Source of the DNA: Anaerolineales bacterium
GTDB taxonomy: Bacteria; Chloroflexota; Anaerolineae; Anaerolineales; RBG-16-64-43
DNA length: 64,000 bases
Direction: 5' to 3'
Assembly (NCBI GenBank): GCA_016928575.1
Contig: JAFGKK010000131.1
Coordinates: 1 to 64,000, forward strand
Position numbers and translations under genes: made by a program. Below, piece after piece: positions 1-64,000 of the stretch. Each line of letters opens with the position of its first letter. Positions within the stretch are counted from its first letter, which is position 1. The notes beneath the pieces are model-generated. The model worked only from the letters and a program-made list of their open reading frames with translations. It had not been told where the DNA came from and searched no databases.

Positions 1-122
1 GAGGAGCCTGTCCGCGAACGTAGAGAGCAGGGGGAGGTGGGATGGGATGGCAAAAAGGCATCCGCCAACCGGGAAGGGAGGAGCCTGTCCGCGAACGTAG
101 AGAGCAGGGGGAGGTGGGATGG
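1..122. repeat. Direct repeat, two copies 77 bp apart
   Basis: Bases 1-45 recur identically at 78-122, beginning GAGGAGCCTGTCCGCGAACG. The copies then diverge by a 5-base indel (GGGATGGGATGG against GGGATGG). The segment from here to 246 shows no convincing gene; it is purine-rich on this strand, like other spacers in the window. The array may continue to the left of the window. Confidence 0.8.
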
Positions 123-246
123 CAAGAAGGTCCCCGAGTCATGGAATCGCAGGAGAGAGGGGGAGGCAGAGACCGGGGGGCAGGACCGAGAGCGGCAATG
201 TAGAAAGTTTTATTTGGATAGAACGGAATGGAATGGAAGCGTTAGC

Positions 247-2834
<2,588 letters not shown>

Positions 2835-2917
2835 GGGGCGACCCGCCGGATCGCTCCTGCTGTTCCATTCCATCCTTCCTCCCCCGGATGAATCATCTCA
2901 TTGGGATGAGATCCTTA

Positions 2918-2956
2918 CCCCTCCCTCCTTCCCGTATCACGGGAAGGAGGGAGGGG
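2918..2956. repeat. Perfect 17-bp palindrome, pyrimidine/purine arms
   Basis: CCCCTCCCTCCTTCCCG and its exact complement flank a 5-base loop (TATCA). It lies in the 397-base spacer between the GH1 gene and rplI, 84 bases after the GH1 stop. There is no T-run on either side, so it is not a classical intrinsic terminator. Similar C/T-armed palindromes occur at 43.9, 53.4 and 61.2 kb. The rest of the spacer holds the rplI promoter and nothing else I recognise. Confidence 0.85.
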
Positions 2957-3053
2957 CGAATTAACCCCTTGGAGGCCCAAAGGATCGGTGGGGGAGGATG
3001 GATGGGATGGTTGTCCGCCGTTTCCGCCCTACCAGGTAGAAGAAAATGGAGGT

Positions 3054-3083
3054 TTGACCTTCGCGCCCTCTCTCTGGTAAAAT
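3054..3083 (+). promoter_or_regulatory. Promoter for rplI
   Basis: TTGACC at 3054-3059 and TAAAAT at 3078-3083, separated by 18 bases, match a housekeeping-sigma promoter. It would leave an untranslated leader of about 140 bases before rplI. Confidence 0.6.
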
Positions 3084-3231
3084 CCGCCCCCGGCGTTGTA
3101 CCCTTCGCCGATCCGCCAGGGGCGCTGAGGGAAACCGGATGGGCGCGGAGGAAAACCCCTTCCGCTCCGCGGCCTTGCCGGCCCCCATCGCACTCTTGGC
3201 GGAGAATTCCACTCCACGAAAGGGCTTGACG

Positions 3232-3741
3232 ATGAAAGTGCTTCTCCTCAAGGACGTCTACAAACTGGGCCGCGCGGGGGACGTGAAGAAAGTGGCCGAC
3301 GGCTACGGCCGCAATTTCCTCCTGCCGCAAAAACTGGCGATGCTGGCCACGCCCGGCGCCGTGAAGCAGGCGGAGAAGATCCGCCAGGCGGCGCTGGCCG
3401 AACGCACGCGGCTTAACCAGGAGATGGGTTTGGTCGCGGAAAAACTTCAGGCAGCCACCCTCACCTTCCAGGCGCGCGCCGGCGAGACCGGACGGCTGTA
3501 CGGATCGATCACCACCAGCGACATCGCCGCCGCGATCGAACGCGAGACCGGCATCCACATCGACCGCCGGCACATCGCCCACCAGCCGCTGCGCGAGTTG
3601 GGCGCCTTCAAGGTCGCCGTCCGCTTGACGGTCGACCTGATCCCCGAAATTTCGGTGGTGGTCAAGGGATTGGGCGAGGAGGGGGAGGCGGAGCCGGAAC
3701 CGGAGCCGGAACCGGCGGCGCCCGCCGCTCCCGCGCCGTAG
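3232..3741 (+). CDS. rplI: 50S ribosomal protein L9
   Basis: Ribosomal protein L9, 169 residues. The N-terminal 23S-rRNA-binding domain reads M-K-V-L-L-L-K-D-V with the conserved G-Y-x-R-N-F-L-L-P at about residues 25-33, followed by the long connecting helix and the C-terminal domain. About 20 residues rich in Glu, Pro and Ala extend the C-terminus past the normal end, a lineage-specific tail. The start at 3232 is set by homology; the upstream in-frame ATG at 3139 would add residues with no L9 character. It stands alone rather than in the common rpsF-ssb-rpsR-rplI cluster. Confidence 0.97.
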   Translation: MKVLLLKDVYKLGRAGDVKKVADGYGRNFLLPQKLAMLATPGAVKQAEKIRQAALAERTRLNQEMGLVAEKLQAATLTFQARAGETGRLYGSITTSDIAAAIERETGIHIDRRHIAHQPLRELGAFKVAVRLTVDLIPEISVVVKGLGEEGEAEPEPEPEPAAPAAPAP

Positions 3742-3814
3742 ATCCGCCCTCTTCTACATCCTCCCCCGCGTGTCCGCAAGCGGAGGAGGCCGGAGGAGGG
3801 GGACGGCGGTCCTC

Positions 3815-4885
3815 ATGGCCGATACCCTCGGAAGCCTGTTGCGTAAAAAGCGGGAATCCCTCGGCCTGACTCTCGAAAAAGTCGAGGGATTCACTCGCAT
3901 CCGCGTTAAACATCTGCAGGCGATCGAATCCGACGACCTAAGCACGATCCCCTCGGTCGTGCAAGCCCGCGGCTTCATCCGCAATTACGCGGCCTTTTTG
4001 GGTTTTGATCCGGATGAGCTCGCCGGTCGGATCGGCGCAACCAAGTTGCGGCCGGAGAAATCCCGTCCGCCCGCCGTGCGGCCCAAGCCCGCCGGTGAGC
4101 CGTCCGCGGCGGCGGACCGGCCGGCCGCCCCAGGATCTCCGCCGGAGGCTGCTTCCGCCCGTCCGCATTCGCCGATCACCGCGCCGGTCGTTCCGCGCAC
4201 CGCGGCCCGCGCCAAACCACGGCCTTCCGGCCGCGCGCGGCTGCGCATGGATATGCTCCTCGGCGCCGCGGTGACGCTGGTGGTCGTCGCGCTCTTGGGA
4301 TGGGGGGGATACCATATCGCGCTGAGCGTGAGAGGCCCGGCGACCCCGACTCCTACCGCTCCGCCTGAAACCGCGCCCCCCGCCGAAGCTTCAGCCGCAA
4401 GCCTCGCCGCCCCGACCGACGCCGGAACCGCGGCGCCCGGATCCGGACCGGCCGGGACCGATACCGCCGCTCCGGAGACGGCCGAAACCGGCCCGGCGAT
4501 CACCCCCGGCACGCTGTCAGTCTCCACGCCGTCGGCCACCACCGTTCCCACACCTTGGGGAGGCGTGTACACCGACGTACGGATCAACGTTATCGTTCTG
4601 CAACGGGCCTTTCTCGAAGTGGATGTCGACGGTGTGCGGAGGTTTTCCGGCCGGGTTCTGCCGGGGCAGTCTTACGATTTCATCGGCCGGCAGACGGTGA
4701 AGATCTCCACCGGCAACGGCGCCGCCATCCGGATCGTCTTCAACGGCGTCGATGAGGGCAAGATGGGCGGTTTCGGCGAAGTGGCATCGAAGACCTATAC
4801 GCCGACCGGAGTCCTTGCGCCGACCGCCGCGCCCACGGCCACGCCGGCCGTCACGCCCACCCCGACTTCCACAAAGACCCCCTGA
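3815..4885 (+). CDS. RodZ-like helix-turn-helix membrane protein
   Basis: 356-residue protein with RodZ architecture. It has an N-terminal Xre-like HTH (about residues 1-75), a Pro/Ala-rich linker, one membrane segment (about 148-170), a second Thr/Pro/Ala-rich linker, and a C-terminal extracytoplasmic DUF4115-type beta domain (about 250-335). In rod-shaped bacteria RodZ links MreB to the cell-wall machinery; no mreB is in this window. The start is the ATG at 3815; the longer frame from 3770 adds an Arg/Gly-rich stretch and is less likely. Its TGA overlaps the ATG of rimO by one base (TGATG), so the two are probably translationally coupled. Confidence 0.85.
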   Translation: MADTLGSLLRKKRESLGLTLEKVEGFTRIRVKHLQAIESDDLSTIPSVVQARGFIRNYAAFLGFDPDELAGRIGATKLRPEKSRPPAVRPKPAGEPSAAADRPAAPGSPPEAASARPHSPITAPVVPRTAARAKPRPSGRARLRMDMLLGAAVTLVVVALLGWGGYHIALSVRGPATPTPTAPPETAPPAEASAASLAAPTDAGTAAPGSGPAGTDTAAPETAETGPAITPGTLSVSTPSATTVPTPWGGVYTDVRINVIVLQRAFLEVDVDGVRRFSGRVLPGQSYDFIGRQTVKISTGNGAAIRIVFNGVDEGKMGGFGEVASKTYTPTGVLAPTAAPTATPAVTPTPTSTKTP

Positions 4886-6273
4886 TGCCCGTGCGGAAAA
4901 AATTCCATGTGCTGACGCTCGGCTGCCCCAAGAACGAGGTCGATTCGGATTCCATGGCGGCGCTGCTTTCGGCGGCGGGGTGGAAGGAAGCGCGCAATCC
5001 CGCTCGGGCGGATCTAGTGATCGTAAACACCTGCGGTTTCATCGAGCCGGCCCGCGCCGAATCGCTTGCCGCCCTCCGCGGATTGGCCGCCGCGAAGCGC
5101 CCCGGACGGCGGTTGATCGCGGCCGGGTGTCTTTCCCAACTCGCCGGAGAAGGATTGCTCCGCGATGTCCCCGGCCTCGACGGCGTCATCGGCACCCGGC
5201 GCTGGATGGATCTCCCGCTTCTCCTGGATCGATTGGACGCGCGCAAGGATGGCCGGCCGGTCCTGCACCTGCCGGCCGCGCCCACGGTGGGCGCCGACGA
5301 GCGCGGGGTGCTGCGCGCGGCGGTACGCGGAGCAAGCGCCTATCTGAAAATCGCCGACGGCTGCAACCGGGCCTGCGCCTTCTGCGCAATTCCGAGAATC
5401 AAAGGGCCGCCCGTCTCACGCCCCCGGCAACGGATCCTCGAGGAAGCGCGGATCCTGCAGGACGCCGGAATCCGCGAATTGATCCTGCTGGCGCAGGACA
5501 CGACCGGCTACGGCCGCGACCTTGGGGAGCGCGACGGATTGCCCGGCCTCTTGGAAGACATCGCTTCCGCCGCGCCGCGCATCGACTGGATCCGGATCCT
5601 GTATGCGTTCCCGGGCGCGGTCACCCCGCGCCTGATCGAGGTCATGGCGTCGATCCCGCGGATCGTTCCGTACCTCGACATCCCCCTCCAGCACGCCCAT
5701 CCCGGGATCCTGCGCCGGATGCACCGGCCGTCGGACGTGGATTGGGTGCGGCGCACGGTCGGGGAGATGCGCCGGCGCCTGCCGGACCTGGCCGTGCGCA
5801 CCGCGTTCATCGTGGGCTTCCCCGGCGAGACGCCCGGACAATTCGACGTCCTGTTGGACTTCATGCGCGAGATGCAATTCGACCATGTCGGCTGTTTTCC
5901 ATTTTTCCGCGAAGACGGGACTCCGGCCGCCTCCCTGGCCGACGATGTCCCGCCGGCCGAGAAGGAAAACCGCCGCAGTTGGCTGATGGCATTGCAGCAG
6001 GAGATTTCGGAGTCGAAAAACAAGGCTTGGATCGGGCGGAGCCTGGATGTCCTGATCGAGGGGCGGAAGCCGGGATTGGCCGTCGGCCGGTCGTTCCGCG
6101 ACGCGCCCGAAGTGGACGGCTTGGTGTTCGTCGAGGGCGGATTCCCTCCGGGGGCGATGGCCCGAATCCGGGTGACCGGCGCACTGCCGTACGACCTGTT
6201 CGGCGTGGCGGAGGATGAAAAAGCGGCCGGCGCAAGGCGGCGGCCGCAGCGGAAGCGCGTTCGGCCGGATTGA
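4885..6273 (+). CDS. rimO: Ribosomal protein S12 methylthiotransferase RimO
   Basis: Radical SAM methylthiotransferase (MiaB/RimO family), 462 residues. RimO adds a methylthio group to an aspartate of ribosomal protein S12. The MTTase domain carries cluster cysteines C14, C50 and C82; the radical SAM triad is C160-x3-C164-x2-C167. A TRAM-like domain follows from about residue 375. The openings T-L-G-C-P-K-N and N-T-C-G-F-I favour RimO over MiaB. The C-terminal Arg/Lys-rich tail is not typical. It is coupled to the RodZ-like gene by a TGATG overlap and converges with the DUF1232 gene, with four bases between the stop codons. Confidence 0.95.
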   Translation: MPVRKKFHVLTLGCPKNEVDSDSMAALLSAAGWKEARNPARADLVIVNTCGFIEPARAESLAALRGLAAAKRPGRRLIAAGCLSQLAGEGLLRDVPGLDGVIGTRRWMDLPLLLDRLDARKDGRPVLHLPAAPTVGADERGVLRAAVRGASAYLKIADGCNRACAFCAIPRIKGPPVSRPRQRILEEARILQDAGIRELILLAQDTTGYGRDLGERDGLPGLLEDIASAAPRIDWIRILYAFPGAVTPRLIEVMASIPRIVPYLDIPLQHAHPGILRRMHRPSDVDWVRRTVGEMRRRLPDLAVRTAFIVGFPGETPGQFDVLLDFMREMQFDHVGCFPFFREDGTPAASLADDVPPAEKENRRSWLMALQQEISESKNKAWIGRSLDVLIEGRKPGLAVGRSFRDAPEVDGLVFVEGGFPPGAMARIRVTGALPYDLFGVAEDEKAAGARRRPQRKRVRPD

Positions 6274-6277
6274 CCGG

Positions 6278-6649
6278 CTACTCCGGCTTTGGCGGAGCAT
6301 CTCCGCCTTTTTCCTCTCCGGCTTTCCTCCAAGAGCCGTCGACCGTGTTTCCCGCCAGATTTTCCCAATGCTCCTTGACCACGTCATCCGGGCACAATTC
6401 CACGAACAGCCACAGGCTTCCGAGCAGAACCCCCAGATCGTCGATGGCTCCGACGACTAGGAACATCCATTCGCTCAGAAAATCAAACGGCACAATTAAA
6501 TACACCAATCCCCCGAAGGGGATAAGTTTCAGCGGCAGGGGAACGCGCCGGTCCCACAACAGCCTCCAGACCAACCGGATGCGCAGGATCGTCTGCTTGA
6601 TCACGTTGTTGCGCGAAGGTGCGGGTAGTGTCGGTGTGGGGTTGGACAT
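6278..6649 (-). CDS. DUF1232 (YkvA-like) membrane protein
   Basis: 123 residues with the DUF1232 signature: V-P-F-D-F near residue 53 and a downstream D-D-L within a hydrophobic stretch, giving about two membrane segments in the middle. The family is widespread and has no firm function. The C-terminus is charged and Pro-rich. It probably has its own promoter, since TATAAT lies about 25 bases upstream on this strand. Confidence 0.85.
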   Translation of the reverse strand: MSNPTPTLPAPSRNNVIKQTILRIRLVWRLLWDRRVPLPLKLIPFGGLVYLIVPFDFLSEWMFLVVGAIDDLGVLLGSLWLFVELCPDDVVKEHWENLAGNTVDGSWRKAGEEKGGDAPPKPE

Positions 6650-6669
6650 GCGGTCTCTCCTGTTTTTAA

Positions 6670-6700
6670 ATTATAACCTTAAAGGCATACGTTTTTTCAA
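6670..6700 (-). promoter_or_regulatory. Candidate promoter for the DUF1232 gene
   Basis: On the minus strand TTGAAA (6695-6700) and a perfect TATAAT (6670-6675) are separated by 19 bases, slightly longer than ideal. The DUF1232 start codon is 21 bases downstream of the -10 box. Confidence 0.45.
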
Positions 6701-6840
6701 CGGATTGGATATCGCCTGCTTTTTTTTACGGTTTGCATACGGGGGATTTCCGCAGCGGGCGGGCGCCGGGGAGGCGATTCCCGGAGAGGCAAGTCGGGTA
6801 CAATCCAACCGGAAAAGCCGAAAAAAGGAAAGGAGGGGCC

Positions 6841-7335
6841 ATGCGGATTGCCGTCCTCAGCGATACGCACGATAATATTTGGAAGTTGGATTCCGCCATG
6901 CCGCACCTGGCGGAGGCCGACGCGATCCTGCATTGCGGCGACCTGTGTTCGCCGTTCGTCACCAAGCGCCTGATCGAGGGGGTCGGCGGCAAGCCGGTCC
7001 TGGTCGTGTGGGGCAACAACGACGGCGACAGGCGGGCGCACACGCTGGTCGCGGCCGGCGCCGCAAATGTCCGGTTCCTGGGGGAATTCGGCGACCTGAC
7101 CCTCGACGGCTTGAAGATCGCGCTGGTCCACTATCCGGAAATCGCCCGGCCGCTCGCGGAATGCGGGAAGTACGATCTGGTGTGCTACGGACACGACCAC
7201 AAGGCGAACGAGGAGCGCATCGGCCGGACGGTCCTTCTCAATCCGGGCGAGGTGCACGGTCTGTATGGACGCAGCACGATGGCGCTGTTCATGACCGGAA
7301 CGAAAAAGGTGGCGATGGTGGAGCTGGGGAGTTAA
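6841..7335 (+). CDS. YfcE/MJ0936-type metallophosphodiesterase
   Basis: 164-residue cytoplasmic phosphodiesterase of the small calcineurin-like family. All metal motifs are present: D-T-H (residues 8-10), H-C-G-D-L (about 31-35), G-N-N-D (about 58-61), a late H-Y-P and G-H-D-H (about 118-121). G-N-N-D replaces the more usual GNCD, as in many close relatives. The start at 6841 follows an excellent ribosome site, AAAGGAGG, and is preferred over the upstream frame from 6733. Natural substrate unknown; relatives act on cyclic or phosphodiester substrates in vitro. Confidence 0.92.
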   Translation: MRIAVLSDTHDNIWKLDSAMPHLAEADAILHCGDLCSPFVTKRLIEGVGGKPVLVVWGNNDGDRRAHTLVAAGAANVRFLGEFGDLTLDGLKIALVHYPEIARPLAECGKYDLVCYGHDHKANEERIGRTVLLNPGEVHGLYGRSTMALFMTGTKKVAMVELGS

Positions 7336-7344
7336 AATACCAGG

Positions 7345-7416
7345 CGCCCCTGCGGCGACTCGAACGCCGGCATCCACCTCCGGAGGGTGGCGCTCTATCC
7401 ACTGAGCTACAGGGGC
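7345..7416 (-). tRNA. tRNA-Arg (anticodon CCG)
   Basis: The minus strand folds into a full cloverleaf. The acceptor stem is GCCCCTG/CAGGGGC, then U8-A9, D-stem GCTC/GAGC, anticodon stem CCACC/GGTGG with loop CTCCGGA (anticodon CCG, reading CGG arginine codons), and a T-stem CGGCG/CGCCG with loop TTCGAGT. The discriminator base is G. The 3' CCA is not encoded (the DNA reads CCT), so it would be added enzymatically. Confidence 0.95.
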
Positions 7417-7550
7417 GCTGATGCCGGAATTCTACCATAGCGCCCCGCCGGATTCCCCCGCTTCTCAGCCCCCCCGCGCCCCCCCCGCCGGACTTGCGGG
7501 GGAAGAGGGGATGGGCGGCGAAGTCGGGGAAGCGGCGGGAAGGAGATGGA

Positions 7551-7748
7551 ATGCGCGCGAAAAAAATCGGATTGGCGGTCTGCGCCGTGTGTTTGGCGCT
7601 ATCGGCGATGCTGACAGCGTGCGGCGGGGGAGGCGATGGCACCGCCACCCCGGGAAGCGGCGAGGAGCATTCACTGCCTTCGCCCCAACCGGGTTATCCG
7701 GCGGAGGGCGGCCTCCCGTCGCCCGAACCCGGGTATCCGCAGCCTTAG
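7551..7748 (+). CDS. Small putative lipoprotein
   Basis: 65-residue protein starting at 7551 behind AAGGAG. A hydrophobic signal ends in a lipobox-like L-T-A-C at about residues 21-24. The mature part is a short Gly run followed by two near-identical Pro-rich units (S-P-x-P-G-Y-P with E-G-G-L between them). No known domain. It lies between the tRNA (opposite strand) and the PIG-L gene, whose frame overlaps its 3' end only if an implausibly early start is used. Confidence 0.55.
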   Translation: MRAKKIGLAVCAVCLALSAMLTACGGGGDGTATPGSGEEHSLPSPQPGYPAEGGLPSPEPGYPQP

Positions 7749-7782
7749 CGGCCGGTCCTTCGTAATAGCCCGGCGAGCCGCG

Positions 7783-8637
7783 GTGCCCGGAAGGAAGCGG
7801 TTGCTGGCGGTGTTCGCGCACCCGGACGATGAATCGTTCGGGGCGGGCGGAACGCTGGCGCTGTACGCCGCCCGCGGCGCGCAAGTGCACCTGATCTGCG
7901 CCACCCGCGGGGAGCTTGGAGAGGCGCCGCCGGACAGGCAAGGTTTTGCGACCGTCGCGGAAATGCGCGAGTCCGAACTCCATTGCGCGGGCCGGATCTT
8001 GGGATTGGCGGGCATTCATTTCCTGGGATACCGCGATTCCGGCATGCCGGGCGCGGCCGACAACCGCCATCCCCGGGCGCTGGCGGCCGCGCCGCGTTCC
8101 GAGGTTGCCCGCAATACGGCCGGCCTCATCCGTCAACTCCGGCCGCAGGTGATCGTCACCTTCGATCCGGTCGGGGGATACTTCCATCCGGACCATATCG
8201 CCGCCCATCGGGCGGCCGTCGACGCATTCTCCCTGGCGTCCGATCCGGCGGCCTTTCCCGGGGACGGGCCGCCCTATAGCCCCCAAAAGCTTTATTTCCA
8301 TCTCCTCCCGCTTCGGTTGATCCGCTGGGCGGAACGCCTTCTGCGGTGGGTCGGGCGGGATCCAAGCCGTTTTGGCCGGAAGGGGGATATCGACCTGACC
8401 GCTCTGGCGAAGGTGTCGTTCCCGGTCCATGCCCGGATCGATATTCGACCGGCGCTGGCGGCCAAGCGCGAGGCGGCGGCCTGTCATGTCAGTCAGGGAG
8501 GCGGCGCGGCGGCCGGCCTGCCATTGGGGCTGGCGCGGGTGTTCGGCGCATCGGAAGCCTTCATGCGCGGCCGCCCCCAACCCCCTCCGTCGCGGATCGA
8601 GCGGGATCTGTTCGCCGGCGTGGACGAAGAACGTTGA
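7783..8637 (+). CDS. PIG-L family N-acetylglucosaminyl deacetylase
   Basis: Zinc-dependent deacetylase of the PIG-L/LmbE family, about 284 residues. The family removes N-acetyl groups from sugars such as GlcNAc conjugates in bacillithiol, mycothiol and glycolipid pathways. Zinc motif H-P-D-D-E follows A-V-F-A; the second zinc element is H-P-D-H after G-G-Y-F. No suitable ATG exists at the N-terminus: candidates are GTG at 7783 and TTG at 7801, the latter behind AAGGAA. The only in-frame ATG (7636) would add a low-complexity stretch overlapping the lipoprotein gene. Substrate not determinable here. Confidence 0.88.
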   Translation: MPGRKRLLAVFAHPDDESFGAGGTLALYAARGAQVHLICATRGELGEAPPDRQGFATVAEMRESELHCAGRILGLAGIHFLGYRDSGMPGAADNRHPRALAAAPRSEVARNTAGLIRQLRPQVIVTFDPVGGYFHPDHIAAHRAAVDAFSLASDPAAFPGDGPPYSPQKLYFHLLPLRLIRWAERLLRWVGRDPSRFGRKGDIDLTALAKVSFPVHARIDIRPALAAKREAAACHVSQGGGAAAGLPLGLARVFGASEAFMRGRPQPPPSRIERDLFAGVDEER

Positions 8638-8656
8638 GCGCGGACATCCTTCCCGC

Positions 8657-8685
8657 TTGACAGCCCCGAATTCGGGTGATACCAT
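8657..8685 (+). promoter_or_regulatory. Promoter for the cold-shock gene
   Basis: TTGACA (8657-8662), 17 bases, then TACCAT (8680-8685). Transcription would begin near 8692 and give a leader of about 120 bases, typical of cold-shock genes. Confidence 0.55.
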
Positions 8686-8727
8686 CCGAATTGCAAGCGC
8701 GGGACTGGGTACGCAGTGGCAACAAAG

Positions 8728-8759
8728 GCCGCACCGGAAAACCGCCGGGCGGCTTTTTT
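8728..8759 (+). terminator. Terminator-like hairpin inside the csp leader
   Basis: GCCGC-A-CCGG pairs with CCGG-GCGGC across a 7-base loop and is followed by six T. It lies between the likely csp promoter and the csp start codon, so it either ends PIG-L transcription or acts as an attenuator or folding element in the csp leader. Confidence 0.6.
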
Positions 8760-8813
8760 CATACCATCCCAACCCCCCGCGTTGCGGATTTCTCTTGCAC
8801 CAGGAGGCAAGAA

Positions 8814-9026
8814 ATGGCAGATCGTATCGTCGGTACCGTAAAGTGGTTCAATGCCACCAAGGGCTACGGCTTCATCGCCCGCGATGGCGGCGAGGACGTG
8901 TTCGTGCACTTTTCGGCGATCACAATGGAGGGATACAAGAAGCTGCACGAAGGCCAGAAGGTCGAGTTCGAAATCGAAACCGGCCCCAAGGGTCTTCAGG
9001 CGGCTCGGGTCACCCCGATGGAATAA
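8814..9026 (+). CDS. csp: Cold-shock protein (CspA family)
   Basis: 70-residue single cold-shock domain that binds single-stranded RNA and DNA. RNP1 (K-G-Y-G-F-I) and RNP2 (V-F-V-H-F) are intact, and G-T-V-K-W-F-N is canonical. Start at 8814 behind AGGAGG. It has its own promoter, a long structured leader and a strong terminator. Confidence 0.97.
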
Positions 9027-9049
9027 TTTCGTCCGACTGAAACCAACAA

Positions 9050-9080
9050 AACGGCCCGCACCGGCGGGCCGTTTTCTTTT
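9050..9080 (+). terminator. Intrinsic terminator of csp
   Basis: A 10-bp stem AACGGCCCGC/GCGGGCCGTT with a 4-base loop, followed by TTTTCTTTT, 24 bases after the csp stop codon. Confidence 0.9.
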
Positions 9081-9087
9081 TCCATGA

Positions 9088-9231
9088 TCGTCATGCCCGC
9101 GTGTTTTTAGCGGGCATCCACTCCGAAATATCATGGATTCCCGCTTGGGCCACCCCCGCTTCGTATTCATCCCGGCTCATGAACCAGTTGCAAGCCGGGA
9201 TACTCCGCGGGGGCAGGCGCGGGAATGACGG
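9088..9231. repeat. Intergenic palindromic repeat element
   Basis: The csp-pheT spacer holds a hairpin ATGCCCGC...GCGGGCAT (9093-9117) and, further on, GATTCCCGC matched by GCGGGAAT close to pheT (9136-9226). This resembles the widespread bacterial intergenic element whose copies read ATTCCCGC/GCGGGAAT. No gene is seen in it. Confidence 0.6.
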
Positions 9232-9237
9232 CAACCC

Positions 9238-11832
9238 CTACCGCCGCACCTTCCCGCCCAAATCCCCTTCCAATGCCTCGATGATTCGTCCGCGCAGTTC
9301 GGCCGCCTCGGCGTTCGAGAGGGTCTTGTCGGACGATTGGTAAGCCAGCGAAAAAGCCAGACTCTTCATGCCCGCCCCCGCCTGCTCGCCGCGGTAGACG
9401 TCGAACAGCCGGATTCGCTTCAACAGCCCGCCGCCCGCACTGCGGATGGTTTGGATCACCCGCCGGGCGGGCATCGCTTCCGGCACGGCGACGGCCAAGT
9501 CCTCGAGCACCGGCGGATAGTCGGAGATCGGCGCGATCGCGTAACGCTGCTGCAAGCCCGGCCGCAGAAGTTCGAACTCGAGTTCGGCCGCCAGGAGATC
9601 CCGCCCCGCCCATTCGTAGCGCGCGGCGGTTTGCGGATGCATTTGCCCCGCGACGCCGACCGGATGGCCGCCGAGGAGGATCTTGGCGCAGCGCCCAGGA
9701 TGAAACCGCGGATCGGACGCCGATTCGAAGGCGATGCCGTCAAGGTGCAGGCCGGCGAACCATTCCTCGAGGATCCCTTTCAGGTCGTAAAAATCCATCG
9801 GCGTGCGGTCGGCGGGCCGCCAGTCCCCGTCCGTCCGCGGGCCGGCCATCACGATCGCCAGCTGGGCCGGTTCGTCCGGGAGCGGATTCGCGCCGGGAAG
9901 GTAGACCGGGCCGAGTTCGAACAGGGCGATCCGGTCGGTGTGGGCGGCGTTGCGGGCGGCGGTTTCCAGCACCGCCGCGAGCACCGAACGGCGCATCACG
10001 CAGCGTTCCGGGACGATCGGATTGGCAAGCCGGATGTATGCGGGATCCGGAGGTTTGCCGCCCGGCGGGTACATCCCGGCTTCGCGTTCGGGCGCCGTCA
10101 GATGGTAGGTCAGAACCTCCTGCAGTCCGAGGTCCACCAAGAGATCCCGGGCGGCTTCTTCCTGTTCCAAGGAGGTGTTCGAGCGCTGCTTGGGCAAGAG
10201 GTCCCCGATTTGCGCTTCGGGGATGCGGTCGTATCCGTAGATCCGCGCAATCTCCTCGATCAGGTCGGCTTGGCCGATCACGCCTTTTCCGATGTCGAGG
10301 CGGTGGTCGGGCGCGGCGACCTGCAGGGTGACGTCCTCGTCGGCGATCTTCCCCTTCCGTTTCCGGCGCGGGGCGGTTTCTTTCACCCGGCAGGAGAACT
10401 CCAGGCTTTCCAGGATTTGCGCCACCTTCTTGAGCGGGATGTGTATTCCGAGCAGGCGGCGGACCTCCTTTAACGGCAGATCCACGCGCACGATCGGCGC
10501 CTTTTTGGGGTAGGCGTCAACCACGTCGCGCGAGATGGCGCCCCCGCCGAGGGTGCGCATCAGTTCGGCGGCGCGCGAGAGTCCGCGCAGGGCGACCGCG
10601 GGGTGCACGCCGCGCGAGAAGCGGAAAGCGGCTTCCGAGGGCAGCTTTTGCGCGTCGACGGTCCGCCGGATGTTGATGTAATCCCAGGCGGCGGCTTCCA
10701 GCAGGATGTTCTTGGTTTCGTCGCGGACTTCGCTCTCCGCGCCGCCCATCACCCCGGCGATCGACAGCGCGCCCTTTTCGTCGCAGACCAAGACGGTGAA
10801 TTCGTCGAGCCTGCGCTCCGCGCCGTCGAGCGTGGTCAGCGTTTCGCCCTGCTTGGCGGTGCGGGTGACGATCGTCACCGGCCCGCCGGCGCGCGCGGCG
10901 AGCGAATCCCAGTCGAAGGCGTGCAGGGGCTGGCCGGTCTCGAGCATCACATAGTTGGTGATGTCGACGATGTTGTTGATCGGGCGCATCCCCGCGCGGG
11001 TCAGCCGGCGCTGCATCCACTCCGGGCTGGGTCCGATCGACACCCCGCGGATGAGAACCGCGGTGAAGCGCGGATTGAGGTCCGGGTGTTCGATTCGGAT
11101 CTTCAGCTGTTTGCGGAGGGATTCGCCCTCGGCCTTCATCCCGTAGGAAGGCGGCCGGAGCTTGCGGCCGGTGAGGGCGGCCACTTCGCGGGCGATTCCC
11201 ACCAGGCAGGCGTTGCGGGCCATGTTGGGGTTGATCTTGACCGTGAAGATCACGTCGCCCAGGTAATCGGCGAGCGGCGCTCCAACCGGGGCGTCGTCGG
11301 AAAGAATCATCACGCCCTCGTGCGCCTCGGAAATCCCCAGCTCCTTCTCGGAGCAGATCATCGAATAGGATTCCACGCCGCGGATCTTCATCCGCGAGAG
11401 GGTGGCGAGCACCTGCCCCGGCTGGTGGCCGTCGTAGAGCACCGATCCCTCGCGGGCGTAGGCCACCTTGAGCGGCCGGGCGAGCGGTCCCTGGCCTTTG
11501 TAGGGGAACAGGTTCGGCGCGCCGGTGAGCACGGTGTGGATCGTCTGCCCGTCGTCGAGCCGGCACAGCACCAGGCGGTCGGCGTTCGGATGCGGCATCA
11601 CCTCGAACACGCGGCCGACGACGATCTTCGACCGGTCCCAGGCCAGCCCCTTGGCTTTGGGGCCCGGCGCGTCGGCGGGCGGCAGCCCGTCGATGTGGCC
11701 GTTGTGCGGGGCTAGGCCGATGTATTCGACCGCCTCCACCTCCAGTCCGGCGAAGGTCAGCCGTTTGGCGAGTTCCTCGGGGGTGAGGTCGAAGTCGACG
11801 TATTCTTTCAGCCAGGAAAGAGGCACTCTCAT
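9238..11832 (-). CDS. pheT: Phenylalanine-tRNA ligase beta subunit
   Basis: Beta subunit of the alpha2-beta2 PheRS, 864 residues, somewhat longer than the usual ~800. In order: N-terminal helix-containing start (M-R-V-P-L-S-W-L), EMAP/tRNA-binding domain around residues 60-190, the B3/B4 editing region in the middle, B5, and the C-terminal ferredoxin-fold anticodon-binding domain (about 770-864). A Lys/Arg-rich insert (about residue 515) lies in the B5 region. It is downstream of pheS with 175 bases between them, unusually long for pheST, and that gap carries GGACCATGG-type repeats. Confidence 0.97.
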   Translation of the reverse strand: MRVPLSWLKEYVDFDLTPEELAKRLTFAGLEVEAVEYIGLAPHNGHIDGLPPADAPGPKAKGLAWDRSKIVVGRVFEVMPHPNADRLVLCRLDDGQTIHTVLTGAPNLFPYKGQGPLARPLKVAYAREGSVLYDGHQPGQVLATLSRMKIRGVESYSMICSEKELGISEAHEGVMILSDDAPVGAPLADYLGDVIFTVKINPNMARNACLVGIAREVAALTGRKLRPPSYGMKAEGESLRKQLKIRIEHPDLNPRFTAVLIRGVSIGPSPEWMQRRLTRAGMRPINNIVDITNYVMLETGQPLHAFDWDSLAARAGGPVTIVTRTAKQGETLTTLDGAERRLDEFTVLVCDEKGALSIAGVMGGAESEVRDETKNILLEAAAWDYINIRRTVDAQKLPSEAAFRFSRGVHPAVALRGLSRAAELMRTLGGGAISRDVVDAYPKKAPIVRVDLPLKEVRRLLGIHIPLKKVAQILESLEFSCRVKETAPRRKRKGKIADEDVTLQVAAPDHRLDIGKGVIGQADLIEEIARIYGYDRIPEAQIGDLLPKQRSNTSLEQEEAARDLLVDLGLQEVLTYHLTAPEREAGMYPPGGKPPDPAYIRLANPIVPERCVMRRSVLAAVLETAARNAAHTDRIALFELGPVYLPGANPLPDEPAQLAIVMAGPRTDGDWRPADRTPMDFYDLKGILEEWFAGLHLDGIAFESASDPRFHPGRCAKILLGGHPVGVAGQMHPQTAARYEWAGRDLLAAELEFELLRPGLQQRYAIAPISDYPPVLEDLAVAVPEAMPARRVIQTIRSAGGGLLKRIRLFDVYRGEQAGAGMKSLAFSLAYQSSDKTLSNAEAAELRGRIIEALEGDLGGKVRR

Positions 11833-11867
11833 GATCTGACTCCCTTATCCAATGGTTTCATCCGCTC

Positions 11868-11995
11868 TCGAAACAGACCACGGACCATAGACCGCGGACC
11901 ATGGTCGGGGTTTTTACGGGATCCAATCTGCGCGTCCGGCGAAGCCAAACGGAGAGGAACCGACGGCTGTGGTCCACCATCCATGGTACATCGTC
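11868..11995. repeat. GACCATGG-type degenerate repeats in the pheS-pheT gap
   Basis: The pheS-pheT spacer contains GACCA, GGACCATAG, GGACCATGG and, further on, GGTCCACCATCCATGGTAC. The word is the same as in the larger array at 13.56-13.71 kb. No coding potential or terminator is seen. Confidence 0.65.
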
Positions 11996-12007
11996 TCGGA
12001 CGTCCAA

Positions 12008-13036
12008 TCAGAACTGTTCCAAAAATCGAAGATCGTTGCCCCAGAAATAGCGGATGTCCTCGATCCCGTGGCGCAGCATGGCGATCCGCTCCGGCCCCAT
12101 GCCGAAGGCGAAGCCGGAGACGGTTTTCGGATCGTACCCGCCGTTGCTCAGCACCGTCGGGTGGACCATCCCGGCGCCGAGGATTTCCAGCCAGCCGCTG
12201 TACTTGCACACCGGACAGCCCTTCCCGGCGCACAGGAAGCATTCGATGTCCATTTCCAGGCTGGGTTCGGTGAAGGGGAAGTGATCGGCGCGGAATTGGG
12301 TGCGCACGGTTTCGCCCCACATCCGGCGGGCGAAATCCGCCAGGGTCCCCTTCAGGTTGGCGAAGGTGATGCCGGGCCCCACCGCCAGGCCTTCCACCTG
12401 GTGGAATTGGATCTCCGAGCGCGCGGTGATCTGCTCGTAGCGGTAGCACATCCCGGGCAGAATCACCCGCACCGGTCCGGGCGCATACTCGCGCATCGCG
12501 TGGATCTGCCCCGGGCTGGTGTGGGTGCGCAGCAAGACGCCCGGATCGGTGGTGTAGAAGGTGTCCCACATGTCGCGCGCCGGGTGGTGGGGCGGGATGT
12601 TGAGCAGGGTGAAGTTGTACTCGTCGGATTCCACGTTCGGACTGCGGTAGACCTGGAATCCCATGTCGGCCCAGACGGCGTAGATCCGGCGCAGAACCTG
12701 CGAAGAAGGATGCAGGCGCCCGCGGCGGACGGGCCTGCCCGGCAGGGTGACGTCAAGCTGTTCGCTGTGCAGCGCGCGCTCCAGATCGGCCGCCTCGAGC
12801 GCTTGCCCGCGCCGCCCGTAGGCGGCCTCGAGCGCGCGTTTGATTTCGTTTCCGCGCTTGCCGGCCTGCGGCCGCTGCTCGGCGGGAAGTTTGCCCAGGT
12901 CGCCGAGGAAGGTCGAAAGCGGCGCGCTGCGGCCGAGGTGGGCCGTCTTCCACGCCGCGAGCGCGGCGGAATCCTTCACCGCTTCCAGCGCGGCCAGGGA
13001 GTCTTTTTCGATTGTTTCCAATTGTTCCAACATCAT
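12008..13036 (-). CDS. pheS: Phenylalanine-tRNA ligase alpha subunit
   Basis: Catalytic subunit of PheRS, 342 residues, normal length. The N-terminal coiled coil (about residues 1-85) is followed by the class II core: motif 2 region with H-T-S-P-G-Q, C-Y-R-Y-E, and motif 3 near G-F-A-F-G-M-G-P-E-R. The start at 13036 is M-M or M-L (two adjacent Met codons). Expression is probably controlled by the T-box leader immediately upstream. Confidence 0.97.
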   Translation of the reverse strand: MMLEQLETIEKDSLAALEAVKDSAALAAWKTAHLGRSAPLSTFLGDLGKLPAEQRPQAGKRGNEIKRALEAAYGRRGQALEAADLERALHSEQLDVTLPGRPVRRGRLHPSSQVLRRIYAVWADMGFQVYRSPNVESDEYNFTLLNIPPHHPARDMWDTFYTTDPGVLLRTHTSPGQIHAMREYAPGPVRVILPGMCYRYEQITARSEIQFHQVEGLAVGPGITFANLKGTLADFARRMWGETVRTQFRADHFPFTEPSLEMDIECFLCAGKGCPVCKYSGWLEILGAGMVHPTVLSNGGYDPKTVSGFAFGMGPERIAMLRHGIEDIRYFWGNDLRFLEQF

Positions 13037-13179
13037 TCCTCCACCGAGGGTGTGCTTGATCGAAGGCGCCGTTTTTTGGTCCGTCTCTCTCCCGCATCCG
13101 GCCCCTCGCGGGCGGCGTACGGGGAGCGGCCTTTCCGCGGACGGCGCCGGGACGGGCTGCCCGGCGCGGGCCGGGAATT

Positions 13180-13496
13180 TAAAACAAAAACCCCGTCCGT
13201 CTCAGGGACGGGAGGAATTCCCGCGGTGCCACCCTGATTGCCCCGAACAAGGCGCGGGGCCGGCTCGTTCCGGCGCCCTGAGCGAAGCCAAGGGGACCGG
13301 CGTCCCGGATAACGGAGGGAATATCCGCTCCGGTCTACTTGGCCCGCGGCGACGCGGGCGGTTCAACCGGAGGGCTCGGGAGGGAACTTCGGCGGTTTCT
13401 TCCGGGAACGGATTCCAATCCCGGGATTCGTCCCGGGTCCGTTCTTTCCTGTCGGCGGCAGGCCGCCTACTCTTCTCCGTCGCTGCCTGTGCAACG
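13180..13496 (-). promoter_or_regulatory. T-box leader (riboswitch) of pheST
   Basis: On the minus strand the T-box core AGGGTGGCACCGCGG lies at 13221-13235. The antiterminator pairs TCAGGG with CCCTGA and GCGGGA with TCCCGT around the TGGC bulge. The competing terminator is CCCGTCC/GGACGGG (13192-13212) followed by TTTTTGTTTT; both use the same CCCGTCC. Stem I shows the usual GAGTAGG...GACAGGAAAG distal elements near 13.46 kb. A TTC triplet in the stem I descending strand could be the specifier, but I cannot place it securely. Uncharged tRNA-Phe would stabilise the antiterminator and allow pheST transcription. Confidence 0.9.
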
Positions 13497-13502
13497 GGGG
13501 GA

Positions 13503-13530
13503 ATTATCCCCCAACGCAGTTTCCTGTCAA
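13503..13530 (-). promoter_or_regulatory. Promoter of the pheST T-box leader
   Basis: Minus-strand TTGACA (13525-13530), 16 bases, GATAAT (13503-13508). The predicted start of transcription is near 13496, directly before stem I of the T-box. Confidence 0.8.
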
Positions 13531-13559
13531 GAGAGTGGAAGGGGGCCGTCGTCCAAGGA

Positions 13560-13712
13560 CGATCGAGCAAGGAAGCAGACCTTGGACGATGGACGATGGA
13601 CCATGGAAAAACCGACGGCGGACCATGGGCGGTTGACGATGGGCCATGGAAAAACCGACTGCGGACCATGGGCGATAGACGATAGACGATGGACGATGGA
13701 CCATTGCCGATT
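13560..13712. repeat. Degenerate GGACCATGG / GACGATGGAC array
   Basis: About 150 bases built from the words GACGATGGAC, GGACCATGGAAAAACCGAC and ATGGGCGA, each repeated two to five times with variation. A small reprise (CCATGGTCCATGGTCC) occurs at 13.82 kb. The unit spacing is irregular and there is no conserved repeat/spacer structure, so it is not a CRISPR. No gene is visible in 13531-13725. Confidence 0.8.
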
Positions 13713-13725
13713 ATTGAAAAGGAAG

Positions 13726-13792
13726 GTTGCGCGCGGCCGAAAGAAAAAGACCGCCTGGCGTCGAGGCGGTCTTTTTCTTTCGGCCGCGCAAC
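13726..13792. terminator. Long bidirectional inverted repeat/terminator
   Basis: GTTGCGCGCGGCCGAAAGAA and onward pairs almost perfectly with the complement ending at 13792. The arms are about 29-31 bases and include A5/T5 tracts, around a short loop. It lies 60 bases downstream of the ABC transporter stop codon and could terminate transcription in both directions. Confidence 0.8.
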
Positions 13793-13853
13793 AATCGTTT
13801 CCTTGCGATTCTCGACCATGGTCCATGGTCCGGCGTCCAGCGTCAGGGTTCCA

Positions 13854-15749
13854 TCACTCCCTCTCCACCCGTTCGAACTGACTGTTGTAGAGTTCGGCGT
13901 AGACACCGCCCTGCGCCAGGAGCTGTTCGTGTTTTCCCTGCTCGACGATGTCGCCGGCCTTCATCACCAGGATCCAATCTGCGTCGCGGATGGTCGAAAG
14001 CCGGTGGGCGATGATGAAGCTGGTGCGGCCCTGCATCAGGGAGTCCATCGCCCGCTGGATCAGCTGTTCGGTGTGGGTGTCGACCGAACTCGTGGCCTCG
14101 TCGAGGATCAGGATCGCGGGGTCGGCCAGGATCGCGCGGGCGATCGTCATCAATTGCATCTGGCCCTGCGAGAGGTTGGTCGTCTCCTCGTTGACCATCG
14201 TGCGGTAGCCCTCGGGCTGGGTGCGGATGAAGTGGTCCGCGTGGGCGGCCTTGGCGGCGGCGATCACCTCGGCGTCGGTCGCGCCCTCCCGCCCGTAGCG
14301 GATGTTTTCCATCAGGGTCCCGTTGTAGAGCCAGGTATCCTGCAGCACCATCCCGAACAGGCAGCGCAGGCCGCCGCGGGCGAACTCGCGGATATCGTGC
14401 CCGTCGATCCGGATCGATCCGTCCGCGACGTCGTAGAAGCGCATCAGCAGCTTGACCATGGTGGTCTTGCCGGCGCCGGTCGGGCCGACGATGGCGATCT
14501 TCTGGCCGGGCTCGACGGTGGCGCAGAAGTCGTTGATGATGATTTTCTCGGGCAGGTAGCCGAAATGCACGTTCCGGAACTCCACCTTGCCCGACACCTT
14601 TTCCGGCTTCCAGGCCGGGACGGGATCGGGCGTTTCGTCGGCTTCGGCCAGAAACTGGAAGACCCGTTCGGCCGAGGCCGCCGTCTGCTGGAAGACGTTG
14701 GAGATGTTGGCGATCTGCATGATCGGCTGGGTGAAGTTGCGGACGTACTGGATGAAGGCCTGGATGTCGCCGACGGTGATGGTGTTGCGCGCCGCGAGGA
14801 ACCCGCCCAGAATGCAGATCCCCACGTACCCGAGGTTGCCGACGAAGTTCATGATCGGGAACATCATCCCGGAGAGGAATTGGGATTTCCAAGCCGAATC
14901 GTACAGCGTGTCGTTGAGCCGGTCGAACTGGGCGACGCTCTTGGCTTCGCCGTTGAAGGCCTTCATCACGACGTGCCCGCCGAACATCTCCTCGATGTGG
15001 CCGTTGACGTGGCCGAGGTAATCCTGCTGGCGTTTGAAGAAGATCTGGGAGGCGCGGACGATCGCGGCGATGATGGCGAAGGAAATCGGCAGGATGGCCA
15101 GCGCCACCAGGGTCATCTGCCAGGAGATCGAAAGCATCATCGCCAGCACCCCGGCCAGGGTCGCCACCGAGGTGATGATCTGGGTCAGGCTCTGGTTGAG
15201 GGTCTGGCTGACGGTGTCGACGTCGTTGGTGACGCGCGAGAGGACCTCGCCGTGGTTGGTCCCGTCGAAGTAGCGCAGCGGCATACGGTTGATCTTCTCG
15301 GCGATGTCGCGGCGGAAGCGGTAGGTGATGTTCATCGAAATCCCGGACATGATCCAGCCCTGGATATACATGAACAGCGACGAGACCAGGTACAGCCCGA
15401 GGGTCAGGAGCAGGATGTCGCCGATGTAGCCGAAGTCGATCGAGCCGGTGCCGGAAATTTGGGCCAGCACGCCCTCGAACAGCTTGGTGGTGGCCTGGCC
15501 GAGGATCTTGGGGCCGGCGATGGAAAAGGCGGTCGAAGCGAGCGCGAACAGGATCACCGCCAGGATCGCGATCCGGTACTTCCCCAAGTACCCGATCAGC
15601 GTGGCCATCGTGCCGCGGAAATCGCGCGGCTTTTCGCCCTTCATCATCGCCATCGGGCCGCCGTGTCCCATCGGGCCGCGGCCGCCGAACGGGCCGCGCT
15701 GCGCGGCGGGGCCCATCGCCGGGCGGGAAGGTGCGGTCTGATCGGTCAT
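13854..15749 (-). CDS. ABC exporter subunit with consensus ATPase site (YfiC/LmrD-like)
   Basis: 631-residue half-transporter: a six-helix exporter domain (about residues 40-350) and an ATPase domain (about 380-620). Walker A is G-P-T-G-A-G-K-T-T, the signature L-S-Q-G-Q-M-Q, and Walker B L-I-L-D-E, with the catalytic glutamate present. The first ~35 residues are a Pro/Gly/Met-rich cytoplasmic extension. Its start overlaps the stop of the upstream ABC gene by four bases (ATGA), so they are coupled and likely form a heterodimer. Probable multidrug or lipid exporter; substrate unknown. Confidence 0.92.
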   Translation of the reverse strand: MTDQTAPSRPAMGPAAQRGPFGGRGPMGHGGPMAMMKGEKPRDFRGTMATLIGYLGKYRIAILAVILFALASTAFSIAGPKILGQATTKLFEGVLAQISGTGSIDFGYIGDILLLTLGLYLVSSLFMYIQGWIMSGISMNITYRFRRDIAEKINRMPLRYFDGTNHGEVLSRVTNDVDTVSQTLNQSLTQIITSVATLAGVLAMMLSISWQMTLVALAILPISFAIIAAIVRASQIFFKRQQDYLGHVNGHIEEMFGGHVVMKAFNGEAKSVAQFDRLNDTLYDSAWKSQFLSGMMFPIMNFVGNLGYVGICILGGFLAARNTITVGDIQAFIQYVRNFTQPIMQIANISNVFQQTAASAERVFQFLAEADETPDPVPAWKPEKVSGKVEFRNVHFGYLPEKIIINDFCATVEPGQKIAIVGPTGAGKTTMVKLLMRFYDVADGSIRIDGHDIREFARGGLRCLFGMVLQDTWLYNGTLMENIRYGREGATDAEVIAAAKAAHADHFIRTQPEGYRTMVNEETTNLSQGQMQLMTIARAILADPAILILDEATSSVDTHTEQLIQRAMDSLMQGRTSFIIAHRLSTIRDADWILVMKAGDIVEQGKHEQLLAQGGVYAELYNSQFERVERE

Positions 15750-17986
15750 GACAGTTCCTCCTTGCTCAATTGCGCCTCGGCGATGCCGCGGTAGACTTCG
15801 CAGTTTTTCAGCAGCTCGGCGTGGGTGCCTTTCCCGGCGATCCGGCCCTCATCGAGGACGACGATCTGTTCGGCATGCATGATCGTGGAAATGCGCTGGG
15901 TGACGAGGAGCAGGGTGCAGCCGGCCATCCGCTGCCGGAGCGCTTTGCGCAGCGCCGAGTCGGTCTTGAAATCCAGCGATGAGAAACTGTCGTCGAAGAT
16001 GTAGATCGGCGCCTTCTTCACCAGGGCCCGGGCGATGGCCAGGCGCTGCTTCTGCCCGCCGGAGACGTTCGCGCCGCCCTGGGCTACTTCCGCCTCCAGC
16101 CCCGCCGGGTTGGCGGTGATGAACTCCTTGGCTTGGGCGATCTCGGCCGCCTGCAGAAGCTCCTCGTCGGACGCGTCCGGATCGGCGTAACACAGGTTGC
16201 TGCCGATCGTTCCGGAGAACAGGTTGCTTTTCTGCGGCACGTAACCGATTCGGCCGCGCAGGTCGCTCTGCGTCACCGCGCGGACGTCCACCCCGTCGAT
16301 CAGGACCGCCCCGTCCGTGACTTCGTAGAAGCGCGGGATCAGGCTGACGATCGTGGATTTGCCCGAGCCGGTGGTGCCGATGAAGGCGGTGGTCTCGCCG
16401 GGCCGGGCGGTAAAGGAGATGTCGTGGAGCACGTCTTCCTCGGCGCCCGGGTAGCGGAAGCACACGTCGCGGAATTCGACCGTGCCGCGGAACGGCTCGG
16501 GGAAGCGCCGCGGGTTCTGCGGGTCGCGGATCGACGGCGCCGTGCCGAGCACGTCGGCGATCCGGTCGGCCGAGACGGCCGCGCGGGGCAGGATGATGAA
16601 CATGATCGAGAGCATCAGGAAGGAGAAGACGATCTGCATCGCGTACTGCATGAAGGCCAGCATGTCGCCCACCTGCATCCGGGCTTCGGCCACTTGGTGC
16701 GCGCCGACCCAGATGATCAGCACCACCAGCCCGTTCATCACCATCATCATCACCGGCATCATCACCACCATGATCCGGTTGATGAACAGCAGAGTCCCGG
16801 TGACGTCCCGGTTGGCCTTGTCGAACCGCTCCTCCTCGAAAGCCTGCCGGTTGAAGGCGCGGATCACCATCATCCCGGAGAGGTTCTCGCGAACCACCAG
16901 GTTGAGCCGGTCGATCAGCTTCTGAATGCTCTGGAACTTGGGCAGGGCGACGGCGAAGACGGTGAGGATCAGGCCGAAGAGGACGATCACCGCCAGGGCG
17001 ATGATCCACCACATGTCCGCGCTTTTCCCCACCGCGCGGATCACCCCGCCGATGCCGATGATCGGGGCGTAAAACACCATCCGGATCGTCATCAGCACCA
17101 CCATCTGGATCTGGGTGACGTCGTTGGTGGAGCGGGTGATCAGCGAGGCGGTGGAAAATTGGTCGAATTCGGCGCTGGAAAAATCCTCCACCCGCGCGAA
17201 GACGTTGCGGCGCAGGTCGCGCGCAAATCCCGCCGCCGTTTGCGCCGAGAGGAACCCGACCGCAACGGTGCACGCGCCCGAGAGCAGGGTCAGGAGCAGC
17301 ATCAGGATGCCGGTGTGGACGATGTAATCCGTCTGCAGTTTTTCCGTGTTCATTCCCAGCGCGGCGTATTCGTTCTTCACCGCCCCGACGGCCATTTGGG
17401 TGATCATGCTTTCCCCCAGGGAGGCGAATCGTTCGTTAATGGAGTCGCTGATCTGGGCGCGGGCGTCCGCCGGAAGCATGCGCAGCACGGTCCACAGGTC
17501 CATACCCGGCGGGATCCGCGAAACGTCCAGCCCGGAGGATTGCGCCATTGCGGCGGCTTGCTCCGGATCCTTCAGCAATTGCTCGATGGTGTACGTCACG
17601 AGCAGCCCCTTGCCCAGGATCGGATTGAGGTCCGCCGTTTCAGCGGCATCAATCCGGTTCAGGATGTAGACCGGGCCCTCGGCCAGGGCGGGATACTGCT
17701 TGAGGTATTCCCCGTATTCGGCCGAGGCGCCGTCGATCAGTGTGTAACTCGCGAGGACGCGCGTTGTTTCGTCGGCGGTGAGGAAGAGGGTCAGCCGGTC
17801 CATTTCGCTCTGCCGGATCGCCAGGGGGACGGCGTTCTCGATGCCGCCTTGCTGGATGCCGTTGTTGACGATCCTCGACATGTAATCCGGCAGGGCCAGG
17901 TCGGCGTTGGCTTGCAGGAACAGCAAGCCGACCGCGACCAGGATCAGCAGGGCGTAGGGCCGCAAATATTTTAGTAAACGGGTCAT
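15746..17986 (-). CDS. ABC exporter subunit with degenerate ATPase site and extracellular insert
   Basis: 746-residue half-transporter. A roughly 200-residue hydrophilic insert sits between the first and second membrane helices (about residues 30-225), and accounts for the extra length. Walker A is G-T-T-G-S-G-K-S-T and the signature V-S-G-G-Q-K-Q. After Walker B the catalytic Glu is replaced by Asp (I-F-D-D-S-F-S-S), as in asymmetric exporters such as TM287/288 or BmrC/D. With its partner this gives one active and one degenerate ATP site. It is the second gene of a MarR-ABC-ABC operon, 45 bases after marR. Confidence 0.92.
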   Translation of the reverse strand: MTRLLKYLRPYALLILVAVGLLFLQANADLALPDYMSRIVNNGIQQGGIENAVPLAIRQSEMDRLTLFLTADETTRVLASYTLIDGASAEYGEYLKQYPALAEGPVYILNRIDAAETADLNPILGKGLLVTYTIEQLLKDPEQAAAMAQSSGLDVSRIPPGMDLWTVLRMLPADARAQISDSINERFASLGESMITQMAVGAVKNEYAALGMNTEKLQTDYIVHTGILMLLLTLLSGACTVAVGFLSAQTAAGFARDLRRNVFARVEDFSSAEFDQFSTASLITRSTNDVTQIQMVVLMTIRMVFYAPIIGIGGVIRAVGKSADMWWIIALAVIVLFGLILTVFAVALPKFQSIQKLIDRLNLVVRENLSGMMVIRAFNRQAFEEERFDKANRDVTGTLLFINRIMVVMMPVMMMVMNGLVVLIIWVGAHQVAEARMQVGDMLAFMQYAMQIVFSFLMLSIMFIILPRAAVSADRIADVLGTAPSIRDPQNPRRFPEPFRGTVEFRDVCFRYPGAEEDVLHDISFTARPGETTAFIGTTGSGKSTIVSLIPRFYEVTDGAVLIDGVDVRAVTQSDLRGRIGYVPQKSNLFSGTIGSNLCYADPDASDEELLQAAEIAQAKEFITANPAGLEAEVAQGGANVSGGQKQRLAIARALVKKAPIYIFDDSFSSLDFKTDSALRKALRQRMAGCTLLLVTQRISTIMHAEQIVVLDEGRIAGKGTHAELLKNCEVYRGIAEAQLSKEELS

Positions 17987-18031
17987 GGGTTGCTTTGTCT
18001 CCTTGAGTGCGCGCCCGTGCGGTGCCGTCCG

Positions 18032-18490
18032 TCAGGCGGCCGGCCGCCGGTCTCGTTCGAGCGAGGCGGCGTTCGCCAACAGCAGTTTAAGCGCCGCGGC
18101 GGCCTGGACCTGCTCCTGCGGGGAAAGGCGCTGTACCAGGCGGCGCAGCCAGTCCTGCCGGGCCTGGATCCCCTCGGCAAGGATCCTGCGCCCCTTGTCC
18201 GTTAGGGCGATCTGTTTGACCCGCCGGTCGTTCGGGTCTTCGGCGCGGCGGATCAGGTCCTGCTGAACCAGGCCTTCGAGCAGTTGGCTGGCTGCGGCGG
18301 CGGTGACGCTGAGCTCGCTGCTGATATCCCTTACGCTGCATTCGCCCCGGCGGATCCGGAAAAGTGCCCCGATTTGCTGCATCGATACGCCCTTCTCCCT
18401 GGAAAAGCGCAGCATGGTGCGCATCGAATTCCGCATCGATACGCCGGTCCATTCGTGCAACAGGTCCAGGCATTGCTCGCCGAGGGTCAT
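18032..18490 (-). CDS. MarR-family transcriptional regulator
   Basis: 152-residue winged-helix repressor. The winged helix spans about residues 35-105 with the typical L-x-x-x-G-L-V/I-x-R and D-x-N-D-R-R-V-K motif of the wing (D-P-N-D-R-R-V-K). It heads the operon encoding the two ABC exporter subunits and probably represses it until a ligand binds. A short inverted repeat just upstream of its start codon is a candidate operator. Start at 18490, ATG of M-T-L-G-E-Q. Confidence 0.93.
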   Translation of the reverse strand: MTLGEQCLDLLHEWTGVSMRNSMRTMLRFSREKGVSMQQIGALFRIRRGECSVRDISSELSVTAAAASQLLEGLVQQDLIRRAEDPNDRRVKQIALTDKGRRILAEGIQARQDWLRRLVQRLSPQEQVQAAAALKLLLANAASLERDRRPAA

Positions 18491-18497
18491 TGTTCAT

Positions 18498-18517
18498 CCT
18501 TTCTGAATAGTTAAAGG
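18498..18517 (-). promoter_or_regulatory. Candidate MarR operator
   Basis: CCTTT-N10-AAAGG, an inverted repeat lying between the -10 box and the marR start codon, where an autorepressor would block initiation. The arms are short, so this is tentative. Confidence 0.4.
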
Positions 18518-18523
18518 CGCGAA

Positions 18524-18552
18524 ATAATAAAGCCGGCTTGGGGATACGTCAA
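18524..18552 (-). promoter_or_regulatory. Promoter of the marR-ABC operon
   Basis: Minus-strand TTGACG (18547-18552), exactly 17 bases, TATTAT (18524-18529), 33 bases before the marR ATG. Confidence 0.75.
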
Positions 18553-18715
18553 GAGCATTATGGACCGGGATTGTGGAGAAGCGGTGTAGGTCCTTTGTAA
18601 AAAAACGATAAAACCGGCGGCGGACGGAGATTCGTGCCGCGGTCCCGGCGGCCGGAATCCGGGGAGACGCGATACAATCCTGGAACATGCCGCTGCCTGC
18701 GGCGGGGATTGATCC

Positions 18716-19795
18716 ATGGCCATGCTGGTCACCGGCGGAGCCGGTTTCATCGGTTCGAATTTCATCCGGCGGGTGCTGAGCGCCGATCCGAAGGCGTGGA
18801 TCGTCGATCTGGACTTGCTGACCTACGCCGGCACGGAAGAGAACCTGAAGGATCTGCCGGACGGGCAACGGCACTCCTTCGTCCGCGGCGACATCGGCGA
18901 CCGCGCCCTGCTGGCCGATCTCCTGCGGCGCCATCGGATCGATACGATCGTCCACTTCGCGGCCGAGACGCACGTCGACCGTTCGCTCGCGGACCCCTCG
19001 CCCTTTTTCCGGACGAACGTCATGGGGACCCTGGCGCTGCTGGAGGCCGCGCGCGGATACTGGATCCGCGAGAAGCCGTTTCCGCTCGAGGCCGTGCGAT
19101 TCCACCACATCTCAACCGACGAAGTGTTCGGATCGCTCTCGCCCGAGGATCCGCCGTTCAGCGAAACCTCGCCCTACGCCCCGTCCTCGCCCTACGCGGC
19201 CTCCAAGGCGGCCGCCGATCACCTCGTCCGGGCCTATTTCCGCTCGTACGGCCTGCCCGTGACGATTACTCATTGCTCGAACAACTACGGCCCGCGCCAA
19301 TTCCCCGAAAAGCTCGTTGCCCTGACGATCGCCAATGCGTTGCGGGGGGAACCGATCCCCGTCTACGGCGACGGGGGCCAGATCCGCGATTGGCTCTACG
19401 TGGAGGATCACTGCGAGGCGGTCCGCGCGGTGCTGGCGCGGGGGAAGCCGGGGGCGATTTACCTGATCGGGGGCGGAAACCAGCTGACGAACCTCAGCCT
19501 GGTGGAGAAGGTCTGCGGCCTGATGGACGAACTGCTCCCCAAATCCGTCCACCGACCGCACGCCAAGTTGATCTCGCCTTTCGCCGACCGCCCCGGGCAC
19601 GACCGCCGCTACGCGCTGGACGGCTCCAAGATCCAGCGGGAACTCGGCTGGTCATCCAGGGAGACTCTGGATTCCGGACTGCGGAAAACCGTGAAATGGT
19701 ACCGCGCCAATCCGGCCTGGATGAGGGCGGTTCTCGGAAATCCCGGGCACCGCGAGTGGATCGCCGCGCACTACGGCCGCCGGGGAAACCGATGA
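18716..19795 (+). CDS. rfbB: dTDP-glucose 4,6-dehydratase
   Basis: Extended short-chain dehydrogenase, 359 residues, converting dTDP-glucose to dTDP-4-keto-6-deoxyglucose. The NAD-binding G-G-A-G-F-I-G starts at residue 7. The T-D-E-V-F-G motif with its catalytic Asp-Glu pair lies at about 136, the Y-A-A-S-K-A-A catalytic Tyr-Lys near 162-168, and [11 protein letters not shown] is specific to this enzyme. The start is the ATG of M-A-M-L-V-T-G-G. It overlaps rfbA by four bases (ATGA). A TACAAT box 38 bases upstream may be its -10. rfbC and rfbD are not in the window. Confidence 0.95.
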
Positions 19796-20667
19796 AAGGG
19801 ATCGTCCTGGCCGGAGGGCGCGGCACCCGCTTGTATCCCCTGACGAAGTCGGTCGGCAAACAGCTCTTGCCGGTGTACGACAAGCCGATGATCTATTATC
19901 CCCTTTCGATCCTGATGCTGGCGGGCATCCGCGAAATTCTGATCGTCAGTTCTGCCCGCGATCTTCCCGCCTTTCAGGGCTTGTTGGGCGACGGCCGGCA
20001 GTGGGGACTGCGTCTGCAATTCGCCGAGCAGCCGCAACCGCGCGGTTTGGCGGACGCGTTTCTGGCGGGGCGGGATTTTATCGCCGGCGAGCCGGTCTGC
20101 GTGGTCCTGGGCGACAGCATCTTCTACGGGGAGGGGTTGCAGGCCATCCTGCGTTCGGCGGCTGCGCTGACGGAGGGGGCGCTGATCTTCGCCTACCCGG
20201 TCAGGAATCCCGCCCGCTATGGGGTGGTGCAACTCGATTCGGCGGGAAAGGTCTTAACCATCGAGGAAAAACCCGACCGCCCGCGTTCCCGCTACGCCGT
20301 CACCGGATTGTATTTCTACGATTCCCAGGCGGCCGGGATCGCGGCCGGCCTCAAGCCTTCCGCGCGCGGTGAATTGGAGATCACCGACCTGAACCTGGCG
20401 TACCTGGCCCGGGGCCGGTTGAAGGCGGAGGTTCTCGGCCGGGGGATCGCCTGGCTGGACGCGGGGACCCAGGAGGACTTGTTGAACGCCGCCAAATTCA
20501 TCCAAACCATCCAGGAGCGCCAGGGATTGATGATCTCCTGCCCCGAGGAGATCGCCTACCGGATGCGGTTTATCGGCCGCGAAGATCTCCGCCGGCTGAC
20601 GGCCGCGATGGCGCGCAATCCGTACAGCGATTACCTTCTGAAATTATTGGAAGAAACCTCCCCGTGA
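19792..20667 (+). CDS. rfbA: Glucose-1-phosphate thymidylyltransferase
   Basis: 291-residue nucleotidyltransferase making dTDP-glucose from glucose-1-phosphate and dTTP, the step before RfbB. G-G-x-G-T-R-L-Y-P-L-T at about residues 8-18 is the nucleotide-binding loop, followed by [19 protein letters not shown] (about 160) and W-L-D-A-G-T are also conserved. The order rfbB then rfbA with an ATGA overlap implies translational coupling. The plus-strand transcript likely ends at the hairpin at 21.0 kb or earlier. Confidence 0.96.
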
Positions 20668-21027
20668 CGGGGGCGTGCGAACACCGCACAGAGAAAATAG
20701 GCATTTGCTCAGCCCTCCTCCCCGTCCGCCCTCCCGTCGCTCCGTAAGCCTGCCCGGGAGCATCCGTGTCCCCGGAGGAACAAATTCAAGAGCCTTTCCC
20801 GTCCAACAACGATGGAAAAATGGATGAAATTATTCGACCCCATCCCTCTTGAGAGAGGGGTTGGGAGAATGGATTCCGGAACGCCCGTCCCGGGTGTGGC
20901 CAGGGGCATTGACGGGAAGGTGGGACGAGGGGGAAAAGGGAATTTTTTTTTCAGCCGAGTAAAAAAACCTTCATCGGGGAGGGGGCAGACACATCTTGAA
21001 GAGGCCGTCCCATAAACGACGGCTTTT
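20668..21027. other. Non-coding spacer with terminator hairpins
   Basis: No gene seen. It contains C/T-rich words (CCCTCCTCCCCG), a small hairpin CCCTCTTGAGAGAGGGG near 20.85 kb related to the palindromic family seen elsewhere, a run of nine T at 20944, and at 21004-21029 the hairpin GCCGTC/GACGGC with loop CCATAAAC followed by seven T, a plausible plus-strand terminator at the end of the rfbBA transcript. Confidence 0.65.
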
Positions 21028-22119
21028 TTAAAACCCGTTGACCGCATCGATCACCGTGCGGATCTCATCCTCCCGCAAGCCCGGAAACATCGGCAGGCTG
21101 AGCACTTCCTGCGCCGCGCGTTCGGTCTCGGGCAGATCTCCGGGGGAGAGGTTGAGGTTTCGAAACCCGGGCTGGAGGTGAACCGGGCAAGGATAATGGA
21201 TCGCGGTCCCGACGCCGTGCCGCGCGAGGTGCGCCCGCAGTGAATCCCGGCGCGGATGTCGGACGGTGAAGGTGTAATACACCGGCGCGGAATCCGGCGG
21301 CTCCGGCGGAAGCCGTAGGCCGGCGGAGGCCAGCCCCTTGCGGTAGACGCCCGCCAGTCTTCGGCGTTCCGCGTTCCAATCTTCGAGGCGGGCCAATTTC
21401 ACCGAAAGGAGCGCGGCTTGGATTTCGTCCAGGCGGCTGTTAATCCCCTTGCCGCGGCAGATCCGATCCGCGTTCCAGCCGTATTGACGGATCGCGCGGG
21501 CCCGCTCGGCCAGGCCGTCGTCGTCGGTTACGACCGCTCCGCCGTCGCCGTAGGCGCCGAGGTTCTTGGTGGGGTAGAAACTGAAGGCGGCGGCGTTTCC
21601 CCAGGCGCCGACCCGTCGCCCGCGGTAGCGCGCCCCGGCGGCCTGGGCGCAATCCTCGATCAGCGCCAAATTGCGGCGCGCGGCGATGTCCAGCATCGGG
21701 CTGAGGTCCGCCGGCTGGCCGTAGAGGTGGACGGGCAGGATGGCGCGGGTGCGTTGGGTTAGCGCGGGTTCAATCCGCGCCGGATCCAGCGTTTGCCGCA
21801 CCGGGTCGATGTCGGTCAGTACCGGCCGGGCGCCCGCCAGCTCCACCGCGGCCACCGTCGCCGCGGCGGTGTGGGCCACGGTGATCACCTCGTCCCCCGG
21901 GCCGATCCCGCACGCCAGCAACGCGATTTGAAGGGCTTCGGTTCCGGAGGCGACGCCGACCGCGTGCTTCGCCTCACAATACTGGGCGAAGGCTTTTTCG
22001 AAAGCCTCCACCTCCGGCCCGAGGATGAATTGTCCCCGCTCCCTCACCCGGGCGAAGGCCGCGTCGATCTCGGCGCGGATTCCTTCCTCCTGCCTTTGCA
22101 AAGCGACGACCGGGATCAT
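21028..22119 (-). CDS. DegT/DnrJ/EryC1/StrS sugar aminotransferase
   Basis: PLP-dependent aminotransferase that aminates keto-sugars on nucleotide carriers, 363 residues from the ATG at 22119 (preferred, with GAGGGC upstream and seven bases after the previous stop; an in-frame ATG at 22146 overlaps that gene). The PLP lysine is in S-F-Y-P-T-K-N-L-G-A-Y-G-D-G-G-A. G-T-E-A-L-Q-I-A-L and E-D-C-A-Q-A-A-G are typical. It is the last gene of a five-gene glycan operon; the substrate may come from the SDR just upstream or from the RfbB product. Confidence 0.92.
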   Translation of the reverse strand: MIPVVALQRQEEGIRAEIDAAFARVRERGQFILGPEVEAFEKAFAQYCEAKHAVGVASGTEALQIALLACGIGPGDEVITVAHTAAATVAAVELAGARPVLTDIDPVRQTLDPARIEPALTQRTRAILPVHLYGQPADLSPMLDIAARRNLALIEDCAQAAGARYRGRRVGAWGNAAAFSFYPTKNLGAYGDGGAVVTDDDGLAERARAIRQYGWNADRICRGKGINSRLDEIQAALLSVKLARLEDWNAERRRLAGVYRKGLASAGLRLPPEPPDSAPVYYTFTVRHPRRDSLRAHLARHGVGTAIHYPCPVHLQPGFRNLNLSPGDLPETERAAQEVLSLPMFPGLREDEIRTVIDAVNGF

Positions 22120-22126
22120 CGCGCCC

Positions 22127-23128
22127 TCACCGATAATGCTCCCCATGGCGGCGGTAATATTCCAGAGTCTCGGTCAGCCCTCGGGGGAGGGGCGTGATCG
22201 GGTTCCAGCCCAATTCCGAACGGATCCGGACCAGGTCGGAGACGTAGGATCCGATCTCGATGTTCTTCCGCTCGGCCGGATAGGGGACAAGCCGGAACGC
22301 GCCGCTTCCGTGGCAGGCGATCATCGTTTTCGCCAGGTCCAGCAGGCGGACGGGCTCGCCGCCGCCCAGGTTGTACACCCGGCCGTCGGCCCCGGGGTGC
22401 AGGGAGGCGAGCAGCATCGCATCGGCCGCGTCGTCCACGTAGAGCAGATCGCGGACCGCACTCCCGTCTCCATAAACGGTGATCTCTTCCCCGTCGATCA
22501 GTTGCCGGACCCAAGCGCCGAGGAACGTTTTCATCTTGTCGCGGACCCGCATCCGGGGCCCGTAGACGTTGCTCAGGCGCAGGATGACCGGCCGCAAACC
22601 GTAGGCGCGGCGGTACAGGAGGTGGTACTGTTCGGCGGCCAGTTTATGGACCGCGTTCGCATCCGCCGGATGGAGCGGGTGGTCCTCGTCCACCGGCAGG
22701 TAGCGCGGCGGACCGTAGACCTGGCGGGTGCCGGCGAAGACGATCTTCGCCCGCGGATGGACTCGGCGGCACGCTTCGAGGAAGGCGAGCTGGCCGCGGA
22801 CGTTGATCTCCATATCGGTCAGCGGATCCCGCATGCTGTCCAGATGGCCCACCAAGCCGGCCAGGTTGAAGATGCAATCCGTTTCCCGGATCAAATCGGC
22901 GGCTCCGCCGCCGTCCCGGATGTCGACCGGGCGGACCCGCAATCGGTCTTCGTATCCGGAGATGTTGAAGGGGTTTCCTCCGATTCCTGCCGGCAGCGGA
23001 TCCATCAGGGTCACCTCGGCTCCGAGATCGGCCAGGCGCCGCGCGAGGTTGCTGCCGATGAACCCCAGCCCGCCGGTGATGAGGATCCGCCGGCCGGCGA
23101 AATCCTTCTCCACGGACGGCATGTTCAT
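22127..23128 (-). CDS. NAD-dependent sugar epimerase/dehydratase
   Basis: Extended SDR of 333 residues acting on a nucleotide sugar. G-G-L-G-F-I-G-S-N lies at about residues 19-27. The usual Y-x-x-x-K is not clear: the H-K-L-A-A-E-Q-Y segment suggests H-x-x-x-x-Y or H-K usage in place of Tyr-Lys, so a substituted catalytic Tyr is possible. S-N-V-Y-G-P-R-M and R-D-L-L-Y-V-D-D-A match the family. Start ATG 23128 overlaps the upstream glycosyltransferase stop (ATGA); a second ATG six bases on has better ribosome-site spacing (GGAG). Product not determinable. Confidence 0.88.
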   Translation of the reverse strand: MNMPSVEKDFAGRRILITGGLGFIGSNLARRLADLGAEVTLMDPLPAGIGGNPFNISGYEDRLRVRPVDIRDGGGAADLIRETDCIFNLAGLVGHLDSMRDPLTDMEINVRGQLAFLEACRRVHPRAKIVFAGTRQVYGPPRYLPVDEDHPLHPADANAVHKLAAEQYHLLYRRAYGLRPVILRLSNVYGPRMRVRDKMKTFLGAWVRQLIDGEEITVYGDGSAVRDLLYVDDAADAMLLASLHPGADGRVYNLGGGEPVRLLDLAKTMIACHGSGAFRLVPYPAERKNIEIGSYVSDLVRIRSELGWNPITPLPRGLTETLEYYRRHGEHYR

Positions 23129-23862
23129 CTCCGGCCCTTGCGCAGGACCAACCGGACCCACAGCGCCGCGAAGGCTTTCGCCGTCCGCCACAGGCGGGCG
23201 GGGCGGAAGAACTGCGAATCGCCGAAGCGGCGGTAATAATGGCTGACCGGCACTTCGGCAAACCGGTATCCGGCGTCTTGGAACCGCTTGACGAGTTCGA
23301 GGCCGATCGTTCCGGTCGTGCTCTCGAGCGGGACGGCGGCGAGGAGCGCGCGGCGGAAGAGCCGGAAGTCGCAATCCACGTCCCGCAGGCGGAACCCGAA
23401 CAGCAGCCGCGCGGTGTGATGGTACGTCCGCCCCAGAAGCGTGCGGTACCACGGATCCTGCCGGGCGATTTTGTATCCGTTGACCGCGTCCACGCCCTCG
23501 GCGGCCTCCGCCAGTCTCCCGAGCTCGAGCGGATCGTATTGGGCGTCGCTGTCGGTGTAGAAGATCCACTCCTTGGAGGCGGCGGAGAAGCCGGCGCGCA
23601 GCGCGCCGCCGTATCCGAGCGATTCTTCGTGGGAGAGCACGCGCAGTTCGGGAAGCAGGCTGGCCAGCTCGGCCAGCACCGCGCCGCTGTAATCCCGGCT
23701 GCCGTTGTCGACGACGATGATCTCGTAGTCGGACGCCGTCCGGCGCAGCGCGGCGCGCGCCGCCAGCACCATGCTGGCGATCGTTCCGCCGTCGTTCATG
23801 GCGGGGAGCACCGCCGAGATGCCGCCGAGCTTTCGTCCGGGGGCGGAGGGGGCGCCGCTCAT
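23125..23862 (-). CDS. GT2 family glycosyltransferase (DPM1-like)
   Basis: 245-residue family 2 transferase. It has the G-x-I-S-A-V-L-P-A-M-N-D start, E-I-I-V-V-D-N-G-S at about 47-55, and the metal/nucleotide D-S-D-A-Q-Y-D motif. No C-terminal membrane helices are evident, so it resembles soluble dolichol-phosphate-mannose synthase-like enzymes that load a sugar onto polyprenyl phosphate. It would supply the lipid-linked donor used by the GT-C enzyme encoded upstream in the same operon. ATGA overlaps at both ends show tight coupling. Confidence 0.9.
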   Translation of the reverse strand: MSGAPSAPGRKLGGISAVLPAMNDGGTIASMVLAARAALRRTASDYEIIVVDNGSRDYSGAVLAELASLLPELRVLSHEESLGYGGALRAGFSAASKEWIFYTDSDAQYDPLELGRLAEAAEGVDAVNGYKIARQDPWYRTLLGRTYHHTARLLFGFRLRDVDCDFRLFRRALLAAVPLESTTGTIGLELVKRFQDAGYRFAEVPVSHYYRRFGDSQFFRPARLWRTAKAFAALWVRLVLRKGRR

Positions 23863-24596
23863 GGCTTGCTGCCCGCGCCGATGACGCTCAAGCCGAACGG
23901 CAGGCCCGTCCGGGCGATCCAACCCGCCTCCGCGGAAAGGATCCGAGCCAAAACGGCGTTGAAGGGGCCGGGCTTCCAGGAGAGGTCGGAGCGGGGAGCC
24001 GCGCGGAAGAGGGCTTCGCCGGCCTTCCGGACCACGGCCGCGGGGAACAGGAAGGTGTTGGCGTAGGATGTCCGCTCGACCCGGAAGCCGCCGTGGCGGA
24101 GCAGGGCTGCCACCTCGCCGCGGGTATAGCGGTGTTTGGTGCGGATCACCGTATCGTGTCCGCGGCGCATCCAGCCGTAGGCGGGCAGGCGGACGAACAG
24201 CCGCCCTCCCGGAGCGAGGACGCGGCGGATTTCCCGGACGGCTTCGAGATCCGACGGCACCGCTTCCCCGTACAGCACGTCGAACGAGGCGGCCAGGCCG
24301 AAAAAGCCGTCCGGAAAGGGGAGTGTTGCCACCGTTGCGCGCGCCAGCCGCGCGGCGCCGCGCCGGCGGCAGAATCGCAGGGCCTGGGCGGAGATGTCGA
24401 TTCCCCACACCCGTCCGTAGCGGGCGAGGAATCCGGTCATCGCCGCCCCCGTGCCGCATCCCGCGTCGAGGATCCGCAGGCTTCCGCCGCGGGGGTACCA
24501 GCGGTCCAAGAGGGCGCAGGCGATCTCCGCCATCCCGCGGTACCACCAGTGGCTGTCTTCCACGCCGAACATCAGACCGTATTCGCTCTGCTCCAT
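23859..24596 (-). CDS. Class I SAM-dependent methyltransferase
   Basis: 245 residues from the ATG of M-E-Q-S-E-Y. The SAM-binding motif I is L-D-A-G-C-G-T-G-A-A at about residues 44-53, followed by D-I-S after strand 2 and L-P-F-P-D. The W-W-Y-R-G motif upstream of the Rossmann core is common in methyltransferases next to polyprenol-linked glycan genes. The start at 24596 avoids overlap with the upstream GT-C gene, leaving a 16-base gap. Substrate is probably a glycan or its lipid carrier (inference from context). Confidence 0.88.
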   Translation of the reverse strand: MEQSEYGLMFGVEDSHWWYRGMAEIACALLDRWYPRGGSLRILDAGCGTGAAMTGFLARYGRVWGIDISAQALRFCRRRGAARLARATVATLPFPDGFFGLAASFDVLYGEAVPSDLEAVREIRRVLAPGGRLFVRLPAYGWMRRGHDTVIRTKHRYTRGEVAALLRHGGFRVERTSYANTFLFPAAVVRKAGEALFRAAPRSDLSWKPGPFNAVLARILSAEAGWIARTGLPFGLSVIGAGSKP

Positions 24597-24612
24597 CCCG
24601 AAGCCGGACCTC

Positions 24613-26577
24613 CTAGGGCACGCGGTACACCAACACAAACAGGGTTTCGCAGTCGAAGAAAGCTTCGAGTTCCCCTCCCGGATGCCGATGCGCCCAATCC
24701 AGGAGTTCCTGAATCCGGTTCGGACTCGCGATCAGGATGTCGCCGGAGATGGGGTCGATGGTATCGATGGCGTCCGGGACGTTGGTGACGGATTTGTTTT
24801 GACTCAGAAAATCGACCGACAGATGCGTGCCGTACCGGTAGACGGTGTCGCTGAGAAGGTACACCGGATCCAGCGGCTCGAGGGTGGCCAGGAATCGGCC
24901 CAGGTAGGAGGCGAAGCGGGTCTGCGAATCGCCGCCGTAGCGGCACTTCCCGGCGTGATCGACGAAGTACGCCCATTGGTTGAAGACGAAGAGGTTGACC
25001 AGGATGAAAGCGGCGACTCCGACGTAGAGATTGCGGTTGCTGTTCCAACCCGCCCCGATGGCTTCCAGCGCCGCATCCAGCCCAATGGCGGCCATCAGCA
25101 TGGCGGCCGGAAGGACCATCAGCATACGGTAGGAATCGGCGGATTCCGGGATGGCGAACAGGCCGATTGCCACCGGGCCGACCCAGAAGTATCCGTTGAG
25201 CAGGAGGTAATTCAGCCTCAGGGTCCGCCGGAGGGCTAGTGCGAGCCCGATGAGGAAGAATATGCCGGTGAAGAGGCTGAGGACGGAAATGAACGAGCCG
25301 TAGAAATCGATCGACGGATAGGCGATGAGGGTGAGGAAGGCGTGCGCCACGCGGCCGGCCAGGATTTCCGACACCCCCTTTCCGGTCGCCGCCGTTTGCA
25401 GCGACAGCCAGCCGGATTGGAACGTGCCATCGGTGTTCAGGCGGTTAAAGAATTCGTCTGCGTGGCCTGCGGCGAACACGGCCTGGGGGATGATGCTGAC
25501 CGCCAAGGCTCCCCAAAAGGCGGCCAACACCCGGCCGGCGCCGGACAGCCGCCGCCGGAACAGAAGAAGCACGAGGAGGCTGAATACGGCCAGCATCATG
25601 GAGAAGATCTGCGGTGTGAGGTAGATGGCGAATTGGATCCCCATCAACACGCCCGCCGCCGCGGCGCGCAGGCGGTTCCCTTGGCGCAGGCCGCTCAGCA
25701 GCAGAAACAACTCCAACGGGACGAACCAGGTATCCTGGATGTACCCGACGGCGGCCGTCCGGCTGTAGTTCATGTGCGTGTGGGAGACGGCCAGCAGGAT
25801 CGCGGTGAACAGCGCCACGCGCTTGTCGGCGACCTGCCGCGCGAGGAGGTAGGTCGCGGGGATGGCGAGGGTTCCGGCGACGGCCGGAATCAGCCGCAGG
25901 GAGAAGGTGCTGACGCCCAGAAAGACGAACGCCAAATTGATGATCTGCAGGTGCAGGCCGCCGAAATTCTCCCACAGCGCGAACGGATTGGCGAGCGGCG
26001 GCGAGATGGTGGAGAGGGCGACGTTTCCGATCCATCCTTCGTCGCCGTTGATCACGCGGGGAAGGTCGCCGAGTTTGTGGAACCGCAGCCCCGCCCCCAG
26101 CGCGGTTATGGCCGCCACCGCCAGGCACTCCTTCCAATGGCCCCGCAGCCAGCGCCGGATGTCCTCCCGCAGCGGCGGGGCGGCGGAAAAGGCGGCCAGA
26201 TAGCAGGCCATGGCGCCGAACCACATGCCGATCACCGGGAGATAATTTTGGCGGTCGAATCTCATGAAGGCCAGCATCATCACGGCGGTCATGATGCTCA
26301 TCAGCACCGCGGCCGCGGTCCACGCGCCGCGGCGGGTCAGACGGATCTTGGCGTTGAGCGCGGCCTCCGCAGGGGTGGTTTTCATCGTCCGGGCCGCCAG
26401 GAAAAGCGCGATCCCGGCCGCGGCGAAGCCCGCCGCCACGGGGATTTCCGGGGTGGGATCGGCAGGGTAGGTATACACCAACAACAACGCCACGCATAGC
26501 AGCGCCAGGGCGATCACAGAGGCGATCCCGCGCAAGGCGGAGGCGGGTGGTTCCTGGGATGAAGTCGCATTATTCAT
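24613..26577 (-). CDS. GT-C (ArnT/PMT-like) membrane glycosyltransferase
   Basis: 654 residues with about 11-13 membrane segments. The first extracytoplasmic loop carries I-N-G-D-E-G, the acidic motif of GT39/GT83 enzymes that take sugars from polyprenyl-phosphate donors. The C-terminal ~120 residues are extracytoplasmic. The start at 26577 follows GAGGA; the longer upstream frame is low complexity. It is the first gene of a five-gene operon with a methyltransferase, DPM1-like transferase, SDR and aminotransferase. A TACAAT box 250 bases upstream could be its -10, but no -35 is clear. Confidence 0.88.
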   Translation of the reverse strand: MNNATSSQEPPASALRGIASVIALALLCVALLLVYTYPADPTPEIPVAAGFAAAGIALFLAARTMKTTPAEAALNAKIRLTRRGAWTAAAVLMSIMTAVMMLAFMRFDRQNYLPVIGMWFGAMACYLAAFSAAPPLREDIRRWLRGHWKECLAVAAITALGAGLRFHKLGDLPRVINGDEGWIGNVALSTISPPLANPFALWENFGGLHLQIINLAFVFLGVSTFSLRLIPAVAGTLAIPATYLLARQVADKRVALFTAILLAVSHTHMNYSRTAAVGYIQDTWFVPLELFLLLSGLRQGNRLRAAAAGVLMGIQFAIYLTPQIFSMMLAVFSLLVLLLFRRRLSGAGRVLAAFWGALAVSIIPQAVFAAGHADEFFNRLNTDGTFQSGWLSLQTAATGKGVSEILAGRVAHAFLTLIAYPSIDFYGSFISVLSLFTGIFFLIGLALALRRTLRLNYLLLNGYFWVGPVAIGLFAIPESADSYRMLMVLPAAMLMAAIGLDAALEAIGAGWNSNRNLYVGVAAFILVNLFVFNQWAYFVDHAGKCRYGGDSQTRFASYLGRFLATLEPLDPVYLLSDTVYRYGTHLSVDFLSQNKSVTNVPDAIDTIDPISGDILIASPNRIQELLDWAHRHPGGELEAFFDCETLFVLVYRVP

Positions 26578-26961
26578 CTTGCCGTCCTCTGAAAGTGGTT
26601 TTCTGTCGGGAATCCTTCCGGGAAAAAACGGCGGAGGGTCCGGGCTGCCGGGGGATGAGTCCCATATCCGAGGCGTCCGCATCCGCCGCGCGAGCGCCGG
26701 GGAACGCGCCGGCTCGACCGGCCCCCGGCCGACATCCGGCTTCTCGATTCGGGAAGGGGCTCCCTCCGTGCGGATCGAAGCCTGCGGCGCGGCGTCCATT
26801 GCCGCGGGCGTGAACCGCGCCAATATTGTATAGACAGCGGTGGAAAAAGGAAAGGCGCGTGCGCGGATTCGGGCGCGGAATCCCGCTTGGGGGAAGAATC
26901 CGCACCGGGATTAACGGAGAATTTATCCGGGCGGACTTGGGGGAGGCCGGTGCCCTGGAAT
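26578..26961. other. Non-coding spacer between divergent genes
   Basis: No convincing gene. Open frames here are shadows without ribosome sites or recognisable domains. It should contain the minus-strand promoter of the glycan operon (candidate TACAAT at 26825-26830). Confidence 0.5.
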
Positions 26962-26990
26962 TTGACTTCCTTTCTTAGTAAGGGTAGACT
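26962..26990 (+). promoter_or_regulatory. Promoter of the FHA gene
   Basis: TTGACT (26962-26967), 17 bases, TAGACT (26985-26990), 30 bases before the FHA start codon. Confidence 0.6.
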
Positions 26991-27019
26991 CCTAGCATCC
27001 CCGAATCCAGGAGGAGAAC

Positions 27020-27595
27020 ATGTCCGAACAATACCGCTTGGTCATGAGCGTCGGGCCGAATCCCGGAAAGGTATTCGAACTGACGATGGATTCGATGAGC
27101 ATCGGCCGCGAGGCGAGCAACGACATCGTGATTCAGGAATCCGAGCTCTCGCGCAACCACGCCCGGATTTCCCGCCGCGGCGGAGCCTACGTGCTGGAGG
27201 ACCTGGGTTCGACCAACGGCACGTTCATCAACCGCCAGCGGATCACCTCTCCGCGCTCCCTCTCCCCCGGGGATGAAATCGGGTTGGGGGAAAACGTGGT
27301 GGTGGTGTTCCAGGGCGAAGGGGTCGCCGCGACGGTCGCCGCTTCGGGCCGCCAGCCCGCGCCGCGTCCGGCGCCGCCTCCGCCGCCGCAATACGCCCCT
27401 CCGCCCCAGTATGCCGCGCCCGTCCAACAAGCGCCCGCCAAGAAGGGCGGCTCGAACCGTATTTGGATCGTCGTCGGTGTGCTGGTGGCGCTTTGTTGTC
27501 TGTGCTCCGCCGGCGCATACCTGTTCGATGCGATGAACTTGTATTGCACTTCCCCCTTCGACATGATCTTCGGCCTGATCACGGTCTGCCCGTAG
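27020..27595 (+). CDS. FHA-domain membrane protein
   Basis: 191 residues. An FHA phosphothreonine-binding domain (about residues 5-95) has the signature S-I-G-R-E, S-R-N-H-A-R-I and N-G-T-F-I-N. A Pro/Gln-rich linker and one membrane helix (about 147-170) follow, then a ~20-residue Cys-containing tail. The FHA domain is N-terminal to a single helix, so its side depends on topology; cytoplasmic is usual. Start at 27020 behind GGAGGAG. No Ser/Thr kinase is nearby. Own promoter and terminator. Confidence 0.9.
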   Translation: MSEQYRLVMSVGPNPGKVFELTMDSMSIGREASNDIVIQESELSRNHARISRRGGAYVLEDLGSTNGTFINRQRITSPRSLSPGDEIGLGENVVVVFQGEGVAATVAASGRQPAPRPAPPPPPQYAPPPQYAAPVQQAPAKKGGSNRIWIVVGVLVALCCLCSAGAYLFDAMNLYCTSPFDMIFGLITVCP

Positions 27596-27625
27596 CCTCC
27601 GTGCGGAAGCCGGAAATCAAGCCAT

Positions 27626-27658
27626 AAAGCGGCCGAATCCGGCCGCTTTGCGTTTTTT
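27626..27658 (+). terminator. Intrinsic terminator of the FHA gene
   Basis: AAAGCGGCC/GGCCGCTTT, 6-base loop, then GCGTTTTTT, 31 bases after the stop codon. Confidence 0.9.
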
Positions 27659-27853
27659 ATCGAATCGGGTTTTCCGTCGGAACCGGTTTCCTCCCGGCGT
27701 TTTCGGCGGCGGAGGGATGCGGGCATAGGACAAATGGCGGCGGAGATTTTTTCCAAGAATGCGGGGAGTCTGCCGTATAATTCCCGAAAACCTCGGTGAT
27801 GGGCAAGGCCGGATGCGAGGCGCCATCCCCCAAACCACCCAAAGGAGAGAGAG

Positions 27854-28561
27854 ATGAAGGCAAAATTACGCCCGTTGGGCTGGATCCTTCCAGCCGTCGT
27901 TTTCCTGTTTGCCTGCACCATGACGTCGGCGGAAAGCACCGCCGCGCCGGCCAAGACGGAAAAGGCCGAGACGCCGGAGCCGGAACCCACGGCGACCCAA
28001 AGCAACGTGATCTTCGAGGATGATTTCTCCAGCTCCGCCAGCGGCTGGGGTTCGCTCTCGGACGAGTACGGAACCTCCAGCTACACGGACGGCGCCTACG
28101 TCATCACCGTCGAAGAGACCCTGACCTATCTGTTCGAGGATCTCGATGACCCGGCCGATTTGGCCGACGTCCAGGTCGACGTCGACATCATGGCCTCCGA
28201 CGAAGTCCTGCACGATGCGGGGGTGTTGTGCCGGATCCAGGATTCCGACAATTTCTACTACTTCATCATCGCCAGCGACGGATACTACGCCATCGGAAAA
28301 TTCAAAGACGGCGAGGATATCCTCCTCGGGACCGAGGATATGCTCAAGGATACCGACGGCGTGATCCGGCAGGGAGCGGCGGACAACCACCTGCAGGCGG
28401 TCTGCGCCGGCAATCAGTTGACTCTGGTCGTCAACGGGATCGAGCTGTTCTCGGTGGAGGATGAGGATTTCGCCAGCGGGGCGGTTGGCTTGATCGCCGG
28501 CTCCTACGAGGACGTGCCTGTCACCGTGATCTTCGACAATTTCGTTCTCGCTAAACCGTAG
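27854..28561 (+). CDS. Lipoprotein with LamG/DUF1080-like beta domain
   Basis: 235 residues. Signal peptide with lipobox F-L-F-A-C (Cys about residue 21), a Thr/Glu/Pro linker, then an ~185-residue all-beta domain beginning D-D-F-S-S-S-A-S-G-W, the usual opening of concanavalin-like domains of the 3-keto-disaccharide-hydrolase (DUF1080) type in surface lipoproteins. No catalytic residues can be assigned; a binding role is likely. Start at 27854 behind AGGAGAGAG; TATAAT at 27776-27781 is a candidate -10. Similar lipoproteins are common in Anaerolineae (from memory). Confidence 0.8.
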   Translation: MKAKLRPLGWILPAVVFLFACTMTSAESTAAPAKTEKAETPEPEPTATQSNVIFEDDFSSSASGWGSLSDEYGTSSYTDGAYVITVEETLTYLFEDLDDPADLADVQVDVDIMASDEVLHDAGVLCRIQDSDNFYYFIIASDGYYAIGKFKDGEDILLGTEDMLKDTDGVIRQGAADNHLQAVCAGNQLTLVVNGIELFSVEDEDFASGAVGLIAGSYEDVPVTVIFDNFVLAKP

Positions 28562-28585
28562 GGTTTTCCCGCGGATTAAAAAAAC

Positions 28586-28617
28586 GGAGCGGCATGCAAC
28601 AGCCGCTCCTTTTTTTT
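28586..28617. terminator. Bidirectional terminator between the lipoprotein gene and serS
   Basis: GGAGCGGC/GCCGCTCC with an 8-base loop, an A7 run before it and T8 after it, so it can end both converging transcripts. Confidence 0.9.
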
Positions 28618-28701
28618 CCGTCCGCCCGCCTGCCCCTTGCGGCCCCCGCAAGGCAGCGTTCCCCATTCGCCGACGGCAAATGGGGCGCCGCGGGAAGGAG
28701 T

Positions 28702-29973
28702 TTACATCTTCCTGATGATCTCGATCCCGCCCATCCACGGCCGCAGGACCTCCGGAACCGCGATCCCCCCGGCCGCCGTCTGATAATTTTCCATCACCGC
28801 GATCATCGTCCGCGGCAGGGCCAGCCCCGATCCGTTAAAGGTGTGGACGAACTCGGGCTTGGCGCCTTTTTCCGGACGGTAGCGGATTCCGGCCCGGCGC
28901 GCTTGAAAATCCCCGCAGTGGCTGACCGAGGAGACTTCGAGCCATTCCGCCACCCCCGGCGACCACACTTCCAGGTCGTAGGTGCGCGCGGCGCAGAACC
29001 CCAGGTCCCCGGTGCATAACTGCTTCACCCGGTAGGTGAGTCCCAGCCCCCGGCAGGCCGCCTCCGCGTCCGCCAGCATCCTCTCCAGTTCCGCGTCGGC
29101 CTCCTCCGGACGCGCGAATTCATACATCTCCACCTTGTCGAACTGGTGGCCGCGTTTGATTCCGCGTACGTCCCTTCCGGCGGCCATCTTCTCGCGGCGG
29201 AAGCAGGCGGTGTAAGCGGTGTAGCGCAGCGGAAGCCGGCCAGCCTCGAGAATCTCTCCGGCGTGCAAATTGGTCAGCGGCACTTCGGCGGTGGGGACCA
29301 TCCACAGGTCCTCCTCCGAGTCGTGGTAGAGGTTGTCGGCGAACTTCGGCAGTTGGCCGGCGTTGTAGAGCGCCTCCTCGCGCACGAGGTAGGGCGGGTA
29401 CACCTCGCGGTACCCCTGGCGGATGTGCAGGTCAACCATCCAGGAGATCAACGCCCGCTGCAGAAGGGCTCCTGCGCCGTGGAGGACGTAAAACCGCGAT
29501 CCGGTCATCCGTGCACCCTGCTCGAAATTCAGGATTCCCAGCGCCGGGCCGAGGTCCCAATGCGCTTTGGGTTCGAAGGGGAGCGGTCTCGGTTCGCCCG
29601 AAGCGCGCAGGACGACGTTCTCGTTTTCGTCGCGGCCGACGGGTGTGCGCGGATCGGGCAGGTTGGGGACGGCCGACAGCGCGCGTTGCAGTTCTTCCTC
29701 GGTTCGGCGGACCTCCTCATCCAGCCCCGCGATCCTATCCCCGACCCGCTTCATTTCGGCGATCTTCGCCTCGCGGTCGGCGGAATCCTTCTGCCGGCCG
29801 ATCTCCTTGCTGGCGGCGTTGCGCCGGGCTTTCAGCGTTTCCGCTTCGGCCAGCAGAGCCCGCCGTCGGTCGTCGGCCGCAAGCACGGTTTCGAGCGGCG
29901 CCTCGGTGTTGCGGCGCCGCAGCATTTCACGGATTTCCTCGGGGTGGGAGCGGACGTAATTGATGTCAAGCAT
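28702..29973 (-). CDS. serS: Serine-tRNA ligase
   Basis: 423-residue class II synthetase. N-terminal antiparallel coiled-coil arm (about residues 28-105) for the long variable arm of tRNA-Ser, then the catalytic core with motif 2 T-A-C-F-R-R-E and the serine pocket, and motif 3 near G-S-G-L-A-L-P-R-T. Normal length. Start at 29973 (M-L-D-I-N-Y-V-R). Controlled by a T-box leader. Confidence 0.97.
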
Positions 29974-29989
29974 GGCGGTCTCCGGTTAT

Positions 29990-30283
29990 TAAAAGAAGAA
30001 TCCCTCTCCCGCAGCCGGTTGCCTGCGCCTCCCGGGCGCGCGGGTTTCGGCTTCCGCAGGACGAGGGGTTCTCGTGGTGCCACCTGCTTTCAGCCCCGGC
30101 CGCGGCCGGGACTCTCGGTTCGGCGCTATCGGGCCGGCCCGGCCCGCTTCGGAGAACGCTCCCCGCGGGCGACGGATCTTGCGATCGGCGAAGCGGACAC
30201 GGCTCCGAGTGCCCTCTGCCTTGCACCGTCCGGCAGTTCGCTGGGGGGGGAATCGCGGGACCGCGATTTTCGCGCTCGTCTGG
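29990..30283 (-). promoter_or_regulatory. T-box leader (riboswitch) of serS
   Basis: On the minus strand the core AGGTGGCACCACGAGAA lies at about 30069-30085. The antiterminator is GCAGG-TGGCACC-ACGAG paired with CTCGT-CCTGC, complete and contiguous. The competing terminator reuses CCTGCG (with CGCAGG downstream) and ends in TTCTTCTTTT. The TGGC bulge would pair with a tRNA whose discriminator is G, which fits tRNA-Ser. Leader length is about 290 bases. I could not place the specifier triplet. Confidence 0.88.
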
Positions 30284-30288
30284 GAGGG

Positions 30289-30316
30289 ATTATACGGATG
30301 CGAAAGGCGGAGTCAA
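30289..30316 (-). promoter_or_regulatory. Promoter of the serS T-box leader
   Basis: Minus-strand TTGACT (30311-30316), 16 bases, perfect TATAAT (30289-30294), giving a start near 30283. Confidence 0.8.
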
Positions 30317-30423
30317 GGAGCGGCGGATCGGCTGTGCCCGAAGGTTTCCCCTTCTTTTGCGCCGCCGGCGGAGCGCGGCCGGTCTGGCCGTCGAGTGTCG
30401 TTCCCAAATTGAAATGAACAATT

Positions 30424-31340
30424 ATGGAAAAGTAATCCTTGATCTTCGCGGCCGTCCTTTTTTTGCCGGGTTGCCGCGGCGGATCGACGGAACCATCCGG
30501 TGTTCCCCAAGCCGGGAATGCGGTTTCCGGACGCATGGACAGCGCCGAAACGGCCGCGGAAGCCGCGCGAAAATCGGCGAAGGACGGTATGGATATGCTC
30601 CTTGTTCCGGAAAGATGTTACCGGATGGACTCGGATGGCGGGCCGGATTGTGAGGCGCCGTCCCGCAAAGTTGGGCTGGACGCTTTCCGGCTCGATCGGA
30701 TGGAAGCGGCCAATGCGCAATTCGAAACATCCGTCCCGGGGAGCGGATAGGAGACGGATGCCGGACGGAGCGGGTGGAGTTATATCTACGAGGCCGGGTC
30801 CGCCGCGGGGAATAAACCGATCGGGGCGGATTGGCGGGGATTGGAAAACCATCCGGCGGCGGATTGTGACTGGAACGATGCGGCGCCTTATTGCCGATGG
30901 GCGGGCCGGCGGCTTCCCGGCGAGGTGGAATGGGAAAAAGCTGTCCGCGGAACGGATGGGCGCGGCTGCCCCCGGGGAATCAACCCCCGGACGGCGATTA
31001 GGCGAATTTCACCGACGCGAACATCAACCTGGATTGGACGGATGTGCAAATCGACGACGGGTACGGGTTCGCATCCTCGGCGGGCATCCCCGTATGGCGC
31101 ATTGGATAAGGCGGGAAATGTGTGGGAATAGGCGAACGATGGATTCGATCCGTATCATTATCGGGAGCCAATCGAGTGGATTAACCCGATCGGACCTTCG
31201 ACCCGGTCGGGATGAGCGCTGAACGGCGGATCTTGGGCGGACGGCGCCATGGTGGTTTGACCGCCCGTCCGGTCGGGATACTGTCCCGTGGAAGGATGCG
31301 CCTACTGCCAATTCCGATGCGCATCCTCAAGTATGGAAGC
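30424..31340 (+). pseudogene. Decayed FGE-sulfatase (SUMF1-like) lipoprotein gene
   Basis: Fragments in shifting frames spell out one ancestral gene. The ATG at 30424 is followed by TAA at codon 4; then a signal with lipobox L-P-G-C; then V-G-L-D-A-F-R-L-D-R-M-E-A-A-N-A-Q-F, the usual entry of the sulfatase-modifying domain. After a TAG near 30748, N-H-P-A-A-D-C-D-W-N-D-A-A-P-Y-C-R-W-A-G-R-R-L-P-G-E and A-G-N-V-W-E appear in other frames, followed by L-N-G-G-S-W and C-Q-F-R-C-A-S. At least three stops and two frameshifts interrupt it. Bases 31341-31620 after it hold nothing I recognise. Confidence 0.85.
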
Positions 31341-31620
31341 GTGGAAAAAACCGCGACGTGACGCGTGCGGGAATCTCCGCTTTCCGCGGGTCGCTTGCGG
31401 CGGTCGCCATTTTGGTTTCTTGCAATTTCCATCCGCGGCTCTTGGCGCGCGGATTTCCCGGATCGATAATTATCGGACGCAATACAATTCCGTTGATGCC
31501 TTTTCGCGCGAGTATAATGATCTTCATCGGACTTGCCGCCCGATATAAAAAACCCGTTCCGCCCCGACGCGGTTGAGGACGGAAACCCAATCGACGGCGG
31601 ATTGATTTTTAGAAAAAGAA

Positions 31621-32416
31621 ATGGCTTCACGTCCCGGGAGGAGAATGGACAGCCGACAGCCGATGCGCGAACGAAGGAGGAATCCTCGACGGCGCTTGAT
31701 CGTCCTCGCCGCGGTCGTGGTCGGCGCCGTGGGCGGGATCGGCGGCCGTTTTTTCGGAAAGGCAATCCTGGGATCAAAGGCAAGCCGCCCTGGCGCAGGA
31801 ATTGGCGGAGCGGGCTCAATCCCTCCGGTCCGCGCCGGGTTCCCCGCCGGGACTGGCGGTTTTGCTGGCGGTCCAATCCATGAAGCGGTCACCTTCAAGT
31901 ACGGCCGCCGAAATTCTGCTGGACGGCGGCTTTACGGCGCGGTCACTCACCTTCCGCGGGCACGTCGGGGGCGTGAACTCGGCGGCCTTCAGCCCGGACG
32001 GCCGGTATACCGCCTCGGGAGGCCTGGACAGCGTTGTGATTGTGTGGCAGACCGCCGCAGACTAGGAAATCGCGAAGGTGATTTGCGGCGATGAGGTGAT
32101 GTCGGTCGCCTTCAGCCCGGACGGACGGTATATCGTCTCCGGCAGCATCGACGGAGCGGTTTGGATCTGGATGCGGCGGCGCGATGGCGTGATCGCCAAC
32201 GCCTGTTCCTGTTTGCCGCGCAACCTGACCCGTGCGGAATGGCGGGAATACATCGGCGAAGCGCTGACCTGCCAGGCGGTCTGCGCAGGCTTACCCAGGG
32301 ATCCGGAGTCGACGAAGATCCCCGTCGCAGAGACCGCGACAACCTTTTTTATCGGCGACGGGGTCGCCGGCGGATTGGCTGTCGGCGGATGGAACATGAT
32401 TGCGGCTTCGGGATAA
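31621..32416 (+). pseudogene. Decayed WD40-repeat membrane protein gene (C-terminal remnant)
   Basis: The first part encodes a membrane helix after an Arg-rich stretch. A frameshift near 31.78 kb is needed to continue into [13 protein letters not shown] and L-A-V-L-L-A-V-Q-S, the connector seen before WD40 propellers in large bacterial signalling proteins. Two WD40 blades follow (A-F-S-P-D-G-R-Y in each, ending V-I-V-W and V-W-I-W), separated by an in-frame TAG at 32063. The tail L-P-R-N-L-T-R-A-E-W is typical of the end of such proteins. The N-terminal kinase or NTPase part is missing. Confidence 0.82.
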
Positions 32417-32429
32417 AGGATTCCGGCGA

Positions 32430-33961
32430 ATGATGCGCAATTATGCCAAAGACGCCCTGATCGTTTTCCTCCTCCTGGCTTTGGTTTACGCGTATTTCTT
32501 TCAAAACCCCGGGGCGAACGGAAATTCACGCTTTAACCTGATCTTCGCCGCGGTGCAGGAAGGCCGCCTCGCCATCGATTCCTTTCACGACCGGGACGGC
32601 ACGCAGACCACCGAGAAAGCCTATCACGACGGACATTATTATTCGGACAAGGCCATCGGTCCGTCGCTGGTCGGAGGATTCCTGTATGTTCCGCTGTATG
32701 GAATGTACCGGTTGTTTCATCATCCGAGCCTGTACTTCGCCAAATGGATCTTGACGTTTCTCGTCGTCGGGATTCCCTCCGCCGCGGCCGGAAGCGTCAT
32801 GTTCCTGCTGAGCAGGCATTGGTCGCAGAGCCGTTGGCGGGCTTTTGGGGTCGCCATGGCGATCGGCTTGGGCACCCTGGGCCTGCCGTACGGCGTCGTC
32901 TTCTACAGCCACCAATTCGCCGCGTCCCTGTGCTTTTTCGCCTTCTTCCTGATGTACCGCATGAAGGAGGACCCCGGGACGCCGGCAAACGGATATGTAT
33001 TTCTGATCGGTTTGCTGCTGGGCTGGGCGTTGATCAGCGAGTATCCGACTGCGGTGATCGTTCTGGCTTTGGCGGGCTATTATGGGTTTGTCATTGCGGG
33101 CCGTTACGGTCCCCGCCGTTGGCGGATGATGGTCCTGCCCGTGCTGGGCGGATTGCTGCCCATTTTCCTTCAAGCGATGTACAACCGCTTGTGTTTCGGA
33201 GATTTTCTGTCGATCGGTTACGGGTACGAAAGCAACCCGGTTTTTGTATCGGGAATGCGGCAGGGCCTGATGGGCATCCGTTGGCCCGATGCGGAAACGA
33301 TGTTCTACATGACCTTTCATCCGACCGTGGGATTGTTCTGGCAATCGCCGGTTCTGCTGTTGTCCGTCGTCGGAGCCGGATTTCTGCTTCGGAAGCATCC
33401 CCGTCGGGCCGAACTGATCTTGGCGGTTTGCGTCATCTGCGCGTACATCGCCGTCTTCTCGGGGTATTACATGTGGTGGGGCGGTTGGGCGGTGGGCGTG
33501 CGCCACCTCATTCCGATCCTTCCCTTTTTCTGCATCCCGTTGTCGTTGATTCCCCGACGGCTCGACGGAGTGTTCGCGGGATTATGCGCCGTGTCCGTGG
33601 AGCAGATGCTGATCGCCGCGGCTAGGACCATCAGCGTGCCGGAGACGATGGTATTGAGAATCCGAAGGCTGGGCTTTTTGAATATTCCAACATCTACAGC
33701 TATTGCTGGCAACAGCTTGTGGAAGGCCGTTTCGCCTAGAATCTCGGAAATTTTTTCCTTGGTTTGGATTCCTGGGGCAGTCTTGTCCCCTTGCTGGCGG
33801 GCGCGGCCGGACTAACGATTTTCTTTTTTCCGAGCGGGGGTGATGCCCGGCGGCCGGGAAGCGGCCTCCCCGTGGTTGCCGGCCCCGGCCGTGCGCAGCT
33901 GGACGGGCGAGCCGCCCGCAAACCGTCGGATGCAGGAAAAATGGAGGATGGCGCATGCTGA
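32430..33961 (+). pseudogene. Broken GT-C-like membrane protein gene
   Basis: The frame from 32430 runs to 33815 (462 residues) and encodes about ten membrane helices with Y-Y-S-D-K-A-I-G-P-S after the first, as in GT-C-fold mannosyltransferase-like proteins. Near 33645 the true frame shifts: the next frame continues D-G-I-E-N-P-K-A-G-L-F-E-Y-S-N, then meets TAG at 33737 and continues G-S-L-V-P-L-L-A-G-A. So the C-terminal ~90 residues need one frameshift and one stop codon repaired. The N-terminal 400 residues are intact, so decay may be recent, or sequencing errors are possible. Confidence 0.7.
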
Positions 33962-34134
33962 ATAAGGATGAAGAAAAAACCCTTGCAATAAACTTGGCCT
34001 TGCTTGGCGGCGGAATCGCATTTCTGGCGGTCGGCCTTTCTTCCGACCTGTCCGTATTTTTAATCGTGGGCCTTTGCCTAATGGCGTTCGGTGTGGCGCG
34101 AATGATGGGGAAAACCAAGAAGAAGGGATCGTGA
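33955..34134 (+). CDS. Small two-helix membrane protein
   Basis: 59 residues from the ATG at 33955, behind an excellent GGAGG. It begins M-L-N-K-D-E-E-K and has two hydrophobic segments (about residues 12-28 and 32-47) joined by a short S-S-D-L turn, ending in a Lys-rich tail (K-T-K-K-K-G-S). No family recognised. The position-specific Gly/Ala/Leu composition and ribosome site argue it is real. It follows the broken GT-C gene and precedes a strong terminator. Confidence 0.6.
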   Translation: MLNKDEEKTLAINLALLGGGIAFLAVGLSSDLSVFLIVGLCLMAFGVARMMGKTKKKGS

Positions 34135-34256
34135 AGATAGCAAAGCGGGGCGAGGCTGACGGCGGAAGCGGGATTCGCGAGGGAAGCCCTTCGGCTGGCC
34201 GCGGCGCGGGGTTTGGGGGGCGGTCGGTCCCGGCAGTGTAAGGAAAATGGAATCAG

Positions 34257-34310
34257 GGGCGGTTGACCCCGCTGGGTGAGTTTACCGGAGTGGGTTCAAC
34301 CGCCCTTTTT
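34257..34310 (+). terminator. Intrinsic terminator after the small membrane protein
   Basis: GGGCGGTTGACCC pairs with GGGTTCAACCGCCC across a 22-base loop and is followed by five T, 120 bases after the small gene. The 120-base stretch between shows nothing else. Confidence 0.75.
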
Positions 34311-34320
34311 CAATGCCCGG

Positions 34321-35181
34321 CTACTCTGCGGCCGCGTCCAGCAAGGCGATCGTATGATCGAGCAAACCCGGGTCCAACCGGCTGCCATGCCCGGGAACGA
34401 CGAAATCGGCGCCAAAGCGTTTTAAGGCCTCGATGGCTTTCGGCCAATTCTCCATATCGGCTTCGCGGGTATTGCCCACCTGGTGGCCTCCCAGCACCAT
34501 GCAGCTTCCGAACAGGATCCGCTTCCCGGGGAAATACACCGCCAATTTATCCGGCGCCTGGGTCGGCCCCGGCCAATAAGCCTGCACCTGCTCCTCTCCG
34601 AACGAGAGCGTCAACCCATCCTCCGCGGAAAACAGATGGTCCGGCGGCAGGTAGGGAATCTCCGCATGGGCTTGGCGGAAGCGTGCATCCGCCGGCCCCG
34701 CGAGCATCTCCAAAAGGTATTTCCGGGTTTGTTCCCCCCGGTCGGCAAGCAGTTCGGCGGTGAGGCCGGATCCGTAGACCGGAATTCCGGCCGCGATCAG
34801 CGCCCCGTTGCCGCCGAGGTTGTCGACGTGGTAGCCCGGATTGACCGCGACGATATTGCGCCCCCCGAATTTCCCGCGGATCCATTTCAGCACGGCCTCC
34901 ATCGCCTCGGGGGTGTACGGGGTGCCCGCCAGCACCAAATCCGAATTCTCCATTTCGGCGATCAGCGAATTGGCCGGCCACGGAAAGGAATGCGTGACCA
35001 CGAACGCGTCCGGACGGATCTGCCGCACGTACAGGCCCTCGCCGAGGTCGATCTGCGCGAAATCGCTTTCGGGGCCGACGGCGGAGGGCGCGATTGGAGA
35101 GGGCGGCGCCGCCGTTTCGGGTTGCGGGACGCATCCGGCGGGAAAAAGGACGAAGGCGATAAGGAGGAGTTTTTTCATCAT
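34321..35181 (-). CDS. Metallo-beta-lactamase-fold lipoprotein, B1-like with incomplete zinc site
   Basis: 286 residues with a lipoprotein signal (F-P-A-G-C, Cys17). The fold matches subclass B1 closely: V-L-A-G-T-P-Y-T-P-E-A near 84-93, then N114-P-G-Y-H118-V-D120 where B1 enzymes have N-T-H-F-H-D-D. His116 is Gly and, in P-G-P-T-Q-A-P-D, His196 is Gln208. Asp120, Cys227 (C221 position, in F-G-S-C-M-V) and His265 (H263 position, P-G-H-G) remain. So the Zn1 ligands are gone but the Zn2 set is kept. It may bind one zinc like subclass B2, or have another role. Monocistronic; not evidence of resistance. Confidence 0.88.
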   Translation of the reverse strand: MMKKLLLIAFVLFPAGCVPQPETAAPPSPIAPSAVGPESDFAQIDLGEGLYVRQIRPDAFVVTHSFPWPANSLIAEMENSDLVLAGTPYTPEAMEAVLKWIRGKFGGRNIVAVNPGYHVDNLGGNGALIAAGIPVYGSGLTAELLADRGEQTRKYLLEMLAGPADARFRQAHAEIPYLPPDHLFSAEDGLTLSFGEEQVQAYWPGPTQAPDKLAVYFPGKRILFGSCMVLGGHQVGNTREADMENWPKAIEALKRFGADFVVPGHGSRLDPGLLDHTIALLDAAAE

Positions 35182-35293
35182 GGCGGCGACTGTACCACGG
35201 TTTCGCAGCCTGCCCGGAATCCGTACGGAGAACGCAGGGATGTGATAGGGGTATTGCGCGGCGGAGGCGATCCGGAAAACCGGCGGACGCGGA

Positions 35294-36235
35294 TCAGATG
35301 TTTCCCGGCACCATCGTGTTTTCGATGATCCCTTCGATCAGCGACTTCGGGGTGACGCCTTTCAACCGCGCCGACGGGGACAGCAGCAGGCGGTGAGCCA
35401 GGACCGGGGCGGCGACCGCCTTGACGTCGTCGGGAGCGACGTAGTCCCGCCCGGCGAGGATGGCCCGCGCCTGCGCGGCGCGTGCCAGGCCCAGGCTGCC
35501 GCGCGGGCTGGCCCCCAGGTGCACGTCGGATAGGGTCCGGGTCCGCGAGACCAGGTCCACGATGTATTGCCTCACCCCGCGTTCGATATGCACACCGCGG
35601 ACTTCCTTCTGGGCTTCGAGGACGTCTTGCGCGCCGGCGACCGCCGCAAGGTCTTCGATCGGGTGTTTGATCTGCTGGCTTTCCACCACCCGCTCTTCTT
35701 CCGCCGCCGGCGGATAGCCGACGGTGATCCGCATCAGGAACCGGTCCATCTGCGCTTCGGGCAGGGGGTAGGTGCCTTCGTGCTCGATCGGATTTTGGGT
35801 CGCGAGCACCTGGAACAGCGGCGGCAAGGCGTGGGTCACGCCATCGACCGTCAACTGGCGCTCCTCCATCGCCTCCAACAGCGCCGCCTGGGTTTTCGGC
35901 GTGGCCCGGTTGATCTCGTCGGCCAGGACGATTTCCGCCATCAGCGGCCCGGGCCGGAATTCGAATTCGCGCGTTTGCGGGTTCCAGATCGAAACCCCGG
36001 TAACGTCGCTGGGCAGCATGTCGGGGGTGAACTGCAGGCGGTTGAAGCTGCAACCCAGGGAGCGGGCGATGCTTTTGGCCAGCACGGTTTTGCCCACCCC
36101 GGGGACGTCCTCGATCAGCAGGTGACCCTGGGCGAGCAATCCGGCGACGGCCAGTTCCACCACGTCGTCTTTGCCGAAGATGACGCGGGTGACGTTTTCG
36201 ATCAGGCGGCGGGCAAGGGTGTGGGCGGAATCCAT
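35294..36235 (-). CDS. MoxR-family AAA+ ATPase
   Basis: 313-residue MoxR ATPase. Walker A is G-V-G-K-T at about residues 46-50, the Walker B region is I-V-L-A-D-E-I-N-R-A (about 109-118), and sensor 1 A-T-Q-N-P-I-E is conserved. MoxR proteins usually act as chaperones with DUF58 and von Willebrand proteins encoded next door; none is present downstream here, where the MBL-fold gene follows after 112 bases on the same strand. Partner unknown. The promoter region is shared with the divergent NodB-like gene (36236-36463). Confidence 0.94.
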   Translation of the reverse strand: MDSAHTLARRLIENVTRVIFGKDDVVELAVAGLLAQGHLLIEDVPGVGKTVLAKSIARSLGCSFNRLQFTPDMLPSDVTGVSIWNPQTREFEFRPGPLMAEIVLADEINRATPKTQAALLEAMEERQLTVDGVTHALPPLFQVLATQNPIEHEGTYPLPEAQMDRFLMRITVGYPPAAEEERVVESQQIKHPIEDLAAVAGAQDVLEAQKEVRGVHIERGVRQYIVDLVSRTRTLSDVHLGASPRGSLGLARAAQARAILAGRDYVAPDDVKAVAAPVLAHRLLLSPSARLKGVTPKSLIEGIIENTMVPGNI

Positions 36236-36463
36236 AGGAAAAACGCAATCCCTCTTTCTGAAAACACGGATTTTAAGGATGATAACGGATTACGCGGAAA
36301 ATACCAATTCCATCGGTTGAAGGATACCATATCACGCCATATTTCCCGCGGAGTTCACGGGATTCTCCAAGGATTAACTGCCGCTTTACATCGGCTCCAC
36401 GGCGGCTGGGGGTATAAAAAGAAAGCTTTTCGTTTGCGCAAGCTGTTTCCTCTGGAGGGCGCC

Positions 36464-37558
36464 ATGTTTGATGTCAAGCGGATTGCGTGGATCCTGATTT
36501 TCTCGACCGCTGCGGCTTGTAACCTCGCCGCGCCCGCGGAGCCCACTCCTTCGGCGACGAAACCCAACACGCAAAAGGGGAGTTGCGGAGATGGAGTGTG
36601 CAACGGTCCGGAGAACGCAACCGTGTGCCCCGCCGATTGCGCCGGACCCGCGGCCGGCGCGGAAGCGGTTTTATATTACGGGGTCATGGTCCATCTGGAG
36701 GGTTGGGACGACGCCGGCAAGGAGGAGGTCTTTGAGCGCCACGCCGAACTGGTCCGCCGCTACGCCTCGCTCTTCGAAACCTACGGCGCGCGTTTGACCC
36801 TCGAAAGCAAGGAGTTCACCGACGGCTGCATCCGGTGGGGGGAAAACGTGCTTAAGGAAATGGAGGACCGCGGCCACGGAATCGGCGTGCACGCCGACAT
36901 CGGCGGAGAGAAGGACATGGACTGCGCGGCGTTCGCGCCCTTGCTGCGCGAACGCAAGCAGACGCTCGAATCCCTCGGGGTGCGGGTCCGGCACGCCTCA
37001 GGGATCGTCTCTGCCTGCGATTGGGTGACCGCCGCCGCGGACGCCGGCTATTCGTTCGCCTCCGGCACCGTGGCCTACGCGTTGATGTCGCTGCGCGAAG
37101 ATCTCCGCCCGGCGGGGTTCGCCGATTGCGCCGGGCCGGGCGCGTGCCACCAGGCCTATCCCTTCGATTTCGCCGGGCGGCTGCACCCGTGGCGGATGAA
37201 CAGCGGCGAGGATTGGATCCTGCCTGATCCGAAAGGCCGGCTGGTGATTCTGCCCTCGGGCGGCAGCCTGACCTGCGCCGCGGAGGAATCGGGATCCGGC
37301 GATTCCTACACCAAGTGCGAATTCGAACCGGCGGACGTGGATGCCTTGATCGCCGAATTGGAACAGGCCCTCTCCTACGTGGAAGCGGGTTTGGTGAATA
37401 CCTATTACATTTCTTGGAGCATCGGGGCGGAGCGGGACGAGTCGCTGCTCGAGGATTTCCTGCGCCGGGTGAAGCCGTACGTCGACGACGGCAGGGTGCA
37501 GTGGAAGACCCTTCCCGAGATGTACGACCTGTACGTGGCATGGGAAGGGACGCAGTAA
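36464..37558 (+). CDS. NodB-like polysaccharide deacetylase-type lipoprotein
   Basis: 364 residues from the ATG at 36464 behind GGAGGG. Lipoprotein signal ending A-A-A-C. A short Cys-rich module follows the linker: C-G-D-G-V-C-N-G-P-E-N-A-T-V-C-P-A-D-C, a motif seen in surface proteins of diverse bacteria. The remainder resembles the NodB (carbohydrate esterase 4) barrel with H-L-E-G, G-I-G-V-H-A-D-I-G and late W-S-I-G strands, but the canonical metal triad D-D and H-x3-H is not clear, so activity is uncertain. A TATAAA box at 36413 may be its -10. Confidence 0.7.
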   Translation: MFDVKRIAWILIFSTAAACNLAAPAEPTPSATKPNTQKGSCGDGVCNGPENATVCPADCAGPAAGAEAVLYYGVMVHLEGWDDAGKEEVFERHAELVRRYASLFETYGARLTLESKEFTDGCIRWGENVLKEMEDRGHGIGVHADIGGEKDMDCAAFAPLLRERKQTLESLGVRVRHASGIVSACDWVTAAADAGYSFASGTVAYALMSLREDLRPAGFADCAGPGACHQAYPFDFAGRLHPWRMNSGEDWILPDPKGRLVILPSGGSLTCAAEESGSGDSYTKCEFEPADVDALIAELEQALSYVEAGLVNTYYISWSIGAERDESLLEDFLRRVKPYVDDGRVQWKTLPEMYDLYVAWEGTQ

Positions 37559-37803
37559 AATGAAAATCCCGCTGCCTGTCCCACATTGCCGTTCCTTTTT
37601 TTCGAGACGCGGCAAACTATAGAAAACGCCAGCCGTGCTGAGCGAATCGACTTCGCCGGTTGTACTGGATTCCGCGCGTGCCCACTTGGCTCGGGGAGCT
37701 CGGGAGGACTATTTCGGCGATGACAGGTTTTGCGAATAGAACGAAGAACGGGTCGGGCAAAGGGGGAAGGCGCAAGGGGGCCGGGATGTAGTGCGGGATG
37801 GAC

Positions 37804-37846
37804 ATGAAAAAAAACCAGGCGCCGTTTTGCGGCGCCTGGTTTTTCA
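37804..37846. terminator. Bidirectional terminator
   Basis: AAAACCAGGCGCC/GGCGCCTGGTTTT with a 7-base loop, extended by A and T runs on the outside. It sits just after the stop of the minus-strand membrane protein gene and also ends plus-strand transcription. Bases 37559-37803 hold no gene I can support. Confidence 0.9.
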
Positions 37847-37878
37847 TCATTTGCAGGCAATGGCCGGATGGATTCCGC

Positions 37879-38349
37879 CTACAGATCCTTCCAGGTGGCA
37901 AAGAAACCGATCAGCGCCCCGATCAATCCGAAGCCGAGGCTGACCAGGGTGTCCTTCAAGGCGAGGATTTCCTGAAATCCGTCCACCGCGGCTCCGAGGG
38001 CTTCCGGGAACGACGCCTGGTATTCCCGCATCATGACCAGGATTTGGAAAAGCGTTTCCCCCAGCAGAATGCTGAGCAGAGTGCCTCCGACGGCCGCCGG
38101 GAGGAAAAGCAGGGCGACGGCTTTGTGGATCGGGCTGAGGGGCAGGACGATCGCCGCGGCGACCGCCAACCCGAGGATGATGGCGATGAAGGAGTAAACG
38201 GAGTTTGTGAAGTAAGCAAGCAATCCCCAGGCTGCGGCTCCCAGCACGATCGCCAGGGATCCCCAAGCAAGGGAGAAGAAGAAGCGAAGCAATACCGGTT
38301 GGGATGGTTTTGCGGCTTGCGGTTGTTCTTCGGCGGGTGCGGTGCTCAT
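37879..38349 (-). CDS. Four-helix membrane protein of unknown function
   Basis: 156 residues. A Pro/Gln/Ala-rich N-terminus (about residues 1-20) precedes four hydrophobic segments (about 24-46, 50-70, 78-98 and 132-152) with an amphipathic stretch (about 104-128) before the last. No family recognised. Own terminator directly after. Neighbours give no functional clue. Confidence 0.7.
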   Translation of the reverse strand: MSTAPAEEQPQAAKPSQPVLLRFFFSLAWGSLAIVLGAAAWGLLAYFTNSVYSFIAIILGLAVAAAIVLPLSPIHKAVALLFLPAAVGGTLLSILLGETLFQILVMMREYQASFPEALGAAVDGFQEILALKDTLVSLGFGLIGALIGFFATWKDL

Positions 38350-38846
38350 AAAAAAAAACTCCAGGGTTCGGGTTGGAAGGAATTATACCCACCTCGGGCG
38401 AATTGTTGCGGATCCGGCGGGCCTCCGGAAGTACTGCTCCGCGGCCGGCTATTTCACAGGATGGGATAGCGGGAGGCGTCATCCTTAGCGGAGTGAAGGA
38501 TCCAAGCGGATCGCCGCAGATGCTTCGCTTTCCCCCCCTCCGGAAATGCTTCGCATCATGATGCCGCTGATGCTTGGCGCTCGGGGGAGCGCTCGCTAAG
38601 CCACGGATTTTCACGGGCTTAAAAAATTGGTCGAGCCAGGACTGGCGAGCCCGTCGGCCGGGGCGGGGGTAGACGGATTCCCTTTAGACGGAGCGAAATT
38701 GCCCCGCATTCTTTATTCTTCTTGCGGTTATTGGCTGCGGGAGGGTGGCAGAACGGTTCCGCCCGGAGCCAACCCATTCGAGTTGGCCCGGCCGTTTTCG
38801 ATGAGGCGTTTGGTTTGATGTGCAGGGAGCCCGGACGCAAAGGGAA
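38350..38846. other. Non-coding spacer with a dispersed repeat
   Basis: No gene seen. Around 38.48 kb it carries GTCATCCTTAGCGGAGTGAAGGATCC, here written in two parts as GTCATCCTTAGCGGA and GTGAAGGATCC, a common dispersed bacterial repeat (consensus like TCATCCTGAGC...GAAGGATC). A related CCCTGAGCGAAGCC occurs at 13.27 kb inside the pheST leader. The rest is unremarkable. Confidence 0.45.
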
Positions 38847-40070
38847 TCACTCTCCGGGGATGGGGATGCGGATGGCGATCGATGTGCCTTGTCCTTCCGC
38901 GCTGAGGATTTGCAGTGTTCCTCCGGCAATCCGGACCCGTTCCCGCAAACCGATCAATCCGTAGTGGCCGGCGCGGTCTTCCTCGGCTGCGGCGTTGAAC
39001 CCGATGCCGTCGTCCACGACTTCCAGGGAAAGCGAATCCGCGCCGCCCCGCAGGCAGACCGACGCCCGGCGGGCTTGCGCGTGCCGGGCGATGTTGGTCA
39101 GGCCCTCGGAGACCGTCCGCAGGACAAGCTCCGCGGTTTCCTCGGGGATCTTTCCGGTGATCGAAAACTCGAGCGCGCAAGGCAGGCCCGAGGCGGACGT
39201 GAAATGCCCGATCTCGGTTCGCACGGCCTCTTCCAGGCCGCCCGGCGGATCGGCGCGCAATCCGTCGATCGCCCGGCGGGCTTCGGCCAGCGTGGCGCGG
39301 GCGCGGGTCATCGCCTGCTGGACGATTCCCTGCGCCCGGGCGGCCCGGCCGCCGCCCAGGTGCGAATCCGCGGCTTCCAATTGGAGAATCAATCCGGCCA
39401 GTCCCTGGGCCAGCGTGTCGTGCAATTCGCGCGCCATGCGCTGGCGTTCGTTCGCCAAGGTCAGGTCTTCGATTTCATCGGCGTACTCCGTCAGGCGGCG
39501 GTTGGCGGCCTCCAACTCGACGAGCAGCTCCTGGGCTTTGATGCGCGCGTCGGCCTGGCGGCTGTAAAGCACCACGTAGATGATGACGAAGGCCGTCATC
39601 GGGAGAATGGCGAGCGTCCACCAGAAGATATCCCCCTGCGGCAGCACCCAAAAAAAGCTCACAACGGAAAGCGCGAGGATGCATAGGATGATGATGACAT
39701 TTTTCCACCAGGCGCCGGTGAACATCCCCGCGGCTTCGCCGATCAATCCGAGATACAGCCCGACCAGCGCCCCGAGCTCTCCGGCGAAGGAGACCAGGGT
39801 GAAAACGATCGCCGCCTGGATCGCAATGTAGGCCCAGACGCTCCAGTTCTTTTTCAGCCACCAGATGCTGATCCAATGAAGGAATAGATGGGCGATGAAG
39901 AGGACGGTAAAGGCTGTCAGCACGACGGGGTCGCATAGGCGTGAAGACGAGATGACCGTCCAGACATAGATGAAGATGAACACGAATGTCAGGAACAACA
40001 TGAACGGCCATTCGGAATGGGGCCCCCACAGCGATTGCAGGCGCGCGGCGAAGGTGTGGATCCTTTTCAT
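38847..40070 (-). CDS. LiaS-like sensor histidine kinase
   Basis: 407 residues. Six membrane segments (residues about 22-170) in place of a periplasmic sensor, a coiled coil (about 172-205), then HisKA_3 with the phosphorylated H217 in A-R-E-L-H-D-T, and an HATPase domain with the N-box T-N-I-A-R-H-A-Q-A and G-box D-D-G-I-G-F. The NarL/LiaR-type response regulator usually adjacent is missing in this window, so it is an orphan or its partner lies elsewhere. It diverges from a small protein and an ABC-2 exporter, likely its target. Confidence 0.92.
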   Translation of the reverse strand: MKRIHTFAARLQSLWGPHSEWPFMLFLTFVFIFIYVWTVISSSRLCDPVVLTAFTVLFIAHLFLHWISIWWLKKNWSVWAYIAIQAAIVFTLVSFAGELGALVGLYLGLIGEAAGMFTGAWWKNVIIILCILALSVVSFFWVLPQGDIFWWTLAILPMTAFVIIYVVLYSRQADARIKAQELLVELEAANRRLTEYADEIEDLTLANERQRMARELHDTLAQGLAGLILQLEAADSHLGGGRAARAQGIVQQAMTRARATLAEARRAIDGLRADPPGGLEEAVRTEIGHFTSASGLPCALEFSITGKIPEETAELVLRTVSEGLTNIARHAQARRASVCLRGGADSLSLEVVDDGIGFNAAAEEDRAGHYGLIGLRERVRIAGGTLQILSAEGQGTSIAIRIPIPGE

Positions 40071-40209
40071 GGACGTATTGTACTCCGCGCGCGACCCGTT
40101 CCCATTGTCCTTTGGGACAGTGTCCGAACGGGCAGCCGCAGGCGCGCCCGGCGGGCGATGCGGGAGGCGGCGCGGCGGGGTATGCTGGCCCCATCTTACG
40201 GAGGAAAAA

Positions 40210-40398
40210 ATGTCCAAGTCGATTAACTTCTCCCAAATCGTTTCCCTAGCCCTGCGGGGCGTGGCGATTGCGATGGCCGTCGCCGCGGTGGTGCTCGGCT
40301 CCTTGTCCGCCGCGCCGGCCGAGACGATCGTCGTCATCCTCGGGATCGGGCTCTTCACGCTCGCCCTCGACGCACTCGACAGCGGCAAAGAGGGGTGA
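40210..40398 (+). CDS. Small two-helix membrane protein
   Basis: 62 residues with start ATG at 40210 behind GGAGGAAAAA. Two hydrophobic segments (about 10-33 and 38-53). It ends with a GTGA overlap at the ABC ATPase gene, so it is co-translated and probably belongs to the exporter module. No family recognised. Confidence 0.75.
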   Translation: MSKSINFSQIVSLALRGVAIAMAVAAVVLGSLSAAPAETIVVILGIGLFTLALDALDSGKEG

Positions 40399-40400
40399 TC

Positions 40401-41339
40401 ATGGAGCAAACCATACTCGTTCAGGAGTTGCGGAAGTCGTTCGGCTCCGTCCATGCCGTGGACGGAGTGAGTTTTTCGGCGGGGCGCGGCGAAATTTTCA
40501 GCCTGCTCGGCCCGAACGGCGCCGGCAAGACCACCACCATCTCGATGCTCGCCGGCCTGCTGCGCCCGGATTCGGGCGACGCCGCACTGCTGGGAAATTC
40601 CATCCGCAGCCGGTCGGCGCAGGCTCGGGCGGTCCTCGGCGTCGTCCCCCAGGAGGTCGCGCTCTACATGGACCTTTCGGCGCGCGAGAACCTCTCGTTC
40701 TGGGGGAAGATGTATAACCTGCGCGGAAAACAGCTGAACCGCCGGATCGATGAGATCCTCGGGATCATCGGACTGGAGGAGCGCCAGAAGGGGCGGGTGG
40801 GATCCTTCTCGGGCGGGATGAAGCGGCGGGTCAACATCGGCGTGGCGCTGCTGCACCAGCCGCCGATCGTCATCATGGACGAACCGACTGTCGGGATCGA
40901 CCCGCAAAGCCGGCGCCACATTCTCGACGCCGTGAAGCAACTGCGCGGACGGGGGATGACCGTCCTCTATACCACCCATTATATGGAAGAGGCGGAGGAA
41001 CTTTCCGACCGGATCGCGATCATGGACCAGGGGCGGATCATCGCCAGCGGGACGAACGCGGACCTGGTGAAGCTGGTCGGCCAGGATACACGGATCGAGT
41101 TGGCGGTGAACGCCGAATCCGCGCGCGTGCTCGAGCTGTGGCGCTCGATCGAAGGCGTCCGCGGCGCGTCGGCGGATGACGGGCGCATCACCGTCCTGGC
41201 CGCCGACAGCCACGCGGTTCTGCCGCGGTTGTTCGAAAGCGCCGCCGCGCGCGGCGCGCGCATCACCTCGCTGGAAATCCGCGAGCCGAATCTGGAGGCG
41301 GTCTTCCTGCACCTGACGGGAAGAGCGCTTCGCGAATGA
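40401..41339 (+). CDS. ABC-2 type exporter ATPase (DrrA-like)
   Basis: 312 residues. Walker A is G-P-N-G-A-G-K-T-T, signature S-F-S-G-G-M-K-R-R, Walker B V-I-M-D-E-P-T. A C-terminal ~80-residue extension resembles the DrrA-type regulatory domain. The ATG at 40401 follows GAGGGG; GTG at 40395 is an alternative overlapping the previous stop. Overlaps the permease by four bases (ATGA). Likely partner of the two permeases in an antibiotic-resistance or lipid-export type pump. Confidence 0.95.
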   Translation: MEQTILVQELRKSFGSVHAVDGVSFSAGRGEIFSLLGPNGAGKTTTISMLAGLLRPDSGDAALLGNSIRSRSAQARAVLGVVPQEVALYMDLSARENLSFWGKMYNLRGKQLNRRIDEILGIIGLEERQKGRVGSFSGGMKRRVNIGVALLHQPPIVIMDEPTVGIDPQSRRHILDAVKQLRGRGMTVLYTTHYMEEAEELSDRIAIMDQGRIIASGTNADLVKLVGQDTRIELAVNAESARVLELWRSIEGVRGASADDGRITVLAADSHAVLPRLFESAAARGARITSLEIREPNLEAVFLHLTGRALRE

Positions 41340-42616
41340 AAGGCGGAACCATGGGAACTCTTTGGATTGTTGCCTGGAAAGACATCCGGCGGGCGGCGCG
41401 GTCCGTCTTCCTGCTGGTGTTTGCGCTGGTTATTCCGCTGTTGACCGCCGGGGTGTTTTATGCGGCCTTCGGCGGGGTCTCCTTCGGAGACGAAAGCGCC
41501 GCCGTACCCAAGCCCCGGGTGCTGGTGGTCAACCTGGATCCGGCCGGCGAAACCGCGACCCTGCTTGAAGGCCTGCTGGCCGGGGATGATCTTGCCGCCG
41601 TCTGGGACGCCGCGCGCGAGCCCGATCCGGCGGCGGCGCGGGCCGCGGTCGATCGGGGCGAGGCGTCGGCCGCGGTCATCATCCCCGCGGGTTTCTCGGC
41701 CGCGGTGCAGTATGCAAAACAGGCGGCCGCGGTCGAGCTGTACCAGGATCCGGCGCAGACGGTCGGCTCGGCGATCGTCCGGTTGGTCGTCGCCCAGGTG
41801 CTGGATGGAATCGCGGGCGGGCGGGTGGCCGTAGCGGCTTCCGGCAAGGCCCTCGCCGCCCGCTCGATTCCACTCGATGACCGGACGGCGTCCCGGATCG
41901 GCGCGCAGTACGCGGCTTGGGTGCAGGCGGAGGCGGGCGCCGGCTTGGGGGAGGCTTGGCTTGAGGTGCAATCCGTCGCCGGCGCGAAACAGGCACAAGG
42001 CGACCTCCTGACGCAGATGATTTCGACGATCATGGTCATGATGATGATCTTTTTTTGCTTCTTCACCGGCGCGTCGGCGGCGCAATCCATCCTTCAGGAG
42101 CAGGAGGATGGCACCCTTCCGCGCCTCTTCACCACGCCCGGGCGGCGTTCGGCGATCCTGGGCGGGAAAATGCTTTCCGTTCTCCTGATCCTGTCGATCC
42201 AGCTGTTTGTCCTCTTGGCGGTTTCCGCCCTGGCGTTCGGGATCCGCTGGGGGGATTTGGCCTCCGTCGCCTCGGCGGCGGCCGCCACGGCGGTGCTCAG
42301 CGCCTCGTTCGCCCTCTTCCTGACGTCGTTTCTGAAGAGTACGAAACAAGCCGGGATGGTGTACGGCGTAGTGGTCAATCTGATCGGCTGGATCGGAATC
42401 AGCCGCCTGTTCGCCCAGTTGGTCCCCGGATTGGAAGAGCTGTCGTCGTATGCCGACGTCGTTTCGCTTGTTTCTCCCCATGGCTGGGCGGTCCGCATCT
42501 GGCAGGAATCCATGGGCGGACAGCCGGTCTGGATCACCCTGGCCGCCATGATGGCCGTCAGCCTGATCCTCTTCGGGGTGGGAGTCCATAATTTCAACCG
42601 GCGGTTCGCCGGATAG
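41336..42616 (+). CDS. ABC-2 type permease
   Basis: 426-residue membrane subunit: a first helix (about 20-40), a ~170-residue extracytoplasmic domain, then five clustered helices in the C-terminal half, the DUF3533/ABC-2 layout of drug and lipid exporters. Start at 41336 (ATGA coupling) or at 41351 (M-G-T-L-W). Works with the next permease as a heterodimer. Confidence 0.9.
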   Translation: MKGGTMGTLWIVAWKDIRRAARSVFLLVFALVIPLLTAGVFYAAFGGVSFGDESAAVPKPRVLVVNLDPAGETATLLEGLLAGDDLAAVWDAAREPDPAAARAAVDRGEASAAVIIPAGFSAAVQYAKQAAAVELYQDPAQTVGSAIVRLVVAQVLDGIAGGRVAVAASGKALAARSIPLDDRTASRIGAQYAAWVQAEAGAGLGEAWLEVQSVAGAKQAQGDLLTQMISTIMVMMMIFFCFFTGASAAQSILQEQEDGTLPRLFTTPGRRSAILGGKMLSVLLILSIQLFVLLAVSALAFGIRWGDLASVASAAAATAVLSASFALFLTSFLKSTKQAGMVYGVVVNLIGWIGISRLFAQLVPGLEELSSYADVVSLVSPHGWAVRIWQESMGGQPVWITLAAMMAVSLILFGVGVHNFNRRFAG

Positions 42617-42635
42617 AAGCGCGGGAGGCAATGCC

Positions 42636-43859
42636 ATGCGATTACTCGATGTGACTGCGAAGGATGTTACCCAAATTCTGCGCGATTGGAAATCGGCGGC
42701 GTTTCTTCTCGGTGCGCCGATCCTCTTCACCGTTCTGATGGGCGTGATGATGGGCGGGCTGGCGGATTCCTCCGAAGCGGAGCCACGCCTGGCGGTGGGT
42801 GTGCTAGACCGCGACGGGGGGGCGGCGGCGCAAAGCCTGGCCCGGCTGCTGGAGCTGGCGGAAGCCGTGCGTCCGGTGACGGTCGGGGCGGAGGACGCCG
42901 AATCGCTGGAGCGGCAGGTGGCCGAGGGAAAACTGGCGGCGGCCGTCGTCGTTCCCGAAGGCTTCACCGACGCGCTGTTGGCGGGGGAGGATCTGCAGCT
43001 GGAATTTCTCATCGACGAGAATTCGGGCGCGTCCAGGAACGCGGAAAACGCCGTCCGGGCGGTCGTGTTCCGGCTGATGAATGCGGTCCGGACGGCGCTG
43101 TGGAGCGCCGATATCGTCGCTGAGCGGGACGGATTCACGGACGAATCGGACCGCCGCGCTTATCTGGAGCAAGCCCTCCGGGAAGCGGTCGGGGAGTGGG
43201 AGGCTGCGCCGGTCGCCCTGCAACTCCGCTCGGCCTCCCCGCCGGAAGCAGGGGCGGACGCGATCCCGGGCGGTTTCGCGCAGTCGTCCCCGGGAAATAT
43301 GGTGACCTTTGCGCTGGCCGGATTGATCGGCGCGGCGGAAATCATCGTCTGGGAGAAAAAATCCGGCACCCTGCAGCGCCTGCTGACTACATCGATCTCG
43401 CGCGCGGAAATCCTGGCCGGGCATTTTCTGGCGATGTTCCTGATGGTCTTCGCGCAGGTGGTTTTGCTGGCCGTGTTCGGCCAATTGGTCTTTGGATTGC
43501 CGTACTGGCAGGCGCCCGCCGCGCTGCTGCTACTCGCCGCGGCGGTGACGTTCTGGATCGCGGCGATGGGGCTGCTGATCGGCGTGGTCGCGCGCAATCC
43601 CGATCAGATCGCGATGATGGCGATTGTCCCGATGATGGTGCTGGCCGGCTTGGGCGGAGCGTGGATGCCGCTGGAGGTGACCGGCGAGACGTTCCAGGCG
43701 GTGGGCCGTCTGACGCCCACCTACTGGGCGATGCACGGTATGCAGAACCTGATCCTGCGCGGGCAGGGCCTGCCGGGAGTGATCCTCCCGACGCTCGTCC
43801 TGTGCGGTTTCGGCGCGGCGTTCATCGGCTTGTCGGCGTGGAGGTTTCATCGGGAGTAG
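42636..43859 (+). CDS. ABC-2 type permease
   Basis: 407 residues, paralogous in layout to the preceding permease: one N-terminal helix, a large extracytoplasmic domain, and five C-terminal helices with G-G-A-W-M-P near the last loop. Start at 42636 with GGGAGG upstream, 19 bases after the previous stop. Ends the operon. Confidence 0.9.
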   Translation: MRLLDVTAKDVTQILRDWKSAAFLLGAPILFTVLMGVMMGGLADSSEAEPRLAVGVLDRDGGAAAQSLARLLELAEAVRPVTVGAEDAESLERQVAEGKLAAAVVVPEGFTDALLAGEDLQLEFLIDENSGASRNAENAVRAVVFRLMNAVRTALWSADIVAERDGFTDESDRRAYLEQALREAVGEWEAAPVALQLRSASPPEAGADAIPGGFAQSSPGNMVTFALAGLIGAAEIIVWEKKSGTLQRLLTTSISRAEILAGHFLAMFLMVFAQVVLLAVFGQLVFGLPYWQAPAALLLLAAAVTFWIAAMGLLIGVVARNPDQIAMMAIVPMMVLAGLGGAWMPLEVTGETFQAVGRLTPTYWAMHGMQNLILRGQGLPGVILPTLVLCGFGAAFIGLSAWRFHRE

Positions 43860-43878
43860 CCTGTTCCCGCTCCTCGAT

Positions 43879-44015
43879 CCTCCCCCGTCAAGCGATTTTT
43901 TAACAGAGAAGGAGGGGAGATGGGGGCGCCTCCCCCGACAACCCCAGACCGGTTATCGGGGGAGGTTTCGTTCGTGCATTCCTCCCCCGTCAAGCGGTTT
44001 TCTTGACGAGGGAGG
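43879..44015. repeat. Cluster of C/T-armed palindromes
   Basis: CCTCCCCCGTCAAGCG occurs twice (43879 and 43981, the second with one base different further on). Between them is CCTCCCCCGA/TCGGGGGAGG (43929-43965), and the second copy forms CCTCCCCCGTCAAG/CTTGACGAGGGAGG (43981-44015) with one mismatch. It lies between the exporter and the converging GT-C-like gene. Some copies may terminate transcription, but the T runs are short. Confidence 0.85.
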
Positions 44016-44029
44016 GCAGGGGAGGGGGA

Positions 44030-45124
44030 TCACCGCAGAAACACCAAGTACGCCAATCCCACCAGTCTGAGTTTGTTCCACCACCATTGTCGCTTGGCCG
44101 CCGCGTACAGCCCCATGCAAAGAACCAACCCGCACGCCAATCGCAGGATCCCCAATGGTTCGCGGAAGGTTGAATAGGGGGCGAAGGCGATGACCGCCGC
44201 GTTAGCTGCAAGCAGCAGGCTTTCCGGGGAGATCCGCCGGCGGAACAAGTCGCACGCCGGGGCGGCCAAGCCGTAAACGGCCGGGACGAGCAATCCGGGC
44301 AGATACACCGCCGACATCGCGGCCAGCGCGGGAAGGCTGGCCTGCCCGATCCGGAACAGGCCGGCGAAGGGAATCCATTCGAATGGGGTTGCGTCGGCGC
44401 CGCCGCTGCCGATTCCCGGCGATCCGAACGTCCGCCACAACCAGATTTGCATCAGCGCAAAGGGAAGCAGGGAGGCGGAGATCAGGAGCGCGTCGCGGGA
44501 ACGCCGCCGGGAGATCAGCCAGGCCGCCCAGCCGGCCACAAAGGGGATCATCGTTTCCTTGGCGAGCATCGCCAGCCCCAGCAAAGATGCGGCCGCGAGG
44601 ATCCGGCGGTCGAGCGACGGCCCGGAGATCCACAAGGCGAGGAGGACGAGCAGCAGGGCGAGCGGTTCGGAAAGATCCAGGCGCACCGCGCCGACCAGCC
44701 CGGCCCACAATCCGAACGCCAGGCCGCCCCCGCGGCTTCCTCCGCGCTGATGGAGCAATTCGCCGGCCACAAAAGTTGCGGCCAGCAGAGAGAAAAAATT
44801 CACACCAACGAGGGTCCAGGGGATCGCCGCCGGGATTCCGAGCGCCAGGGTGCGGGCCAACAGAGGATAGAGAATGTGCTGGTAGCGGTAAGCGGGAACG
44901 TCGAGACGGGGCGCAACTCCCTGCGGATCGGGGTCGCGGGCGATGTAGTAATTAAACTGGCCGTCGTAACCGTCGGAGCCCGAAGGGTCCGCCTCGCTGA
45001 ACCGCGTTCCAAGGAATGCGAATGCCATCGGGTCGCCGCCGGCCTGGAGGAGGACCCAGCCGAGGTACGCCGCGGCGAGCGCCGCGGCGCACAGCGTCGG
45101 CGCAAAGCGCGCAAGCCGGCCCAT
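44030..45124 (-). CDS. GT-C-like polytopic membrane protein
   Basis: 364 residues with about ten membrane helices. After the first helix it has S-D-G-Y-D-G-Q-F-N-Y-Y-I, an acidic-aromatic motif typical of GT-C-fold glycosyltransferase-like proteins near lipid-linked sugar donors. Specific activity cannot be assigned. Last of three minus-strand genes with gaps of 22 and 3 bases. Confidence 0.75.
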   Translation of the reverse strand: MGRLARFAPTLCAAALAAAYLGWVLLQAGGDPMAFAFLGTRFSEADPSGSDGYDGQFNYYIARDPDPQGVAPRLDVPAYRYQHILYPLLARTLALGIPAAIPWTLVGVNFFSLLAATFVAGELLHQRGGSRGGGLAFGLWAGLVGAVRLDLSEPLALLLVLLALWISGPSLDRRILAAASLLGLAMLAKETMIPFVAGWAAWLISRRRSRDALLISASLLPFALMQIWLWRTFGSPGIGSGGADATPFEWIPFAGLFRIGQASLPALAAMSAVYLPGLLVPAVYGLAAPACDLFRRRISPESLLLAANAAVIAFAPYSTFREPLGILRLACGLVLCMGLYAAAKRQWWWNKLRLVGLAYLVFLR

Positions 45125-45127
45125 GGC

Positions 45128-45316
45128 TCAGGCGTTGGCTTGTATCTGGCCGACCAGTTCGAGGAATTCCCGCCATTCCTCGCGGAAGAAGTGCAGTGTC
45201 ACCGGTCCCAATTCCACGTTCCAGGTCGTTTCGCCGTCGGGTTCTTCCGCGGAATACACCAGGTAGTTTTCGGTTTCGGCGACGGTTTCGGTTTTAATCT
45301 CCGGTGCCTCGGGCAT
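45128..45316 (-). CDS. Small acidic conserved-looking protein
   Basis: 62 residues from ATG 45316 behind an exact AAGGAGG. No signal or membrane helix. Composition is Glu-rich with an aromatic central part (W-N-V-E-L-G, H-F-F-R-E-E-W). No family recognised. Sandwiched between the AI-2E/GNAT gene and the GT-C-like gene with 22- and 3-base gaps, so part of that operon. Confidence 0.7.
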   Translation of the reverse strand: MPEAPEIKTETVAETENYLVYSAEEPDGETTWNVELGPVTLHFFREEWREFLELVGQIQANA

Positions 45317-45338
45317 GCCCCACCTCCTTCGGATTGGG

Positions 45339-47390
45339 TTATAGGACGGGCGGATCGGAACGCTCGTAGAGCCACAGCCGGTGGTCCACCATCTCGGCGA
45401 AGCCGGCGCGCCGCGCGGCATCCGTCAGGCGGGGTCGGTCGGGGACGTTCCACGCCGCGCGGACCGCGCCGCGCTTCCCGGCCAGCACCCGCAATTGGCG
45501 CAGCATCGGAGCCAGACTTCCGGGGGGCGAGAAGACCGCCGCCACTTCCAAGCTGGGTTTATGGTCGTGCTCGGAATCGTAGGTCAACAACAGGGCGGAC
45601 CGTCCCCGCCACCACCAGGCGTCCCCGCGGCGGACGAATTCGGCTAAATGGGCTTTGGTGAGGGTGCTCCAGTGCCAGCCGTCGTTGACCAGGTTGGGAA
45701 TCTTCCAGGCGGCGGCGCGTTCCTTCCACAGGGCGGTCGCTTCCGGCGTATCCGTTTTGGCGGCGGCCTCATATTCGCACGCGCCGCCCTCGATGGGCGC
45801 CGCCGACGTCATCCGGAAAACCCCTGCCCGCCGGAAGCCCAGCCGGTCGCACAGCCGGTGGACCGGCAGGCGCTGGGAGGATGTCGCCAGACGGATCACC
45901 CCGCCGTGTTTTTTCCACTCCGCCAATAAATGCTCGCTCAACCTGGACCCGATCTTCATCCCCTGGTATCCGGGATGGACCCGCAATCCTTCCAGCCACC
46001 ACTCCTCCGGGCCGAGGCGGGTGAGCTTGCCGAATCCGATCATCCGGCGATCCGCCTCCGCCGCGGCCAGCAAGCCTTCGCGGTCGGCCAGCCATTCGGA
46101 CCAAACCTGCGGCGTGTAATCGTGCCCCTCCCATATCTGGGCGGTGAGCTCGAGCATGTCCTTCCGGTCCGACATCCGCGCCGGGCGGATGCGGACGGCG
46201 GCCGTCTTCAAATCCGGGGTCTGCGCGCCGCCCTCTACGGGCCAAGGGGGGAGGTCGAACAGTTTGGCGTGGACGTATTTGGCGAACAAGCGCGCCGAGG
46301 CGATGATCGGTCCGGCGAGCAGCAGCCCCGGAATTCCGAGCAGGGTGAATCCGACCAGCGCGCCGACGATCAGGATCGCCGGGTGGAGTTTGAGTTGGTC
46401 GCCCATCACGCGCGGGATTAAAAAATTCGATTCCAACTGCTGCAGCACGCCGCCGGTGACGCCGACCACGACCGCGAACAGGATCGGAGAGAGCCCCAGC
46501 CAATTGTTCGGCTGAAAGAGGGCGATCACCACCGCGGTCGCGCCGACCACGTTTGCCCCGACGATCGGAATGAATTCGGCCACGGCGGCCATCACCCCGA
46601 GGATCGCGGAATAGCGCACGCCCAGGAGGGTCATCGCCGCCCCGATCGCCAGGCCCATGATCAGGCTGAGCAGAATCTGGCCGCGCAGGAAGGCGTTCCA
46701 GATCGGCCCGAGCTCTTCGAACAGCCGGCCAATGTCTCCGCGGTGTTTTTCGGGGAAGATCAGGATTAGGCTGTGCTTCAGGGCGTCCATGTCGTGCAGG
46801 AGGTAGTACGTTACGATCAGCGTAAAGGCGGTCCATCCGAAGAAGGCGACGATGTCGGAGGCGGCGGTGGTCATCCAGTCGGTAATCCCGCCGATCCAAT
46901 CGCGGGCGCCGGAAATCAACGTATCCTGGAGGAGGGCGGCGTTGGGGGAGGAGAAGTCGAAGGTGAACGGCCCGAGAACGAGCGGTTCGTCCGCCAGCGA
47001 ATCGAGCCAGTCCGGGATGCTGTTGATGAATTTCGTCACCGTGTTCAGCACGCCGGACATCTGCTGCTGCAGCAACAGGCCCGCGCCGCTGGCCAAGCCG
47101 GCCAACAGCAATAGAACCAACCCATATAGGACCAGGACGGCTGCGGTGCGGGAAAGCCGCAGGCGGCGGGTCAGGAAACTCACCACCGGGTCGAGCAGGT
47201 ATGCCAGAACGAAAGCCATGATGAGCGGCATGATCAGGACCTGGAATCGCACCAGGAAGTAGCCGATCACCGCCAGCACGGCCAGCATGACGGTCAGTTT
47301 GGCGTTTGTGGACCAGCGCGGCGAGGCATCCAAAGGTCGATTCACCCCTTCCGGGTTCCCGGGAACGGAGCGCGTCAGTCGGTTTGGCAA
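45339..47390 (-). CDS. AI-2E family permease fused to a GNAT acetyltransferase domain
   Basis: 683 residues in one open frame. Residues about 28-385 are an AI-2E family (TqsA/YdbO-like) exporter with eight helices and the conserved A-E-F-I-P-I-V-G-A and L-H-P segments. A 12-residue linker leads to a GNAT domain (about 398-530) with acetyl-CoA-binding V-H-P-G-Y-Q-G-M-K-I-G-S. About 150 further residues may be a second, degenerate GNAT repeat. The C-terminal domains would face the cytoplasm. No frameshift or internal start with a ribosome site was seen to separate the two parts, although M-S-D-R-K is close to the junction. Confidence 0.85.
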   Translation of the reverse strand: MPNRLTRSVPGNPEGVNRPLDASPRWSTNAKLTVMLAVLAVIGYFLVRFQVLIMPLIMAFVLAYLLDPVVSFLTRRLRLSRTAAVLVLYGLVLLLLAGLASGAGLLLQQQMSGVLNTVTKFINSIPDWLDSLADEPLVLGPFTFDFSSPNAALLQDTLISGARDWIGGITDWMTTAASDIVAFFGWTAFTLIVTYYLLHDMDALKHSLILIFPEKHRGDIGRLFEELGPIWNAFLRGQILLSLIMGLAIGAAMTLLGVRYSAILGVMAAVAEFIPIVGANVVGATAVVIALFQPNNWLGLSPILFAVVVGVTGGVLQQLESNFLIPRVMGDQLKLHPAILIVGALVGFTLLGIPGLLLAGPIIASARLFAKYVHAKLFDLPPWPVEGGAQTPDLKTAAVRIRPARMSDRKDMLELTAQIWEGHDYTPQVWSEWLADREGLLAAAEADRRMIGFGKLTRLGPEEWWLEGLRVHPGYQGMKIGSRLSEHLLAEWKKHGGVIRLATSSQRLPVHRLCDRLGFRRAGVFRMTSAAPIEGGACEYEAAAKTDTPEATALWKERAAAWKIPNLVNDGWHWSTLTKAHLAEFVRRGDAWWWRGRSALLLTYDSEHDHKPSLEVAAVFSPPGSLAPMLRQLRVLAGKRGAVRAAWNVPDRPRLTDAARRAGFAEMVDHRLWLYERSDPPVL

Positions 47391-47894
47391 ATTCGATCCG
47401 CCCCCATTCTAATCTTTCCCCGTCCTTCCCGCCATATTGCAGTGAATTCGATCCACCGGCCTGACACGCGGGAGGGCCAACCGCGTCGGCAGGGAGAATC
47501 CGGTCTTCCGGATCGCCGGGACGGCATCCGACCGCGCTTTCGGTTCCGCCAAAACGGAATTTGGGGGAATGGAATAATCCCTGCCACACAAAGCACAAAG
47601 AGCACAAAGGGAAAAGAGGAGATCACTTAAAAGTCGACAAGCGGAATGCGACGGATCATCTTTACGCGCCTTCTTTGGAACCTCGCATGGAATGGCTTTC
47701 CCGCCGATTCCCATTAATCATGCGTCCGTAAGGCGATGAGAATCCCGCGGCCGGCTGCGCGTCGTTGGCGCGTGCAGGGCGGCGGTTCATTTCGCCCTTG
47801 GGAATGTGGATCGATTCAAAGGGTACGCCTTTTTGTGCTTTTTGCAGCCAAGAATTAAAAAACCCGCCGTTCGGGCGGGTTTTTTTTGAATTTG
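47391..47894. other. Spacer with dispersed repeat and terminator
   Basis: No gene supported. It contains CACAAAGCACAAAGAGCAC near 47.59 kb, a dispersed bacterial repeat, and a strong intrinsic terminator at 47857-47887 (AACCCGCC/GGCGGGTT, flanked by A6 and T8) that ends pnp transcription and is bidirectional. A 42-codon minus-strand frame (M-N-R-R-P-A-R) has no ribosome site and is not called. Confidence 0.7.
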
Positions 47895-50129
47895 TTACCG
47901 TCGGCGTCCACCGCGCTCGTCGCGGTCGGATCCGCGGCCGCGGGCGCCGCCGGGACGCTGTGACGACCGCGGCCCGCCCGGGCCGTTGCCGCGTCCCCCG
48001 CCGGAGGGTTTGCGGTCGCGCTCGGCGGCCTCCTCCGCGGTCCAGCCTTCCAGCACCGCAGCCCGCGAAAGGCGGACCTTGCCCTCTGGATCGATCCCGG
48101 TCACCATGACTGTCAATTCGTCGCCCAGGCGGCAAACGTCTTCCACCTTCTCGATCCGGCTCGAATCGAGCTGTGAAATGTGCACCAGCCCGTCGATGTT
48201 CGGGAGGATCTCCACGAACGCGCCGAAATCCGCTACGCGGACGACCTTGCCGGTGTAGATCCGCCCCACCACCGGAGTCTCGGTCAGGCTCTCGACCCGC
48301 TTGCGGGCTTCCATCGCGCTCGGCCCGTCGACGGCGGAGATGTAGACTTTGCCGTCGTCTTCGATGTCGATCTTGACGCCGGTGTCCTCCTGGATCTTGC
48401 GGATGATTTTCCCGCCGGGTCCGATCACCGCGCCGATTTTTTCCGGATCGATCTGCAGGATCGTCATCCGCGGCGCGTGCGGCTTGAGGTCCGGACGCGG
48501 GGCGGGCAGGCATCCGCGGATCACTTCCAGGATCCGCATCCGCGCCGCCTGCGCCTGTTCCAGCGCCTGGCCCATGATCTGCGGGGTGATGCCTTTGATC
48601 TTGATGTCCATCTGCAGGGCGGTGATCCCCTGCGCCGTGCCGGCGACCTTGAAATCCATGTCGCCGAGGTGATCCTCGACGCCCTGGATGTCGGTCAGGA
48701 TGACGTACTTCTCGCCTTCCTTCACCAGGCCCATCGCGATTCCGGCCACCGGCGCATGGATCGGCACTCCGGCGTCCATCAAGGAGAGGGTCGATCCGCA
48801 CACGGAGGCCATCGAGGTGGAGCCATTGGAGGAAAGCACCTCCGAAACCACCCGAATGGTGTAGGGGAACTCCTCCTGCGCGGGGAGGACCGGAACGAGC
48901 GCGCGTTCCGCCAGCGCTCCGTGGCCGACCTCGCGGCGCGAAGAGCCGCGCAGGGGCTTGGTCTCGCCGGTGCAGAAGGGCGGGAAGTTGTAATGGTGCA
49001 TGTAGCGCTTTTCGTCGACCGGCGCCAATCCGTCGAGTTCCTGGGCGTCGCGCGGGGTGCCGAGCGTGGTGAACGAAAGCACCTGCGTCTCGCCGCGGGT
49101 GAACAGGCCCGACCCGTGGGACCGCGGGCTGAGGTCCACCTCGGCGCTCAGCGGCCGGATCTGATCCGGTCGGCGGCCGTCGGTGCGCTGGTTCGCATTC
49201 AGGATTCGCGAGCGGACTTCGGTGCGGTACATCTCGTAGAACGCCTCGCGCAGGTCGGCCTCCGCCATATCGACGTCGTTGGCAAAACCCGCCAGGACTT
49301 CGCCTTCGATCGCGTCGAGAATCGCCTGGCGCTCGGCCTTGTCCAACTCGTCGCGGAAGGCGTCCGCCAACCGGGTTCCCACCTTCTGCGACACCGCCTC
49401 GCGGACCTTTTGCGCCAGGACAAAATGTTGATAGTCGCGCTTCGGTTTGCCCGCCTCGGCGGCCATCTTCTCCTGGGCGTCGATCAGCGGCTGGATCGCG
49501 CGGTGAGCCAGCTGCAGGGCTTCGCGCATCAAGTCTTCCGGCGCTTCGTCGGCCCCGGCTTCGACCATCAGAATCGCCTCGCGCGTCCCGGCCACCCGCA
49601 GGTCCAGCTCCGAGCGCTGGATCTCCTCGTAGACCGGGTTGTACACCCACCGGCCATCGACCCTGCCGATGCGCACCGCCCCGACCGGCCCGCCCCAGGG
49701 GATGTCGGAGATGGTGATCGCAGCCGAGGCGCCGATGATCGCCGGGATGTCCAGGGGATTCTGGGCATCCGAAGACCAGGCATGCATGATCACCTGAACA
49801 TCGTTGCGCAGGTCTTTGGGAAACAGCGGCCGCAGCGGTCTGTCCGTCAGGCGGGCGACGAGGATCGCCGCCTCCGAGGGCCGGCCTTCGCGCCGGAAGA
49901 AGGAGCCGGGAATCTGCCCTCCGGCGTACATCCGCTCTTCGTAATCCACCGAGAGGGGGAAGAAGTCGATCCCCTCGCGCGGATCCCGGCTCATGGTGGC
50001 GGAGGCGAATAGCAGCGAATCGCCGATTCGCACCGTCACCGCCCCGCCGGCGTTGGCCGCGAGATTGCCGGTGGTGAGAAGGAAAGTTTTACCCTCCACC
50101 ACCGCTTCGTACGTCTTGCGTGTGGTCAT
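47895..50129 (-). CDS. pnp: Polyribonucleotide nucleotidyltransferase
   Basis: PNPase, 744 residues, phosphorolytic 3'-5' exoribonuclease of the degradosome. Two RNase PH domains (about 5-140 and 310-540) flank the helical domain; then KH (G-P-G-G-K-I-I near 565) and S1 ([10 protein letters not shown], about 620-690). The tail is an Arg/Gly-rich stretch ([11 protein letters not shown]). Start at 50129 behind CTGGAGG; the longer upstream frame is unrelated. rpsO, its usual neighbour, is not adjacent. Confidence 0.97.
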
Positions 50130-50651
50130 GGTTCCTCCAGGAGCGGGGCAGGGGGGCGGGGAATGGAGACCACGAAGGACACGAAGAAGGACCTGAGGAG
50201 ACGAAAAAACGGCCGTAGATTGTTTCAGATCTTCCTTCGTGTTCTTCGTGGATCCCAACCGCTGCGCCGCCGTGAAATATCGGTCGAAATCCCGGAGGAT
50301 CACCGCTCCTGATGGTTTTGCGATCGAAGAGAAGCGTCCCCCCTGGGGAGGCGCGGAATCCGCGCGGGATTTCGGGCGCGGCTGAAGGCCGCCCGACTGT
50401 ATTGTAGACGAGCCGAGGTATTGGCGCAAGGCGTCGGGATTTGGACGGATTTCTGATCCTGCCCTCGGATTAATATCAAGTGAGAGCTTACGGATCGGAG
50501 GCGCGGCTCCGCCAGCCGTTCCGCGGGAAAATCCAGGAGCACGCAGACATCGGCGCGGCAGGGAACAAAACCGGATGCGATTCGTCTGCTACACTATATA
50601 TTCCAAACGGCGGAGGACGAAAGCCCCGCCGAGGTCAACCAAGGAGGAACC
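50130..50651. other. Spacer with a dispersed inverted repeat
   Basis: No gene supported. At 50.17-50.26 kb CCACGAAGGACACGAAG faces its complement CTTCGTGTTCTTCGTGG, a dispersed element common in several bacterial phyla (from memory). The rest presumably holds the pnp promoter and, in the last 60 bases, the promoter of the SIMPL gene (TATATT at 50597-50602, no clear -35). Confidence 0.55.
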
Positions 50652-51401
50652 ATGTCTCGGAAAACTGTAGTAATGGGTTTGGTGTTGGCCGCGGCCATTC
50701 TGGCCGGATGCTCGACGGCCGCGGCCGTTCCCGAGCAGCCCTGCACGCTGAACTGTTACGGCCCCACACCGGAGAGTCCGCGCACACTGTCGGTGATGGG
50801 AGAGGGGAAAGTGGAGGTGGATCCCGACATCGCGGTGATGTACCTGAGCATCGTCACGCGCGATTCCTACGCAGATCAAGCCTGGGACGACAACAACACC
50901 AAGGCCGAAGCGGCGATCGCCGCGATCCAAGGCCAAGGAGTGGCCGCGGCGGATATCCGCAGCGATTTCAATCTATATCAGCAGGAGAAGTACGATTCGT
51001 ACGGACAGCCCACCGGAGAGATCACCTATATCGTCACCCACGCGCTGACGGTGACGGTGCGGGATCTGAGTAGCGTGGGCGCCGTGCTGGGCGCGGCGCA
51101 GGGGGCCGGCGTGAACTCCGTCGGCGGAATCTCCTTTTCGCTCGAGGATCCGACCTCCGCGCTCAGCCAGGCCCGGGCGCTGGCGGTCGCCAATGCCCGC
51201 GCCCGCGCGGAGGAGATCGCGGCGGGGTTCGGGGTCAAGGTCGGGAAGGTCCTCACGGTCAACGAATACGGCGGCTACGTTTCGCCGGCGGCGGAAAAGG
51301 CTTACGGCATGGGTGTCGGCGGGGGCGGCTCCTCGGTCCCGGTCCAGGCCGGAACCTGGGAAGTGAGCATGACCGTCAGCGCGGTGTTCGAGATCGAGTA
51401 G
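50652..51401 (+). CDS. SIMPL-domain (DUF541) lipoprotein
   Basis: 249 residues. Lipobox L-A-G-C at Cys20. The rest is one SIMPL/DUF541 domain: T-L-S-V-M-G-E-G-K-V-E-V near the start and A-L-A-V-A-N-A-R-A-R-A-E-E-I-A in the second half. The family forms periplasmic or surface ring assemblies; function largely unknown. Start at 50652 behind AAGGAGG. Confidence 0.92.
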   Translation: MSRKTVVMGLVLAAAILAGCSTAAAVPEQPCTLNCYGPTPESPRTLSVMGEGKVEVDPDIAVMYLSIVTRDSYADQAWDDNNTKAEAAIAAIQGQGVAAADIRSDFNLYQQEKYDSYGQPTGEITYIVTHALTVTVRDLSSVGAVLGAAQGAGVNSVGGISFSLEDPTSALSQARALAVANARARAEEIAAGFGVKVGKVLTVNEYGGYVSPAAEKAYGMGVGGGGSSVPVQAGTWEVSMTVSAVFEIE

Positions 51402-51432
51402 ACAAATAGCGGGCCGGCAACTCCCCCGCGGG

Positions 51433-51486
51433 GCCGCCTCGGTTCGTCTTTCCGGCATGATCTTGGCCGGGACCGAGGCGGCTTTT
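51433..51486. terminator. Terminator after the SIMPL gene
   Basis: GCCGCCTCGGT/ACCGAGGCGGC with an inner CCGG/CCGG, followed by TTTTCTT. It also lies immediately past the stop of the converging SGNH gene. Confidence 0.85.
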
Positions 51487-51487
51487 C

Positions 51488-52549
51488 TTAAACAGCCGTT
51501 ACGCCGCGCCAGACGGAATCCAGGGATTGCAGGAAGGTCAGGCTGCGGACGGAAGTCCCGCGCTGGCGGCTGATCGCGGTGGAAAAATCGTCCGGATCGG
51601 CCCACGTCAGATGGCCGCGGTTGTCGGCCAGGCCGTGGTTGGGAAGATCCTGCACCGCCAGCCAGAAATTCCACATCGGAAGGCCGTACTCGTACGCCAA
51701 GGAGGCGACGATCCGGTTGAAGGCATGGTTCCCTTCGCGGTTGTCGGCTTTGGTTGCGAGGATCGGGAGGATTCCGCTGGAGACGGTGTATTCGACGATT
51801 TGCCGCATCCGCTGTTCGTAGATCTCCGGGGTTGTCCGGTAATCGTCGGTGCCCAAGGCGATCAAGGCGATGACGGGGCGGTGAATCCGGTATTCGCACT
51901 GCATCGGATTTTCACCCTTCTCGCAGCGGGTCCGATCGGCGCGGAGGGGGGAGAGAACGGCCGCGGTGGTAAACCCGTTGCCCAGCGAGGCGCTTTGACG
52001 GGTGTAGGAGCCGCGGAACCACTCGATGACGGGTTGCAGATAGGCGTGCTCGCCGAGGGTGTAGTATTCCGGGCCTCTTCCAAAATTGCCCAGAAATCTG
52101 GTTGGAAGACTCAGGCAATCGCCGAGGATGGAAAAGGCGTGCGGGTCGTTTCCGAATCCGAGGCCGTCGCGGTGGATTAGGCGGGCGCTTTGCGTTGCGG
52201 CGGGGACGACCGGCATCGATTGCCAGGCGTCGGGGGCCAGCGTGGGGGTCAAGGTCGGCGTGAAGGTGAACGTCGGAGTCGGCCTGACGGTGGGTGTGGC
52301 GGAGGGCGCCGTCTGGGTCGGCGAGCGTAAAGGCGTAGATGTGCGGGCGGGAACGGTGGAAGCGGTATTCTCGGCCGGAAGGACGGTTGGCGAAGCCGGT
52401 GCGCACCCGGCGGCCGGCGGCATCAGGCAGATCACTGCCGCGAAAAGCCATGATGGATGTATGCGAATCGGCCGCCTCCGCCCCTGGAATTGTTCCGGCG
52501 TAAATCCGGAATGGGATGCTAGTCCTTCATTTAACCATATAGAGCGCAT
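51488..52549 (-). CDS. SGNH/GDSL-like lipoprotein with GDC in place of GDS
   Basis: 353 residues from ATG 52549. Signal with lipobox A-A-G-C at Cys49 after an unusually long N-region, a Thr/Pro-rich linker, then an SGNH-type domain: I-L-G-D-C-L-S (residues 141-147) where the nucleophile motif is GDS, A-L-G-T-D-D at 231-236 in place of GTND, and G-H-L-T-W near the end as the block V histidine. The Cys may replace Ser as nucleophile, or the protein may be a non-enzymatic relative. Last gene of the minus-strand 60.6-51.5 kb run. Confidence 0.75.
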   Translation of the reverse strand: MRSIWLNEGLASHSGFTPEQFQGRRRPIRIHPSWLFAAVICLMPPAAGCAPASPTVLPAENTASTVPARTSTPLRSPTQTAPSATPTVRPTPTFTFTPTLTPTLAPDAWQSMPVVPAATQSARLIHRDGLGFGNDPHAFSILGDCLSLPTRFLGNFGRGPEYYTLGEHAYLQPVIEWFRGSYTRQSASLGNGFTTAAVLSPLRADRTRCEKGENPMQCEYRIHRPVIALIALGTDDYRTTPEIYEQRMRQIVEYTVSSGILPILATKADNREGNHAFNRIVASLAYEYGLPMWNFWLAVQDLPNHGLADNRGHLTWADPDDFSTAISRQRGTSVRSLTFLQSLDSVWRGVTAV

Positions 52550-52613
52550 GGGGCCGGCAACGAGCGGTTTTGTGCGTGGTTTGTGTCTGCGCCTTCCGGA
52601 CGGCAAAGCGGGA

Positions 52614-53375
52614 TTATTCCCGGATTCCGGCGGCGTAGAAGGTCGGGATGTGGAGAACGCGCCGGCCGTTTTCGCGCGCGCTCCTCTCGGCGGTGCGGAA
52701 GGCCTGCCATTCCTCTTCCGCAACCTCTCCCTGTAAATCCTCCCGCAGGATTCTCAACTCGCTCTCCGCCGCTTTCTCGCCGCCGGCATCGGGAAGGGCG
52801 GCGGAGGCCATAACGCCGCATTCGAGCAGGCGTATTCCGGCATCGCAAAAGAGTTCGGCCAGGCGGCGCCCGGCGGCCGTATCGGCTCCCTGGCGCCGGA
52901 GGGCTTCGGTTTGCCGCCGGCCGAACGCCGTTAGTTCCGCGGGATGGTCGATCCGCGCGTCGTGGTCCGGTTCGGCCATCGCCGCCACCCAGCCGCCGGA
53001 GCGCGTGACCCGGACCATCTCGCGCAAGGCCTGCGCGCTTTCGCGGACCCACATCAGAAAGTAATGGCAGAAGACCAGGCCGAACGCCCCGTCGCGGAAC
53101 GGCAGGCGCAGGGCGTCTCCGCCGAGGTACGCACTCCGCGCGCCGCAGGCGCGGGCGAAACCCAGGCGCGCAAGGTCGATCTCCACTCCGCAGACGAGCG
53201 TCTCCGGATGCGAGCGCGCCGCGGATTCGGTGACGGCGCCGGTCCCGCAGCCGACTTCGAGGATGCGGCGGGCGCGGTCGATGCCCGCGCGCTCGAAGAG
53301 GTGACTCCGCAGGGAATCGGTCCAGCGGGCTTGCTGGAGGAATCGATCATGCCAGTCGGCGAGGGTCAGGGTCAT
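52614..53375 (-). CDS. Class I SAM-dependent methyltransferase
   Basis: 253 residues with motif I L-E-V-G-C-G-T-G-A-V (about 39-48), acidic motif after strand 2 (G-V-E-I-D), and F-R-D-G-A-F-G-L-V. Closest in style to UbiE/Methyltransf_11 enzymes. Same-strand neighbour of the degenerate radical SAM gene, with a palindrome in the 63-base gap, so operon membership is likely but not certain. Substrate unknown; modifying a peptide or lipid in this locus is speculation. Confidence 0.88.
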   Translation of the reverse strand: MTLTLADWHDRFLQQARWTDSLRSHLFERAGIDRARRILEVGCGTGAVTESAARSHPETLVCGVEIDLARLGFARACGARSAYLGGDALRLPFRDGAFGLVFCHYFLMWVRESAQALREMVRVTRSGGWVAAMAEPDHDARIDHPAELTAFGRRQTEALRRQGADTAAGRRLAELFCDAGIRLLECGVMASAALPDAGGEKAAESELRILREDLQGEVAEEEWQAFRTAERSARENGRRVLHIPTFYAAGIRE

Positions 53376-53383
53376 TTCGGGAT

Positions 53384-53415
53384 CCCTCCCCCGCCGTCAC
53401 GCCGGCGGGGGAGGG
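53384..53415. repeat. 13-bp perfect C/T-armed palindrome
   Basis: CCCTCCCCCGCCG/CGGCGGGGGAGGG with a 6-base loop, in the gap between the methyltransferase and the degenerate radical SAM gene. No T-run; it belongs to the same class as those at 2.9 and 43.9 kb. Confidence 0.85.
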
Positions 53416-53438
53416 AGTTGGGCCGGGAGGGGAGGAAT

Positions 53439-54590
53439 TTACGCCCGCGCATTGCGCCAGAGCGTTTCCCAGGAGTCATTCAGGAAATTTCCGAGTACGC
53501 GGTTGACGCCCTGCTCGGGCAAGACATCGCCGTCGGGCTCGACGTACAGCCAGGCTTTTCCGGCGCCGGTGGACGGCGCGCCGATTTCCTGCGAAACCGG
53601 ATTGGCCGAGGAGTACGGGACCGGAAGATCCCATTGCAGGGTCAGCTCCAGGTCGGCCGCCCGCCCGCGCAGAGCCACCAGGGTTTCCGCGCCGGCCGAA
53701 TCGGACGCGCTGAGGGAGATGGCCTTCACCTGCGCCTGGTGCAGGCGTTCGAGGATTTCCTCGGCTCGGGGGGCCAACACGCGGTTCAGGGTGAGATGCA
53801 CGGTGGTCGCCAGGTCGGCCTGCATCGCGTTTCGAATGGCGGTCCAGGCGGCTTCCTCCCCGGGTTGCAGCAGGAACATGAGATGGTCGAGGCCGCTGTC
53901 AAGCAGGGATTTTAGGTAGGCGTCTTCCGCCAGGCGCAGGCTGCCGCTGAGCAATCCGCAGACTTGGCCGAGCGATTCGGCGCGGGCGATCAGCGCCGGC
54001 AGGTCGTCGCGCAGCGCGGGTTCCCCGCCGGTGAACACCACGTGCGGTATCCCTGCCGCCCAGGCCTTCTCCAGGATCGTCTTCCAGGCGTCCGCCGCCA
54101 GTTCGTCCTTCGCGCGTTCCGCGGGCGCGTAATGGATGCTTTCGCCCTCGGGCAGGCGGTAGGTGAGGGCGCAGTCCAACCGGTACGGCGCGGAGATCTC
54201 CTGGGAATAGGGATCGCGGCGGTCGAATTCCAGGTACGTCACCGGATCCAGATCCGTGGAGTGAACCAGGGTTTCCACCCGCCCCACAAAATCCGTGTAA
54301 TCGCGGAGGGCCTGCTTGGCGCTCACCCGGTAGCGGGAAGAGATCACCCGGGCGGCTTTTTCCGGAGACGAACCCTTCACCCACTGGTAGGCGCATTCGG
54401 CCGCGGTCTGGTTTAAATGCAGGACCGTCGAGGCGTTGAGGATCAGAATCCCGCTGCCGTCCTGCTCCAGGCGCAGATGCAGCCGGTAGGGATTGGGGGA
54501 ATCCGGCGGGGATGGATAAGTGTACAAGCCCGCCGGCAGTGCGGGAACGGTGCGAAAGCGGTTGCGGATCCTTTTAATGAGAGATGCCAT
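53439..54590 (-). CDS. PqqD-domain/radical-SAM-fold protein lacking all cluster cysteines
   Basis: 383 residues from ATG 54590 (GGAGG upstream). It is colinear with the radical SAM enzyme at 57.0-58.4 kb: PqqD-like N-domain (about 30-110), then Y-R-L-D-C-A-L-T-Y-R at 136-145. Where the partner has C144-x3-C148-x2-C151, this protein has L146, E150 and H153. F-T-G-G-E-P (186-191), the SAM-contacting motif, is intact. The SPASM cysteines are also gone (V-E-P-D-G-D-V-L-P-E) and the protein ends before the last SPASM cluster. It cannot bind the [4Fe-4S] cluster by the usual motif, so it is likely a pseudoenzyme, chaperone or substrate-presenting subunit. Confidence 0.88.
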   Translation of the reverse strand: MASLIKRIRNRFRTVPALPAGLYTYPSPPDSPNPYRLHLRLEQDGSGILILNASTVLHLNQTAAECAYQWVKGSSPEKAARVISSRYRVSAKQALRDYTDFVGRVETLVHSTDLDPVTYLEFDRRDPYSQEISAPYRLDCALTYRLPEGESIHYAPAERAKDELAADAWKTILEKAWAAGIPHVVFTGGEPALRDDLPALIARAESLGQVCGLLSGSLRLAEDAYLKSLLDSGLDHLMFLLQPGEEAAWTAIRNAMQADLATTVHLTLNRVLAPRAEEILERLHQAQVKAISLSASDSAGAETLVALRGRAADLELTLQWDLPVPYSSANPVSQEIGAPSTGAGKAWLYVEPDGDVLPEQGVNRVLGNFLNDSWETLWRNARA

Positions 54591-54637
54591 GCCTGCCTCC
54601 CGGTTTTTTCTTTTGTGGTTGCGGGGCGGAGCGGGGG

Positions 54638-57028
54638 CTACGCTTCGCCGCGGCATTGCGCGCAGTCCGGCGGGAAATCGTCCCAGGCGAACGATCCGGT
54701 TTGCTGCATCAGAAAGACGGGTGGTTGGTCCCCGGCCGGGATCAGCAGCAGCTCCCCGGCCTCCGCGGCTTTGCGGTAGATCCAGACCAGAACGGTCTCC
54801 GCATCCGCGCTCCACAGCGCGGTGAACGAATCCCGGTAGTCGAGGATCAGGGGCGCTGCGAGCAAGGGGGTTTCCCCCGAACCGTCGGCGGCGGCGGAAA
54901 CCATGCGCACGGCGTATTCCGTCACTTCCATTCCGGCGGGCCGACTCACAAAGTACGCCAGCCTGCCGTCCGGCCGGTGGCACGGCCACCACACGAAGGA
55001 ATCCGAGACCAACGCCGAGGACGCGCCGGCCGCGGAGAGCTTGGCCAAGCCCGGATTCATCCCGCCCATCATCGGATACACCGCGCTGGCGAGCAGGACG
55101 GCTTGGCTGTCGTTTGTCCAGGCCGACATATGGGAATACTCGCCGGAGGCCAGCAGGGCGCCGTCGGCGGAAAGGATTCCGGCTTCGGCCCATTCATAGC
55201 GGCCGATCATCACCAGCAGTTTGGATCCGTCCGGTGACCATGCTCGCGGATAGTATTTGGCGAAGTCCGCGGGGGAGGCGGCGTCGTTGTCCGCGATCAG
55301 CAGTCGATCCTCGCCGCTGACCGGGTCGAAGACGCGGACGCCGTCGAGCGCGTACGCCAGGCGGCCGTCGGGTGAAAACGCCAGGCCTCCCGCGTACCGT
55401 TCGCCGATATCGGCGATCGCGCGCCGCCCCGTTCCGTCCCGGCCGACGAGGATGATTTCCGTCCGGCTGAGAAAGGCGATGGATCCGTCCGCGGCCGAGA
55501 CCGCAAAGGTCCGGACGCCTTCCGTCTCATCGGTGATCTGAGCGAGAGTCGCGCCGTCGGTCTCCATCCGCCAGATCTGCGCCCTACCGCTGCGGTCGGA
55601 AAGGAAATACAGAGGCGAGGGAAGAACGCGCGCTCCTTCGGCCAGCACCTCCACCGAGGCGGAAAGCGTCAGCGGCAGGCCGTCCCCTGCGGGCACGGCG
55701 CGCCCGGTGTTGTCGAACAGCACCCAGGATCCGGAATGGCTTCCGGAGGCCGCCGGCGCGACGAGCGGCAGCGCCATGTCGACGGAATCCCCGGGCTGGA
55801 TGGCGCCGGAAACCGGCAAGTAGGCCGCGCCGCTCATGGTTGCCCCCCCGCCGAACCGCAATCCGTACCCGGCCGGAGGCCAGGCGCATGCGCCGCTGTT
55901 GCGGACTCGCCACACTTTGGTGAATTCCTGCGGGCCGGTGAAGCGGGTGCCGGCCGGAATGGTCACATGCGCGGCGAATTCCCCCTCCGGCGCGCAAACT
56001 CCGTAATCGGTTCCCGCCGGCGTCCGGCGCCAAGTCGGCCAGCGGTCGGTCGTCCGGTTGTTGGTCAGCCGCAGTTCGCCGCTTCCGTCGGCGTTGACGA
56101 GGTAGATCTCGTAGTTGCCGTCGTTGGCTTCGTGGCGGGTGGAAGTGTAGGCGATCTGATTCCCGTCCGGGGACCAGGCCGGATCAAATTCGCTGGCATC
56201 GTCGGAGGTGACGCGCACCAATCCGCTGCCGTCGGCGTTCATCCGGTAAATGTCCCCTTGTCCGACCGCCTCCGTCCGACTCCTGCCGGAGAAGGCGATC
56301 TGCAGGCTGTCCGGCGACCAAGCGGCTCCGGACTCATCGGCGTCGGGGGTGTTCGTCAGGCGGGTCAGGCCGGTTCCGTCCGGATGGATCTTGTACAGGT
56401 CTTTCACCTGCTTGGCAGTGTCTTCGTAGTAGGAAAAGGCGATCCAGGCTCCGTCGGGCGACCAGGCCAGGTCGGTTGCGCGCTGGGGAATTCCTGGAAT
56501 TTGCGCCGGGGGCGATCCGAACAGGTCCGCCGTGTATGCCGTCCAATTTCCGGTCTCATGGGTCGAGACGAACGCCACGCGGCTGCCGTCCGGAGACCAA
56601 GTCGGGCCGTCGGCAAATCCATGGAACACCTCGGCGGGCGCGGATCCGGCGGGCCGGCCGCCTTCCATCCGGACCTCCATCACCGCGATTCCGCCGCCGT
56701 CCATCGAGATTTCCTCGCGCATCGCCAATCTGCCCCCGTCCGGCGAAAAGACGGGCCGGTAATACTCGCCCGGATATCCGGCGGTGAGGCTGCTCACGTT
56801 CCCGGTTTGCAGATCCATCAGCACCACCTGCGAATCCCCCGTAAAGGTGGAGGAGCCAAAGGCGATCTGTCCGGGCGGATTGGGAACGGGCGTCGGCGTG
56901 GGCGATGCGGTCTGGATCGGCGCGGGCGTCGAGGCGCCCGGTGTGGCGAGCGGCGAGCGCGGACCGCAGGCGAAGACGGCCGCCAGAAGGATCGTCAGGA
57001 TGGTGGCTTTGCGCGTGGATTGGGACAT
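54638..57028 (-). CDS. TolB-like beta-propeller lipoprotein with NBR1-type Ig domain
   Basis: 796 residues. Lipobox A-V-F-A-C near residue 21 and a Thr/Pro/Ala linker, then a first propeller (about 50-335) of PD40 repeats with recurring F-S-P-D-G and W-S-P-D-G-x. An NBR1-like Ig domain (about 345-445) follows with F-T-K-V-W-R-V-R-N-S-G-A-C-A-W, a frequent feature of Chloroflexi surface proteins (from memory). A second PD40 propeller runs to the end. It is extracytoplasmic and tethered to the membrane. Start ATG 57028 is two bases after the radical SAM stop, so the two are co-translated. Confidence 0.88.
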   Translation of the reverse strand: MSQSTRKATILTILLAAVFACGPRSPLATPGASTPAPIQTASPTPTPVPNPPGQIAFGSSTFTGDSQVVLMDLQTGNVSSLTAGYPGEYYRPVFSPDGGRLAMREEISMDGGGIAVMEVRMEGGRPAGSAPAEVFHGFADGPTWSPDGSRVAFVSTHETGNWTAYTADLFGSPPAQIPGIPQRATDLAWSPDGAWIAFSYYEDTAKQVKDLYKIHPDGTGLTRLTNTPDADESGAAWSPDSLQIAFSGRSRTEAVGQGDIYRMNADGSGLVRVTSDDASEFDPAWSPDGNQIAYTSTRHEANDGNYEIYLVNADGSGELRLTNNRTTDRWPTWRRTPAGTDYGVCAPEGEFAAHVTIPAGTRFTGPQEFTKVWRVRNSGACAWPPAGYGLRFGGGATMSGAAYLPVSGAIQPGDSVDMALPLVAPAASGSHSGSWVLFDNTGRAVPAGDGLPLTLSASVEVLAEGARVLPSPLYFLSDRSGRAQIWRMETDGATLAQITDETEGVRTFAVSAADGSIAFLSRTEIILVGRDGTGRRAIADIGERYAGGLAFSPDGRLAYALDGVRVFDPVSGEDRLLIADNDAASPADFAKYYPRAWSPDGSKLLVMIGRYEWAEAGILSADGALLASGEYSHMSAWTNDSQAVLLASAVYPMMGGMNPGLAKLSAAGASSALVSDSFVWWPCHRPDGRLAYFVSRPAGMEVTEYAVRMVSAAADGSGETPLLAAPLILDYRDSFTALWSADAETVLVWIYRKAAEAGELLLIPAGDQPPVFLMQQTGSFAWDDFPPDCAQCRGEA

Positions 57029-57030
57029 GG

Positions 57031-58374
57031 TCAGGATTCCTCCGGACCGCGGTTTTCGAATTGTAGCGGACATCCCCCGCCGCACTCGGCCAGCAGAATG
57101 CAGGATTTGCATTTGGCGGGTACGTTGCGCCGTTCGCGCAAGGAACGGGCGAGGTCGTGGTTCCAGATCGCAGGCCACTCGTCGCGCAGGAGGTTTCCCA
57201 ACGGATGGTAATAGGATTGGCACGGCAGAACGCCGCCGTCGGGTTCGACGCACATGTTGTAGAGCGCGGCGGTGCAGCCCTTCACGCCCAACCCGCTCTG
57301 CACGGGATCCAGCCGGCAATACGCCGTCGGCGTGTACCAGATCAGACGCTGGCCGGCCGCGTCGGTGAACCGGCGGGCGATTGCGAGCAGGGGCGCCAGC
57401 TCCTCCTCCTGTAATCCGGTTCCGACGGTCGCGCCCCGGCCGGAGTGGATCAGGCCGTTCAGACCGACCGTCGGAACGCGCATTTCGGCGAGCCATTCCA
57501 GCGTCGCTTCCAACGTGGGGGTGTTGGCGCGCAAGAGGGTGGTGTTGGTCATCACGAACAGACGGGTCTCCAGAGCGTTGCGCAATCCGGCGGCGGTCTG
57601 CGCCCACGCCCCGCGTTTGCCGACGACGGAATCATGAACGGCTTCGGAGGAGCTTTCGAGGGTGATCTGGACGTGGTCGAGTCCCGCGTCGACCAGGGAA
57701 TTCAGAAATTCCCGGTCGGCCAGCCGCCGGCCGTTGGTGTTCAAACCGGTGATCTGCCCTTTGCGCTCGGCGTACGCGACGAGCTCCGCCAGGTCTTCGC
57801 GCAGCGTCGGTTCGCCCCCGGTGAAGACGACGTGGGGAATCCCGAGATCCCACAGCCGGTCGATCATCCGCCGCCAATCGGCGGCGGGAAGTTCGGGAAA
57901 GGTCCGCGGGCGGGCGTTGTAGCAGTGGGCGCAGTCGTTCTGGCAGCGGTAGGTGAGCGCCAGATCCATCCGGTAGGGAGCCGAGGGGGTGTGGCTGAAC
58001 GGGGCGCGGATATCGAGTTCCATGTCGCACACCGGGCAAGGGCCGCCGGGGCGGGTGAGCGCATCCACCTGGGCGGCGATTTCGGCGAAATCGGCCCGCG
58101 CCCTCCAGCGGGGGATGCGGTACTCGCCGGCGAGTGTTCTGGCAGCCGCCTCAGGGGCGGTACCTTCGAGCGCCAGGTAGGCCATCTGGGCGGCGGTGGG
58201 ATTGAGGTGGAGGATCCGGGCGGCGTCAACCACCAACGTGCCGTGGCCGTCGGAATCCACCCGCAGGTGCGAACGGCTGCGGCCGGCGGTTTCCCGCCTT
58301 TCATAATGATACAGCCCAGGCGCGGGCAGGGAGGGCGTTTCCGTTTTCGGGCGGAAGAATCGCATGGCCTTCAT
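57031..58374 (-). CDS. PqqD-domain radical SAM/SPASM peptide-modifying enzyme
   Basis: 447 residues. An N-terminal PqqD-like (RiPP recognition element) domain (about 30-110), a C113-x2-C116 pair, the radical SAM triad C144-x3-C148-x2-C151, G-G-E-P at 186-189, and a SPASM domain with C353, C367, C375, C385, C422, C425, C431 and C435. SPASM enzymes with a fused RRE modify ribosomally made peptides (established for several classes). The DUF2207 protein encoded just upstream, whose tail is Cys-rich, is the obvious candidate substrate. Start 58374 is a Met with a second Met three codons on. Confidence 0.93.
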   Translation of the reverse strand: MKAMRFFRPKTETPSLPAPGLYHYERRETAGRSRSHLRVDSDGHGTLVVDAARILHLNPTAAQMAYLALEGTAPEAAARTLAGEYRIPRWRARADFAEIAAQVDALTRPGGPCPVCDMELDIRAPFSHTPSAPYRMDLALTYRCQNDCAHCYNARPRTFPELPAADWRRMIDRLWDLGIPHVVFTGGEPTLREDLAELVAYAERKGQITGLNTNGRRLADREFLNSLVDAGLDHVQITLESSSEAVHDSVVGKRGAWAQTAAGLRNALETRLFVMTNTTLLRANTPTLEATLEWLAEMRVPTVGLNGLIHSGRGATVGTGLQEEELAPLLAIARRFTDAAGQRLIWYTPTAYCRLDPVQSGLGVKGCTAALYNMCVEPDGGVLPCQSYYHPLGNLLRDEWPAIWNHDLARSLRERRNVPAKCKSCILLAECGGGCPLQFENRGPEES

Positions 58375-58461
58375 CCCATCAAACTGAGTCGCCGTGCGCG
58401 CCAGCGGGTGCGGATTTCCGCAGTGCGGGCGGGGAGTCTCCTCGGCTCCCTCCGGGCGGGG

Positions 58462-60159
58462 CTAACGCCCGCCTCCGGCGCAGGCGCAGGCGCAACCGGC
58501 GCAAGCGCAGGCGCACGCACAACTGTGGCCGCCGCCGCCCCCGCCCCCGCTTCGCCAGCCTCCGCCGCTGGAAGAGGACACCGGAAGGGGATTGGTTTTC
58601 GCGGTCACCCGGCCCGTGAAACCGGTCAGGTCGCCGATGACGTTCCGGGAGAAGGATTGCACGCCGCCGACGACGGATGCGGCGAAATCGGCGCCGGGCA
58701 GGCGCGGAAGGGAGATTGATCCGCCCCGCGTCGGGCTGAAGGACGGTGCGGCAGCGCCGCGGCCGGCGCCGCCGCCGACGGAAGGATCATAGCGGCCCCA
58801 CCACACCGGCACGAACACCGGACCGCGGCTGAAGATCTCGCGCGAGCGGCCGTCGAAGTCGCGGTCGAGCATCGTCCATTCGAGGTTTTCATCGATCGCC
58901 TGGGCTTTCACTTCCGGGGTGCCGGCCGCGGCGACCTGCTGCCAGGCTTTCTCGGCGATGCTCTTGTAGTAGTCGATCGTCTCTTTGCGCGAGAAGCCTT
59001 TCATCTTCTCCTGCAGGCTTTTAATCAGATTGATGATCACCTGCTGCAGGGTTTTCGGGCGCGTGGCTTTGTTTGAAGATTCAAACGCGCCGAGGAAATC
59101 CGTTTCGTAGGGGTGCAACCCAGCGGGTTTCGGTTCGGTGTTTTTCAATTCCAGCGGGTCGCGGCTGGTGACGGTGACCGCATTCTTCTTCACCAAGCCG
59201 AAGAGGATCATCGTCAAAACCCGGTCGAGCGGTTGTTCCATCAGCAGGGCGGCTTCGACCGCCGTCAGGCCGCGTTTGATCCCGTGGCCTTCGATGGAAA
59301 TTTTCGGCGGCAGGTACTGCTTTTTGCGCTGGTTTTCGGACCAGGCGCCCAGAATTCCCAGGCCGACGATGAAGGCCACCACCCCAAAAATGCAGCTGCA
59401 CGGCGCCAGGGCTTCCAGGTAGGGCCCGATGGATTGGAAGAACCGCTCGAAACTGGATTGGCGGACGATTGCGCTTTCCGGAACGACGGCGGCGGGGAAC
59501 GAAGCGCCGAATTTGTATTGGCTGTAGCCGTTGGCGTTCGGACTGCGCCAGCGGTATGCAACCCGGCCCTCTTCGTCGAGGTAGGTTTCCGGTTCCTCGG
59601 CCCCCGGCCAGTTGGAGCTCGGCCGGTGGTAGCGCGGATCGTCGGGGCCAACCCCGAGGGGTAGGTGATAGACCACCGTCAGATCGGTGGAGCCGTGGAC
59701 GAAGGAAGCGTCGAACCAGGTCGGGGAAAACACCGCGCTGGCGTAGCTCGAATCCTCGTCGTCGGGATACAGCACCCCCCGCACCCGACCGATGCGCACG
59801 CGCACGGTCCCGCTCTGGCCGGCGCGGATGCTGGCGCCGCCCAGACCAAGTGCCACGCCCGGTTTAACGTACGGCGAGGGTTCGATGTCGGAGATCAGGC
59901 GGCCGTCTACGTCGGCCGTCACACTGGTGAGATCGTAGTTTTCGTTGGGGACGCCGACGTCGATGAAGTCGATCGCGTCGGCGCCCGAATCGTTCTGGAA
60001 GACAAAAGTGTATTCGATGGCCAAGCTTCCGTCGTTGTTCCAATAGGAGTGGACCTCCTCCCGGGGCAGGGAGAAGGAATAGTTTTGGGCGGTTGCGCGC
60101 GCCGGGACGGCCAGCGCCGGAAGGAGCAAGAGGAGGGATGCCAGAATTTTGTTCTTCAT
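58462..60159 (-). CDS. DUF2207 membrane protein with alternating Cys-Ala tail
   Basis: 565 residues. Signal peptide (1-24), a ~210-residue extracytoplasmic beta domain of DUF2207 type (about 25-240), a membrane helix (about 253-273), then a ~290-residue cytoplasmic part with a helical region and a Gly-rich stretch (about 530-544). It ends CACACACAGCACACAGGGR: seven Cys at 547, 549, 551, 553, 556, 558 and 560, alternating with Ala. DUF2207 proteins often end in Gly-rich tails; regular Cys alternation is unusual. Encoded 87 bases upstream of the radical SAM gene, so substrate status is likely but unproven. Confidence 0.88.
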   Translation of the reverse strand: MKNKILASLLLLLPALAVPARATAQNYSFSLPREEVHSYWNNDGSLAIEYTFVFQNDSGADAIDFIDVGVPNENYDLTSVTADVDGRLISDIEPSPYVKPGVALGLGGASIRAGQSGTVRVRIGRVRGVLYPDDEDSSYASAVFSPTWFDASFVHGSTDLTVVYHLPLGVGPDDPRYHRPSSNWPGAEEPETYLDEEGRVAYRWRSPNANGYSQYKFGASFPAAVVPESAIVRQSSFERFFQSIGPYLEALAPCSCIFGVVAFIVGLGILGAWSENQRKKQYLPPKISIEGHGIKRGLTAVEAALLMEQPLDRVLTMILFGLVKKNAVTVTSRDPLELKNTEPKPAGLHPYETDFLGAFESSNKATRPKTLQQVIINLIKSLQEKMKGFSRKETIDYYKSIAEKAWQQVAAAGTPEVKAQAIDENLEWTMLDRDFDGRSREIFSRGPVFVPVWWGRYDPSVGGGAGRGAAAPSFSPTRGGSISLPRLPGADFAASVVGGVQSFSRNVIGDLTGFTGRVTAKTNPLPVSSSSGGGWRSGGGGGGGHSCACACACAGCACACAGGGR

Positions 60160-60232
60160 GGATGACGCTCCGCATGAATGGCGTATCCGGATCGGCTCCG
60201 GCCGCGATGCCCGGCCGTTCCCGCCGGGAAAT

Positions 60233-60598
60233 TCACCACTTGGGCTCTTCGGCCAGTTGGTAGGAGGTGTGGCAGTATGGGCACGTCACCACCGGCGCCC
60301 CCGCCACCATCTTGATCGCATCGGCGGTCAGCGCGCCTCCGCAGGATTTGCACTTTAACGTATCAAGGTTGATGTTGGCGGGCAGGTCGATCTTCAGTGT
60401 GACGTTGTCGGCCGGTTTGGGTGCGCCCGGCTTCCAGGACGCGAGCACGATCAGCCCCATGCCGATGGCCACGCTGACCCCGCCAACGCAGATCCACTCG
60501 GGCTGCGAGGTTTCGCCGAATGCGCCCCAAATGAACAGCACGCCGAAGAGGATCAGAATGGCCGCCGCGATGAAACCAAGGATCCGCAATGAATTCAT
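60233..60598 (-). CDS. Zinc-ribbon membrane protein
   Basis: 121 residues. Two N-terminal helices (about 5-27 and 37-58), then a C-terminal zinc ribbon with C-K-S-C-G-G and C-P-Y-C. Start at 60598 (M-N-S-L-R); the longer frame is rejected because it lacks a ribosome site. First gene of the minus-strand run, 73 bases before the DUF2207 gene. Confidence 0.82.
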   Translation of the reverse strand: MNSLRILGFIAAAILILFGVLFIWGAFGETSQPEWICVGGVSVAIGMGLIVLASWKPGAPKPADNVTLKIDLPANINLDTLKCKSCGGALTADAIKMVAGAPVVTCPYCHTSYQLAEEPKW

Positions 60599-60620
60599 GG
60601 TCACCTCTCGTTGGATCCGA

Positions 60621-60649
60621 AGTGTAGCATGAGGCCCGGCGGGAAGCAA
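60621..60649 (-). promoter_or_regulatory. Promoter of the radical SAM operon
   Basis: Minus-strand TTGCTT (60644-60649), 17 bases, extended -10 TGC-TACACT (60621-60629), giving a short leader before the zinc-ribbon ATG at 60598. Confidence 0.55.
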
Positions 60650-61615
60650 CTTCCCGTCCGCCGGGCATGGGTCGCGGCCCGCGCAGAGCCCCGGGCGGAT
60701 GATCGCCTGGATCATAGGAATATACGCAGCTTTTTCCACTTATGATACGGCACGGCGTTGCCTGGAATCCGAAACGATGAATCTTGGTCTTTTATGCGCC
60801 CTTCCGCGAAAATGGCCGATCAGGTCTATGCATAAATGCATGCCTAACGCGGAGCAGGACTCAGGCAGTTGTCCGGAGGAGAGGCTTTCTTTCGCAGGCA
60901 ACGGATCTTCCTCTCCTGGGGCTGGCCCAACGCCTGCTGAGATCCTCGGGGGATTCTTTTGGGGAGAGCGCAAGCGCCATCGCCTTGCCCGTATCCCGGC
61001 GGATTGGGCAGATCCGTTTGGGCGGCTGCAGGATGATGTCGGCGGACGGGCTGCCGGCCCGGTCGGCAAGGTCGTAATGCCCGGAGGAGATTAAAGGCAA
61101 CTGCTCACCCCGATGCAAGAATTATATAAACGGCCGGAAAAACCACTTTTCGTTTCCCCCTCATCCCATCCTTCTCCCAGCCCATCTCTCAAGATTGATG
61201 GCTTCAAATAATTGCATCCTTTTTTCCGCTGTTATGGGGCTGGGAGAAGGTGCCCGAAGGGCGGATGAGGGGGAGGGTGAGGAGATACGATTAAAAATCC
61301 TTACGCCGTAACCGGCAGAGACAGAAAATAGGGGCTTTGGCGCACCAAGGCATTGATCGCGCGTTTTTTCAGTCCCCTCGAGGATCTACGAAGGAACGGA
61401 ATGATCTCAATCGGGCACCCCTCTTCAACCGCAATCGCCGGGACGGCCTGGTCGAGCTTTTTCGCGTTGTCACCCTGGCGGTGAGGGGGGGCGGGCGCCT
61501 CTCCCATGGCCCAAGGGGAGCATACCGGCCGCCGCCGGCGGAAACCCTCCGGGATTTCGGGGGGGGCGCGGATGAAGGAATTCCCGGCTCCCGGCTTTTC
61601 AGTCTAGAGGGTCTT
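60650..61615. other. Non-coding or decayed region
   Basis: No gene I can support. A minus-strand frame of 85 codons (60861-61118) lacks a recognisable domain and a ribosome site. The C/T-armed palindrome at 61.2 kb lies here. Plus-strand frames from 61337 are shadows of the PAS gene. Confidence 0.5.
61155..61275. repeat. Long-range C/T-armed inverted repeat
   Basis: CCCCCTCATCCCATCC and CCTTCTCCCAGCCC face complements GGGCTGGGAGAAGG and GGATGAGGGGG about 60 bases further on. A similar CCCTCATCC word occurs at 62.69 kb. Confidence 0.75.
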
Positions 61616-61972
61616 TTACTCGCGCTTGAAGTTCGGCAGGATCGGGGGAACCTCGAAGGAAATTTCCACCAGGCCGGCGAACACGCCGCCGCGGTACCAG
61701 GGGGATTGGTGGATGAGTCTTTTCACGCCTGCTTTTTCGGTGGTGTAGGTGTTGGCGGTCCGGTCCCGCATCAGGGAGCGGATTTTTTCCTGCGCCTTCG
61801 GCGGATGGCAATCGAACAGGTTCGAGCCGATCAACGCCCGCCCGCCGTGTTTGGCCAGCAGCTGTTCGGCGGCGGAGTTCATATAGGTGATGATCCCCTC
61901 GGCGTCGCAGACGGTCACGGCGGCGGGGAGCGCGGAAAAGGTTTCCAGGGCGGATTTTTCCAAATCGGCCAT
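61616..61972 (-). CDS. Single-PAS-domain protein
   Basis: 118 residues from ATG 61972 behind GAAAGGG. One PAS domain fills it: P-A-A-V-T-V-C-D-A-E-G-I-I-T-Y-M-N and C-terminal E-K-A-G-V-K-R-L-I-H-Q-S-P-W with V-E-I-S-F-E-V-P. Resembles the small free-standing PAS proteins that bind ligands or cofactors with no output domain. No heme- or FAD-binding residues can be assigned. No neighbour on the same strand. Confidence 0.85.
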   Translation of the reverse strand: MADLEKSALETFSALPAAVTVCDAEGIITYMNSAAEQLLAKHGGRALIGSNLFDCHPPKAQEKIRSLMRDRTANTYTTEKAGVKRLIHQSPWYRGGVFAGLVEISFEVPPILPNFKRE

Positions 61973-62971
61973 CCGTTTTTTTCCCTTTCGAGAGATCATT
62001 GTAAAAACGGGAGCAGCAAACCGCACGCGGATGGGATTCCGGGCGGCTTGAGCAAGGTTGGCGCTTTCGGGCTGACAATACCCGGGGCTAGGCAATGTTC
62101 TCAAGCCAGGGATATCTGTCCTTGTGCTTGCTAAAGGGATCAGATCCTGGAGGGCGGGATGTGGAAAACCTGCTTCCAAAGATTTTACTCCCAATTCGGG
62201 AAAAGCGGCCTTTCCCAACTCGTGCGGGTCAGCCAAAAAGCTTTCCCTGAATCGTCCCGGGGAAAGAAGACAGAAGCAACTCTGGAAAGAGATTCCGAAT
62301 GGCGTTTTGGCTTATCCTTTTACGATCCGCGTTTAGGAAAAATCCGCGGATTGCGGCGATTAGGTTTTGTAAGACGGTCCATCCTCGAAGCGGGCAATTT
62401 CTTCTGCAAAACACGCATAAGGTAAAAGGAATTCCATTTTCGTGTTTTTCGACACCCCGTGTCCTATACGGCGAGCAAGACCATTTCGAATCGGGGACGA
62501 TATTGGTTTCATGATCGAGAGGGGGCCTCGAGAAAGTTAACCGGAATCGAGGAGCGGGCCATTATCGATCCGGCGCTCTCGGGGTACGGTTGGAGGCAAG
62601 CCTTGCGGCGTTTAGAAAGAAAGTTCGAGAGAAACCTTTAAAGCGGTTGCTCAAGCCGCTTTTTTAATAACTTCCCTCCCTCCCCCTCATCCGCCCTCAT
62701 CCCGCTTCCCCTCAGTTTATTCGGGACAGGCTTTCCGGGACAGGTTCGGGCATCTTTCGCGGAACTGCGCCGGGGCCGGTAAGCCAGTCCCGCAACAGCG
62801 GACAAGCATGACATTTTTCGAGGCCGTCGATCTTAAGAGACGAGTTGGGGAAATTTTCACGGAATGCAGAACGGCCGGACGCGATGTGGGGTGTATCTTT
62901 TTTTCGGCCTTTATTTTTTGCATTGGGTGGAGAAGGGTTTTTATTAACCCGCAAATAGCGGCGCGGCGCAG
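61973..62971. other. Non-coding region
   Basis: No gene supported. It contains a terminator-like hairpin AAAGCGG/CCGCTTT followed by TTTTTT at 62640-62665 and the C/T-rich word at 62.69 kb. A plus-strand frame at 62459-62641 ends just before that hairpin but has no recognisable domain. Confidence 0.45.
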
Positions 62972-63009
62972 AAAAAAGACTCTCGTCGCTGCGACGAGAG
63001 TCTTTTTTT
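62972..63009. terminator. Bidirectional terminator of the RCC1 gene
   Basis: Near-perfect 18-bp inverted repeat with arms starting AAAAAAGACTCTCGTCGC, flanked by A6 and T7, 20 bases after the RCC1 stop. Confidence 0.9.
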
Positions 63010-63027
63010 CGTAAAAAGACGGGTAAT

Positions 63028-64000
63028 CTAGTAAAGGTATACTGGGAAGGGATAGGTAACCGGCGTTCTTGTCCCGTTCCCGATTTCGCCGTACCAGTTG
63101 TAGCCCCAGCAGTTCAACATATGGGCGCCGGTGATTACGCAGATATCCTGCGATCCGACGGACAGGAACAGCAGACCGCTGGGGTATTCGAGCCGATCGA
63201 CGGGGACGTTGCTGTAACTGCCGATCCCGCTTCTTAATTGATCGTAGGTGTTGCTGCCCCAGCATTTCAAGCCGCCGCCGGCGGTGAGCGCGCAGGTATT
63301 GCCTTCACCGGCGGAGATGAGAAAGACGCCGCTGGACAGTCCGATCACGTCGGAGGGCGTGAGGCTGTTTTCGTCGGTCCCATTGCCGAGGCAACCGGTG
63401 GTGTTTAGGCCCCAGCATTTCACCCCTCCGGCCGTGGTCAGGGCGCAGGAGTAATAAAATCCCAGGGAGACGTCCACCGCGTCGGCGCCCAAGCCGACGA
63501 CGTCGACCGGGCTGCAGCGGTTATTCTCGTAAGTGCCGTCGCCGATCTGGCCGTAGAGGTTGGCGCCCCAGCACTTCATGGTGCCGTCGCCGAGAACAGC
63601 GCAGGCGTGATCCAATCCGGCGGACAGGGCGATCACCCCGCTGCTCAGCCCGGGGACGTCGAAGGGAACGGTGCTATAGCCCATGCAGGTGCCGTCGCCC
63701 ATCTGCCCTTCGATATTCAATCCCCAGCACTTCACGCCGCCGCCCTCGGTCAGGGCGCAGGTGAACCGGTATCCGGTGACGATTTTTGTGACTCCGCTCG
63801 CCAAACCGGTGACGTCCACGGGTGAATACGAGGGTTCGGTCGTTCCGTTACCCAGTTCCCCGGCGTAATTGCTGCCCCAGCATTTCACCCCGCCTTCCGT
63901 GGTCAGGGCGCAGGTATGGCCAAAGGCGGTGTCGACGGCTTGCACGGTCGACCCCAATCCGAAAACTGATGTGGGGACGTATCGATCCTGCTGCGTTCCA
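63028..64000 (-). CDS. RCC1-repeat protein, 5' end outside the window
   Basis: The open frame continues to the right edge; the stop is at 63028. The visible ~324 residues hold about six RCC1-type blades of ~50 residues, each with C-A-L-T/V, G-G-G-V/L-K-C-W-G and G-Q-x-G-D/N-G-T. Cys residues in most blades could pair. Such proteins in bacteria are extracellular or surface propellers (family knowledge); no signal sequence is visible here because the start is missing. Confidence 0.9.
   Translation of the reverse strand, partial: GTQQDRYVPTSVFGLGSTVQAVDTAFGHTCALTTEGGVKCWGSNYAGELGNGTTEPSYSPVDVTGLASGVTKIVTGYRFTCALTEGGGVKCWGLNIEGQMGDGTCMGYSTVPFDVPGLSSGVIALSAGLDHACAVLGDGTMKCWGANLYGQIGDGTYENNRCSPVDVVGLGADAVDVSLGFYYSCALTTAGGVKCWGLNTTGCLGNGTDENSLTPSDVIGLSSGVFLISAGEGNTCALTAGGGLKCWGSNTYDQLRSGIGSYSNVPVDRLEYPSGLLFLSVGSQDICVITGAHMLNCWGYNWYGEIGNGTRTPVTYPFPVYLY

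Follow-up and report, generated by a model that had tools for sequence, protein, structure and literature searches.

Sactipeptide and ranthipeptide maturases such as AlbA, SkfB, CteB and RumMC combine radical SAM, SPASM and PqqD-like domains and act on Cys-rich substrates, which are short precursors with a leader that is removed; SkfB and CteB are thioether-forming. The target of thioether formation can also be a protein instead of a released peptide, as for the radical SAM enzyme QhpD (PMC8172795); its target QhpC is a subunit of quinohemoprotein amine dehydrogenase. Modification has further been proposed for MNIO (DUF692) enzymes and TIGR04222 membrane proteins (PMC12452194, 2025), whose C-terminal low-complexity, Cys-rich segments are diverse and predicted to be periplasmic, and the pairing is loose, with a third of TIGR04222 genomes having no MNIO. 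LahSB is a C-terminal carboxyl methyltransferase that acts on modified peptides (PMC11285071).

The locus described here lies in a 64,000-nucleotide window (the whole stretch of contig JAFGKK010000131.1 that was analysed) and, like the MNIO/TIGR04222 case, places a membrane protein with a Cys-rich C-terminus beside a RiPP-type enzyme, modification being proposed in both. The enzyme, however, is a radical SAM/SPASM protein, and the tail is near-invariant, predicted to be cytoplasmic and almost absolutely paired with its enzyme. The domain composition and Cys-rich substrate are those of sactipeptide and ranthipeptide systems, but the candidate substrate here forms the C-terminus of a membrane protein over 500 residues long that has a transmembrane segment, and neither a short precursor with a removed leader, nor an exporter, nor a conserved peptidase was seen. 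Radical SAM thioethers in a protein, as proposed here, would recall QhpC, which is unrelated in sequence, whereas the target here is a disordered membrane-protein tail. The initial annotation regarded a membrane-protein substrate as undescribed; for radical SAM enzymes this stands, literature searches for their pairing with Cys-tailed membrane proteins having found nothing, but the idea that a RiPP-type enzyme modifies a Cys-rich membrane-protein terminus is already in print for MNIO/TIGR04222 (PMC12452194).

The genes of the operon, including the zinc-ribbon, membrane-protein and enzyme ORFs, are all on the minus strand. As initially annotated, the unit is headed by a small membrane protein of 121 aa whose C-terminus carries a CxxC...CxxC zinc ribbon (60233-60598; weak zinc-ribbon matches), followed by the 565-aa tail-bearing membrane protein (58462-60159), a gap of 87 bases (58375-58461) and the 447-aa radical SAM/SPASM enzyme that we propose as the tail maturase (57031-58374). 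The unit, first delimited as 57031-60598, does contain these genes but extends further, to a 383-aa pseudo-enzyme paralogous to the radical SAM enzyme (53439-54590) and a 253-aa class I SAM methyltransferase (52614-53375; Methyltransf_11, 71.6 bits), both of which had been missed. Between the active-enzyme and pseudo-enzyme genes of the source genome sits a gene (54638-57028) whose 796-aa product is by profile matches a lipoprotein-like PD40 propeller protein that also has an N_BRCA1_IG domain; this PD40/WD40 gene was rejected as a partner and falls outside the conserved set, because no more than 3 of the stretches examined contain relatives.

The C-terminus of the 565-aa protein reads HSCACACACAGCACACAGGGR up to the stop codon and contains the seven alternating Cys originally noted; residues 547-565, CACACACAGCACACAGGGR (58465-58521), are the proposed core for modification. 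The tail, predicted by AlphaFold2 to be disordered, is 15-21 residues long and near-invariant in sequence. Residues 549-552 and 556-557, which lie beyond the search pattern, are invariant across 74 homologues, the GGGR end is invariant too, and Cys-Cys spacers beyond the searched pattern are A (534) or AG (124) in 658 of 661 cases. An origin by chance or low complexity was rejected, because the pattern occurs in 31 of 249 class genomes against one match for the reversed-pattern control, and because just 10 tail peptides result from 137 distinct tail DNA sequences, with synonymous sites varying freely.

Hydropathy and an AlphaFold2 model (mean pLDDT 86) give the protein a signal peptide, an extracellular beta domain (residues ~25-235), one transmembrane segment (~246-276), a cytoplasmic winged-helix/helical part, a C-terminal module and the Cys tail, the location of which is thus predicted to be cytoplasmic. 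The ectodomain fold resembles the M1 aminopeptidase N-domain and ribophorin I, a likeness from which no function came. DUF2207 (PF09972) proteins share the order of signal peptide, extracellular domain, transmembrane segment, cytoplasmic part and Gly-rich end, and the protein had been annotated as one of them. That identity was ruled out by profile: Pfam and NCBIfam scans returned zero family matches at E<=1, neither DUF2207 nor TIGR04222 matching, and no DUF2207 match was found in its own genome. It is only a remote relative, through a sister-system protein that scores above the DUF2207 cut-off. Ordinary DUF2207 proteins, present in 91 of 120 genomes, differ in having neither tail Cys nor enzyme: in the 24 complete ones that were read, the tail had no Cys and the neighbourhood lacked such an enzyme.

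Body identity drops to ~30% among homologues and the tail is almost constant. Used as a query without its tail, the body gave matches of 375-565 bits confined to tail genomes, and the one partial copy found by this search (242 bits) likewise lies in a tail genome. Residues 487-526 (58582-58701), running from the LPGADFA helix to TNPxP, are conserved across 74 homologues, with AlphaFold2 helices predicted at 489-508 and 511-522, and constitute the proposed recognition segment. At one enzyme-linked locus (L076) this module and the tail occur together on a Ser/Thr kinase-ATPase. The fusion counts as one unconfirmed case, from a genome with 8% contamination and with a short similarity junction. 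As a check against a simple assembly chimera, its tail DNA was compared with that of the genome's other tail gene, and the two differed; no second kinase-tail fusion was found in the two genomes of the genus.

The enzyme was correctly annotated as radical SAM/SPASM, with PF04055 at 93.4 bits (cut-off 29.5) and SPASM (PF13186) at 39.5 bits (cut-off 21.5). Its radical SAM motif CxxxCxxC (C144/C148/C151; 57922-57945) and SPASM Cys are invariant among 64 homologues, as is the SPASM pattern Cx12Gx4C...Cx2Cx5Cx3C in the alignments; a last SPASM Cys that many relatives have is absent from the window enzyme. The PqqD domain named in the initial annotation (residues ~18-107; 58054-58323) scores 20.1 bits, below the Pfam cut-off of 23.4 that the sister enzyme exceeds (25.6), but its predicted strands followed by three helices, and the AlphaFold2 model (pLDDT 88.5), whose top Foldseek matches are the RRE-bearing RiPP maturases SkfB, SuiB and CteB over almost the full length, support a candidate RRE-like N-terminus. 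Further fold matches include EpeE, an epimerase, and anSME, a sulfatase maturase. Against the NCBIfam peptide-maturase families (PqqE, mycofactocin, SkfB, StsB, GeoRSP, ACGX and others) the enzyme falls far below every curated cut-off, the best score being PqqE at 114.5 against 381, and the sister enzyme is likewise far below.

Tail and enzyme occur together almost without exception. In a class sample of 249 genomes scored for both, all 30 genomes with genuine tails also carry the enzyme subfamily and none has the tail without it (Fisher p ~3e-33, with one chance pattern match counted as contrary); the enzyme occurs without a tail in four (G010, G132, G009 and G161), which are drafts or contig ends. 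A scan of GTDB yielded 107 genuine tails, with the enzyme present in 105 of the genomes and the two others being drafts. For 89 tails the enzyme lies in the same stretch (up to 8 kb), usually tens of bases away, and 16 of the remaining 18 genomes hold it elsewhere, which shows that the association survives gene separation; in several genomes the two genes are on separate contigs and both are still present. The apparent exceptions, namely the four tail-less enzymes and the 18 unlinked tails, are nearly all contig ends, drafts or separate loci, and none of 11 chance matches to the pattern in the wider set is accompanied by the enzyme. Cys tails are thus not equally common without the enzyme, and the co-occurrence supports the original suggestion that the enzyme may act on the membrane-protein tail. 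The pair is spread over at least a dozen phyla, including Chloroflexota, Asgard archaea, Thermoplasmatota, Armatimonadota and Zixibacteria. Ornatilinea apprima P3M-1 and Leptolinea sp. HRD-7 are named strains among the scan hits.

A sister system (system II) repeats this arrangement with another enzyme subfamily (299-369 bits, plus G122 at 229) and a membrane-protein tail of ACHS repeats, in which Cys is kept and the A-C-A-C spacing is absent, making Cys the element common to both tails. Its 29 tail genomes all fall within the 31 sister-enzyme genomes (p 7e-36), and enzyme subfamily co-varies with tail type. The sister membrane protein scores 31 bits for DUF2207, above the gathering cut-off, and is a near-threshold TIGR04222 relative (38.3 bits, cut-off 43). 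Mutual exclusion of the two systems, suggested by no shared genomes in the class where 4.2 were expected, was discarded since G263, a genome added by the GTDB scan, has both.

As to the neighbours, 76 of the 88 tail genes with sufficient upstream sequence have a zinc-ribbon relative in the stretch, and at some tail loci that carry the enzyme none was found. Of the 63 loci with sufficient DNA, 44, archaeal ones among them, have a methyltransferase homologue within 5 kb downstream of the enzyme, a distribution that identifies the methyltransferase as a conserved partner. Its closest solved relative is the RiPP methyltransferase LahSB (1.9e-12 over ~105 residues), although the likeness is only at the generic class I methyltransferase level. 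The pseudo-enzyme belongs to a clade (PsA) with 100/100 support and is found in all five genomes of the source's family; having neither CxxxCxxC nor SPASM Cys, it is predicted to be catalytically dead. No peptidase or transporter is conserved among the neighbours examined, and there is no MNIO among six operon proteins scanned.

We consider it probable that the unit carries out RiPP-type maturation at protein scale, in which the enzyme modifies the tail and methylation follows, and strongly favour the tail as the enzyme's substrate. The cytoplasmic enzyme would bind the LPGADFA-to-TNPxP segment just before the tail through its PqqD-like domain and modify the Cys-Ala tail, the likeliest product being a small tip stapled by a set of thioether bonds between Cys sulphur and Ala carbon. 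The methyltransferase would then act, perhaps on the GGGR C-terminal carboxylate or on leftover thiols, and in the source lineage the dead paralogue may be a binding partner of the active enzyme; we infer these assignments of recognition segment, methyl site and pseudo-enzyme role, and likewise the purpose of the protein. As no peptidase is conserved, the tail is probably retained.

Provided that the tail is modified, thioether formation is rather likely. The best full-length fold matches include the thioether-forming SkfB and CteB, and SPASM Cys together with seven tail Cys agree with such chemistry. Thioether acceptors in known sactipeptides are mostly residues other than Ala, and the direct Cys/Ala alternation differs from known cores, both of which count against it; Ala is a known acceptor in the Cys5-Ala12 bond of ruminococcin C1 (PMC8172795). 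The sub-threshold PqqD score of the window enzyme and the unstructured tail in the model also point against the preferred explanation. Other radical chemistry, such as epimerised Ala or Cys (for example in an alternating L/D strand), Cys oxidation or C-C bonds, would suit the strict alternation, which fits an epimerase acting on every second residue, and the presence of EpeE and anSME among the fold matches; no thioether enzyme family comes near its curated cut-off. The leading matches and the ACHS tail, which retains Cys but not the A-C-A-C spacing, together with the fit of SPASM Cys and seven tail Cys to thioether formation, make this less likely.

It is more doubtful still that the tail is unmodified, its free thiols binding metal (Zn, Cu or Fe-S) and the enzyme acting elsewhere in the pathway, for example on the zinc-ribbon partner. 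Alternating Cys do look like metal-binding tails, the usual upstream neighbour is a zinc-ribbon protein, and MNIO-modified bufferins and methanobactins bind copper (PMC12452194), but the zinc-ribbon gene was not found at some enzyme-bearing tail loci, tail and enzyme co-occur even on different contigs, and enzyme subfamily tracks tail type. That the Cys run is a low-complexity relic, adjacent to the enzyme by lineage alone in a gene order inherited without function, is hardly credible: a Gly-rich low-complexity stretch does precede the tail, as often in DUF2207 proteins, but protein-level constancy over synonymous change, spread across bacteria and archaea, and co-occurrence despite physical separation all contradict it.

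The enzyme very probably alters the tail chemically, in what would be a widespread modification. More tentatively, the tail could be a permanent cytoplasmic chemical tip, poly-thioether or alternating D/L Cys-Ala and then methylated, which its own radical SAM enzyme would build post-translationally in Asgard archaea and many bacterial phyla alike, with a second such pair of other sequence in parallel. It would then be not a secreted peptide but a modification embedded in the protein, with the function of a cofactor or a structural element. The chemistry is directly testable, since a defined, near-invariant candidate substrate comes with its own enzyme, a methyltransferase and, in system II, a natural counterpart for comparison; a tail module that can be transferred along with its enzyme would also be handy for stapling proteins. 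Modification of the tail would mean that RiPP chemistry, besides serving small secreted peptides and cofactors, also acts on a membrane protein that stays in place, both in bacteria and in archaea (Asgard lineages among them); we have found no description of such a widespread protein modification.

The gene unit lies on the minus strand and opens with a zinc-ribbon membrane protein (60233-60598), followed by a 565-residue membrane protein whose C-terminal end is CACACACAGCACACAGGGR-stop (58462-60159), a 447-residue radical SAM/SPASM enzyme (57031-58374) separated from it by 87 bases, a PD40-propeller protein (54638-57028), a second enzyme-like gene that has neither CxxxCxxC nor the SPASM cysteines (53439-54590) and, as the last member, a class I methyltransferase (52614-53375). 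Re-reading of the window bears out the initial annotation on the Cys tail, the 87-base gap, the radical SAM/SPASM enzyme and the zinc-ribbon protein; the real unit, longer than it had proposed, runs down to the methyltransferase at 52614, and its assignment of the membrane protein to DUF2207 is not upheld, as an HMM search finds nothing for it in Pfam or NCBIfam at E ≤ 1. The propeller protein, which is inserted into the operon, contains a bacterial N_BRCA1_IG (next-to-BRCA1) Ig-like domain.

A DNA pattern encoding C[AV]C[AV]GGGR-stop, which fixes the last eight residues, was used to search for the tail. Within the class Anaerolineae it matched in 31 of 249 genomes (one match for the reversed control), and on read-out 30 of the 31 were genuine long ORFs with Cys-Ala runs. 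A scan of 84,980 GTDB species genomes, with organism groups as labelled in their records, gave at least 118 stretches; among the matches listed (118 stretches), 107 carry a genuine tail, the other 11 being chance matches. Drafts predominate among the genomes analysed. When class and listed GTDB matches are pooled, 137 distinct tail DNA sequences encode just 10 tail peptides, with TGC and TGT varying freely, as do all four GCN codons. Spacers between tail cysteines outside the searched pattern are A (534) or AG (124) in 658 of 661 cases, and the Cys content of the membrane protein outside the tail is only 0.5%. Across 74 homologues, whose bodies share as little as approximately 30% identity, the average agreement per column is 0.49-0.57 for the folded parts versus 0.96 for residues 549-565, and six tail residues outside the search pattern (549-552 and 556-557) are invariant. 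Judged from these sequences, the tail is real, with strong selection acting at the protein level.

An HMM of the enzyme separates 34 of the 249 class genomes (561-731 bits) from the next group (299-369 bits and below) by a clean gap, and all 30 genuine-tail genomes fall within these 34 (Fisher p 3e-33, even when the single chance match is weighed against the association). Equal frequency of Cys tails without the enzyme, which the initial annotation had named as grounds for refuting its proposal, is not what these genomes show. Four enzyme genomes are without a tail; in two the enzyme is at a contig end (G010, G132), and the others are 85% (G009) and 68% (G161) complete. Among the GTDB matches listed, the enzyme shares a stretch with 89 of 107 genuine tails, usually at a distance of 0-150 bases, and with none of the 11 chance matches; whole-genome checks of the other 18 genuine tails found it in 16 (14 at full length) and in neither of two draft genomes. 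In several genomes (G104, G177, G202, G238 and others) tail and enzyme genes are on separate contigs, so their co-occurrence is not merely inherited gene order. The body of the membrane protein, built into an HMM with the tail left off, scores highly only in tail genomes. Ordinary DUF2207 proteins are present in 91 of 120 genomes irrespective of the enzyme, and 24 complete examples have Gly-rich or similar ends with zero Cys and no enzyme of the tail-linked type within about 1.5 kb. Two archaeal-type tail proteins (L110, from a Sigynarchaeota record, and L166) have additional transmembrane helices after the extracellular domain, with the enzyme elsewhere in the genome and none near the tail gene.

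Class genomes scoring 299-369 bits, together with G122 (229 bits), encode a sister enzyme; in the loci read, its gene is immediately downstream of that for another membrane protein. The tail of this protein, with 13 Cys and ACHS repeats, is quite unlike the Cys-Ala tail, and its pattern occurs in 29 of 249 class genomes, all inside the 31 sister-enzyme genomes (p 7e-36). The enzyme subfamily thus follows the tail type, as would be expected of an enzyme and its substrate. In the tree, the sister enzymes form one clade, as does each of two kinds of enzyme-like paralogue, all with full support. The sister membrane protein passes the DUF2207 cut-off (31 bits against 24.4) and falls just short of that of TIGR04222 (38.3 against 43); through this remote relative the window protein is connected to both families. 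In L206-L213 (for example L210:7310-9058 and 9092-10585), the DUF2207-passing ACHS-tail protein is directly upstream of the sister radical SAM/SPASM enzyme, after which come a coiled-coil protein and an InhA/MAM-domain protein. One genome (G263) encodes both the window-type and the sister enzyme.

The model of the window membrane protein (mean pLDDT 86) begins with a signal helix and an extracellular beta domain similar in fold to ribophorin I and M1 aminopeptidase N-terminal domains. A single long transmembrane helix follows, and the cytoplasmic side comprises a winged-helix/helical part, a pair of helices spanning 489-522 and a tail predicted to be disordered. Since hydropathy likewise gives a single transmembrane segment after the signal peptide, the tail should be cytoplasmic; radical SAM enzymes work in the cytoplasm. 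The enzyme is modelled (pLDDT 88.5) with a PqqD-like arrangement of strands and three helices at its N-terminus, ahead of the radical SAM barrel and the SPASM region; among solved structures its fold comes nearest to SkfB, SuiB (both with its peptide and without it) and CteB. Taking the evidence together, the most likely mechanism is that the PqqD-like domain would grip the conserved segment 487-526 of the membrane protein, allowing the tail to reach the active site, where its cysteines would be joined successively to Ala carbons after the manner of SkfB- and CteB-like enzymes. Ala is a known acceptor (Cys5-Ala12 in ruminococcin C1), and QhpD provides a precedent for thioethers formed within a protein (PMC8172795).

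Adjoining the enzyme in one locus (L076:978-4406; G052:C353) is a Ser/Thr kinase-AAA ATPase-TPR protein bearing the C-terminal module and Cys tail of the membrane protein, as would be expected if module and tail were a self-contained substrate; this fusion is a single case, in a draft genome, and may be a product of recombination or an assembly chimera. Because no peptidase or exporter is conserved among the neighbours of the enzyme and tail genes, the tail more probably stays on the protein as a permanent tip than leaves it as a free peptide; such a tip might serve in metal binding, in redox chemistry or as a scaffold.

Of 63 loci with sufficient DNA, 44 have a homologue of the methyltransferase no more than 5 kb downstream of the enzyme, those of Asgard archaea and some with the enzyme apart from the tail gene among them; none turned up in the 8 sister-system and 30 DUF2207 control loci examined. 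The best solved relative of the methyltransferase, in a match that is generic in kind, is LahSB, which acts on the C-terminal carboxylate of modified lanthipeptides (PMC11285071). This likeness is only a hint of C-terminal methylation, from which the constancy of the last four residues, GGGR, would follow, these residues also being within the search pattern. For 76 of 88 tail genes with sufficient upstream DNA, the stretch also encodes a relative of the zinc-ribbon protein. In different lineages the active enzyme is accompanied by two distinct paralogues without CxxxCxxC. Three loci (L066, L067, L069) have a tandem pair of tail proteins about 2 kb apart sharing one enzyme, plus a differing paralogue that keeps the SPASM Cys and is missing CxxxCxxC. 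A 334-residue protein with a hydrophobic C-terminus and no Pfam or NCBIfam family (L065:11488-12489) sits between enzyme and paralogue and has relatives in 13 stretches.

Literature searches, which took in little of the subscription journals, returned no publication on this tail-enzyme pairing. The nearest published parallel concerns MNIO enzymes, which are proposed to modify certain TIGR04222 membrane proteins at their Cys-rich ends (PMC12452194). Radical SAM peptide chemistry would here have been moved to the tail of a membrane protein, with unusual breadth and fidelity.
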